DNA of 64,000 bases, from contig NW_026252137.1 in assembly GCF_025399195.1 (NCBI RefSeq), positions 114,876-178,875 of the forward strand, written 5' to 3'. The notes under the pieces were generated by a model, which saw only the letters and a list, made by a program, of their open reading frames with translations, made no database searches and had not been told where the DNA came from. Every line of letters starts with the position of its first letter. Positions within the stretch are counted from its first letter, which is position 1. Below are positions 1-64,000 of the stretch, piece by piece. Made by a program: the position numbers and the translations under genes. Source of the DNA: Umbelopsis ramanniana AG (taxonomy: Eukaryota; Mucoromycota; Umbelopsidomycetes; Umbelopsidales; Umbelopsidaceae).

Positions 1-52
1 AGCGTCGATTTTTAAAAGTCCAAATGTGCCATGAAACTAAGCCATCCGTTAG

Positions 53-1330
53 ATCATGTCCAATTTACTTCATGACGACCCAACCGAGATTCTCTTCTCT
101 ACTTCTCAGTCTGCGACCCGACTATTCAAATCCTTGACGGTCGAACCCAAAAACCATATTCGTGTCTATATCAGATTCCGACCTTTACCTTCTAAGGCTG
201 TACGCCATCAAATAGAGGAGCGAGGAGGAGACCACAACGATGTTGTCGAACACAAGACGGTTGAGATATACATCAATTGTCGCTTAGTTAAGGATTACCA
301 GCAAACTGTGTTGTTAAAAGCAGAATGTCGTATGCCAGCTTTCCGGGTTGCATACCATGAAACCCAGGCCTTGATGGGGACTCTCCAAAAGCGAAAAGAC
401 GCTGGCAATGAAGATGGAAGCCAATGGGACCTTTCTTTTCCAGCGCCTGGTCACCATATGGTGATTTGCAACTTACAGAAAGATCCAATGTCATATCAGA
501 TCGTCAACGACACATCGCACTTCTTACTCGAATTTCCTGATGGTAATAATAAGGTGATTCCGCCTGGCATGTCCCACAAGGTTATCATCAAGCCCAATAT
601 GAAGAGGCTTCTTGACAATGCTGAAGCCATCCATCGGGTACGTTACGTGAACAGCATAGACTCTGAGATGAGATAGTGCCATCCATATATTGACATGCAT
701 TCATACATTTTATTAGGAAAAGTACCTTCAAGAGTATGTTACAGTCTACAACAAGGATAGACCTCAGGAGAATTACTGGATACCGCTGCGTATGAGCTTC
801 GGTCACGTCAGTAACTTTCAACTGGCATCGGGCTATCGGTCGTCGCATGCGTACAGCATGCTTGAAAGTCACGTCGTGTCATTCCTCAAGGACTTCAACG
901 CAGGGATGCGTTACCTCTCTACGTTCAGTGAAGATGATGATCGCCGCGCCGAGCTCGAATTCAAATACTACTATATTGTTGATCAACTTGTATATTATTC
1001 CACCGTCAAAACCGGTGAAAACTTTTTCCAACTCGCAAGTTTGCTATTTTGGTAAGTTACTTTCTACAGATATAGGATCGCAGGCTCGGTGCTTATACTT
1101 CTTTTCCATTTAGCTCCTTGTTAAAACATGACATTTTCAAACCCTTCATGCCTTCTCTGCTGAATGCAAATGATGAGCATCCCGAACAACGAGTGTGGCC
1201 AGAAGCCCTTAGAATATGGGTGTTCTCTTTGCACTATTTCTTATCTTTCTTCCCTCAACGACCGGCCATGCTCGAAACGCTTCGAAGATTATATTCCAAC
1301 TTAGTATCTGGGGATCACCAAAGCTGCTGA
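53..1330 (+). CDS. Unrecognised conserved protein, 5' end probably outside the window
   Basis: Exons 53(or 56)-637, 717-1051 and 1114-1330. Starting at the ATG at 56 this gives 377 residues and all splice phases close. I do not recognise the family. The first half is beta-rich with two stretches like ASH/MSP-type Ig folds (EIYINCRLVKDYQQ and, near residue 165, a region ending VIPPGMSHKVIIKP). The second half is helical and hydrophobic. Immediately before the ATG there is an in-frame TAG that is also the AG of a good acceptor: an ACTAA branch-like motif lies about 15 nt upstream of ...CCGTTAG. I therefore think this is the 3' part of a longer gene whose upstream exons lie beyond the left edge, and that the ATG is internal. 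It converges on the U1A gene. Confidence 0.6.
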
Positions 1331-1704
1331 TATGAGCCATTCTAGACGATCGCCCCTTCTCTTCTAATTCCGAACGCTTTTTTCATTTGTTCTACTTTCT
1401 TCTGTACATTTTGATATATTACATTCTCGACCTTAATTTCTGCTCTGACACGTTTCCGGCTTGACTACAATCTCCCTCACACCCCAAAAAAAAAAGAGAA
1501 AGCTCGACATGTATAAAAAACCCAAAAAAAGAGAAAAAGAACGCCTGCCGCAAAGAAGTTATACCAATAAATACAAATGGTAGCCAATTTTTTTATTATG
1601 TTTTGTTTCAGTATCTTACAGACTGAACGTGGTGCAATGTTCGAAAAAGCGGTGGAATATACACTGTGGAGCAAGAAAGCGGTTGACGCCGCAAACCAGC
1701 GCAT
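1331..1704. other. Convergent intergenic region
   Basis: Short 3'-3' gap between the first gene and the U1A gene. It holds pyrimidine- and A-rich tracts typical of 3' UTRs. No convincing gene is seen. Confidence 0.6.
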
Positions 1705-2774
1705 TTACTTTCTGGCAAATGTAACCTTGATAGGTTTGCCTTCCTCGATTTCGTGGCCGCCCAGCGCAGCTTTTGCGATGGCAGCAAGCGCTTCGTCTTC
1801 GTATTCGACGAAGGCAATGTCGCGCTTGGTGGGGATCATACGGACTTCGCGGAAACCTGGGTGCTGTTGGAAAAGGTCGACCAACTGAGCCTGTTGAACA
1901 TTTTCCGGCAAGTTTTGAAGGAAAAGAATGTTGTTGGGAGGAAGAAACTCGTCTGGGATTTGTTGACCGGGTGGAGGCGCAGCGCCTGGTGCGAAACCTG
2001 GAAGTAGGGTTAGACAGATTGAACAAAACGAAGTAGTCGTAAGCACAACACGTAAAACAAGAATATCAAAAGTTACCTGGCATGGGTGCTTTTTGCTGCT
2101 GTCCAAATGGCGCAGAAAGGGGAGGACGATTAGCTGTAGAGACTGGGTTAGAACGATACATTCAGGAGTATTTGCATTACAGGTATGACAGCCTGACAAA
2201 CCTTTCTCTTCTAATCTAGTAGTATGGTGCTGATCGTAGTCTCCATCCAACTTGGCGTGTACGTCTGACTTGTTGCGAGCGTACTGAAGCACAAGCGGTT
2301 TATCATAAAGGACAAAATGCTGAAGTTCCTTGATAGCCTTTCCTGCACTTTCCTCATCTTTGAAAGCTACAAAAGCTTGTCCACGAGCCCGGATATTGGC
2401 GTATGCAACGACATCCAACACCTCACCGTACTGCGAAAAGAGCGTTTCTAACGTTTTCTTCAAGACTATGCCACCACGAAAAAAGCAAAGGCGAATTAGT
2501 ATGGCGAAATTGGAACGATTAAAGTGTAAACCGAATGATTCGGCCCAGCAAAGGTGGTATCTGAAAGCTATATACCTGGAATCTGCACTCTCTCGTTAAT
2601 GTTGTTGATGTAGACCGTTCGGCTTGGTGTCGTGTTTGGAGGCTGTCTGGGCACAGGAATACCTCCCACCAATTTTGGAGGAGGAATGCCCATTGGAGGA
2701 GGAGCCATTCCCATTGGTGGAGCACCAGGTGGAGCGATGCCTGGAAAAGGCGGAGGCATACCTTGCTGAGCCAT
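1705..2774 (-). CDS. SNRPA: U1 small nuclear ribonucleoprotein A (U1A/U2B'' family)
   Basis: Four exons: 2774-2576, 2465-2202, 2133-2077 and 1997-1705; 270 residues, in frame across all introns. Two RRMs flank a proline/glycine-rich linker. RRM1 has RNP2 VYINNI (about residue 52) and RNP1 RGQAFVAF (94-101). RRM2 has ILFLQNLPE and ends in KVTFARK, as U1A does. The protein binds stem-loop II of U1 snRNA (or U2 stem-loop IV in a fused fungal/insect-type protein) in the spliceosome. The N-terminus carries an unusual 45-residue Pro/Met/Gly-rich extension before RRM1, whereas human U1A starts almost directly with RRM1. Intron 1 has a clear TACTAAT branch site. It could act as both U1A and U2B''; sequence alone does not decide. 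Confidence 0.93.
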
Positions 2775-3094
2775 CTTGATCTTTAAATTAGGGTGAAGTA
2801 AGGTTGTTTGATCCGAATTTCAGATCGTGAAACGGTCTGCAAAAAAATGCAAGGTCACAAATTGACCCCGCCAGGACAGAGCAGTTTTGTCGCCTTGATG
2901 ACAATAACAAAGACATAACGACCTGAAGATCTCTTCGATTCACATATGTAGATATTTTGTCTTTATTTCTTTCGGGTATGGTGTTAATATAGTGGAGCAA
3001 TATACAGTACAAAATCTGGAAAAGGGACCTTAGCCCACTTGTCCTTTAACTCTCGTACACGGTAGCGGGACGATGTAAAATAATCCTTCGACCC
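2775..3094. other. Intergenic region upstream of U1A
   Basis: Separates the U1A start from the 3' end of the next minus-strand gene. No gene is seen; it must contain the U1A promoter, but no TATA motif is evident. Confidence 0.5.
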
Positions 3095-5156
3095 CTACTC
3101 TCTCGTTCGCCAGTATCTTGGAAGAGACCTTGCCAGCCGATTAGGAGGTCCTTCCTGTGAAGAGTTTGCCTCAAGATCTCTATTTTGAACGGGTGGGTTT
3201 GGATTTCCAGTCATTCGCGCCGGGAGTTCCATGGTAGGCCCATTGATCGCGGCCGAGGCAGCTTCCAGCTGTCGTCTCATATTTCTTGGAAGACTGCGGG
3301 CCATCCAGGATTGACTGAATTCGGCTGCATTATCAGCAGTGATGGTTGGACCAAAGGAGGAGGGGCTAGAGGTTGGCGTCAAAGAGAAGAAGCTTTGGAA
3401 TCGAGAATTAGAAGCTGCTGCCTGTGGTGGGAGTTGCGGAGTTTGGCTGTTCTCATTAGACTCCGTGCGTGGAACGCTCAATGAACAATCGTGTTTACAA
3501 AGCGGGCAGGAAGCCGACTTGACGGTCAACCATGGATCTATGAAGAACAAGTTAATATCAATAAACATTAGTAAAGAGAATGAGAGGATAAACTTACCTA
3601 TGCATTCACAGTGGAACTCGTGTCCACAAGGAAGCCTTCTAACTTTTTCTCCTTTATCAAAATCATCCAGACAAATAACGCACATAGCATCAGGTTGACT
3701 TTGTGCTATATTTGTGGAATTCAGTACATTTACATTTGGTGGAGAGACTTCTCGTTCATTGTTGTTGTTTGTGGATAGATCGGGTTTGTTTTCCTCCTGG
3801 TCATCTGCGTCTTTCGCCTGATCATCACCCTCTGCTGGTATCATTAAGGCTGCCTTTGCTGCTTGTGGTAGGTCCCCTTCCGAACATGCAGCTAAGGCTT
3901 CAGCATTTTCGAGAGCATGTGCAGATCTGGTCGACCGATTCGATCGCACAGAAAGAAGCGATACTCGTCTCGATAAACGTCTCTCTGTCATGTCGGCATT
4001 CGTCTCCGCTTCCTCTGTAGGTGGTTGTGATTCATGGTCATCATCTCCTACGATCCGGGCAGGGAAAATTTCCAATTGAGATGGGTCTATCAACGTTTTA
4101 TCTTGCGGTATGATGGAAGCACTGGTTTGAGTAAGAACTATGCCCTGTTCAATTAGGGCGCGCTGTCTGCGACGAACACGCCATAGATGCCAGTGAAGTA
4201 TAACTGATTGAAAAAAAATGAGTCATTTGTCACTCAACATATAGGATGAATTCCGAAAGGATACTTACCAGATACTATAAAGCTAGCGGCGAGCAAGGAA
4301 ACCACAATGATCAGTGTAAATTCCCATGTATTCGGGAAAACACCAACCGCTGGATACATAGTAACCTTGAGGGCTTTATCGACAGTTACGTTGTTGGGTA
4401 GACTGTTATTGTAGTGGGATAGGGTTTTGATAGCATTCAAGTACATCAAGCCATCAGCGCCGCCTACTAGAAATGTGGGAATAGTGATGTTGCCTGGTGG
4501 AATATCCTAGATAGCGGCAAATGTCAGTAGCTGCATAACTCGACTAAACTGACAAAAAGAGGAGATAGACTTCTCACCATGAGCTGGTTGGTTTCACTAT
4601 CAAATTCGCCATTAATGTAGATAATAGTAGCATTAGCGTTATCATACTGGGCAAGCAGAACCTTTTGCACAAGTGAACATTGTCCTATCCTAATAAGCGC
4701 AATCTTAGTTCCATTGTTGAAAGGGGCTGGAAGACCAGGTAGAGCTTCTGGAGGATTTTGTACGCAAGAATACCCTCGGTCATAAAGTAAGCCCTTGAGA
4801 TACGAAAATCAGTTTACGCATAAACGAAGTGAGCGGGTTTATGGCAAAAGTTTACTCACAGTGAGACCATTAGAGGAGACCGTTTGATTAGTTGACGGAA
4901 TGAGTTCTCTAATATCGGGATATTCAGCACTCGTGTCTACATTGTTTAGTGAAGTTGAATTTGAGTAGAGGAAAATTGGCACTGGGTAATTGAAATAAAC
5001 ATGGATGAGGATTTTGTCAGCATTGCAACGGGTTCAAAAACATTGGAATTCCAACTAACCTCCTTCTATATAGGGACTTGTTCCTCCTAGCCATAAGCCA
5101 GCAAGTACGCCTCTAGCCGAGACCAGCAAGAAGCAAAGTGTTGCTGCCCACAGCAT
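3095..5156 (-). CDS. PA-TM-RING E3 ubiquitin ligase (RNF13/RNF167-like)
   Basis: Six exons: 5156-5060, 4936-4860, 4793-4578, 4506-4269, 4203-3598 and 3537-3095; 558 residues. Order of parts: signal peptide (MLWAATLCFLLVSARGVLA), a lumenal protease-associated domain (about residues 60-165, including IPTFLVGGADG), one transmembrane helix near residues 193-211 (TLIIVVSLLAASFIVS), a basic juxtamembrane stretch (WRVRRRQR), an acidic/Ser-rich linker, then a RING-H2 finger (CVICLDDFDKGEKVRRLPCG, then HEFHCECID and CPLC). The tail has two similar motifs, MARSLPRNMRR and LARSLPRYWRT. PA-TM-RING ligases ubiquitinate membrane cargo in endosomes or vacuole. The start was chosen because it is the only ATG giving a signal peptide. 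Confidence 0.92.
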
Positions 5157-6121
5157 TTGTCAAATGAAGGGTTCTGGCGCAAGAAGTTGGCACTGTTGTT
5201 GTCCTGGATACCGAATATAGCAATGTACCCATTTTTACTATTTTTGCTTTGCTGGAGGTTGGTCCGCCCGCAGCATTTTGTCCGAAAAACAATGGAATAA
5301 AAAATCTAACGGAGCCTTCTAGTGACAATAGTCGAACTTCGAGATGACTCGTAGCAAGCATGGTATGTCACAAATCTTAACGTACCGTAATGAAATTACA
5401 GCTGGTCCGAAAGATATCAATATCGTCACCGGTACATTTAAACTTTCAAAAGTGCTACTGATTTAGAAACTTGGGAAAACAAGAAGAACTGGGTGGAAAG
5501 ATACACAAATGGCGACGTTAATTTTAATTTAACAATACGCAACAGCGGCATCTGCTAATGACACAGCAAACTGTTCATTCAAGCCAGTGTAAAAGTATGC
5601 CATATCCTAGTGGATCCCCACCGCCCTGGATAGCTTGGTACGGCCGCCCCATACAGTCACTTTCGAAATTCGGCAATATCTCCTTTAACAGACAATGATA
5701 ATATGACAATCATAAACGTTAAGTATCACACGCATCAACGTTTACGTCTCTGCCCTGGTACCGGTTTTATTTCAGACCAGTCAAGCGAAGTATTGCCTTC
5801 TCTAACGAACGTTAGGTTTGTCAATTCATATGATGATAATTCCATAGTTGACTTGAAAATGCACGTCAAAGCCGTATGTTTATTCTGCCCGAACATTTAT
5901 TTGTCAATAGTGATATTATCGCACGATGATCCCTATTACAAAGACCTTTTATTCGTGCGTCATTTTGATCTAGGATGTACACACAAAACTTTGTACTGTT
6001 AGGTATTCCAGAGAATTCTCATATCGACAATGAGGTAGTTCGTAATCTCTCCTGAATCCCATGATAGCTAACCGAGAGCATTTCCTCCTTTTCCTTGCCT
6101 TCAAAGCGATCGCGAAAAATG
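5157..6121. other. Intergenic region, no gene recognised
   Basis: About 1 kb between divergent genes. One open frame of 99 codons (5703-6002) has no recognisable domain or intron context. AT-rich sequence consistent with two promoters. Confidence 0.5.
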
Positions 6122-6129
6122 TATAAAAG
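6122..6129 (+). promoter_or_regulatory. TATA box of the small secreted protein gene
   Basis: TATAAAAG lies 61 bp before the ATG at 6190. A transcript starting about 30 bp downstream of it would begin near or after the earlier in-frame ATG at 6145, which favours 6190 as the real start. Confidence 0.6.
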
Positions 6130-6189
6130 TTGAACGTTTGGAAAATGGAAAATCTCATCAACCCAACAACTCAACTTCCAATCTACAAC

Positions 6190-6728
6190 ATGCAATTCAA
6201 ACTCGCATCCATCCTTGCCATTGCCGCTCTTGTTGCATCTGTCGCTGCCAAATGCGACTGTAGCGATGATGACTTTTCTTGCCAACAGCGCTGTTGTAAG
6301 TGCATTTTCTAACTTTTAATTCGCTGACATGTACTTGTTTCAAATCTCTGATTCCTTTTAAACAACACATTAGCTGTAAAGGCTCAAGAGTGTTTCCAAA
6401 AGTGCCAGTTTGAAAAGTCTGGAGACGCTGACTGTCAACGCGACTGTGCCAAGGACTATCTTCCTGAAAATGGTCGAGGTTTCGCTCAGGGTAGCCCCTA
6501 TGGTAATCCCCAAGGTGGTTACAACGGACAAGGCTATGGACAGCAGCCCTACGGTAAGAGCTAACTCTGCATGAAAGAAAAGGTTTCAGCCAGCCGACTA
6601 AACAATTCCACTTATTAGGTCCTGGCCATTGGCAGAATGGACAATGGGTCTCCAGTGCCAACGGAAAGTCAGTACAGATGGCTCTCCCTGCATTGGCTGT
6701 TGTTGCTGTCGGTATGTTGGCTTTGTAA
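6190..6728 (+). CDS. Small secreted CX3C-repeat protein with GPI-type C-terminus
   Basis: Exons 6190-6295, 6374-6553 and 6619-6728; 131 residues. A signal peptide (MQFKLASILAIAALVASVAA) is followed by a cysteine-rich domain: a CDC pair, then three CX3C pairs (CQQRC, CFQKC, CQRDC), the pattern of a disulfide-linked helical hairpin. Next comes a Gly/Gln/Tyr-rich low-complexity segment (YGNPQGGYNGQGYGQQ) and a hydrophobic tail (MALPALAVVAVGMLAL) after small residues, as in GPI-anchor signals. It is likely a cell-surface or wall protein. I recognise no named family. Starting at the upstream ATG (6145) would bury the signal peptide 15 residues in, so 6190 was chosen. Confidence 0.85.
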
Positions 6729-6827
6729 ACATCTACCACGCAATGCACTGTAAGCACTTACAATGGGGGTGATCAGCATACCCATTTAACATTATTCACA
6801 CATCGGTTATATCCAAAGCTAGTTTCT

Positions 6828-6833
6828 AATAAA
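6828..6833 (+). terminator. Polyadenylation signal AATAAA
   Basis: Canonical AATAAA about 100 bp past the stop of the small secreted protein gene, on the coding strand. Confidence 0.5.
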
Positions 6834-6837
6834 CGTG

Positions 6838-6855
6838 ATTTATTTATTTATTTAT
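6838..6855. repeat. ATTT microsatellite
   Basis: About four and a half ATTT units in the 3' flank of the secreted protein gene. Confidence 0.8.
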
Positions 6856-7536
6856 CTACTGTGCTGGTTTGAGGAAGGCGTTTATAAAGCTGACAGATAA
6901 GCTGAGATTGAGCATCATGAGATATATCCATGTCGATCCAGTTTAGACAAGGGAATATGGCGGTCCAGACTACCTGTGATCACTGATTGTTGATCTTGAC
7001 TGCTGTGTTGAGTGTTTCAGAAGTGGTTGGCGAAGAATCACATTACTCTAGACAGTCAATTGGATGCGTTTGTCGCATGTTTGACAAGGGCATAAAATTT
7101 TTCAATCAAATTACTTCCAATTTGGAAGCCAATGTCAATGCATGAAAAATGGATTTGGTTTAGCAGGCATTGTGTTCCATATGTCATAAGCAAAGCATTG
7201 CATGGTGATCTATTGATATCGCTGAATATATCGCATGGTGTTTTAAAGAAACATGGAGTTCGATCTCGGGAGCAGACATTATAGAACACCAAATACTCCA
7301 AAAAAAAACTACAGTAGGCACACGGGATTGACAATCAAAAAATAGTTTTTTGGTTGGGTTTTTTTTGTGTTATATTTATGAGGACACAGCGATACAAACT
7401 TCTAGTTACAATTGAATTGAGATATTTACTCTACGAGACTTTAAACAGGGTGTTTAAAGCCGGGAAACAAACAAGGTATATGAGATACAGAACTCGCTGA
7501 TAACCCGCGAAACGGTTCAAGTAAGTGAAGAATCAC
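6856..7536. other. Convergent intergenic region
   Basis: AT-rich 3'-3' gap with homopolymer tracts near 7300 and 7360. No gene is recognised. Confidence 0.5.
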
Positions 7537-7923
7537 TTAAGCCCAGTTCCAGGTGATGGGAACGCGACCTTGAGCTTCATCCGCAATCTTATCAAAAGCA
7601 GCGGGAGACATATCAATATCACCAGAGGCACAGCCAGGGCAAGTATCCAAGATAGTGACGGTGACGGAGCCCTTGGGACCCTTGATAGCAACCTTGCGTC
7701 CGCAGTTGGGGTTGGCATTGGGGTTGGCACCGTTTTGCATTTGAGCGACGTTCATGGCAGCCATGATGTCGCTGTCGGAAGCTTGAGTACCGCAGCTATT
7801 GGTACCAGCAGAGGGGTTGTAGTAGGTAGCATCACCGGAGAAGGAACGCTTCTCAACGGCGGCGGGGGCAGCGAGAACGGTAGCAGCAATGGCAAGGATG
7901 GAGAAAATCTTGACGGAGACCAT
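7537..7923 (-). CDS. Secreted expansin-like / RlpA-like double-psi beta-barrel protein
   Basis: Intronless, 128 residues. A signal peptide (MVSVKIFSILAIAATVLA) and a short pro-segment ending in the dibasic Kex2-type site EKR precede a single double-psi beta-barrel domain: GDATYYNPSAGTNSCG at the start, ILDTCPGC and DMSPAAFDKIAD in the second half. These are the hallmark blocks of small fungal expansin/loosenin-like or cerato-platanin-like wall-loosening proteins. There is no C-terminal carbohydrate-binding domain, so this is the short form. It probably acts on the cell wall or plant polysaccharides without hydrolysis. The substrate is not predictable. Both strands carry open frames here; only this one has domain and signal-peptide features. 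Confidence 0.9.
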   Translation of the reverse strand: MVSVKIFSILAIAATVLAAPAAVEKRSFSGDATYYNPSAGTNSCGTQASDSDIMAAMNVAQMQNGANPNANPNCGRKVAIKGPKGSVTVTILDTCPGCASGDIDMSPAAFDKIADEAQGRVPITWNWA

Positions 7924-8082
7924 GTTTGATAGAATTTGAAGTTTGGTTGAGGGAAAGTGGTTGGTTTGATAAACTTTAGTTTAAATGAAAGTTATTGGGT
8001 TGTAAGGGATTGAAATGAGAACGACCGGCGTTAACGAGAGTAGATTTGATGAAGTTTGAAATTTGGGACAAAGAGGGGTCCG

Positions 8083-8090
8083 CTTTTATA
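8083..8090 (-). promoter_or_regulatory. TATA box of the expansin-like gene
   Basis: TATAAAAG on the minus strand, 160 bp upstream of the ATG at 7923. This would imply a 5' leader of roughly 130 nt. Confidence 0.5.
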
Positions 8091-8690
8091 GAGAAAATCC
8101 TCGGCCGGCCGATCGTTCGAAAGAAGAATGGGTTTGACAAATTTCAGTCGACCAAGTTTCAGTGCGCAGCCGGGATCCACACATATGGCGACTCGGGTCA
8201 CTGTGGGTGGACAATGAATATGGATCAACCCCAATAGAATGGCCGTTGTTTCACTTCCGCAATGAACGGACCACAAGCTTGTCTGCCCGTCAAAGTGGTG
8301 GACAGAGCTGGGTACCTTATTTCATTGAGCCACCGACATAGTGGACACAGACAACTAACCTCTTCACTGTGATGCTTTGTTATTCTCTTGGCGCTCTGGA
8401 CCAAGAATCCATTGCGTAATCAACCTTGCAACAGCTTCTTCCAGGGTGGAAGTTAATTTGTCTTTGAAAAATTTTGTTCCGGGTGACCCATTGTTGATGG
8501 AATTGCTCATTTCTGACTGGCCATTTCCAGTTGGGACAATTTCAGGTCCTTTCCTATCGTGGCTACCCATGAAACTGTCTCAAATTGATTTGATTCGTAA
8601 AGGTATTCATGAACAACATTGACAGTGTTTCAGGCTTGTGCATTCCCTGTGATCATATTCTCAGAAAAACCTTTACCCTTCCGTCCAGTA

Positions 8691-8722
8691 AATTCCATGT
8701 TCAGTGAATTCCATGTTCAGTG
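8691..8722. repeat. Tandem duplication of a 16-bp unit
   Basis: AATTCCATGTTCAGTG occurs twice head to tail (8691-8706 and 8707-8722). Confidence 0.9.
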
Positions 8723-9560
8723 AATCCGCACATGACCATTAGCTTCCCTCTACTATGATTTAGTTTTTTTTTTCTTTTTTCATTTTTTCCCATTTGAATG
8801 ATCGAGTGCTTCACATAGATGGTCAAGGCGGTGGTATATGCCAATTACCACCTTTTTTCCCCGGTCTGTGTAGCCCAGGTGTGGCCTGAGTAGCGTCCTC
8901 ATCTTCAAGACAAAGCGACATTTTGGGTACTGAAACTTATTAAAACGAAGCTGTCTTTTACCCGCAGAAATTACCAAACATGTATATCAATTAGAACTTC
9001 CGGCACACCTATGTCATTGAAGGCTGTGGAACGATTTAATTGAATGGTTTCACAGTGTTTTAGCCAGCTTCCATCAAATAGCTTTAGTTGGGATTTTGAT
9101 GATGACTTAGCACTCGCTCATCACATTGCAAAAGGATGTCAAAATCCCGCAGTAACTTTGAAACATTCTACTTTCGCGGGCTCCAACGGGAGCCTCGTGG
9201 TTTTGAAGCTGTAAAAAATTGACCGATTGAAGCGGAAATGCTAACACAAAGAACCTTGATATCCATGTATATGCCCCACTAAAATCCACCTCAGCGAATG
9301 TAATATTATGGCTAGAAATAAAATAATGACATGGCTTCTTAGGTTAGAGGATGCTTCAAGGGACTTTAGTAATGGCCATTTCAGCATAAATAGTGAGTAT
9401 AGATGTGTCAAATACTGTAATGGATGGAATGAAAAAAAGCTCAGGCCAGAGACAACGACGCTTGTGACTGCTTAAGAAAATTCTTGCCACCGCATTGTGA
9501 AAGATCTTAAGGGTATTGGAGACTGATATACATTCATGACCAATAAGCAAATAATGTAGG

Positions 9561-9583
9561 CGTTCAACGCTCTATTCCAGAAT
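9561..9583. repeat. 23-bp direct repeat, copy 1
   Basis: Begins CGTTCAACGCTCTATTCCAG and is identical to 9691-9713, 130 bp away. Lies downstream of the GDH gene. Confidence 0.9.
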
Positions 9584-9690
9584 CTAGACAAGTGCATCAT
9601 GTTACAGCAGGATAAAAAGTTCTTAATGGCCGGGCGCTTACGCAGCTACAGCTCATACATGCACATCACAACAGTCAAGCTTCATGTGGA

Positions 9691-9713
9691 CGTTCAACGC
9701 TCTATTCCAGAAT
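9691..9713. repeat. 23-bp direct repeat, copy 2
   Basis: Second copy of the repeat at 9561-9583, about 145 bp beyond the GDH stop codon, probably in or just past its 3' UTR. Confidence 0.9.
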
Positions 9714-9857
9714 ATAAAAGATGAATAATGTATAGTTTACAGTAGAAAACAATTTCAGAAGGGGAGGGAGGGGGTAAGTTTGGCTAGCTTAAAAGCTTTT
9801 CGTTTGTGTGAAAAGAGCGAGACTAGTTATTTACAGATTAACGGAGAGGCGAATAAT

Positions 9858-13248
<3,391 letters not shown>

Positions 13249-13792
13249 TTAAGCAATGGTGACCTCAACCTCGACACCGGGTTCGATGGAGATGGAGGTG
13301 ATCTGCTTAACGATCTCAGAGGGGGAGTGGAGATCGATGAGACGCTTGTGGATGCGCATCTCGAAACGATCCCAGGTCTCGGAACCGTTACCGCAAGGAG
13401 ACTTACGGGTGGTGATACGGAGAACCTTGGTGGGGAGACGGACGGGTCCCTTAACCTTGAGTTGCTTATCCTTGGAGCGTTGGATGAGGTCAGAGCAGAC
13501 CTTCTCCAAGTTCTTGACGTTACGGGAAGTCAAGGTGATGCGGATACGGTGGATCCTGGAAGGTGGGGAAAGAAAATTAGGATATTGGTCTAAGCCACCC
13601 ACCCTGACACCTTCAAATGGAGCTTTTTGGTTACTTACTTGACATCAGCGGATTCCTCGAAACCGGGCTTTTGGGTGGTAGGCTTGGCCTATTGATAGAA
13701 AATATATTTGTTAAATGGACAAAATCTTTCAAAAGTGGTTGGTTCACATGCATTCATTCATATATCAGGGAGGTACGTACGACGTAAGACAT
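13249..13792 (-). CDS. RPS20: 40S ribosomal protein S20 (uS10)
   Basis: Three exons: 13792-13781 (12 nt), 13688-13639 (50 nt) and 13555-13249; 122 residues, matching the family. The core [20 protein letters not shown], then [20 protein letters not shown] and the C-terminal VEVTIA, identify uS10, which sits in the head of the small ribosomal subunit near the A/P-site mRNA channel. The first two introns fall right after the start codon region, a common arrangement for intron-mediated expression of ribosomal protein genes. Codon use is strongly biased. Confidence 0.97.
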
Positions 13793-14422
13793 GTCTGTTA
13801 AATGTAAATCTCTATTGGTAGTCAAAGCAACAGGGTGATTGAGCAGATTAGTTTGTGCATTCTTCAGGGCGTTGTCACGAACTGACAATAGTATCAAGAC
13901 AATTACCAGCGGTGACCAAGTGGAAAAGTCGATGCAAAAAGAAGAGAGAATGAACTGAAAAAAATTTTGCTTCCAATTTGTTACCGGATAGACGACATTT
14001 GATTGGCCAAAATCTTTGCCCATGTCCAAGCCACCCAACTGGCATTCCTGATGGCCCATTGTTCCCTCACCAACCATCTACTTTCAGAGAGAGAGTAACG
14101 AATTATATAGAAAATGTATGGTGTCATATAACTGGAGATTACTGCTGCTTAATTTGAGATAAGATTGAATTAAAAATGTAATAGCCTCTGCATTGCACAT
14201 AGTAGAGGGTCTATTCTATTACTTTTTAATCGGTTTGTCCTCAGTGATGCTATATAACTCAACCAAGCCATTGTAGGACAGCTTTCTGTAAAGCATCAGG
14301 CATGCAGTTTCATAGCGTTCTCACAAAATCATTTATTCAACAACATCTTCTTACCAATATTTCTACATAACAGCTAATCAATTACATCTTCCAAAACCTT
14401 GCATTATCCGCTCTTTATGGAA
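13793..14422. other. Intergenic region upstream of S20
   Basis: About 630 bp holding the S20 promoter and the 3' flank of the MsrB gene. An open frame of 107 codons starting here has no domain support. Confidence 0.5.
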
Positions 14423-15141
14423 TTATTTCTGATCTTCAAACTTAAGAGAAATACTATTGACGCAATGTCTCTCGTCAGTGGGTGTAGGGAATCCTTCACC
14501 TTTGAAGACATGCCCGAGATGGCCGCCGCAGTTGGCGCAGGTGATCTCGATTCTAGTCATACCGTAAGAGGTATCCTCGTGCCGCTTGATAGCACCTAGA
14601 TGAAGAACCGAACATCAGTATGCCGTCAAACCTTTTTTTTTTTTTTAAGAATAAGAAAAAATGCACTTACCAGGTATAGCATCAAAGACTGTAAATCAAG
14701 AAGATGGCGTCAATTACACGTTTTGATGCAACCGAAACTTTCATAAAAAGAGTAGCACTTACATGCCGGCCATCCGCAACCGCTGTCAAACTTGGTGGTG
14801 GACTTGTAAAGGGGAGCGTCACAGGCAGCGCAGTGGTAGACGCCTACGATACGAACCATTAGATATTATATGCAGCTGACGTGGATGTACGCATGATACT
14901 CACCAGAGGCGCTATGCTTATTGTATTGTCCAGTGCCAGCGGCCTCAGTGCCTACAGTCAAGTTAGTGCCACGTACGATATGTCAAGATTCATAAAAAAT
15001 AACTTATACCTTTCTCTCTCAAAACTCGGAATTGAGCCGGGGTGAGAATGGTTCTCCATTCACTATGAGTAATGTCAGCTCAGACGGAATCTCCGTAAGC
15101 TTAGGCTATAAGGAAACTTACCTGTCAGATTTGTTGGCCAT
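14423..15141 (-). CDS. MSRB: Peptide-methionine (R)-S-oxide reductase MsrB
   Basis: Six small exons: 15141-15122 (20 nt), 15062-15010, 14951-14904, 14843-14763, 14688-14671 (18 nt) and 14595-14423; 130 residues. It reduces the R epimer of methionine sulfoxide in proteins with thioredoxin as donor. The two zinc-binding CXXC pairs are present (CAAC near residue 46 and CANC near 95), with the substrate signature GCGWPAFFDAI and the catalytic Cys in [12 protein letters not shown] (about residue 120). There is no targeting sequence, so it is probably cytosolic. The 18-nt internal exon codes for only six residues of the signature and is absent from any single open frame. The S-epimer partner, MsrA, lies 12 kb away. 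Confidence 0.96.
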
Positions 15142-15629
15142 GTTGATACGAGATATAGAGAAGGTTCTGGTGGCTAGATATAGATTTCTGCTGGTGATGC
15201 GTGTGGCTAAGGTTGCTGTTCGTCTAGAAAAAACAAAAGCCATACGGTCGAGTTTCTCGGCTGGGGTTTTGTTATGACGCCGGGCAATGCTGACAAAATA
15301 CCCCAAATGGAAATTATGGCAGGCTTCCTAGCATCTCTGCGATCGATGAAAAGCCCACTCGAGAAGAGAACCGTTATTACACATCCGCAGCAACTGCGTA
15401 TTATTAATACCATGTATCCTACACTACCGAGGTGTTCCTTCTACGCATCACAACACAAAAAGAGCTCGCTGACTAAAGCGTTCATTTTCACTCGCATTCC
15501 AAGACCAATATATTACAATTTTACAACAGGAGTATACTACAGCTAGCCTGCTCTGGTACATGCACTACAAAGAGCATGGTTCATTACACAAACCAATCGC
15601 TTAATGGTGAAGGGTATCTCTGACCTTGA
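15142..15629. other. Intergenic region
   Basis: MsrB promoter region and 3' flank of the cyclin gene. A 90-codon plus-strand frame has no recognisable features. Confidence 0.5.
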
Positions 15630-16583
15630 TTAGGTAAACTGGTGTGCGATGCTAGGTTGGCCTTTATGTAAGAATACTCCAACCGGTGGTTGTGTTGTGG
15701 GTTTGTCATGAGTCGCGTATTTAGAAGAGTCGCTTGAGGTGGAGTTAGGTATTATAGGCGATTGAGCGGCACTTGAAGATCTTCTTCGACCTGTGCCAGT
15801 ACCATCATCTATGGAAAGTTGTCGCATTCTAACTGTATCGGCTTTCAAAATATCGTTCTCTGTATTTCGGGGTGATCCATGATCATGACTTCGTGGCTGC
15901 TCATACGCTTCGGGTTGTGGATGTGACATTTTCCTTTTGGAAGCCGCCTTTTGACTAGTTTCTGCCTCATGATTGTACCAATGTTTCAATAATTGATCGC
16001 CGTATTCTTGTAATTCCTCGACGGAAATATATAAATCGAAATTATTCAAGTGTAAAAATTCCAACTCCAAGCTATTTAGCTCTGCAACTGGGAGCCCGCC
16101 CACCTAAATCATAAACACCTCGTCAGCACTTTTTTCCCAGTTCACCCTAAGTCAAATGTGAAAACATACCTTTGCATAGCGAGTGTTTGTAAAGAAAGTG
16201 TCTGAAAAAAGTTTGCTGGCAACTGTCACACCGGAAATGATTAAGCGGTGGATATTAAATGAATCGATCCGCATGTTGACGGCGGACTGAGCCATACGGT
16301 CAAAGTAGATCAAAAGCGATAAGAAGACCTCATTTGCAGCTGGGCAGTATCGATTGATCCGTTGAAGGTACGGTAATATAGCTATCGAAGGCACACTTCT
16401 CGCATGGAAACAAGTGCACCCGGCCTGCGAAGACGAGCGTTTGTGGGTAGAGTGGTGTTCTGGTCGTTCGTTTGATATGACTTTGTCATTTGCTGTTGTC
16501 ATTTTTGTCAATAGGAGTGACAACGCTTGTATGGTAATGTCCGTTGGATTGGTTCCCAAGTCGAACCGAATCGTTTCACTCAT
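15630..16583 (-). CDS. PHO80-type cyclin (Pho85/CDK5-class partner)
   Basis: Two exons: 16583-16170 and 16103-15630; 295 residues. The PHO80 cyclin box runs from about residue 60 to 190: SVPSIAILPYLQRINRYCPA, NIHRLIISGVTVASKLFSDT, then FTNTRYAKVGGLPVAELNSL and EFLHLNNFDLYISVEELQEY. These are the classic blocks of Pho80/PCL cyclins that activate Pho85-like kinases in phosphate, glycogen and polarity control. The C-terminal 100 residues are Ser/Thr/Pro-rich and likely disordered, with several SP sites and an RRRSSS phosphorylation-type cluster. The exact partner and pathway (phosphate versus other PCL role) cannot be told from sequence. Confidence 0.9.
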
Positions 16584-17252
16584 TGACGAGATTCCAACAA
16601 AGAATCAGAAGGCTGCCCAAAAAAAACTTAAAACACGTTTTGGTCAAAATGGGATGAACGCATTTTTTGTAAACGTGACTGCGTTTATGATCACGTGTTG
16701 CAGGGCTATGGGCATTTTGCGTTGAATCCTGTGTTCAACCGTTGGGTTGATACTCCATTCACTTGGCCATCCTAAGAAGCCTTTGGCATGAAATAGTATA
16801 CCATTGGTATGGCTGATACCGAGAAGTCAGCGCAAAATGTCAAAATAGTAATACTTATGACGACTGTTGTTACAATTTCATCTCCGGGCCGAGTGCTACA
16901 CACTGTAGAGCGCCTCATACGCACAGGTCAATCGTAGTCAATCTGTGCGTCACTTGCGTTTCAGCGTAAAGAAAGTAACGGCATAGAATGAAGGGAATGT
17001 ACAAAGTACAATCTCTCTGATAACAGCGTTGTAGAAGAATGGGTCAACTTCAAACATCGCCATTTTCCTATGTATGAACCGATTGTTGTGATATGAAGAT
17101 ATGATCAGTGTAACCATTCAGGGTGTCGCAACAATGTCAAGAAAAAAAGATGTGCTATTATGTTTTTTATTATATTGGGAGTATAATATTTGGAATATAC
17201 TACAAATGAGTAGCTCAGGTTTTTAGAACAAACTCAAAGTGACCAACAGCTT
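16584..17252. other. Intergenic region
   Basis: About 670 bp. Cyclin promoter plus 3' flank of the Vms1-like gene. No gene is recognised. Confidence 0.5.
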
Positions 17253-19316
17253 CTACGCCCGCCTTGCCTCTGCGGCACGAAGTCGTAATTCGCGTTCCAA
17301 TCGCTTCCTGGCTTCAGGTGACATGCTAGCCGTGTTCATCGCCGTACCACCATACAGGGCTTGAAGTGGACCAGCCGATTTACTGGACGGCTTGGCTGGT
17401 GTATCTTGAGCAGACTCCGATGCCAGCTTGCGCTCTTCCCTTTGACGACGTTGCTCTTCGATTTTTTGACGAGCCTCTTGTTCCTTTCGCTGACGCAGCT
17501 CTTCCTTCTCCAATTGCTGTCTCTCCATTTCTGCAGTCAGTGGGCTAGGCACTTTGGCGGCTTGTAGCCAGTCCCATTTTTCAGGCATATCACACATGCA
17601 TCGCCGGAAAGCGTTGCGCACCAATTTGTCTTTGCATAAATCGTACGGTACCTTGCCTGCCTCGTTCATGACCGTCGGATCTGCCCCACATTCCCGAAGT
17701 AAAAAATTCGCAACTTCAGCTTGACCATGAGAACTGGCGACATGCAGTAACGTAGCCAGGCGTCGACTGTCTTCTATTTTGGTGTTTGCTGGCAGTGGGC
17801 CGCTCAGCGGTAATTCTTTACCTTGTTGACGGCAACGTTCAATAAATGATTCAAGGACTTGTACTTTGCCCTGTTTTGTCAACAAAACGGCCTTTTCGAC
17901 ATCAGCGTCCGGCTTAGCTTGCTCAGTGTCAGCCTCTGGTTCTGTTGGTGTTGATAAGCTCAGCTGTTCCAACTTGGTCAAAGCTATTTTTTTGGCTTCT
18001 TCCGCTCGTGCAAGTTGTTGTTCATGTTGTCGTAACGTTGTTTCATCGAATTCAACTACTTTAAGATCCGTCAACTCGAAGAACGCTCGCTTAATTTCGT
18101 TCAGAGTTGGACGATGAGTCGTAAATGGGAACGATTGTATGCGTTTGTCGTTCACGTCAAGGGGGGCGTCTTCATAGCCATAAATAATCTTTTTGTTGGC
18201 GCTAGGAGCGTGAACAAAGATGGTATCACTTTCCTGGAGGTATTTACGCCATTGAGATAACAATTCTCGGATCTCCTGCTTGAGTGCCACCTCGTTGTAT
18301 CGTCTAATTTGAGATCCTGCAGAACTGGCCGTTCCATTGGCGTTATCGTTTGCCGACTGCGCTCCACCCTGTTTTCTACGTGCTAAAATAGCGAGATCCA
18401 GTGTGAGTTACCGAGGAAATAACCATTATATCGTCCCCCCCCAAAAAAAAAAAAAACTTACTGGTATATCGATGGAAAGTTTTGTGAGCGATGACGGAAG
18501 TCGCTCTGCTGGAGTTACTTTCTTGTGCTCGGCTCTTTCCAACATCGATGACGGCAGCAGCAAAATGTCCACCTCCCACCATGATCATTGTCCACATCCT
18601 TGTATGATTTCCCAGCAACTGATCGTGCTCCAATGGAGCTTGAATGTTTCGTCTTGCGCTGTTATATACACCTAAATGGACATTGCCAGGTAGCAGTGGC
18701 GAGGCAGTGTACCATGACAGTGGCGAGTTATTGTGCAAAGACACCTTCTTCTGACTTTCTACTGCCAATTTTGCTCGCTCCAGAGCTGCCAATCGATGCT
18801 TTTCCTTGGACACCAATAAATCGACACTGTCTTCCGCAGGTGCATCCAATTCTCCTTCAGAAGCAGAGTCATCGGCATCGGATCCAGATATACTGTCGGT
18901 TAGATCTACAGACGAGTGATTAGAATGGAGTATAAAAAGTGTCATGTAGGGTTTTTCCAGATGCTGTTACCTTCTAGCATATCTTGGAACTGCTGTTCTG
19001 AAACAGCTGGGAGGTTCGCATGCTCTATGCTTCGCTTGACATTATATCGATGCCAATCAGAGCGAAAATGAGCTCTTTGCTTATCCTTTTCGACGGACCG
19101 AAATTCGATTCCACACTTTGAACAGGCAGGCACGAAGTTGCCTTCGGAATCCACCATGCGACCGGCAGGCATGGAAGGGTTGACTTGATCTGCCATGTCA
19201 GGCATTTCTTCCTCATGCCGTGACATCACTTTGAGCAGCTCTTCCGGTATACGGAAAACATTGATATGTTGTTGCTTTACGTAATCCAGATTGATCGGCC
19301 TGGTTCGCTTTACCAT
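17253..19316 (-). CDS. VMS1: Vms1/ANKZF1-type peptidyl-tRNA hydrolase/nuclease of ribosome quality control
   Basis: Three exons: 19316-18971, 18905-18462 and 18382-17253; 639 residues. Domains in order: C2H2 zinc finger (Cys65, Cys68, His83, His89); the VLRF1 release-factor-like domain (about 175-300) with the loop TRRKQGGAQS, whose Gln268 matches the catalytic glutamine of Vms1; an ankyrin segment (TLLHVASSHGQAEVANFLL); a long charged coiled coil; and a C-terminal VCP/Cdc48-interacting motif RELRLRAAEAR that fits RX5AAX2R exactly. Vms1 releases stalled nascent chains from peptidyl-tRNA on 60S subunits and works with Cdc48. All key parts are intact. The start is the ATG at 19316. Intron 2 contains a C8A14 tract. 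Confidence 0.95.
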
Positions 19317-19609
19317 TTTCAAAGGGATCTGTCTGGCGGTGTAGGTTGAAAGAGGGTTCAGTTAAATAAGCCAGAAGGCACAGTCAAGTTCGGAGTTGCT
19401 TTGGGAAAATGAATTTGAGGAACTGGCCGCAGCAACACATCCAATAATTTATGTACCGTAGGTGAAGTTATATATATTTCTTCTCCATAGCAAAAGTGAG
19501 AATTACTTTAGAGAAAAGGTGGGGAATAACAATTTTGTCAAAAATGTTAAAAAGGTAATGGTTCAAATTTTACAAGAACATCCTCAAAAAACGAAACGGT
19601 GAAACTCCA

Positions 19610-22474
19610 TCAATTTGCCAGGACATTCTCTTTCATGATTCGACCGTTATTCATTTTCCGGACTGTGCTGCCTGCGCTGCTCTGCCTGCTCAAAATACCA
19701 TTACTGGCGTTTCGTAAAATGCTCTTAGGCGTCACAACAGGGCTAGGGTCAGCCCTGCTCATCGTTGTGGTCGGCTGCTTGACAGTCGATTGTGAAGCTA
19801 GTGCTGAGGGATCCGTACCTTTGGGCTGTTGAGGATGTTTTGATGGATGGCTTCGAAGATCTGGTTTACTTCGAGGTTCATCAGCGCGAGACCGACTTCG
19901 ATGCACTTCCCTTCGATGGCTTGTAGGAAATCGGCTACGCGCTTGCTCCTCATCCTCAACCGCAGAGTGGTAAGAGTACTGCTGATCGGCTGCGAGATTT
20001 CCTGATCTACTACGGCTGATACCTCTACTAGGTGGATCCAGACTTCTTGCATACCGTCGCCGTCTACCGCGCACCTCATAGTCACTATCAGAGTAGTCAT
20101 CGTCGTGATAATACCTTCTGCGGTTGTGAGAATCCCTTGATGTTTGCCGCCGCCGTGATCGGGACCTGGAGTGGTGCCGGTAATTGTCCTCTGAATCATC
20201 ACTTGAGGAGCTTTGTTTATACCTTCGAGGTTCGTATACAGGATTCCCTCTGCGATCGTACGACCTACCGCGGTCGTATGACCTGCTGCGGCTGTGTTCA
20301 AGCGGGCGATGATAATCTTTCCGTCTATCTCGTTCGTATTGCGACCGGTCTGTATGAGAGGTAGACCGACCACGAGAGTTTGAGCGACTACGTGCCTGAT
20401 GGCTGCGACTGATACTATGACTTGTAGATCCTCCCGATTTTTTTCTTGGTAGTCTCAAAGAGCCTGAGCTTGTCGAGTCCAAATCTGCAGTATTAATGGC
20501 CCCACCACTTGACTGACTGATGGGGGTTGGGTTTTTGCTTGTTCTGGGGCCAGTATAAAATCCAGCTTGAGCCAATGCTGATTGCAGTTGTTCTTGTGTA
20601 CGGGTAATCTGTGCCAACATCTGTCGTTCACGAGCCCTATGTTCGTTTTCTCTTTTGTGCCATTCTGCTCTCTCCTGCTGGATAGCGACCATTTGTTTTC
20701 TGAGAGCCTCTATTTCAGCTGTTGTTTCAGCAAACCGAGAGCCTGGGGTAGCGGTTGCATTGGATTCATTGGAAGACTCAAGGTGCTTATTAGAATTCTG
20801 AGATGGAGGTTTAACAGGGTGAACAATGGTCGGGATGTTGGCCGCTGGTTGGGAATTGATGGAAGCTATCCTTTTGAGAGATGCTTGAGCAGGTGTTGTG
20901 ACAGCACTGGATACTACAGCCTTGGTTGTGTTGACACTAGATGCTGGACTGGTCACACTAGACGATACGATGCCGGTCGATTGACGCCTTGGGCTTTCTG
21001 GGCTGATAGGGTTTGGCGACAGTTGTTGTTCTGGAGATAAGAGGGCAGGAAAAGATTCGATCTGATGGCGAAGGGGGTGAACTTCATTTTCAACCATCTC
21101 CGGCTGTACTATTTCGGGTTTGGCGGTTTTCGGATCAATGACAGTTGGGTCCGCACGACGTGCTTCAGGTGCACTATGTCGTTGCTGTGAGATGTGATGT
21201 AACAAATCAGAAGGGTCCAAGGATGATGGTAAATCCGTATTGGCGAGAATAGTCATCGAAGGTGTGGAACGGACACTACTCAAATGAGAGAATGGTGATT
21301 GTGGAGCGGTAGCAAATGTTTGCTGAGATTCATTGCTGCTCATTTCTGACATGTAAGAGGCACGTTCTAGTGGCGCCGATTTTTCAACACTCATTGACTT
21401 TGGATAATGACCTTGACAACAAGAGGGGGAGAGTCCCATATACGGTGATTAGAGACACTCTAACCAAGGCACCGATACTAAGGTAAACTTACCTGGAACA
21501 TTAGGTGTGGGACTAAGATCAATGGAATCTAAATCATCTGGAGAAGTTGTAAGATTCCTTCCAGGAGAAGGTTTCGAGAGCATTGTTGTAGCAGCTGCAC
21601 TTCCCGCCACTGCCTTTTCTGAGTCTGGATGTCTCATTGGCTTTTTATTATCGAGACGCACAGGTACACCCGGTTTCACATTCAAAGACTCCACCAATAA
21701 ATCGTCATCTTCATCGTCGTAACTGCTTTCACAGGATTGAGTATCATCAACTGCTTCGTGCTCGCTTTCTATTTGTGTCTTGTCATGATCTTCACTTCGC
21801 AGTAGCCTGCGAGCAGGTGGTAGTGGGTGACCAGGTTTTGGTGCATATACAACGGGTTCATTGGCGTCTCGCGTCACTCGTAAATAGTCTGGTTGCGATA
21901 ATATTCGGTGGCTATTTGTACGTGCGAAGTGCTCCTTGTTGAAATGAGTCGGTGCTGCCTGGTGTGGCTGTCTAAGCAAAGCAGAGATCTGCGATTCGGT
22001 TAGATCAGCATTATGGATACCATGTATCCGTGGCAGAGGAATCTTGAGGTCCGTCGGCCGTCGGTCTTTCTTCTTGCGACCACCAAGCAGCTTTGGTAGC
22101 ATCATTTGCCAAGGTTTTGAACAGGAGATTGGCTTTCTGGTAAACGGACAAAAAGGCTCGGCCCATAGCCAATTCTGGCAATACCGATGGGTCATCCGTG
22201 ACGTCGGTCACAAGGGCTGAAAGCAGTAGCTTGTCCTTGTCGTAATCGCTACCGGAGAGTATTGAGCGTTCGTCATATATTCAGATAACTCAATGGTGAA
22301 ATGGAGGCAATGTAAAAAGGATAGCCAAGACAGAAAGGAAAAAAATAATTCATTCTGACGGACGCACTGTCGTTGATCTGTCAGATTTTCGTTTTTTAAC
22401 ATTATGGAACTAGCTGCTACTACAACGATTTTTTCCTTCAAATGCTTATACGCTTCTTACATCCGATGCATCAT
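19610..22474 (-). CDS. Large SR-rich coiled-coil protein, unknown function
   Basis: Best model: exons 22474-22461, 22248-22146, 22090-21493 and 21411-19610; 838 residues. The last two exons are secure. The 14-nt first exon and the 55-nt intron at 22145-22091 are uncertain. Without that intron the reading frame changes between LLFKTLANDATKAAW and LLGGRKKKDRRPTDLK. Visible parts: an N-terminal hydrophobic/acidic segment (LLLSALVTDVTDDPSVLPEL), a basic patch, an acidic Ser/Asp tract, a Ser/Pro-rich region, one coiled coil (AEIEALRKQMVAIQQERAEW), then about 200 residues rich in SR/RS, Tyr and Arg (SRSRSYDRGRSYDRR), and a basic C-terminus. I do not recognise a family. SR content suggests RNA or cytoskeletal association and SRPK-type phosphorylation, but that is a guess. 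Confidence 0.6.
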
Positions 22475-23331
22475 ATAAAAGGTTACAACTTTTATATAGT
22501 CATTAACAGAGGATACGAGGCATTGAATGAACAAGAAACACAATTCGCGTACACTACTCAGAGTTTCCCATAAGCTTCGGGATTGACATGCTATGTCAAT
22601 TTCGACACCCTTGCAGTTTGGCAAATATTATCGACACTTTAAAGTGCCTCTTTTGCGGAGAAAAGTTCGAGCCAACATGCCCAATTAAATGCCATCTTGC
22701 GTGGATTAGCGCAGCTAAAGGCGTTCCACACTGAAGCATATCTTGGTCGGGCCGCGTTTGTGCCATCACGTAAAGTCGCCTTTTCCGCCGTCAGCCCGAG
22801 ATTCGCTTTCCAAACCGTCGATCGTCATACAGCTGGTCACTTTTCAGGCCAGTATGACGCCGCAGTATGACATTACAATCCATGATCCAATTTGTTTTGA
22901 CAGTAGCTAATTATTACGCAGGGCAGTAGCTTAAATTTGAAGTGACCATGCGGATATGAATCACGATCTCCTCTCTTGTCTCACCCCTTGACTACCATGT
23001 TAAATGCAGTTTCTGCAGGTGGATGATAATAAACTATTAAAAATGATTATTCATAATATGTGTGCAAGTTACGCGCTTTGAATCAAGATTTATACCAATT
23101 TATTTATTTATTTGACGTACCGCCACAGGCTGTCTTATGTGAGAGAAAGATGAAAAAAATTCCACCAAAGTGGATGATGGAGATATAGCCAAATGTTTGC
23201 TGTGAGTCGATGGTGGTAAGTCTAAACATTGAGTGTTGGCGAAAGAAAACTACAGTGCCATCGAAATTTCAAACTGCGCTACGCACTTCTTTCTACCTCC
23301 AGCGGATAGTAGGCAGCCACTTTAGGACAGA
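22475..23331. other. Divergent promoter region
   Basis: About 860 bp between the SR-rich gene (leftward) and FIG4 (rightward). A TATATAAAA element at about 22488-22495 reads leftward but is only some 15-25 bp from the proposed ATG at 22474, which argues that the real start of that gene may lie further in. Short TTTA repeat near 23100. Confidence 0.45.
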
Positions 23332-26300
23332 ATGAGCCAAGAAGCACAGCTGTTCATGGAGGCAATGGCCTCAAATGAAGATAAATACAAACCGACCACA
23401 CCTTCTTTCACATCGCCATCGGAACCACCTCTTGACGCTGCTAATTCGGACAGAAAGTCAACTGCATCGTCACAGCGACCCGTTCACACCGCTAGCATTC
23501 TTGAAGACGATCTGTTACCGGGAGTTCGCTTTGTAGTCAATCGCTTTACGCTATATGAGACCAAAACAGTGGGTACTCCAGGCTTATATTTGCTTGTTAA
23601 CTTACTGATATTAACATGTCCTGTCAACTTAAGAGATACTATCTATTTGGTACGAACCACCACCAGAAGCGATACCGCGTTTTGAAGATAGACCGAACTT
23701 CACCCAAGGAATTAGTAGTCATTGAGGAAGATGCTTTATATACCCGTACAGAAGCTGAGCAACTACTGAAGATGATCATAGACGGCAATCGAAACTCCGG
23801 TGGATGTAGTGAAGTGCCTATGCAAATACATGGTATCATTGGCTTCATAAAGTTTACTCAGGGATGGTATATGTTGTTCATCACTCGGCGAAGTCAAGTT
23901 GCCCTCATCGGTGGACATTACATATATCACATTGACGAAACTAAGCTGGTTCCTATTGGTTTGCCTGTGAAGTATGATAAGAATTCAGATGAAGCAAGGT
24001 ACGTTGCTTAACAGATTGTAGCGAAGTTTTGTTTTCTTGGTGATTAACTCTCACCATCCCAAACATCAGATACATTGCTATATTTCAGAATGTTGATATG
24101 ACCAAGAACTTTTACTTTTCTTATACCTACGATCTTACAAACACGTTGCAAGTCAACATGACAAGACCGCCCTATACGCAATTGCAAAACGCGGCCAAAA
24201 AGGCAGAACTAAATAATGAATACAATCTCATGTTTGCTTGGAATCACTACTTGATGAAGGCAGGATTTGAAACCATTAATACTCAATCCAGCTGGATATT
24301 ACCTATGGTCTATGGATTTGTAGACCAAGCAAGTTAGTCACCCTGATAGTGTCTTTCCGTAACCTGGATGTGCTGGCTAACATTGCTGTGATAGAAATCT
24401 CTGTTCTTGGCAGAAATATATTTGTTACCCTAATTGCTCGCAGATCTCGGTATTTTGCAGGTGCCAGATTTTTGAAACGAGGAGCCAATGATAAGGTGAG
24501 TGGACATGGAAGAATGGTTAGTGTGTTCAAAACTTTGTCTGATGAAGCGCATGTTAGGGATATGTTGCAAACGATGTCGAAACCGAACAGATCGTGGCAG
24601 AAATGGCTACAACGTCTTTCCATGTGGGGGATACGTTGTTCAACAATCCAAGGTATACCTCTTATGTCCAGCACCGTGGTTCTATCCCCTTGTTCTGGTC
24701 TCAAGATACTACCAACATGTCCCCAAAGCCAAAAATAGAGCGTAAGTCATGCCTGTCAGAACCAACATGATACAATGAGCAGTGGCTCACCATCGCCAAT
24801 TTAGTTAATCTTGTCGATCCGTTTTTCTCTTCGGCGGCCCTGCATTTTGACAATCTGTTTAAACGGTATGGAGCTCCATGCATTGTTTTGAACTTGATTA
24901 AGGTGGGTTCTGAGTGACGGTATGTGCAAGCTGATGGGAATGAATACTGACCATGTATATATAGCAAAAAGAAAAGACCAAGCGAGAGTCCATTTTGGGT
25001 AAAGAGTTTGCAGAGGCTATACAGTATCTCAACCAATTTCTGCCTGATGAAAAGAAGATCAAATATATTGCGTGGGATATGTCAAGAGCATCTAAAAGTC
25101 CTGACCAAGATGTTATCCGTTACCTGGAAGATGTGGCAAAGGAGACTATGGAAGCTACTGGATTTTTTCACAGCGGAACAAAGAAGCCTACTGAACTAGA
25201 TGAGGAGGCTAGTAGCAGCGATAGCAACTACAAATACCGGCACATCATATCGAGACAGCATGGAGTTCTGAGAACGAATTGCATTGATTGTTTGGATCGG
25301 ACAAACGCAGCTCAATTTCTGATGGGTAAATGCGCACTTGGACATCAGCTGTACGCGCTCGGAATCGTGGCCACGCCAAATGTAGAATTCGACACAGACG
25401 TTGTGAATATTTTCACGGAAATGTATCATGATCATGGTGATACGATTGCCCTCCAATATGGTGGATCCCACCTTGTAAATACTATGGAAACATATCGCAA
25501 GATCAATCAGTGGACCAGTCACTCCCGGGATATGATCGAAACCATTCGACGATATTATACAAACGCATTCGTTGGTGAGTACCAGTTGTGGTTTTTTGAA
25601 CCTATAGCAAACCATGACTAATGGCAGTCCATGCTGGTCAGACGCGGAAAAGCAAGACGCTATCAACTTGTTTTTAGGTAACTATGTATCTCAAGATGGA
25701 AAGCCTCCCTTGTGGGAACTAAGCAGTGACTACCATCTGCATAATGAGGACCCGAGGCTGCGAACAAAGAGAAGACAGTAAGTTTTTTGAATATTTTCTG
25801 GTTTGGTTTACAAAGCTAGGCATATCTATCTGACGCACTACATGTAGTTATCGAAAATGGTGGACACAGAACTTATTCCAAGATGAAGGAGGAGGCGATG
25901 AGGATGCTGTCGAATTCAAGGCACCCGCCGAGCTTCTAGCGCCAAACAGCGAAGTAGACGAAAGCGATCCGTTTAAAGGGTACTGGGTAGAGTACTATGA
26001 ACCCAAACGACTGACCATGCTGGATACTTTATTTGCATACACTATGAACGGGACAGCAAAGTACAGACCGTATCGGCTTGCCCCTACCATTCGAGATGGC
26101 AAACAAATGTAAGATAACTGTCATAACCCTCCCCTATTTCATACGCTACTATGCAATCAAGTCCTAACTGTTTACGTGAAGTGAAACCTTTGACTATAGC
26201 CCGTTTACAGTTCGTCATCTACGAGGTACTTTGCGACCCAGGACTGGCAAAAAGGAAATGGTCAGCGAAGACGTGGTTCAGGCTGTCGAACCAAACCAGC

Positions 26301-26770
26301 GTGAAAAAGCAGGACCCTGGTCCATGGAAGGATTGGTCACACGTAGCCTTGATCCCAACATCAATGAGGATGAGTACAAGGAATACAAGCGCTACACTAA
26401 GCAATTCAATAATGTAGACCGCTTGACTGCAGTGACTCAATTCGATGACCACCCTTCGTCTACTCACCCTGAGTATCAGAATTACTTGAACTATGTGAAC
26501 CGAAATGACCTGGAAAATAATCCCACGGCGTTGCAAACACTTCCCATTGATAAACAAGTGTACTCCACCTACATTGACGTACCCAGCAGGGCAGTGGCGG
26601 TTCAGCTCAGTCGTCACGTGGGAAGCTATGTGCAAGGCAATGCGCGGCAACGATATGAAGGGTATGCCACCTATGCTCGAACGGGAAGATTTCCTGCAAC
26701 CACTCGAGAGACTTCAGATGAATCTCTCAAGCCGCCTTCCAATGAAATTTCTGATGCCAAACTAAAATAA
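23332..26770 (+). CDS. FIG4: FIG4-type Sac1-domain phosphoinositide 5-phosphatase
   Basis: Ten exons: 23332-23568, 23634-23998, 24070-24332, 24395-24495, 24558-24741, 24805-24902, 24965-25574, 25642-25777, 25848-26108 and 26200-26770; 941 residues, near the length of human and yeast Fig4. Fig4 dephosphorylates PI(3,5)P2 and, with Vac14, holds and activates the Fab1/PIKfyve kinase on the vacuole membrane. Diagnostic blocks: [61 protein letters not shown], and the CX5R catalytic P-loop [15 protein letters not shown] (Cys522, Arg528). The last acceptor was set at 26199 because only it keeps the frame ([13 protein letters not shown]). The C-terminal tail of about 180 residues is charged and probably disordered. 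Confidence 0.95.
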
Positions 26771-27174
26771 AATGGGATTTGCACAGTGAAGAAACTGTCA
26801 GTCCTTGTTACTTTTCGACTGTGTGTCATGCTATATAAACAATGTGACTCTAATGTAACGTGTTTTTATCTGCGTCCTTGCCGTTGCAAACTGTAGCGTT
26901 GTAGTTTCGCCTCCCTTTGTGAGTAAATAAACCAGTTTTACAAGCAGTTTAAGAGATGTTAATATGAAGGCTGGACACCAAGTGAGATGAAAATGATGAT
27001 GTTTTATGTTAGATTCTCGATATGGCCTTTTATGTCTCATTAAACCATCTTACCGAATCGTAGGGCACCTCGATCGGTCCAGTATCGTAATCCAATATTT
27101 GAAACTCAGCCATGAGATTGGTTCAAGCACGGGGAAGGTTAAAAGGCTATGAAACGGAGACTGTCGTAAGCAAT
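26771..27174. other. Intergenic region between FIG4 and MsrA
   Basis: FIG4 3' flank and MsrA promoter. No gene is seen. Confidence 0.5.
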
Positions 27175-27949
27175 ATGCTCCCTCGTCTTTCTCATTTGAC
27201 GCAGTCATTTACTCGATCTAACCATACTCTTAATAACGCAATGACTGAAAAAGCTACTTATGCTGCCGGTTGTTTCTGGTGAGTGCATGCCGGCCATGGC
27301 CACAAAGGGCTGACAAATCCTGTCAATGACACACTCACCGACATCACTCTATAGGGGTGTAGAACACTTGTATGTCAAGCACTTTAAGAAGGACGGTATC
27401 ACCACTCGTGTAGGGTACATTGGTGGTGATTTAGATAACCCAACGTATCGTCAAGTGTGTGGCGGAGACACCAATCATGCCGAAGCCCTCGAAGTGACCT
27501 TTGACCCTAGCAAGGTGTCATACGCTACCCTCACTGAGTTCTTCTACCGAATGCACGATCCTACTACACTTAACTACCAAGGTCCTGACCGAGGAACCCA
27601 ATGTAAGGAAGCGCAGTGCTCTTGGTCATTGATGACGAATACTAACTCACCATTGCGACAGACCGATCGGCTATATTTTACCACTCCGAAGAGCAAAAGC
27701 AGACAGCCGAGAAAGTCACTGCTGAAGTACAGGAGAAACATTACAAAGGAAAACCCATTGTGACTCAAATTATTCCCGCTGGCAAATTTTACACGGCCGA
27801 AGAATATCATCAAAAGTACCTGGACAGAAATCCCGGTGGATACGAGGTAAGGAAGCCCGAGTGGCCTTGTTAAAGGTGCAGGCATTGGAGATTTATACTG
27901 ACTGATACGCTCGCTCTCTTAGTGTCCTACTCACTTTTTGCGCTGGTAA
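27175..27949 (+). CDS. MSRA: Peptide-methionine (S)-S-oxide reductase MsrA, two possible starts
   Basis: Exons 27175-27278, 27355-27602, 27662-27846 and 27923-27949; 187 residues from the ATG at 27175 or 165 from the in-frame ATG at 27241. MsrA reduces the S epimer of methionine sulfoxide. The catalytic motif GCFWG is split by intron 1 (GCFW|GVEH). Also present are [15 protein letters not shown], a [13 protein letters not shown] block and AEEYHQKY, ending in a 9-codon last exon. The longer form begins [20 protein letters not shown], with three positive charges, many hydroxyl residues and no acids, typical of a mitochondrial presequence. The short form would be cytosolic. Yeast and animal MsrA also occur in both compartments. 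Confidence 0.94.
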
Positions 27950-28312
27950 ATGGGAGCCTAGCGGCTTCTCAATTTTGGACTGTCGTGACTGTCAATAGTG
28001 AAATCGCACTGTGAAAGAAAATTTTTTTTGTGTCTATAAAAAAGCCGGCAAAGTGGGCAAATCCAATGTTTCTCTATCATCAGTAGAGAATTCTTATCTG
28101 TGCGAGTACCTCCTAGAGGACTCAACATATAAAGTTTTTTCATGTAATGATGAAGTCGGTATTTGGATGAAATGCTTTGTGATTTCAAAAAGCCAGCCAA
28201 CAACGCACTTCTGATCCATGAATCATTCTCCCTACTCTTATACAAACCATAATTTATATAAAAAAAAAAGAAAAAAAAAAACAAAAACTAAGGGTGTATT
28301 AAGCTGTGCCTA
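27950..28312. other. Convergent intergenic region
   Basis: 3'-3' gap between MsrA and the ITFG2-like gene, with an A-rich run of about 25 bases near 28260-28285. No gene is seen. Confidence 0.6.
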
Positions 28313-31300
28313 CTACATAGTGTCATTGGTAGTGGCATCATGTGTCAAGTGAATGGAGTCTTCTTCAAGCTCACTGTCGGCTAGATCGCTGTCGGTCAAG
28401 AGATCTCGGTCATGTAGCTCGGATGGAGTAGTGGCGGGAACGGGAGATGTCATGCTGGAGGGGGTGCGTACCACGCCGTCGCTAGCTCCTCCTTCCAACG
28501 ATGAATATGGGAAGATATCGATATCTGAGAGCCTTCGGTTACCTCCAGGTTGAGAAGACTGGAAAGGAGTCTGCGCCAGCGCAAGCTATACATACACCAA
28601 GGATTCATTATCATCACAGTCAAGTTTCTTTCTATTTTCTCCACCGGTACATACCTGTTCGAGTTCATACGATAAGGCGGCTTGAAGTTGGGGTAGCTCA
28701 TACAGACATCGATGAATGATGTCTGGTAGAGCTTGAGGACTGTGAGAGGTGATAACGTTGGCGCTTCCAAATGGATTCTCCATGAGAACTTTGTCATCGG
28801 GATCATGCATTCGTTGGCGCAGATCTTTTATCATGTACTCGTATTCATCAATCCGTTCCAGAGCTTCTTCAATATCATCATCTTGTTTATCCAAAAAGTT
28901 AGTGACCGGTCCTGGAGATATTCGGACATCATAATACACATAGATTTGATCGTCAAAGTCCACATAGAATAGACAGGGCACATTTTGTCCCGGTACAATG
29001 GCGTACGACCCTACAAAAATGGGGCATCAATACCAAAGATCTGCAGACATGGCGAACCCCACCCACGACTCACCTGCTGTGAAAGCACATACTCTGCCTT
29101 CAAAGGCAAATTTAACCAGTTGAAACTTGGTAGCGGCATTTTGGCTACTATCCGTAGGGGTAGAACTTCGCTGGCTCCAGTCGATCATGTAGGTGACACC
29201 ATTCCAAGCACAAGCGACAAAGAGATCATTCTCAACTTCGACCTTCTGTTCGCTTAGCCAAGAGTCTTCTAGGCCGTTATATTCACTTCCTCGTCTCGAG
29301 CCATTATGCTCAGAGTCACTGAAATCTTCCAACTCATCGTCTCCGTCAGCGGCACTGGCTTCGCCGTCAGGTGGATTGCCGCTCACTATTCCTAAAATTT
29401 TTGAGATAGTTGATCCCATAGTAACTGTAACATCATCTAGACTAGGTACGTGCCGAAGAGAATGGTCGTCCTCATTATCACTATCTCCGTTTTCCGACAC
29501 ACTAACTGATGTGGTGGCAACGGGTGAAGGCGCCGAAGACAAGTCATTGATGGACGCTGTGGCAGAAGAGTTGTATCTTGCCGCTCTCATATAAGGCGAG
29601 GGGAATCTAAGCTGTGGCGATGATGCGTGCGAGGAAAAGGCTGGGGTACTGACGCCACTTCTGAAACGGCCGTGAGTGGCATGAGAAGACGAGTGGTTAC
29701 CAAGTCTCAGAGGGTTGCTATGAGGGTTGAGGGTAGCCAAACTGAACAGCTTGTGCGTGACAAACAGGTCGTATTCAGAACTTTCTTTCGATAACAGATT
29801 GTAAACCGTGAACTTTCCTACAATCCGAACGGAAGATCGTGGTCAGCACGAATGGGAAAAAGATTTTCAATATCTAGTTGGGCGGTGGAAATCAGTGGTA
29901 CTCACCGTCCATACTGAGCATGCCAACAACATCAGCTTGCACATCATCAACAATCTCGCTATCAATATCGTCCAGGGACCGTCGTCGATGCCGCCGTTTT
30001 CCCATGACAATTTCTGTCGCAACCAAGCCTTTGATTTCATCACCTACAACAGCATCGCCGTCAACTACTGGCCAGCTTTGAACGACATAGCTCGAACTTT
30101 TGATCTCTACAGGAGGTGTTGAAATGGAAGAAGACGGCTTGGATTTATCCAGAACGTCAGGTCCGATGGCGTGCGTACTGGAAGCTCGTCGTAACAAAGG
30201 GCGAATAGTGCCACTCGTTAGGCGACGTGTCTTGGCCATGGGTGGTTCATCCGTCATAAACTGTGTTGCCTTTGGTGTGACTGATAAGCCGTACATCTCT
30301 TCACTACAATCGTCGCCGTCGATCAATTTGGTCAAACTCTTTTCAATATCAACAGGTGATCGGTCAAAGGAGTGGTTTGGCGGACGTTGTGAGATCTCAG
30401 GGCTATCAAACTGATAGGTGGAGATGTCACCAACTGGGTCATTAGATCGTCGGTAATGGCTGTTGCTAACATAATGCCGTGTGAAATCAGGATTATAGCG
30501 ATCGCCTTTTTGGTCAATGATAGTAAAGGTATTTCCAGGTTGAGCAACTAGTAGCAAAGGCTCATTTGGATAGTTTGGGTGCACAGTGGTGGACAAAGAT
30601 GTAATCTACAGAGTGAAAAAAAGGTTACCAGGTAGCTCGATAAACAGGCATTCTCTTGTTCAAATCATCATGTCAACTTACCTGGCCATCAAATATCCAC
30701 ATGTCTTTCTCAATAATAGTGGTTGTGGTTGTGGGCTTGACATTATTCTCGTCATTGCTTTCAACATCGTCTTTCGGCTTGACTTTATTCTTGTCCCTTT
30801 TCCCCCACCCGGTGCTGATTTTTGATATGGCACTCAAATCCTTCGCATCCTCCTTGGTTAACGTCCGTGACGGTGGTAGAGGGCGCTCTTTTGCCAAGCT
30901 CAAAGTGCTTTGAGTAATATTAGAGAGAGATGACTTCATTGATTTTCCGGCTAATGGATTGGGACGGGTATACAGATTAGGTGTAGTGGAGGTAGATGAA
31001 GTAGAGGTCGAAGTGGATTGAGGTCCAGCAGTCGTATTAGATTTGGAGATGTCGTCCAAATTTGTTTTCTTAAGTTCAAAAGAATGCAAAATTCGATCGG
31101 TTCGAGCCAAAACGACTTCGTTCCTTCCGTCACCATCGATATCTGCAATAATAATTTTGTTCACGTTGACTGGAACTTTCACCGTGTGAATTGGTGCTAT
31201 ATGCTCCATGACCATTTCTTGATCGTCTTTGCCAAGCTGACTCTTTGCACGGCTGGTTTTTTGACCATTTTGAGCATTGGCCATAGCATTTCGAAAACTA

Positions 31301-31909
31301 TGCAAAGTAGCCGTGTCTGAACCTCGGCGACTATGTTGTAAATACTCTTCAACGGTCATAAGGTTGTTGGCCTGCACCGAAGATGACCGCCTGGTCGCGT
31401 CAATGTTATCCAGATCAAATATATGGGCTTGGCCTTCAGCATTGATACACACGACCGAGTTCTGGTAGTAGGCATCAGAAGATGCATTAGAATTGATATA
31501 CGGTCGATAGCCGCTTTCACTTTCGAGCTTACCTTGCCGCTATTTCGAGCATCCCCAATGGCAAGACAAGTGATCTATTCAGCGCAAAAGTTAGTACGAG
31601 GCAATATGACAGGATAGAGGCAATAATGCAAGCTCACCGTGCCAAGACCTCGGCAAAAGTAAGTTGGCAGGCCATTGGGACAATCGCCTTTAAATATAGC
31701 GAGATCTCCGTTGAGATTGCCAATAACAAATTCATTGTCCTGCGCGGAGGAAAGGTAAAGCGTTATTAGACTTGAAGAAAGCGGAAGTTCAGTGGCAAAC
31801 ACGAAAGTCTTACCCCGTCATTATCTGCATCACCAACAACGAGGGCATGAGGGTTCATATTTCCACCGAACGACCATCGCAGGCGATTGACAAGCGATAC
31901 GGTCCTCAT
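28313..31909 (-). CDS. ITFG2: ITFG2-like FG-GAP beta-propeller protein (KICSTOR subunit family), expanded
   Basis: Eight exons: 31909-31814, 31739-31638, 31574-31533, 31461-30682, 30605-29906, 29817-29074, 29010-28655 and 28585-28313; 1030 residues. The N-terminus follows animal ITFG2 closely: MRTVSLVNRLRWSF, then GDADNDGDNEFVIGNLNGDL, CLAIGDARNSGK, INAEGQAHIFDLD. A calcium-loop FG-GAP motif IADIDGDGRNEVVLARTDRI follows near residue 178. Later blades include LLLVAQPGNTF and VPCLFYVDFDDQIYVYYDV. Long Ser/Thr/Asp-rich insertions between blades more than double the length relative to human ITFG2 (about 450 residues). In animals ITFG2 is part of KICSTOR, which holds GATOR1 on lysosomes for amino-acid control of TORC1. 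That role here is inferred from homology. Confidence 0.88.
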
Positions 31910-32374
31910 GCTGGCATTGAGCGGGGGAAGACCTGGTTAAATTTTTCCCTTTTGCAACTTTTGGATTTTAGGTTCCAGCTGTGATCTCTGTTATGGGCCA
32001 TTTTGCTATTATGAAATCTGTTTCGTTGTAAATACCATAATGAAATGACATAGCATATGTTTCTTTCAGCTATCACTGCCATATGGTGGTAATCTATTGC
32101 AACTGAAGTGCCAATTTACTACCGGCGTGATCATAAAGCCCCATTGTATTCGCAGAACAAAGTATTAAAGAAGGAGTTGATTAAGCATCATTTATATCAT
32201 AAGATAGTCTTAACAAATGAAAGAGTATTTTAGAGGGGCGTGAAAATTATTGAGTGCATGACACATGAAAACTCTTAGAAGAGTAGATAACACTTCAGTT
32301 GGGTTAGACAGAGGTATTGAGCGATAATTGCATAGAACAGTGAAAGGAAGAATACAGTGACTTGATAATGGTGA
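31910..32374. other. Intergenic region
   Basis: ITFG2-like promoter and the 3' flank of the phytochrome gene. No gene is seen. Confidence 0.5.
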
Positions 32375-35300
32375 CTATTTCTCAAGGCTGGGAGATCCTG
32401 TTTCAGCGACTAGTTTCTGGCAGCGTAAGCCTTCCAAGAGTTGCCGTAGTACTTGGAAATCAATTGGCTTGCTCACGTAGCCTTTCATTCCCTTACTAAG
32501 ACAGATTTCACGATCACCACTCATAGCTTGAGCGGTAACGGCAATGATAGGTGCAGCAATAACAGCGGCTCCAAATGTATGCCTTTGGTATTCTAAAATT
32601 TGTCGTGTGGCTTCAAATCCATCGCATATAGGCATTTGTAAATCCATTAAGATGACATCGAACGAATCCTTTTGTAACGTCGACTTTGTAGTATTGGCAC
32701 GGACATAGATATCGATGGCTTCTTGACCGTTGTCGGCGACTTCATAAACGTATTTAAGTTTCTGCATCATTCGACATATTAATGCTTGATTAAGCTTGTT
32801 GTCTTCCACACAGAGTACTCGAAATGGTCTATGAGCGCCTTCATATTGAGCTAGAATGCTCTCAATTTCAGAAACGTTCATCACAGGATAGGGAGAGATA
32901 GCCTCTGTTGGTGAGGAGAAATTCGCTATTAGTTCGTCTTTGGTATGAGCTGGAAGAGTTTGAGCGAGCGGAATCGGGATGGTAGGCACTAGCTGTGGGC
33001 GTACGTTCTTCGTATCCGAGCCATTGGTTGGCGCCACGGTGCTGTCAGGGTGCTGATCCACAGGTTCCAACGGTAGCTCCAAGTAAAACTCACTGCCGAT
33101 CTCTGGCTTAGATACTAGGCCAACCTTACCGCCCATGAGATGAGCCAAAGTGTGACTGACAGCCAATCCTAAACCTAAACAAACGCTTGTTAGAAGAAGT
33201 CCTGTGCAAAACCAGATATAGAAACGATGCCTTACCAATTCCGCCGTTGTTTCGGCTGAGCGAATCGTCGCCTTGCACAAATTTTTCAAAAATAAGTTGC
33301 TGTCTGTCAATGGGTATACCAATACCTATCAATGACATTAGATGTTAGCAATGGATGACATATTTCAACAAGAAAGAAAAATGCGTTCTACTTACCAGTA
33401 TCGGTGACGCCAACTTTAACAGAGATATTTCCATCCTCATGGACCTCAATCAGGGATACATTGACAGAGACTTCACCTTTGGACGTGTACTTGCACGCAT
33501 TACTTACAAAGTTTCTCAAGATTTGTTTGATCTTTATAACATCGCCGATAGCCCATTTTGGAAGGCTAGGATCAAATTTGACGAAGAAACCAAGGTTTTT
33601 TTCCTTGAAGCGTGGAGCATACGATTGAGTAACATCGCTGATAGCATCCTCAAGGTTGAACGAAGCCTTTTCAAGGTGAACCTCGCCGCGTTCAAGTTTG
33701 GAAAAATCCAATAGATCATTGATAATAGTAGTAAGAGTCTTAGTAGCCTGGTTGGCTTCTTGAAGCATTTGCGATTGTTCACTCGAGAGGTCTGTGTCGA
33801 GCAAGAGATTAATGACACCAGAAATACCGTGTAAAGGAGTTCGTACTAAAAATTCATTGTCAGTAAGTATGAAGTCACGACTTTGGGCCATATGTCGGAA
33901 TTTCATCCTTACCTTCGTGGGATACGTTTGCAAGCAGCAAACTCTTCTTTTTATCGCTTTCTTCGGCAAGACGCTTAGCTTGCTCCAATTGAGAGTTTCT
34001 ATAACGGGCCTCACGACCATCAATGCGAAGCATGCGATTCTTCCATGTCTTGAGCGATTCTTGGAACACAGACAAGGTGGTCAACAATAGCTCGGGATTG
34101 ACGTGTGTGCTCCAGCTGGAGGATGTGCCTTCGATAGTTTCAGTCCATTTTTGAAAACTAGTTCTGGGCATGAGGACGTCATTCTGGCGTCCATTATAGG
34201 CTTGAATGGTCATTGTGTCTCCCGACTTCATTGGTTCGCCCTGAGATAGTGAAAAAATTAGTGAGACTGTCACTAGGCAAATGCCAAGTAAACGCCAACT
34301 GTAAAAGTGTACTGTACTAACCGCCCACGTAACGTTCATAATTTGTTCTTGTCTACATATGACGGCGAAGTCGATGCCATCATCACTTAGTGGAAAGTAA
34401 ATGGCACCACTGAGAGCTCTAGTGCTTTCCATGCCTTGAAAATCTTTGGCAATGCAGCTGCTGACAACGGTCTTCTTAAGTCGAACGGATTGAAGGTATT
34501 GTACAAATCGTGTCAATGCATCCGGATCGGGAATAAGGGCTGGATTGGGAACAACAATAGATCGACCCTGAATCATAAAGAGCATATAGTCTGCACCGAA
34601 AAGTTTGCATACTGTGGGACCAGCCACTCGAACAAATCGCTCGTACATTCTAGCCCAATCTTCTGTACTTCTTCGGTCGTGATCAGGTCTTCGGCGAAAT
34701 TTGCCGGATCTTTGTGAAGTAACGGACGAGCTACGGGATGTCTGTCTCTTGACTGCATTGACATCGATATGCAAGTTTTCAAGTCGTTCAGCGACGGATT
34801 TGTCAAAATAGTCGCGCTCATCGCATGAGGAACAGTATTCATCTTCTGGTGAGTCCACACTAGTATCAGCTGGAGAGTCATTCACCTTCGTCGCTGTTGG
34901 CTCTGGCGGTGCTTTTTGTGAAGCATTACGTGAGCCAGTCCAATACTGTTCAGCAAGCTGTCGCACTTGATGCGTTTGATCAAAACGTTCCTTGTTGATC
35001 ATATTTTCGAGATGTGTAGATATCAACGTACTGAGATAAGAGCATGCCGTTCTCGCCTGGAAAGTGACGGGCAATGCGAACATATGGTGACTTTTTTTTT
35101 TCCGAGTGGGAGGGAATAGAGGTAATTAGTGACAAAGGAAAGGTAGAGTAGATTTAGTTCAGGTCAATGGATACTTTACCAGCATATCAAACCCCAAAGT
35201 CGGCCATAAACAGTAACAGCTAAAGACATGGACGAATTTACACCCATATGCTTTAGATAAATTAAGTGAACTGGACTCATAGCTCTTAAATGACAGAAAG

Positions 35301-36692
35301 TCAAGTCCAATGGGCGTGTGGCTTTAGATCGGCTGGCCGAACCTTTACCATTGGCTTGCAATAAGGAGCTGGTAAGAGCACCTCGATCGCAGAGATATCT
35401 AGATTTGTTAAGCAAATAGAGGTCTCTAAGATAGGAGTAAAAATAATAATGATTAAAACAACGGGTTGGTGGCGTTTAAATGTGTGAATAGCGTCTATGG
35501 CTTACCTTGCTTGCTTGGGGATATCAGTGTGTGGAAAGTGAATGCCCATATACGATTCAGCATCGCTATCCATGGCCAGGGTTTCAGCTATAGTAGAAAG
35601 GTTAGACTCTTGAACCATTTGGATGCAGCAAGCAGACACTTATCGCACATACCCACTACAACGCCATTCCAATCTTCATCGAATTGGTACATCATGACTC
35701 TTTCATAAGAAGTGACATGTTGAACGTAGCGTACAGCCAAGCTGCATAGATCTTGGATATTCTTTGCGGTCTCAAAAGTGTGTACCAGGGTATTCAATCC
35801 AAAGAAAAACTTGTCATAGGCCACTTCAGCAAGTCGATTGTAGACTTCTAATTCCAATATGAGTAGATTGGGATTTCTTTGCGATTTGTGCATGGAGCAA
35901 TAGAATTGTCGTTTGTGAGGGTTGATAGACTGCTCTGCGTCTGAATCATCATCATCGTCAGACAAGTCGTTCCACAAACCATTTAGATAGTCGTCTTGGC
36001 CGGTGGTCTGGCCAGACGGCGTCGACGACGCTGTCGAAAACGACGCTCTAGACTCCGTTTTTTCAGAATAGTAACCAATATCACTGTCATGAGAGGCGGG
36101 AGAAGCAGCCTCCACGCTTTGTCGATGATCTTGTAAAATGTCGGCGAACCGTTTTGATCGATAAAAGATAGAGGTATCGAGTTCCAGTACGAAACTGGAG
36201 GGTCCAACCTTGGAGGCATCTGTCATGGAAAGCAACAGTGTGAGTATGAAACTGTTGGCTATGGATGGGGTGTCTTGTTGGTCATTTACCTCGCAACGCA
36301 TCTATATGTTTATAAAATCTATCACGTTGATAATCTGAAAGCAACTTTTTGAAACTTTTCAATTCGAAGAGGTGATTAGGCTGTATATGGGGTAAACCAA
36401 TCAAATCTGGGGTATTATCAGAGAGATATTCTATCTTCAAATTCGATAGCGATAGGGCGATCAGTGCTCCATGATGCTGGATTGCGCCAGGGATATGAAT
36501 GGGTTCTGAAAAAAAAAAAGCGATATTTTTTATTAGCGGATTATTTAAGATTGCCATGTTAAAAAAGAAGGCAATTTTTTTTTTAGAGCGGTTATTTCCC
36601 ATACCTTGATCACAAGGGACAAAGTTGCCTTCATGTTTGACATGGAGAACGTCCTCTCTCATGGAAATCAAATTTTCAGAGTCTGGCTCCAT
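32375..36692 (-). CDS. Phytochrome hybrid histidine kinase (PAS-GAF-PHY-HisKA-HATPase-receiver)
   Basis: Ten exons: 36692-36605, 36505-36290, 36219-35653, 35587-35506, 35425-35180, 35090-34322, 34240-33913, 33845-33396, 33325-33236 and 33174-32375; 1211 residues, every phase closing. Photosensory core: a cysteine at residue 27 just before EPIHIPGAIQHHG, the biliverdin-attachment position of bacterial and fungal phytochromes; a GAF domain with HFPHTDIPKQARDLYLLNK (the conserved Asp-Ile-Pro) and SPVHLIYLKHMGV; a PHY tongue with WAGEP and MPRTSF. Output: the H-box SHEVRTPLHG (His764), the N-box NACKYT, DTGIGIP and GLGLAVS ATP motifs, then a receiver with VEDNKLNQ and phospho-acceptor Asp1123 in ILMDLQMP. 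It should be a red/far-red sensor feeding a phosphorelay (HPt, then response regulators). Ser/Asp-rich insertions lie in the PAS-GAF linker and the PHY domain. Confidence 0.96.
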
Positions 36693-38368
36693 TTGATATT
36701 ACGAAAACCAGGTGAAAAGAGTGTTTTGGTTCAGTGTGTGGTCTCAGGAAAAGAGTGAGAAGAGGGGAAAGAAGTGGGCCGACAAAAAAGAAACGGGGTG
36801 CACAAATTGGTCTAGCGGCTGAAAAGTTTAGTAGACCCCCACCGTCGGGACTGTTGTCAGTTTTAGGAAATTGGAGGGTTGGATCTGCGCTTTGTGTCCT
36901 GAGCAAAATAACTTCCATTTGCTTCTCAATCTTCTGCCTGCCAGTCAATCTCTGACGCTGCAATCAATACAACCTACGAGCATTCCCACTCGAAAGGCAA
37001 ATACGCTGAGGATTTCAACTAAACTACTTTGAGACATGCTTACCCACCTTTAGGCTCAATTTCCCTAAAGTCAGCCGGAAATCACACCAATCAAGACACA
37101 ACGTCGCTTATTCGGTAGTTGTGTGGACTAAAGCGTTTTGCGTTTACTACTTTCGACAAATTGGAAAGTGCGCCCGGAAGTTGGATTTGTTTATGGTTTA
37201 TACCAGCGGATGGTGTCTTGAAAATCAGCTAGCAGTGGGGATGCCGACACTCTCCAGAAATTTTGCCCAGACCCTCGGTCTCAGACTCAGCGGAAAAAGT
37301 ACAATCATTAGCGTTTCACACAACATGGAAAAATTTGTCTGACCCAGAATGGCCAATTTTTAAAACCCCATCGCAAAGTCAGAATCACCAAAAATTGCTT
37401 CTGCACGACAAGGTTTCTCAAAATGGAGCAAAACAGGAAGACTAACAACTCGTCGTAGAACGGAACGTTCCATAATCTTCCTTTCGCGTTGTACCGAATA
37501 GAATCGAAGGAATTGGAATGTTATGTTCACCTGGAGAGTCACCGGTTTTCATGGCAAATCTCATAGTAGAACGTGCACAGGTAATGTGAAACCTATCCTA
37601 AGAACGTTATTGGAGATCGACTAGAGCGAGTTATCAAGGATATCTCTTTTTCTTGCTATGGTTGACTCTGAATCCCAACCATGGTCGTAACCTGAAATGC
37701 AAGGCAATTTCTAATTACGACAGGTTAGCTGCGCAAAGTATTTACCAGAATGTACTGGAGCATTGTTCTACATTGTTCGTCTCTAATAGCCTTTAAGGAA
37801 GGCTGTGGCACATTTGGTGCGTAGTGGTGGCATTATTCCGCCACCTTAACCTTTTGTTTTTTTTATGGAAGACCAAACCCACGTATCAACCGTAGACCTA
37901 ACTGTTCAAACAGATTAGGCAGTCGGTCGTTTGTTTGGCGAAATCCTATTATACATTTAATTGATTGGCTACAAACTGCCGATACCGTCAATTTGACAAT
38001 ACTAAGCGGCTTAACGCCGAAATGTGGTATGTTCGCCCCCATCTACTGTACGGTTCCGGTAGTGTCTGATTCACGCGCGAGTGGTTGGCATGTACGATGT
38101 CCACGAAGTTAACATAGACTTAAGTTATTTCAGTTCACCATTTCCCCTCAGGAAGAATAGCGTGAACTGTGCTCATAAAAACCTGAGTTTGAGCCGATGC
38201 TTCTGTTCGGTTGCATCGAAAACTCCGTCGTCGATGCATTTGGCATGGGAGGAAAAATGATTAACGCCGTGGAGCCGGTACAGGTTTTGAATTCGCAGTC
38301 ACTTAAGATGTGTCGATCGACCACCAGTGCTCGAGATAACCCGGCTACAAGTAACAGAAACTGTGTAC
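36693..38368. other. Divergent promoter region, phytochrome / TFIIIC subunit
   Basis: About 1.7 kb between two outward-reading genes. Open frames are short and without domains. I see no clear TATA box for either gene and no recognisable repeat. Confidence 0.5.
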
Positions 38369-41300
38369 ATGGATCAGCTACCGTCTGCTCCCATAGTTTC
38401 CCAACCATTCAAACCCGATTCTATCACTTGGTCAGACGACAATAAAATAGCGATAACAACGGCCAATGCAGTTCAAATCTATGTAAGTTTCGCGTGTCCT
38501 GGCCTCCACGCACGTTCTAACGCGACTCACACCTTATTATTTCAGACTCCTGCAGTAAGCACCAAGGACGACAAGACCGCCATTCAATATCGAAGTGTAA
38601 CAATAAGATGTGAGGATCAAGACGAATCTGCTCGCTTCGATACAACAGGTACGTTCCTTGACATCCTCGTTCTTTTGGATTCCCGCAGGCATAGAGCAGC
38701 AACACGAGCACCTTCCTATCAACATATCCATTAATTTTCCCACCGACTTCTTCCAGAAAGTCAAGCATCTCCTTTCATGACTTCATATTCTGTATACAAT
38801 GGGTTTCGATGTGCAGCATGGGCCCCAGCTAACTGCTGGAATCCAGCAAGGTGAGTAAAGTACTGGCTGCCTTACATATAGAGGGCACATTTTTGCCAGT
38901 ACCAACTACTTACACTGCCTGCTAGATGTACTATAGCTATAGTCACCATTAGTCATAAGGTATTGATTTTTCAAGAAGGCTCTGCTGCTGACGATTCTGA
39001 ATGGAATCAGGTACACTTTTCATTGTGTGCTGGGGTGTTACACGCGAAGTAAAGCTAAATGATATGCTATCCTAGGTGGAAGATATAACTCCTCACTTGG
39101 GGACAAGGAAAGACACCATGACGCATATTCTATGTACGTAACCTATTATTCACGCCATCGTACGTATATGTACTTGATTCCACTGACAGTTTCTACCATA
39201 TTTCTACCGATTGCCATAGCTGCTGCTTGGTCGAAGGCTGTTATTCGACAAGACGAGTGTTTTGGTGCGCTTGCGTTAGGAAGCAAATCGGGTCACATCA
39301 CGTTATGGAGGTAATTTGATTGGACGGCGATGGTATCTAACTTCAGTTTTGCCTTGATTAACCTATATCGACACAGCCCTCAGTTGAAAAGCGAAATTGT
39401 ATTCCGTCATCCTATTTTTGATGGTCCTAATGCTTGGATAACCATACTCGAATGGTCTGATTGGCGAAGTGATGGGGCAGGTAAGGATATGTCAAGCAGG
39501 AGATAAAGGCAAAAAGATCAGGGTACTAAAACGTAGAAATAAGGCCACTCTGCATTTTTAATTGCTGGCGCATCAAATGGAAGGGTAGCAACAGTCAAAG
39601 TCGATTTGGTTGGACGCAAACTCCATATGACCACATTAGACACCTTCTTCCTCGATGATAGCCGAATTCCTACTCTCATAAAGATCACAGGCTCATCTGT
39701 AAGTACTACACGTTTGTAAATGGTCAAGGTGAATAACGCCTCTTACACCCTGTATAGGAGCCCGGATGTCAACTCAAAGTTGCAGTGACGAAAAGCACTA
39801 GCGTTTCAGTTGGCTTATTTACCTGTGAAAAGGATGGGAGCTTAAATCTGAATCACGGAAAATGGATACAACGAAATATGCAAATATCAGCCTACTTTTC
39901 AGGTATGAATGTTGCTATGTTGGCTTCGCACCTTACCGCCAGCTACACGAATTGACCATGTATTCAAACTTTAGGCGCTATTTGGTCCAAGGATGGCAAA
40001 TACCTACATCTCTTCTCCTCACAATACACCAACTATTCCTTAATCATTGACGGCTTCGAGATAAAGGTGGATGAAGAGTTTACTGAAGAAATCCGTAATC
40101 GAACGAACAAGGCTTTGCGTACTCAAGCTTACGAAATGGCAAAGAAAGTAAAAATAGAATCGCAGTCGAATGAGTCCTACCGAGCTGAGATTTGGGGGTT
40201 GGCTCCGTCGCCCAATGGCGTATATTTTGCACTGTGTTATACGTGAGTACACTTGTTGGTTTATATAGGTGTGCCGTTTTACTGCTTGTCGGTGTTGATA
40301 CATGTTTTTGTAGACTGTCTCCTACGATAGATAGAGACATGAGAGAATCCGGTCTGGACTCTTGGTGTGCATGCGTATTGAGCATAGAGGATGGCGCAAC
40401 AGCAAGACCTATGGTATCTCAAATAATCCATCATAATCTAACGCAATGTAAGTACAATCTGTAACTTGGTGTCATGACCGCAGAAAAAAGAAACTAATCA
40501 GTCGATTATCCTTTCAGGTACGAAAGTGGAAGACCTGCTGGATTTGGTGGACTATCTGGCTGTCTATGATGCAGAAGTTGGTTTAGATAAGCTACTCTTT
40601 GATGTGAAATCCACTTTAGATGCGCAAATGACGGAACAGTAAGTCGGCCGAACCTTTGTTTGGCACGAACAAAACATGCGTGTATTCTAACCTATATCGT
40701 CTTCAGACATGACTCTACATTCACTGAGCATCTGCAGTCATGGGTGGATAAGAATCCAGCGATTTACCTGTCCCAAGTTCTAGTCTACATATCTGAACAA
40801 ATGAAGGTAAAGACCATCAAATGAACCTCTATAGCACGTTGGAGCAGTTACTGATACCCCATCAAGGCATACACACTATCAACTTCCCTCTCTGAGAAAG
40901 CAAAAGCACAGGCTGCCAAAGCGAAGCATATTATCTCTGGCTTCTACATCCAGTATATCCTTCAGCTCCTTCTTAGTTGTCCTGAATCGCAATGGCTTGC
41001 GTTGAATCAACAAGAGCGATGCAACGAGCTTTTAATTGCAGATTCTGTCTTGCTGTGGCATCCCCAAAACACAGAGCTCTTGAAAAGTGCCTTACGTGTA
41101 TACCAACGCCTTAGCGAGCACAAAATCATGGCGGACTCCACTGAACTCGAGATGACATCTAACTTGTTGAACAAGAAGAGAGTCTCCATCGATGCGAATG
41201 AGTTACCACCAAGAGAGCAATGCCCAGCTTGCAAAGATCATATCCTTTTTGTCGTTTTCCATGCACCACTTTCATCCAGTTGAAATATCACGATGAATGC

Positions 41301-41603
41301 CTTGATTCTGACCTTTCTATTGTTTTTACTGATCTCTTTTCATTCTGAAGCTGTAGCCGTGTGTCCAAATGGTCATATGTGGGGTATGTACGATCGTTTA
41401 TGCTCCATTCTCAACTTTGCTCAGGTACTCATGGCTTCTTTGTAGAGAGATGCCAGCTCACAAAAGTAGTCTTGGATTCACCCGACGTCCGATCTTGCCC
41501 CACGTGTAGCTGCAAGATCAAAGCCCCAACTCCAGCCGCTGGGATATTCAACAACGTCCTAGTTGCTTGTACGAATTGCATGTATTGCGGTTCTTCCATA
41601 TAA
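38369..41603 (+). CDS. GTF3C4: TFIIIC 90-kDa subunit (GTF3C4-like), WD propeller plus zinc domain
   Basis: Sixteen exons: 38369-38482, 38546-38648, 38757-38850, 38926-39010, 39076-39133, 39220-39310, 39377-39480, 39544-39698, 39758-39902, 39975-40242, 40314-40447, 40518-40638, 40707-40806, 40867-41278, 41351-41383 and 41446-41603; 724 residues. TFIIIC binds the B box of tRNA genes to recruit TFIIIB and RNA polymerase III. The N-terminal propeller opens with SITWSDDNKIAITTANAVQI and includes CAAWAP, ALGSKSGHITLW and LEWSDW. The C-terminal zf-TFIIIC domain has CPAC, CPNGHMWERCQLT, SCPTC and CTNC. The ATG at 38369 was preferred over upstream non-ATG frame. The donor at 41279 (GTTGAA) is weak but is the only one that restores the zinc-domain frame. 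Confidence 0.9.
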
Positions 41604-41858
41604 AATTGAAAGTATACTACTACGAAGTTTGTGTCATTAGGGATCAAGTGTAGATAATAAACAATTGATGAAATCAAAAAGGAAGCAATAAATCAAAAAT
41701 AACAAAATGATATGTGGTTTCATCACATTATACGAACGTATTTTAAGTTAGAATTTTCTTTTACGGGTATGAAATGATAGCCGATATGGGTGGCATATCG
41801 CTAAGGTATCATCGATGGATATAACGCCGTCTTCGCTGGCACAGATCGTCAGCTTTCC

Positions 41859-43924
<2,066 letters not shown>

Positions 43925-44918
43925 TTGAAAAGAAAAAAAAAGAGAGAGACAGGGGCATTGTCACGCTCTGAATGCTCCAAAATGGAACAGTTTTGGCCCT
44001 GTTTCCCAAAAAACTTAGCTCCGCCTTCACTGACATTCAAATTTTTGCAGTGAAAGGTGAATCTTGATTTGGTGCCTTCGCTCGTCAGCTTATAGCATGG
44101 TGCTGTGCTTCCTTTTCATTCCGACTTCATTCCATGGAGCATGAAGAAATCCCATTTATATAAGTGATGCGAGGTACGCATCACGGAAAAAATTCTAGTG
44201 GCCAATGTAGCAGACACGGCAATGAAGCATTGTACGTGGCTATACAACGAGGCAGTTGCCAAGCGCTGAGCAGTTTGAAAAGGCTTTTCTACCACATTGT
44301 GATAGACCTGTTGTGTCAGAAGACCGATGGAAGGAATTGAGAACGAGTGGGGGTCAATACAGCACACTTCATGACAAATTTTAGAGCTCCGTAAACGGAC
44401 TGTGCTGAGAATAGAGGGGGTGGTGGACCTCTTCATCCACCCTTTGCATTGAGGCAGTGAATATCTTTCGCTCTTGAAGAATATAATACAGGGATGCATG
44501 GCAATTATGCTTATAGGGAAATAGAGCAGGTCGATGGTGAGAAACATTGGACGAGCCAAGACAGACAAGAAAAAATGCCGGTGGAAGGGGCCCGTCAATT
44601 ACACAAATTTTGGCCGGTATAAAGATAATTAAAAAGTGGCGTGCAGAGAGATTTCGACTGATTTTTCAAGATAATGTATCTACAGCAAGAGAGGTAAGGC
44701 AGAAGGAAGATAATTTCATAAGGCAGGTTTATGGTGTTAATGCCTTGTCTGCGGTTACCAATTTTTAGTGCCCTGAAGTTTCACTTAGACTTCCTAGGCC
44801 AAAGGACCCTGCAAGGCCGGGACTGCTCCCACCGGACTTATGCATCAAATTTGTTGCCTTAGCGAGGCAACCAGGCTTTTCTCCAAAAAGGTGTGCATGC
44901 ATCCCATCTCTAGTATCA
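43925..44918. other. Divergent promoter region
   Basis: About 1 kb between the NDR kinase and methyltransferase starts. A 160-codon minus-strand frame (44116-44598) has no domain features and no codon bias like its neighbours. Confidence 0.5.
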
Positions 44919-46308
44919 ATGGGGAATAGCCAATCGGTTGATACTCCCAGACATGCTTCGCTACCAACTATAAACTCCCGAGACCATACCGGATCGCCTA
45001 CCAGAATACCTCGATCCATCTCCTCACATACATCCTCCAAGTCGTCATCAACATTCTCCAAGTTTTCATCGGTCAGGCGCCTTTCAGCAGATACCGTTCC
45101 AAGCACTACCATTCACCCTCTACAACAGTCTAGCAAGCATTTATCTCCTTATAACCTTAGTGCTGAAACCAGCCGGAGAACCAGTAGCTCAAGTTCTCGA
45201 CGCCCAAGTCCCAATCCAAGTCTCGTTGCCCTGAATTCGCCAAGCCCGGAACCTGAAAAGTATGTTTGGGTGGCTGGCAGACGTTTCCACAATGTGGAAG
45301 GCTCAGAATACTTGTATCCCTGCGATGAAGAAGAAATAGATAGATTACATGTGATGCATTTCATGGTGCGGTTTGCCATTCAAGGGTAAGTTTCCTTTTT
45401 GCACAATTCACAAAATAAGAAAACATGGACTGACATGCTTTATGTTCCACAGCAACTACTTGGCTCCAGTTAGTGATTCCCTTCGTAACGGTGCAGCCGT
45501 TCTCGATGTAGCATGCGGTCCTGGCTCCTGGTCCATGGAGATTGCTGGCGAATATCCGAAATCAGAGCTTGTCGGCATTGATATGACCAGCATGTTTCCA
45601 TCCGAAATTAAACCGCCTAATTGCCAATTCATTCGAGCCAATATCACCCAGCCGCTTCCATTTGACGACGGCTCATTTGATTATGTCTTCATGAGGTAAT
45701 TCATCACTGGTGGAATTGATGTATTGGTTGCTTTGTTTCATACTAAGTCGGATCATAAGATTTGTCAATATGGGTATCGAAGTAGAGCAGTGGGACACTG
45801 TCATTCGGGAATTGGTTCGAGTGGCTAAGCCTGGAGCGTGGATTGAGCTCGTAGAAGGCGACGTCGAGCGCTACCGAGTTGGCCCTTGTATTAAGGATTT
45901 CGATACTAAGCTCGCCGAAGTTCTGCGCGGGCGTAACCTGGACCCATTTGCTAGTCGCAATTTGGATAAGCTGTTAATCAAACATGGTCTCATCAACGTT
46001 AAAAGAACGTTTATATCCTCTCCTGCAGGAGAATGGGCCGGCAAGGTAAGCATTTGTTATGTCTGATGTGTTCTTCGAGTGCTATGGCAGCATGGACTAA
46101 CCGTCTCCTGTAGCTTGGTCAGCTCACTCTGCAGTCCTGGAAGGCAAATTTTGAAGCCCTAAAGCCACAACTTTGTCTTGCATGGAACATTAGCGAAGAG
46201 CAATATCAAGCACTTACATCCGCCTGTTTATCTGAAGCAGATATTCACAAAAGCTACGAAAACATTCATTTTGCCTATGGCCAAAAAAAACCTGCCCAAC
46301 GTGACTAA
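44919..46308 (+). CDS. SAM-dependent methyltransferase with N-myristoylation motif
   Basis: Exons 44919-45385, 45453-45695, 45760-46045 and 46114-46308; 396 residues. It starts MGNSQSVD, a good N-myristoylation signal (Gly2, Ser at position 5 or 6), followed by about 110 Ser-rich disordered residues. The class I Rossmann methyltransferase core begins near residue 120: AVLDVACGPGSWSMEIAGEY (motif I), ELVGIDMT, CQFIRANITQPLPFDDGSFD and RVAKPGAWIELVEGD. This is the TAM/LaeA-like layout common in filamentous fungi, with a substrate that cannot be predicted. Membrane tethering is inferred from the N-terminus only. The third exon acceptor (AAG at 45759) is slightly unusual but keeps frame and fold (RFVNMGIEVEQW). 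Confidence 0.9.
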
Positions 46309-48229
46309 AGATACCAACCACCTTTAAAATTTTGTATTCACCACCAAGCAATATGTCAACACATTCCATTGGTATGACACTTTTTTCCATTACCCACATC
46401 CCTTTTCTTTCTAGCCTGTCCCATTACAATAGTAGTAGTACCTAATACCTGCACTTTTTCACAATGTACACCGACTCTCCATTACTTGTAGCAAACCTCC
46501 ACTTTTGAACAGTACACCTCATTTTTTTTTTTTCGTAAGCAAGCCAACAAAACCAAATTGGCCTTTATGCTTTTCTATTTTTCTATTTCTTCATTTGCTC
46601 CTGGCAGACAAACAAAGGTTTTATTCCAGTGTTTTTTCACTTTGTTAAAAGAGATTAATGGTATGTTGTGGAGAAGAGTATTAGTTCTAGTAAATTTCTC
46701 GGTGATTTGTCCTCGGATGTTCAACTTATGTCACCGGCTGGACCAAGTTGCCTTCCGCTTCATGTCCACTCAAGGTTTTGAACCTTTGACAAATACTTGT
46801 AGCTGTTACTTTCTATAGATGCGTTGCGTTTATCCCGTCACTGGAAGGTAAACTCGTACAGCTACTTTTAAATGTCTGATATCATCTTAATGCCAAAATC
46901 TTTGCCATCATGAACTCGAGCCATTGAGACTGGTTATAAAAAAAATTTTTTTTTTTTCCTTTTCTTTTATTCAATCAACTACAGCCGACATGCAGATCTC
47001 TACTACTGCCATCGCAAATCCATAGACATGCTAATGTAGATTATACGATGGTTCACTTGTAGACTCAAGACATGACCATTAAAGGCTTTGTAGCATGCTA
47101 CAATGCCAGAGATTTTTTTTTATGTTCAATTTGTTTTATAAATTGTTAGTGGATTGCTGGCTCAGCTATCTCTGTGCGTATCCACGACCACATGCCTTCC
47201 AACCCGAAGGTTAGTAGACATACAGACCGTAGTATCGGGCACCTTGTCATCAACGCCAGAATGCGCGAATTAATTCGCTACAGTCTCTTTAGGTAAATAA
47301 AAAGACAAGGTGCATCAGCTTGCGAAATTGCCTGGCTTTTATAGATTTTCATTTGGACAGCGGAGGAAAAAAATAGTGACTGCTCTGAAAAAAAAAATTT
47401 CGATTGCAGAGTGCCTGGCTCAGCGACGGAAAGGTGTGCCTAGCTGAAAAACAGTTCGCGAAAATGATAAAAAGTTGGTATGCCGAGGATACGTACAGAG
47501 CAAATGCACATCTTTGTTTGGGATCTGTAATGTATTGTAGGGCGTTGCCAGTGTCGATTCATTGAAGTTTTCATCTGCCTGGACTCCTCAAATTTTGAAG
47601 CCAGTCGTTAATGTGTGCTGCTGCAGTACTGTAATCCGAAATAGTGTACCGCTGCTACCAAGAGGTGCTATGTTCGATAACTTTCTTATGATCGTTCTGT
47701 TGTTAGATTTTCAGATGGATATATCGTTTTTTCATGTTAAAATCATAGTGACTAGGCTAATGGCTTTCGGTCCTCTCAACGAGAATGGCGATTATATTAA
47801 GATGGCGCTCCAAAATGATATTGTATTTTATTTGTAAGGATATGGTTATTTGTGACAGTACTTCTGATAACCAAAATACAGTGTACTTATTTTTTTAAGA
47901 AATCTGACCTACAGTAGTATGCGCAGACTCGTAACTTATTCTGATCGGTGTTCGCTGATCCATCCCACTGGTGCTGAAGGTACGATTGTTTTCAGATACA
48001 TACATAGCCAACATTATAGGTTTGGAGAGGCACTGACAGCTTGCGCTTCGAGAACGGGGCTGGAGTTCATATTTGCCTTTGTTGCTCATGTTAAGCCTTC
48101 AAACAGTCAGTAGACATGCTTGAGCCAAACTCCGGCGCGAAAGGGAAAATTTAGCGAATCCAGTTTTTGTAAAAGTGACGGTTGAAATTGCCGCAGCGTT
48201 GGCGATCGTTTGAATCTGCAACAAGCACA
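46309..48229. other. Long intergenic region
   Basis: About 1.9 kb between two plus-strand genes, with several T-rich homopolymer runs (near 46520, 46940, 47110). Open frames up to 91 codons are without features. I see no gene. Confidence 0.5.
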
Positions 48230-51200
48230 ATGATGTAAGTGCTGTTAGCCGATAGTTCATGCTGCCTTTACGTCTACTGGCAAGGGGCTCAAAACGTCAA
48301 TTCGATATACATATTGCTCACATTGCAACCTCGCTGCCTATAGTTTCAACATTGACGATTTGACAGTTCATTTCCCCTATGATAAAATCTACCCTGAGCA
48401 GTATCACTACATGTGTGATCTAAAGAAGGCTCTGGACGCGCAGGTAGCTAAGAATTTAAGTCTTCTATTATACAAATACTTTTAAACTGACACCATCGTC
48501 TAAAAGGGTCACTGTGTTTTGGAAATGCCTTCGGGAACCGGCAAGACCGTCTCGCTTTTGGCATTGATTGTAGCCTATCAAATGGTATGAACTATACGCA
48601 ACTATCAACTATTTACTTGCATATTCTAATGTCATGAAATAGCACCATAGAAATCAACAACGTAAACTGGTCTATTGTTCACGAACTGTTCCTGAGATTG
48701 AGAAAGCGCTTGCGGAATTAAAAAGACTGATAGCATATCGGCAAAGCTGTGGACTTGAAGAGGATTTTTTCGCGTTGGGACTGACGAGTCGTAAAAATCT
48801 CTGTCTTCACCCAGTGGTTTCTAAGGAGCGAAAGAATAGAGTTGTAGATACAAAATGTCGCGAATTGACCGCAAGCTGGGTTCGCGCTGCTGCTGGCAAG
48901 ACTCGAGGTGGCGAAGCAACGGAAGCTCCACCAGAACAGACTGCAGAACAAGCAAGCATAGAGTTATGCGGTTTCTATGAAGTATGTCTTTGGAATCTGG
49001 GGTGTCGTTGTTGATATCGTGTGCTAATCAATGTCGTTGTAGCAACTGGAAGCGACAAATGTGCCAAATCCAATTCCGAACGGCGTGTATACATTAGAAG
49101 ATTTGAAGGAATACGGCAAAAGAATGAAGTTCTGTCCATACTACTTATCACGAAGAGCGGTAAGAACTCGATTTACTCGTACACATTTTTTCTATCACTG
49201 CTTCTAACAAGGTGTCATGTAGATCTCATTTGCAAACGTTGTAATATACTCATACCATTATCTACTGGATCCCAAAGTGGCTGACCTTGTGTCCAAAGAG
49301 CTTTCCAAAGACTGTATCGTCGTGTTCGACGAAGCTCACAACATTGGTAAGACTAGGTAGACTGTAACAGATGAAATGCATCTCACATCCTGATCTCATA
49401 TCTATTTAGACAATGTGTGCATTGAATCATTAAGTATAGACTTGACTAGGCCGGTACTAGATGCAAGTGCTCGAAGTGTGGCTCTGTTGGCGGAAAGGAT
49501 AGAAGAGTGAGTATTTGCGTTGTGCTGTTATATGCTGTATAGGAGATATATACTGATCAAGTTGTACAGGATTAAGCGAACGGATGCTGAAAAGCTGAAG
49601 AGAGAGTATAGCCGTTTGGTTGAAGGTGTGTATGATTCTGTGAAACATAATGGTCATAGTGAGCTGACATGAATGACTTGCACCAGGACTACGTGATGCC
49701 AGTGCGGCGCGCGATGAAGATAGCTATATGTCCAATCCCGTTCTTCCTGATGATTTGCTGAAAGAAGCTGTACCAGGCAATATCCGGCGAGCAGAACACT
49801 TTGTTGCATTCTTGAGACGATTCATCGAATACCTAAAGGTATTTATTTAGCCTAGACGAAGGCGCAAGTGATTTTGATTGGAGTCATCTAACGATTCGGA
49901 ATGTAGACCCGATTACGTGTCATGCATGTGGTTGCCGAGACTCCAGTGTCCTTCTTGCAGCATTTGAAAGATGTCACATACATTGAACGGAAGCCACTGC
50001 GATTTTGTGCTGAACGATTGACCAGTTTAGTGCGAACTTTGGAGCTTTCCGATCTCGATGACTATGGCAGTCTACAGAAAGTCGCCGGGTTTGCTACACT
50101 GGTATCGACGTATGACAAAGGTAAGTGCAAATTGGGACTGTAATGTTACTGTACGTGATGAAAGGAATAAGCCCAAGATTACTGAGCATTCTTTCAATAT
50201 TTTACTTTAGGTTTTCTTCTCATTTTGGAGCCTTTTGAAACAGATACTGCAACCGTACCCAACCCTATTCTTCACTTTACGTAAGCCTAACACTTACTTT
50301 CTCATTGGAATGCTTCACTCTCTGTAGACTCACCACCTTTTTGTTAGGTGTCTTGACGCATCGTTAGCGATACGGCCCGTGTTTGAGCGCTTCAGCACTG
50401 TTGTTATCACATCGGGTACTCTGTCACCTTTGGACATGTATCCCAAGATACTAGACTTCAGTGCGGTTGTGCAAGAGAGTTATTCCATGACTTTGACCAG
50501 AAAATGTTTCTTGCCAATGGTAAGTATGGCAGACTGCTCCTTGTAATATGTATCGCACTTTACTAATCTCTCATTCATAGATGATAACGAGAGGTTCGGA
50601 TCAAGTTGCTATCAGCAGCAAGTTTGAAGTCAGAAACGATCCAGCAGTGGTGCGAAACTTTGGTCAGATCATGGTGGAGTTTGCCAAAGCTGTTCCAGAT
50701 GGAATTGTGTGCTTTTTCCCAAGCTATCTTTACATGGAGTCGATTGTCTCTATGTGGAATGATATGGTAGGGTGTTGGCTACTATTGAAATCCTCACTCA
50801 TGCTTTGATGATTAACTTGGTTACTTTAGGGTATCTTGAACGAAGCCTGGAAACATAAATTGATCTTTGTTGAAACGCCTGACGCTGCTGAAACCACATT
50901 GGCTCTGGACAATTACAGAAAGGTACAACATTATATTCGCTTGTGGTTCGGCAGTGAGCGTTTTCCCCTAACCATCTATAACCCTGTAGGCTTGCGATAA
51001 TGGACGAGGAGCTATCCTCTTGTCTGTTGCACGGGGTAAGGTATCTGAAGGCATCGATTTCGATCATAACTATGGCCGTGCTGTGATTATGTTTGGCATT
51101 CCCTATCAGTACACTGAATCTCGTATTCTCAAGGTGAGTGACCATTGTTAGCTACGCCGCTATCAAATTCGAGTGTCTGGCTTTTCTTAACATCTTCTCT

Positions 51201-51652
51201 ACTCATGCTATTGAATAGGCACGTCTTGAATATCTTCGCGACAACCATCATATCCGAGAGAACGATTTCCTTACCTTCGACGCCATGCGACATGCTGCCC
51301 AGTGTGTCGGAAGAGTTCTTCGTGGTAAAACAGATTATGGACTTATGGTGTTTGTTGACAAGGTGAGAAGGTCGCCCCTCGTGCCCATGTTTTTAACTCA
51401 GTACTAAACCTTGATTGGACAAATTAGCGCTTTGCCCGCGCCGACAAACGGAGCAAACTTCCAAAGTGGATTAACGAAAATGTTATGGATGCCTCAACTA
51501 ACCTTTCCACTGATATGGCCATCGCTAGCGCCAAGAAGTTTTTGAGAAGTATGGCACAACCGTATGATGCAAATCAGATGGGCATATCATTATGGTCTGT
51601 TAAGGATATCGAAACCAAAGGTTATAAGCGAAGTACAGTCATCGCGAAATAG
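48230..51652 (+). CDS. RAD3: XPD/Rad3 DNA helicase, TFIIH subunit
   Basis: Seventeen exons: 48230-48234, 48344-48443, 48507-48584, 48643-48981, 49043-49159, 49223-49346, 49410-49506, 49570-49625, 49687-49838, 49907-50120, 50211-50280, 50348-50519, 50581-50766, 50830-50922, 50990-51133, 51219-51362 and 51428-51652; 771 residues (human 760, yeast 778). It is the 5'-3' helicase of TFIIH for nucleotide excision repair. Walker A is MPSGTGKT with Lys48, the same number as in human XPD. The four Fe-S cysteines sit in LCLHP, TKCREL, ELCGFY and KFCPYY. The DEAH box is VFDEAHN. Later motifs are [22 protein letters not shown] and [10 protein letters not shown]. The first exon is only ATGAT; joining it to the next gives [20 protein letters not shown], the family N-terminus. 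Confidence 0.97.
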
Positions 51653-51744
51653 TTGTACCGCGCGATCTTACGTTTCTGAGGGTTCTAAAATTTCAGTTGT
51701 GTTATCAGATGAAAAAAACAACCCCCGCTCTTTACAAATTCCCC

Positions 51745-51750
51745 AATAAA
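51745..51750 (+). terminator. Polyadenylation signal AATAAA of the XPD gene
   Basis: AATAAA 93 bp after the XPD stop and only about 80 bp before the next plus-strand start codon, so termination and the next promoter must overlap closely. Confidence 0.5.
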
Positions 51751-51828
51751 CATCTGATAAAAATCTGATAAGTCAGCTCGTTTACTTCAACTCTTTTTTA
51801 TCTACGATTGCTTTCTACCCTATAAGCT

Positions 51829-53284
51829 ATGCCTACCGCAGATATCAAGAACATTGTTATTATTGGTGGCTCATGTGCAGGTATACATCAACTTCTTTTT
51901 CCTATGTTTCCATTGAGCTCTTTTCTGACCGTTCGAGTTCACAGCTATTGGCAGTGCAGTGACTTGGAGGGACGCTCCTCTGCCTTCCCATCGTCTCATC
52001 ATTATTGAACAGAAGAGTCACTTCCACCACGTCTATGCTTTTCCTCGTGCGGCCGTTAAGTCTGGTTTTGAAGACTCCTTGTTTGTACCTTACGATAACA
52101 TGTTCAACAAGGACAACAAGGTCGGCCAGGTCATCCGTGCAAAGGCTATTGCCATACATCCCAACAAGGTTGAACTCGACCGCGAAGTAGAGGGATTTGG
52201 GTCTTTCGTACCATTCTCACATTTGATCTACGCTGCTGGTACAAGTATCCCTGCTCCCGGTCATTTTGAAGCATACGATAAAGCCAAAGGAGTAGGATAC
52301 TTGCAGGTGTATCAAGATTTGATACGGCAGAGTCAGAAACCCGTCATTATTGGAGGTGGTGCTGTTGGTCTAGGTAAGATAAAAGGTCTATAAATTACTA
52401 CGTTCTGGCGGTTCTTACTGACGTTAGGTTTGGCTTTTTTTCATAAGAACTGGCTGCAGAGATTAAAGATTACTATCCAGAAAAAGAGGTGACGCTGATT
52501 CATTCTCGCGATCAATATCTTGCCCCATATAAGTATAGTCTCCATCAAATGACCTACAATTTACTCAAGAATAAGCTTGGTGTGCGTCAAATTATGAGAG
52601 ATCGCGTCAACCTTCCAGAGAATGGTTTCCCATTGGAGGTGAAACCACTTGTCATCCAGACAAAGAAGGGGCGTACTATCGAGGCGGATCTTGCAGTAAG
52701 TATCTCAGCCCAGCAAGCAATTTGCATCCGATTATAATTACTAAAGCTCGCATACAGATTACATGTATTGGAATGTCCCCCAATAGCGATCTGTTATCTA
52801 AGCTATCTGAGCAGACCATCAATTCTGCAACTAAGTTTATTCAGGTTCAGCCCACATTGCAAATTCGTGATGAACGATATCCTCACATCTATGCTGTGGG
52901 TGATGTAATTGAAAGCACCGATATTAAGACCGGTCACTATGCTTGGCTACAGAGCATTGCAGCTCTCCGAAACATCATGAAGGACATCAAGGGAGAGGGT
53001 GGTCCAGAACCTTATGTCAGCAAAGACATCCCCCTCATCAAGATTTCACTTGGCCACGTAAGTTGATATGAACGAGGCATACAAAACAAAGATACGTTAA
53101 TTTACTTACCTCTTTACCATCTTTGTAGAAAAAGGCAGTTATGCAGACAAATTGTTTGGGGCCCTTGATCACTCTGGGATCTTGTTTTGTAGGCAACAGT
53201 GTTCCGGATAATCTATATGCTGATTACTCGTGGCTATGGCTGAACGCTAAACCAGAGGATGACGCGCAATATAGTCAACAATAA
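51829..53284 (+). CDS. AIFM2/FSP1-like FAD-dependent oxidoreductase
   Basis: Exons 51829-51880, 51945-52373, 52448-52695, 52758-53057 and 53129-53284; 394 residues, near human AIFM2 (373). Parts: an N-terminal dinucleotide fold (NIVIIGGSCAAIGSA), a second one (PVIIGGGAVGLELAAEI), the ATG-like motif YAAGTSIPAPG and the FAD-binding IYAVGDVIEST. The first glycine motif reads GGSCAA where most relatives have GGGxAG, a mild deviation. Relatives reduce ubiquinone or menadione with NAD(P)H; animal FSP1 protects membranes from lipid peroxidation, and yeast Aif1/Ndi1-type proteins are related. No targeting peptide or N-myristoylation signal is present, so location is open. It follows XPD by 176 bp. 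Confidence 0.88.
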
Positions 53285-53584
53285 TTTGTAAATGTACTCT
53301 AGACGAAACCCATGTATTCCTATAACTTCCAATATCCCCTCCCTTTACCTCTTTCTTTGAACTGAGGACATCACAGCCAAGCCTAGACTGCAGAGCACGG
53401 CATAGTATTAATAGAATTTGCAATATGTATCCGGAATACATAGGCAGACGCATCATCAAAACAAGTTTCATCATAATTTTTAGTTTATTGGAGTGAATAG
53501 ATACCAAAATGGCGTATAGATATATTTACATGTCTTTCCTGTAAAGACAAGCGGTAAACGCTGCACTGTTTTTTTTTCTTCATT
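53285..53584. other. Convergent intergenic region
   Basis: 300-bp 3'-3' gap between the FSP1-like and GDSL genes. No gene is seen. Confidence 0.6.
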
Positions 53585-55053
53585 TCATTCTCGCGAGCTC
53601 TCCAAGTCTCTAAGGGGTACAAAACGACCTCGGGAGTTGTATTTGGTGGTGAAAGATGCCATGATGGTTGTAAGTCGAGCTCTTCCGACTGAAAAGCAAC
53701 AGAAGAACGTCATGATGAGAAGCAGTAGAATCCATATAGCATACACTCTGCTCCAGGTCATGTTGGAAGATGACATTGGACGTTGAAGTCCACCGCTACT
53801 TGCTGTAGATTCCTTTTCCTTCTCTGGTGCATTATCCAATGTTCCTGTAGCCGATTTCGCCTTGTACACGTCAGATTTGAGCTTTGTGGCTGGTTCACTT
53901 AAGGCTTCCTTCACATAATCCACATCGTCCACTTCATAAGCTTCTACATCAAAAGGCGAAGCTCTGATGATTTCATTGGCAATGATTTTATGTCCAGCTA
54001 AACATAGGGTAATCCAGTTAATCACTTGAAAGTACAGAAATACCCAACACTCACGCGCATTCCAATATACTTACCACCTGTCAAATGGCCAGCGTCCCAC
54101 CAAAGATAGTCGTTCTCGTTGTCAGTACAGGTGCCTGTACAAACTTCCCAATAGCCGTGCGTTACATTGTTAAATCCATATGACGCAGGTGCGGCGACGA
54201 CTTTATCCAGCAATTGGTGAGTATAAATGATTTTGAGTCGAATATTTAGCTCGCTGCTCCAATCAGCATTTTGAACAACAAACAAGGTGTTAACTTTGCG
54301 CGAGGCATCTCCACGTTGATCTTGTTCAAAGAAGAATGGCATATGCTCCAATGGCGGGACTTCCAGCAACAAAATATTGACTGCCTTAAAGTAATGACGG
54401 AGGGTAGCCTATGACCAAAAAGGTATCAGTGATCCAGTTCGACATTACCTGAGCGCCCGACAAAAATTCCATGCTACTTACGATTTGTGATCGGACACAA
54501 GATGTGATTTCGTTCGGAGAGACTGGCTTGGCTCCATTGTCAGCTGTAATAGAGCCATTGTTTGTGTCATTCAACGGGGTTGATCCAAAAAAGTCAAGAG
54601 GTAGGAGGCTAAACTACATACCTGTGGCTAGAGCTACATCATTAATGCCGATCCATATAGCATAGATAGTTTCTTCGGGTTTCAGGTCTAATTTCTGATC
54701 ATAGTATATTTCGATTTGATCTCGCAGACTAGGGGACTTATCGCTGGGATCCAAAGCATAGAGGTCAGAATCGCAGGTAGCTCCACCGAATGCGAAGTTA
54801 TAAACCGAAACATTCCAGGCATAAGCTACATCCTCTACCCACAGAGGACCATTCGTTTGGCGCTGGAGGTTGCCTACATCTATAGATTGGAACGATTAAT
54901 ACGGACCATTGGAGCAACAAAGATGGCAAAGGCGATGGCATTAGTATCCGTACCAGAATATGAATCTCCAAAAATGACCAGGTTTTTGGGCACAATGGCC
55001 AAGATAGGTGTAATGGCAACCAATAATATCAAAAGGGTCGTTCTTAAAGGCAT
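53585..55053 (-). CDS. GDSL/SGNH esterase with C-terminal membrane anchor
   Basis: Five exons: 55053-54954, 54879-54622, 54543-54482, 54408-54075 and 53997-53585; 388 residues. A signal peptide (MPLRTTLLILLVAITPILA) leads into the SGNH blocks: block I VIFGDSYSDVGN with the catalytic Ser (split by intron 1), block II FAFGGATCD, block III IWIGINDV, and block V DYLWWDAGHLTGAGH with catalytic Asp and His. Fungal relatives are carbohydrate esterase 16-type acetylesterases or lipases. After the domain come about 60 charged/Ser-rich residues, a transmembrane helix (VYAIWILLLLIMTFFCCF) and a short basic cytosolic tail. It is therefore probably a type I plasma-membrane or secretory-pathway ectoenzyme rather than freely secreted. 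The substrate is unknown. Confidence 0.92.
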
Positions 55054-55428
55054 GTTAATAAATGAGTGATTGGGATCAAAATGCTAGATGAAAGAACAAC
55101 GGAAATCAGTGCAGTACTGGTAAATTTTAAATTTAGGAGCGGTGTGGCTCCCGATGAAATCTCGGTTCACTCTTTAGCGAAAAGTGCGCTGACAAGACTT
55201 ATTTTTGGAACACCACCTCCCAAAAGGGTCATCACTCAACATGGATGATAATAAAGCGTTGGCATCATTTATAATGAGTAATTAAGACATATACTATTTT
55301 ACAAATCTGTAGTGGAAGATGTTCTGTGTATAAGTATGCAAAGCAAAAGTCTGTAAGGCTTGCAGAGTTCTAAAGGGGACGTGGATATTGTTTCTTGGTT
55401 GGAGGGATGTTATGTGGTATGAACCTGC
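55054..55428. other. Intergenic region
   Basis: GDSL promoter and 3' flank of the ABC transporter gene. No gene is seen. Confidence 0.5.
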
Positions 55429-58400
55429 TTAATGAGCTTGCAAGGATTGCTGGGTGACAAGTTCCTTGTACACACCGTTCTTCTCAAGCAATTCCCAGTG
55501 GGTACCTTGCTCGACAATTTGACCGTTGCTAACGACGCAAATCAAATCGGCATTCTAAAAGGAGTGTAAAAGCAGGATGAGCGACATGGATCAAAATAAA
55601 CAAAAAAAAATGTACCAATTTGGTGACATCGCGTTATGCAACGTATTCTTACCTGGATAGTGGAAAGTCTGTGGGCAATGGTGATAGTAGTACGACCACC
55701 TTCAATAATAGCCTTATCGATAGCTTCTTGTACAAGCTTTTCAGATTCACTGTCAAGAGCAGAAGTAGCTTCATCCAACAACAAGAGTTTGGGCTTGCGA
55801 ATAAGAGCACGGGCAATAGCAATACGTTGCTTTTGACCACCAGAAAGTTGAGAGCCCTTATCACCAACACGAGTGTTGTAGCCTTCGGGAAGAGACGTAA
55901 TGAACTTGTGGATATTGGCACCTTCAGCAGCTTCTTGGACCATTTCATCAGTAACAGTTTGACTATCTTGAATACCATAACGGATATTTTCACCAATAGT
56001 CATATCGAACAGAACGGGTTCTTGACCAACAAGAGCTTGATGAGCACGAAGATTGGAGACAGCGTAGCTAGTGACAGATCGGTCGTCGAGTTTGACGTTT
56101 CCTTCAGCAGCATCGTACCAACGTTGAAGCATACCAATGGTAGTGGATTTACCACATCCAGAGGGACCGACGAGGGCAATGGTTTGACCACGCTTGCCCT
56201 TGAGGTTGAATTCTCCACTGAAGATAGGGATATCGGGTCTAGCAGGGTATCTGAAAGCAACATTTTCAAAAGCAATGTCGCCGCGGACGTTGGCAGTATC
56301 AATTTCGAAACCTTCTTGATCAGGGTCGATCTTGGAGACACGATCGATGATTTCAAAAGTGCTGAGAGCAGAGAGCTTGGCCTTGGCAAAGGTAGAGGTG
56401 AAGACAGAGCCACGGCCCATACCTTGGGCAGTCAACATGACAGCCATCATGACAGTGAACATGTCGGTGAAAGAGATCTTTCCCTCAGACATAAGACGGA
56501 TACCGGCGTAGAAAGCAACAGCGTTGGTGAAGAGCATCATACTCTGTTGACCAGCGTAACCCAAAGAAGCCATATAAGCCTTGCGGACAGCGAGTTTGTG
56601 AGGATGTTCGGTAGCGAGATCAAATTTGCCTTCAAAGTGGTTTTGCTTGTTAAGAGCAGCGACAGTGCGGATTTCCTTGATAGCTTCACCAGCAACTTCA
56701 CCAGATTGTTCGTAGGCCTTCTTGGTCTTGCTTTCAAAACCACGATGGATACGAGATTCGTAAGAGGCGGCACCAAGAATGAAGGGAGCCATGGTGAGAA
56801 TGATGAAGGTCAAAAGCCAGCCATAGACGAAAGCGATGGTCAAACCAGTGATAGCGGTAACAATAACTTGGGTAACATCACCCCAGACCTTGGTGACCAT
56901 TTCGTTGACATTGGCGGCATCGACAGCAAGACGAGAAGTAAGTGCACCCATGCTGTGTTCATCTTCGTCATAGAAACCAACTTCTTGTTTGAGAAGAGAA
57001 CGGAAGAGCATACCACGGAAACGCTTGGTGAATCGTTCACCAGCAACTTCGAAAGCGGCGACTTGAAGGAAGAAAGAGAACAAGGCGGCAATACCAATGA
57101 CAACAAAGAGGAAGGCATACAAATTAGCACCTTCAAGAGGACCAGGAGCAATAGCGCCTAGATCGCCGGCGTTGTTGGTGAGAATCATAATGACTTGAGA
57201 GAACACGAGAGCATAAATGGGGAAGATGGTACCGGCAACGGCAGCACTGTAAAAAGAGAATAAAAGAAATGAGTGATCATGCTATTTTTGAAAACTAGAC
57301 AAATGGTTTAAATGTACATACCCGCAAACACCAGCAGCCATAAGAGGCCATTCGGGTCTCATAAGTTTAAGAACCTTCATGATAGGAGCATTCTGCTTCT
57401 TGAGCAACTTCTTTTCTTCCTTAGCCTTAAGCAACTTCATTTGATAACCATCGAGATTTTCAGTGCTGTCAGCCATTTTGATGTGAGTTTCAGCGATCTT
57501 TTCATTCTGATCAGTTACAGCAGTAGCAACGTTGACAGTTTCTTCCTGGAGAGCCTTTTCCAATTCACGGTCGTCAAGTTCAAACTCATCAGACTTGTCA
57601 TCACCCTTTTCAGTGTTGATCTGTTGCTTGAGAACGAGTTCGCTGTAGACACCACCGAGCTTGAGAAGCTCGTCGTGAGTACCTTGTTCAATGAGATCAC
57701 CTTGTTGCATAACAACAATGAGATCGGCGTTGCGAATAGTAGAAAGACGATGGGCAATAACAATAGTAGTTCGGTCCTTTGAAGCAGCATCAAGAGCCTT
57801 TTGTACAAGACGTTCAGATTGGGTATCCAAAGCAGAGGTAGCTTCATCCAAGAGCAAGATAGCAGGGTTCTTCAAAAGAGCACGAGCTATGGCAATACGT
57901 TGCTTCTGACCACCAGAAAGCATACCACCGTGTTCACCGACGAGAGTGTCCAAACCTTGAGGGAGTTGAGTAATGAAATTGTAGCAGTTAGCCTTCTTAC
58001 AAGCTTCGATGACTTCATCTTCAGTGACTTCATGAGAAGCACCCATCAACAAGTTTTGCTTGATAGTCATATTGAAAAGAACGGGTTCTTGGCTGACAAC
58101 ACCAATGTTGGAACGAAGCCAGCGCAAGTTGAGTTCACGAAGATCGTGACCATCGAGGGTGACACTTCCAGAGAGGGGATCGTAGAAACGTTGCAAAAGT
58201 TGAACACTGGTAGATTTTCCAGAACCGGAAGGACCAACAAAAGCGACAGTCATACCAGGCTTAACTTCCAAAGATAAATTTTTGAGAATAGTGACATCAG
58301 GGCGGGTGGGGTATTTGAACTGGACGTTCTTGAATTCAATGTTACCAATAACCTTGGCAGGCTTGATACCACCTTCATCATCAGGATCAATAGTAGGAAC

Positions 58401-59540
58401 GCGGTCGATGGTCTGGAAGATCTTGTAGGCAGCACCACGAGCACTAGAGACAGCAGCCAAGTTGGGAGGAACTTGAACAAGTGACATAGCACCAATAATC
58501 ATGGAAATGAAGACAACCAGAACATTGGAACCAGTCATCTTGCTTTGCATAACAAGTTGAGAACCATACCAGAAAGCGAGACCATAAGTAGCGAAGAGGA
58601 TGAACATGAAGGAACCGAAACCGGCACCGATGACAAGACCGCGCTTCTTGCCGACAACATAAGCACGTTCCAATTGAATATCGTAACGATCGGCAAAACG
58701 TTTGGCGAGAGTGAAGGAGAAGACGGTACGGATACCAGAAAATGCTTGTTCGGCAACGGAACCAGCATCGGCATAGGCATTTTGAGCCATGATACTGTAC
58801 TTGCTAATGTATTTGCCCATAAGACCAGCGCAGAGACCCATAAGAGGAAGAGTGGCCAAGATGACAACAGCGAGATTCCAGCCTTTGACAAAGGCAATGA
58901 CGATACCAGTAATGAATTGAGCAAGACCTTGAACGAAAAGACCGAATTTTTCACTAATACCGTCCTGGATCATGTTGGTGTCAGAAGCCAAACGAGTAGT
59001 AAGAGAGCCTTCATCAGCCATATCGAACCATCCCATGTCTTGACGAAGAATGGAATGAACATAACGTTGACGGATACGGCGGGTTTGGCTTTCACCTGTC
59101 ATAACCCAGATACATTGACAGACATAGGCACCGACAAGGGCACCAATACCCATATAGACGAATGTCATAATAACGGGATGCATAAAGTCGACCATTTCGC
59201 TCGGTGACATGGTAAGAGCGACAGTCATGTTGTTCAAGAATTGACCAAGAATAATGATAGAAATAGGTTGAAGAGCACCAACACCGGCTGAAAAGATCGT
59301 AGCGATGACAATCAAGACTTTCTCAAATGGTGTGGCGAAACGGAAGAGTGTAAGGAAGGAAACGGCGGGTTCCTTTTCCTTCTTTTCCTTCTTGTCCTTT
59401 TTGTCCTTCTTGGACTTTTTGTCTTTTTTGTCGTTTGTTACTCCTGACATAGGAATTGTTTCTTGATCTTTTTCGTTAAGATGAACGGAGACGGTTTTAG
59501 TGGTCGCCACCGATGCCGTCCGTGAAATACTGGAGGCCAT
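55429..59540 (-). CDS. Full-length ABCB (P-glycoprotein/MDR) transporter
   Basis: Three exons: 59540-57322, 57246-55653 and 55554-55429; 1312 residues. The layout is TMD1-NBD1-linker-TMD2-NBD2, as in animal MDR1 and yeast Ste6. NBD1 has Walker [10 protein letters not shown], signature [15 protein letters not shown] and Walker [16 protein letters not shown]2 has [24 protein letters not shown] and [12 protein letters not shown]. Both halves keep the H-loop (IAHRLST), so both ATP sites look competent. It exports hydrophobic compounds or lipids/peptides; which one is not predictable. The N-terminus carries an unusual Lys-rich repeat of the type [10 protein letters not shown] (about residues 37-57). 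Codon bias is strong, suggesting high expression. Long open frames on the opposite strand are shadows of this bias. Confidence 0.97.
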
Positions 59541-62500
59541 GTTAACGATTTATGTAATTAGAATATAGAAAGGATGTGTAAAATAAAAGATGGTGGAATA
59601 TACAAGAATCGGAAGATGTCAGACGCAAAGAAAGCCAGGTCTTTATATAATTATGGACATGCCAGTCTGACTCGTTGATCGCCCGGCGCACAAATGCGCA
59701 ACAAATGCGTGGTTTCAAATCTGGTCTTCGAATCTTTTCCAGCGAACGTCGGTGTCTTATACATCCGAGCCAATCAAAATCCTCACATAGTAATTCGGCA
59801 TTCTGACCGGGACAAGATCAGGTTCGATTGAGTCAAATCACTCGAACAAACGCGTAAGGGCTCATACCGTGTGATACACTATAATGGCCCACGAATACCT
59901 CTATATCATTCATTACGGCACACCTTGGAAATATTTGTGTGGTACTCTTAAGGTACGCCATAGCGATAAGGAGGAATTGTTACCTCTCTGATCTGCTTAT
60001 CACGTTCCTAAACAACCCAGTTATCTTGGTCAAGCCTTAGAAAATGGGTCATTTTATTTTTTAATCATCATCATATCAGTATATTCCCATCATACTACGC
60101 CGTTTTTAAAAATCAATGCATCAAGAGACCATGTTGTGTCTGCGGTAACGGAAGCGTGGATGCTTGATCTGCCTATTCCTCAGAGCAAGGGAAAGCTATC
60201 CGGATAACCAGCCAATCAAAAGGGCAGGAATTTCGGGATATCTTTAAGGCTTTGATTCAATGAAAGAGGGGTCGGAGAAAGCATATATTTAGTTATCGAG
60301 AAATGCTCCACAAAAGAAATTGCATGTGGCAGCAACCAGTCAAATTCGGCTTTCATTGTTATGGCTACCTCACAAACTCAACGCATCCAATGGTCTTATC
60401 TGACCATCCCTTTCACCTTCTTTGCTTCCCGTGCGTTGCAGAGAGTACAGGACTCCTCACGAACCGCAGTGAGCAAAGCATGGAGCATCTGAAACCTGAT
60501 TTTCTAAAATTCGAAAGGACTTTAAACTTTATAGTGCGCTCACGCCCAGCGACGATACTTATTTCCGCGAGCTCTTGGCTTCAAATATGGCAATTGCACA
60601 ATCTTTTCTGGACGGCCCATATATCTTGCCGTCAGAGATCATAAAGAAAGACGGCACTTAAACCCGATCGTTCACTCGGTCCATGTAACCGGTAGCCCAT
60701 GTACGTCTATTACTTGATCATATTGCTCATGTAATCTTAATTCTGTCGGTATCCTTGTGCGTGTGCTTACCCTGTATTACTTTGCCATGCTTTATCTTAC
60801 CAAGCTTTGGAAGATACACTAGCTTGATAGTGATGTATAACGTGGTAATGCGTGTTGCAGGTGTGACAATAGGGGTTACCATCGGAAAGCTACGCCAGAT
60901 CCAAGGAAAAGATCATGACGCGGCAAGGTCATCGGTTCAGCTTAGCTATCCAAATTGACATGTGCCGCTGCTTTTCCTTTGGTTGAAACCATTCATTGTG
61001 AATTTGATTGCTCCATTGTTTTTCGCATGACGAAGATTCTGCTTCCAAGTGTCAGACTTAACTCTGTTTCACCCCAACTATAGAAAATTTCTGGTTTTAT
61101 TTTGCTGACAGAAATCTATTGAATTCAGCCGGCCGTTTCGAGCGTGCCAACTTACGCTCAATCAGCCAGTTTGATGCTTGCTGACGTACATAGTCGTCAG
61201 GTTCGCAACAATTTTCTCAATCCACGTAAGCAAACTGAAAACGTGGAAAGTCAAACCGGTACCAAAGATGCATGTGTGGACCCTTTTGCTGAGATCTTCA
61301 TGCCTCTTCGAAAGTGGCCTACTTATTGATTAAGATCAAAATGCTTAACAAACAACGCTGTTAGCCCTTTCTTTTTTTGGAGAGATAAAAAAAAAACTCT
61401 CCCAATAAGGTTTTCGAATGCTACGAATGCTAACCAGCAAGTGTTGGTTCCTGTCTCATAATGGGGTTATCCACAAGCTTGGCTTTATTGCATAATTTAC
61501 AAGTGATAATGGTTGCTTTAAAAATACTGGATCGATCAATGTTTTCGCATAAGCACGGCTCCAAAAGTAGGTCATACGCTATGCTAAATGTACGTGTACC
61601 AAACCCCGTCTCAACATATTTCTTGATAGCAGGGTTTTCGCCTCTTTAGTGAATGGCAACCTATGCTTTGCATATAACTTTAATTCTAACATAGAATAAA
61701 GGCTATTTTGCAATAAAAAGCAAACAATCGACCAGCATGTGCAATGCCCATTACGTGACATACATGCAGCAATTCTAACCGTACCATCTTCATTAGATGT
61801 TATGGAACGCTGACATGCTGTCTGTGTTGGAAACCATTGTGTTTCTTGTAATAATCGGAAAACCACAGTAAATATGTGGACCTCGAGTGATGCGTATGTT
61901 AAGGTACTATTTTAAGGTACAAATCAGATCCAGCGGTGTTAAGGTTATTGAAACTGCGGTTGACTCTGGTAGTTTTTGTGAACGAAGTAAGTGTGAAACT
62001 GATTCGCACCCATTGATAGTAGAAACAAAGGGCGGCCATAGTTCATTGAAAAGGTACCCGACGATGAGTAGAATTACAACTTTATTGTTAATGATACCCT
62101 GTTCAATTTAAGGCAGTAACATTTGTCATGAAGTATCACCTCATTGATGACAAGTTACACCAAGTGGTATGGCAACCATTCCACAAATTGCTAAGCAGTA
62201 AGAAGGCACTTGCAGTTATGTATCTTTGATTTGGTATTGTTTGAGCTTATGTACTTACTACATGTAGACTTTTTAGTATGCGTAAAAAAAGCTTCACAGA
62301 ACTTTCATTTTCTTGTGAAAAGATCACCTCACCAAGATATATTCCTTATAAAACATTCGTCTGAAGGACGCAAACACTGCCAAAATGTTCCAGCTTCATT
62401 AATTAATCTAAGGCAAGTTTCAATATTTATGAAACTACGGGTAATAAAGAATACCGCTTACTCTTGATGGTCAGCCGCCTAAGCTATATCGCCTCAGAAC

Positions 62501-63640
62501 TTCCTTGCATTCTGGTCGATTGCAAATATTCAGGCATTGACGAATGAAGTTGATGCTGTTTAACATTGTACTTTATAGCTGCTTTATCATCAGCGTAAAA
62601 TATGGAAAAAAATCTCATAAAAAGAGTCCAGTTAGTTTAGAGTAGTGGGGAGGAATGACGCTATGTTTGCTGAGGTATATGAATTTACGTTCATGTGGGT
62701 GTTTCCAGAGTGCATTATCGTGTAGAGCACTCAGGTGATGGTCTGCTGTGGCGAGGAAAGTATTCGATTGGATATTGGTTGTTTCGGTGGTTAGCCAGCC
62801 TGTCGTACGGCTGACCCACTCGTTCTTGGACATAGTTGATGAGGGAGGAGGTGTCCATGAGCATCATGAGCTCGGGGAGGTAGTCTCTAGTATGCCAGTT
62901 TTTGGCTACTTAAGGCGTGCGTTTGCAGACACCCACCCTTTGAAGAGAATCCTTTCAGCGGCTCGGCCCTCTGGTTTACTCCGCTTGTACTTGTAGCCAT
63001 TAGGGAGCCAGCAGTAGACTGGGACTGATAGCAGGTCGTTTGAGACACTTGTGCAACAATTGAGCAAGTGTCACCCGCTCTTGTGTTGACTGTAATGAGT
63101 TGAGGCTCAATTGATGATAAGTGCTGATATATCGTTCATAATCATTGGACATATCACATCAACTTACCTGACGCTTGTGCTCGCCTTCCTTTATGTCGTA
63201 AGTCATAGTTATGCTTATCAGCCCTCTTCTTCTGCAACATTTTTTCTCAGGACCACAGTATTCTTCCATATAAGTTACTCTTCATTATCGTTGTCATGAA
63301 TCTGTGGCATAGTTAGCTAACCACAATGCCTAAGTTATATTTTTATATGTTACACTATGCTGAATGAATACAAGTAATCCTTTGTGCTACTTTATATAAG
63401 CGCTCTAGTTAGAGTAAGAAAACACGAGTCTCTTCTTTCTCTTTTCCTACGTTCTATTCGAACTTGATTTGATTCTATTCCCCTTAGCTCAATCAAGTCA
63501 ATTTTTCTTTGACCTTGCAAATTTCACCTATCTTCATTTATCTTCAAATATTCTTTCTCTCAACTCTGTTCTCTTCGAGGTATTATCGTAGGAAACATTT
63601 GCAGGGACAATGTTTGAGTTTGATTATGTTTATCGATATA
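59541..63640. other. Gene-poor region
   Basis: About 4.1 kb without a gene I can support. It contains the ABC promoter at its left end. Short open frames at 60303-60644, 61144-61329, 61887-62111 and 62210-62467 show no domain, signal peptide or splice structure. A faintly coding-like patch at 62600-63150 on the minus strand is discussed under findings. Confidence 0.5.
59641..59650 (-). promoter_or_regulatory. TATA box of the ABC transporter gene
   Basis: TTATATAAAG on the minus strand, about 100 bp upstream of the ABC start codon. Confidence 0.55.
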
Positions 63641-63674
63641 CTGTTAGTTGGCGGAATGAGGACGAGGATGTGGT
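63641..63674 (+). repeat. 34-bp inverted repeat, left arm
   Basis: Begins CTGTTAGTTGGCGGAATGAG and is the exact reverse complement of 63844-63877. The arms enclose a 169-bp AT-rich spacer holding the palindrome GGCTCTAGAGCC. Likely the ends of a MITE-like element or two LTR ends facing each other. Confidence 0.85.
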
Positions 63675-63843
63675 TATAGGCTCTAGAGCCACGCTTTTAT
63701 TCTCAGTCATATAAATAATAAAAATTTTCTATCTAATGTATCCCAGATCTCTATGCCACGCCAGCATGTTCACCTTTGTGGCCTGGGAGGGTCAACTTCT
63801 AACTTAATTTTTTGTGATCTTTCTTTTGTTTGGGAGGGAGGCC

Positions 63844-63877
63844 ACCACATCCTCGTCCTCATTCCGCCAACTAACAG
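63844..63877 (-). repeat. 34-bp inverted repeat, right arm
   Basis: Ends ATTCCGCCAACTAACAG; perfect reverse complement of the left arm at 63641-63674. Confidence 0.85.
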
Positions 63878-64000
63878 TTGCGTGTCGTTCCTAACACAAC
63901 TGTAGTGTGGCTCCATTCGTCCTCAGATGTGGTTACTTTTCCGTACTAGGCGAACATGGTCTCTAAAATTTGTTGTCCACGGACATGTTGCTCCCTCGGT

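What the first reader, a model, noticed from the sequence alone, without database searches (positions are those of the whole stretch)
32375..36692. Intact phytochrome hybrid kinase with a bacteriophytochrome-like short N-terminus
All photosensory and catalytic landmarks are present, but only 26 residues precede the chromophore-position cysteine (Cys27). The ascomycete FphA proteins I know have a long N-terminal extension, whereas bacterial phytochromes have about 20 residues. If the host is mucoralean it is also unexpected: from memory, the well-studied Mucorales models are described as lacking phytochrome. Candidate for an early-diverging fungal phytochrome lineage.
Basis: partly seen in the sequence, partly recalled or inferred. 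Interest (0 to 1): 0.75.

Follow-up and report, generated by a model that had tools for sequence, protein, structure and literature searches.

The report
Red-light sensor gene in Umbelopsis fungus
The window holds an intact red/far-red light receptor gene of the soil fungus Umbelopsis ramanniana; it belongs to the known fungal phytochromes, already has a database entry, and differs from the well-studied fungal ones mainly in lacking their long front extension.

Summary
Window 36692-32375 (-) encodes a complete 10-exon phytochrome hybrid histidine kinase of 1211 residues with Cys27 and all six expected domains. The host is Umbelopsis ramanniana AG: a deposited 1187-aa protein matches at 98% over 100%, on a contig as long as the window's contig. 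The short N-terminus is real but shared: 26-40 residues precede the Cys in Umbelopsis-type rows, 28 in Basidiobolus, 48-86 in chytrids, against a median of 236 in 129 other listed proteins. In a 74-row tree the 29 fungal rows lie on one side of a 100/99 branch and the gene pairs with Basidiobolus at 100/99: a fungal phytochrome, not a recent bacterial import. Phytochromes of early-diverging fungi have been in print since 2017, in a survey that included this strain, and again in 2022. What remains is a better gene model than the deposited one and a small zygomycete clade with a short, bacterial-like N-terminus. No photochemistry or biology was tested.

The parts
36605..36692 (-). exon 1: ATG start, N-terminal segment of 26 residues, then Cys27 (codon 36614-36612)
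   Evidence: same start in P0002 and P0004
36290..36505 (-). exon 2: EPIHIPG motif and first half of the PAS domain
35653..36219 (-). exon 3: rest of PAS, with an acidic/serine-rich insert of about 75 residues (about 36133-35909), and start of GAF
   Evidence: most of the matching stretch of P0002 has pLDDT < 50
35506..35587 (-). exon 4: GAF, GIHFPHTDIPKQAR (DIP motif)
35180..35425 (-). exon 5: GAF, including the conserved His371
34322..35090 (-). exon 6: end of GAF, a low-complexity insert of about 90 residues (about 34936-34670), first two thirds of PHY
33913..34240 (-). exon 7: PHY tongue (PRTSF), linker helix, H-box with His764 (codon 33919-33917)
33396..33845 (-). exon 8: rest of HisKA and first part of HATPase_c (N-box Asn881)
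33236..33325 (-). exon 9: HATPase_c; the DTGIGIP box spans the exon 8/9 join
32375..33174 (-). exon 10: G2 box (GIGLGL, spanning the exon 9/10 join), receiver domain with phospho-acceptor Asp1123 (codon 32644-32642), stop codon ending at 32375

Best explanation
This is the single phytochrome (group VIII/Fph hybrid histidine kinase) found in Umbelopsis ramanniana AG, inherited with the other fungal phytochromes. Inferred mechanism: biliverdin made by the host's heme oxygenase binds covalently to Cys27. Red or far-red light isomerises it, the PHY tongue (PRTSF) refolds, and the helical linker changes the activity of the His764 kinase. Phosphate moves to Asp1123 of the C-terminal receiver and on to the one HPt protein found, toward a stress-MAPK (HOG-type) pathway as reported for Aspergillus FphA. 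The short N-terminus is most simply the ancestral state, with the long extension gained in Dikarya. Shown here: gene structure, domains, conserved residues, descent, presence of partners. Inferred: every step of the chemistry and signalling. The confidence below is for identity and photoreceptor class; for the HOG step I would give about 0.6.
Against: Nothing biochemical or transcriptional was tested. Fungal heme oxygenase and HPt have other roles (recalled), so their presence is weak support. P0003 and U. isabellina P0005 are predicted to start 14 residues earlier, so N-terminal length is not fixed in the genus. That the short form is ancestral rests on outgroups with heterogeneous start calls, and 11 of 129 other listed proteins also have 100 or fewer residues before the Cys. 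In the wider 74-row alignment the H-box His is replaced in 6 rows and the Cys is absent in 2, none of them this gene. Nearly all of the first 35 residues of the model have pLDDT under 50, so threading of the N-terminus cannot be judged; over the full length Foldseek's best match has TM 0.33 by query length.
Confidence: 0.9

Rival explanations
1. The gene was acquired recently from a bacterium, which would explain the bacterial-like short N-terminus and the CDQEPIHIPGAIQ motif.
For: N-terminal length and motif resemble BphPs: 23 bacterial ORFs with the strict motif and an upstream Met have a median of 17 residues before the Cys, and bacterial BphPs read CDREPIHIPGAIQ.
Against: Nine introns; nearest relatives are Umbelopsis-type proteins and Basidiobolus; the fungal rows lie on one side of a 100/99 branch, and again with SH-aLRT 100 after ten long-branch rows are removed.
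Confidence: 0.03
2. The real protein has a long N-terminal extension on an unrecognised upstream exon.
For: P0003 and P0005 carry 14 more residues; most of the other listed proteins have long extensions (118 of 129 over 100 residues).
Against: In-frame stop three codons upstream; P0002 and P0004 start at the same Met; Basidiobolus has 28 residues before the Cys; no matching upstream peptide seen by eye in about 1 kb.
Confidence: 0.07
3. The protein is a phytochrome in sequence but acts mainly in a light-independent way (for example temperature), or is a non-photoconverting apo-kinase.
For: Kinase-to-receiver transfer in FphA needs no chromophore (review passage). [quoted passage not shown]
Against: Cys27, DIP, Tyr279, His371 and PRxSF are conserved (positions 383, 385 and 402 vary among the rows) and a heme oxygenase is present.
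Confidence: 0.1

Closest known systems
Deposited U. ramanniana AG protein K450DRAFT_252734 (UniRef name: Phytochrome), P0001
   Same: Same gene, 98% identity over 100% of the query.
   Different: The deposited model is 24 residues shorter: it lacks a stretch of the GAF-PHY linker and the GL of the G2 box, both present in the orthologues P0002-P0005.
Umbelopsis isabellina INT43_006846 (P0005), Umbelopsis sp. WA50703 (P0004), Basidiobolus meristosporus K493DRAFT_305838 (P0006)
   Same: Same Pfam domain set and short N-terminus; 67%, 68% and 46% identity.
   Different: P0005 starts 14 residues earlier; the Basidiobolus model has a longer GAF insert and lacks about 14 residues after DIPKQAR.
Dikarya phytochromes of the FphA/PHY-1/PHY-2 kind (group VIII)
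   Same: PAS_2, GAF, PHY, HisKA, HATPase_c and receiver domains in nearly all listed rows.
   Different: Mostly a long N-terminal extension (median 236 residues before the Cys among 129 listed proteins, which I did not sort further and which include unnamed metagenome rows) and mostly CEDEPIHIPG in place of CDQEPIHIPG.
Bacteriophytochromes (Stigmatella BphP 6bao/6bap, DrBphP, Agp1)
   Same: Photosensory fold, PAS-side Cys close to the N-terminus, pocket motifs.
   Different: The Umbelopsis gene has introns, two low-complexity inserts and a fused receiver, and falls in the fungal clade.

Membership tests
Phytochrome, PAS-side Cys type (BphP/Fph) | Cys upstream of PAS, followed by PIHIPG | tested here: met
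   Cys27 in PCDQEPIHIPG; Cys in 72 of 74 rows of the alignment
Phytochrome, PAS-side Cys type (BphP/Fph) | PAS_2-GAF-PHY photosensory core | tested here: met
Phytochrome, PAS-side Cys type (BphP/Fph) | DIP motif and PRxSF tongue | tested here: met
   D312-I313-P314 and P681-R682-x-S684-F685 conserved in 13 of 13 rows
Phytochrome, PAS-side Cys type (BphP/Fph) | Covalent bilin and red/far-red photoconversion | not testable with these tools
   Needs protein and spectra
Fungal group VIII (Fph) hybrid histidine kinase | HisKA with H-box His, HATPase_c and fused receiver with Asp | tested here: met
   Pfam; His764, Asn881, Asp1123
Fungal group VIII (Fph) hybrid histidine kinase | Groups with other fungal phytochromes in a tree | tested here: met
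   29 fungal rows on one side of a 100/99 branch; no algal, oomycete, diatom or plant rows were included
Fungal group VIII (Fph) hybrid histidine kinase | Long N-terminal extension (typical of Dikarya, not of the group as such) | tested here: not met
   26 residues before the Cys. 11 of 129 other listed proteins with the motif also have 100 or fewer, so I treat this as a Dikarya trend and not as defining the group
Fungal group VIII (Fph) hybrid histidine kinase | Signals through HPt to a HOG-type MAPK | tested here: inconclusive
   One HPt hit in the genome; no interaction was tested and no MAPK was searched for

The most novel reading that the evidence does not exclude
Umbelopsis and Basidiobolus keep an old form of the fungal phytochrome whose N-terminus is essentially bacterial in length, so the long N-terminal extension of FphA-type proteins is a Dikarya invention. 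Within Mucoromycota red-light sensing would survive in Umbelopsis after loss in Mucorales, Mortierellomycotina and Glomeromycotina.
Probability: 0.6. Interest if true: 0.4.

Novelty: already known. Interest (0 to 1): 0.25.

Why it matters
A 2015 analysis found no phytochromes in fungal phyla other than Ascomycetes and Basidiomycetes and drew a loss in all other fungi (PMC4422448, section 14). This gene, its Basidiobolus relative and the chytrid ones contradict that and break up the long branch to Dikarya, so they are useful for rooting fungal phytochromes. A natural short form also gives a test of what the Dikarya extension does.

Tried and rejected
Rejected: recent bacterial origin and a missed upstream exon. 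A CHASE-domain search of the own genome found nothing at E <= 0.001, although a cytokinin-receptor homologue is reported for this species (passage); that passage calls CHASE highly degenerate and the search goes exon by exon, so I drew nothing from it. Ten PAS_3 hits were not followed. The chytrid-plus-zygomycete grouping (91/90) is not kept in the reduced quick tree, where the order of chytrids, zygomycetes and Dikarya is open, so I do not rely on it. The bootstrap had not settled (correlation 0.956), and several bacterial rows have long branches or odd composition.

Papers: PMC9616733, PMC5285503 and PMC4422448 were read as passages and one named section each (11, 38; 55, 58); PMC4965123 and PMC10219052 as passages; all others were seen in search listings only. 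Figure 2 of PMC5285503, which compiles the kinases by species, could not be seen, so I cannot say that it shows this very gene.

Dropped rows: 42 of the 80 loci were used for the tree, chosen by me mostly for matches that reach the PAS Cys and for spread of taxa. Of the 142 listed proteins 31 were used, picked by hand mostly for named taxa. In one search ten long-branch rows were removed. In one search three bacterial-like rows (P0010, P0016, P0019) were set aside, and one of the remaining 130 (P0077) lacked the motif.

Full report
What is there. The minus strand from 36692 to 32375 holds a gene of ten exons and nine GT-AG introns of 61-99 nt, giving 1211 residues and a stop codon. Pfam places PAS_2 at 27-90, GAF at 256-407, PHY at 556-702, HisKA at 755-819, HATPase_c at 866-982 and the receiver at 1065-1192, each over its cut-off. 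In a 13-row alignment the Cys, DIP, Tyr279, His371, PRxSF and H-box His764 positions carry the same residue in every row; N-box Asn881 and receiver Asp1123 do so in 12, with a gap in the fragment P0121. Positions 383, 385 and 402, also checked, vary among the rows.

Which organism. The window lies in contig C51 of an assembly of 22,837,565 bases in 123 contigs and runs to base 178875 of that contig, which is its full length. The best protein hit is Umbelopsis ramanniana AG K450DRAFT_252734, 98% identical over 100%, on a contig of 178875 bases. The host is therefore U. ramanniana AG, and the gene is already deposited; UniRef calls it Phytochrome. The deposited 1187-aa model lacks a stretch in the GAF-PHY linker and the GL of the GIGLGL box. 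The four Umbelopsis-type orthologues P0002-P0005 have both, so the model given here is probably the better one.

Is the start right? An in-frame stop lies three codons upstream. P0002 and P0004 begin at the same Met; P0003 and P0005 begin 14 residues earlier. P0002 and P0003 come from contigs of at most 3768 and 4033 nt that hold frames of 1199 and 1244 aa. As the window's gene has nine introns adding up to 682 nt, these are probably transcript contigs; that is inference, since the source label is not explained. All nine junctions fall in blocks aligned without gaps between the query and P0002 (the gaps printed at junctions 1 and 9 come from distant rows).

The short N-terminus. Residues before the Cys number 26, 26, 40, 26 and 40 in P0001-P0005 (P0001 is the window's own gene), 28 in Basidiobolus, and 48, 86 and 53 in the three chytrid rows. 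Of 130 other listed proteins (three bacterial-like rows set aside), 129 have the motif: median 236, range 3-350, 11 of them 100 or fewer. Of 42 bacterial ORFs, 27 have the strict motif and 23 of these an upstream Met; the median from the first Met after the preceding stop is 17 residues.

Descent. In a tree of 74 rows and 504 PAS-GAF-PHY columns the 29 fungal rows are one side of a branch with support 100/99, the five Umbelopsis-type rows plus Basidiobolus 100/99, Dikarya 100/100, and chytrids with zygomycetes 91/90. After removal of ten long-branch rows the fungal unity and the Umbelopsis-Basidiobolus pair stay (SH-aLRT 100 and 99), while the order of the three fungal groups is open. No other eukaryotic phytochromes were in the trees. 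Among the names in the two listings of 120 proteins I saw no Mucorales, Mortierella or Glomeromycotina entry; many rows have no name and only the best hits are listed, so this is consistent with loss and does not prove it.

Partners. The own genome gives one heme oxygenase hit of 64.5 bits against a cut-off of 23; the matched stretch has one TAG, which I take to lie in an intron, and the last exon, read by eye, ends in a hydrophobic stretch followed by KRVQKA. It gives one HPt hit of 32.1 bits against 24.6, with HFLKGSS on the reverse strand of L004, read by eye, and one PAS_2 and one PHY gene (the two PHY matches are parts of this gene). A biliverdin source and a phosphorelay partner are thus present, which fits an FphA-like mechanism but does not test it. 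The published mechanism for FphA (autophosphorylation, transfer to the receiver, HOG pathway) is taken from passages of PMC10219052 and PMC4965123.

What was known. In 2015 no phytochromes were found outside Ascomycetes and Basidiomycetes (PMC4422448 section 14). In 2017 a survey of histidine kinases in early-diverging fungi, with U. ramanniana AG among the genomes, reported the VIII/Fph group there (PMC5285503); its figure, which compiles them by species, was not visible to me. [quoted passage not shown] In what I read from nine searches I found no description of the short N-terminus nor of any red-light biology of Umbelopsis; most hits were seen as listings only, and most subscription papers are not held.

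Verdict. The shared short N-terminus of the zygomycete clade is a modest extra point. Interest 0.25.

Noticed in passing
window 32375-36692: The deposited model K450DRAFT_252734 drops part of the GAF-PHY linker and the GL of the GIGLGL box, by differing intron calls; the orthologues P0002-P0005 keep both.
   Followed up: yes
P0006 (Basidiobolus), after DIPKQAR: The Basidiobolus meristosporus model lacks about 14 residues (DLYLLNKSRYLCDR in the query) just after the DIP motif, probably an annotation slip.
   Followed up: no
P0069, P0101, P0118, P0136 (listings): Proteins named as from plants (Adiantum, Carpinus, Quercus) rank among the fungal rows; possibly fungal contamination of plant assemblies.
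   Followed up: no
window 30673-31539 (-): Exon of an Itfg2-family FG-GAP protein (KICSTOR-type, from memory) next to the phytochrome, E 3.5e-13.
   Followed up: no
window 55542-59549 (-): Two adjoining open frames, each with an ABC_membrane and an ABC_tran domain: probably one full-size ABC transporter.
   Followed up: no
window 17253-18407 (-): Frame matching the bVLRF1 release-factor family (E 4.6e-43) with ankyrin repeats, perhaps a Vms1/ANKZF1-type protein (name from memory).
   Followed up: no
L003 (own genome C61): Heme oxygenase gene with a C-terminal hydrophobic tail and two Cys-Pro dipeptides near its N-terminus (CPAF, CPYA; read by eye).
   Followed up: partly
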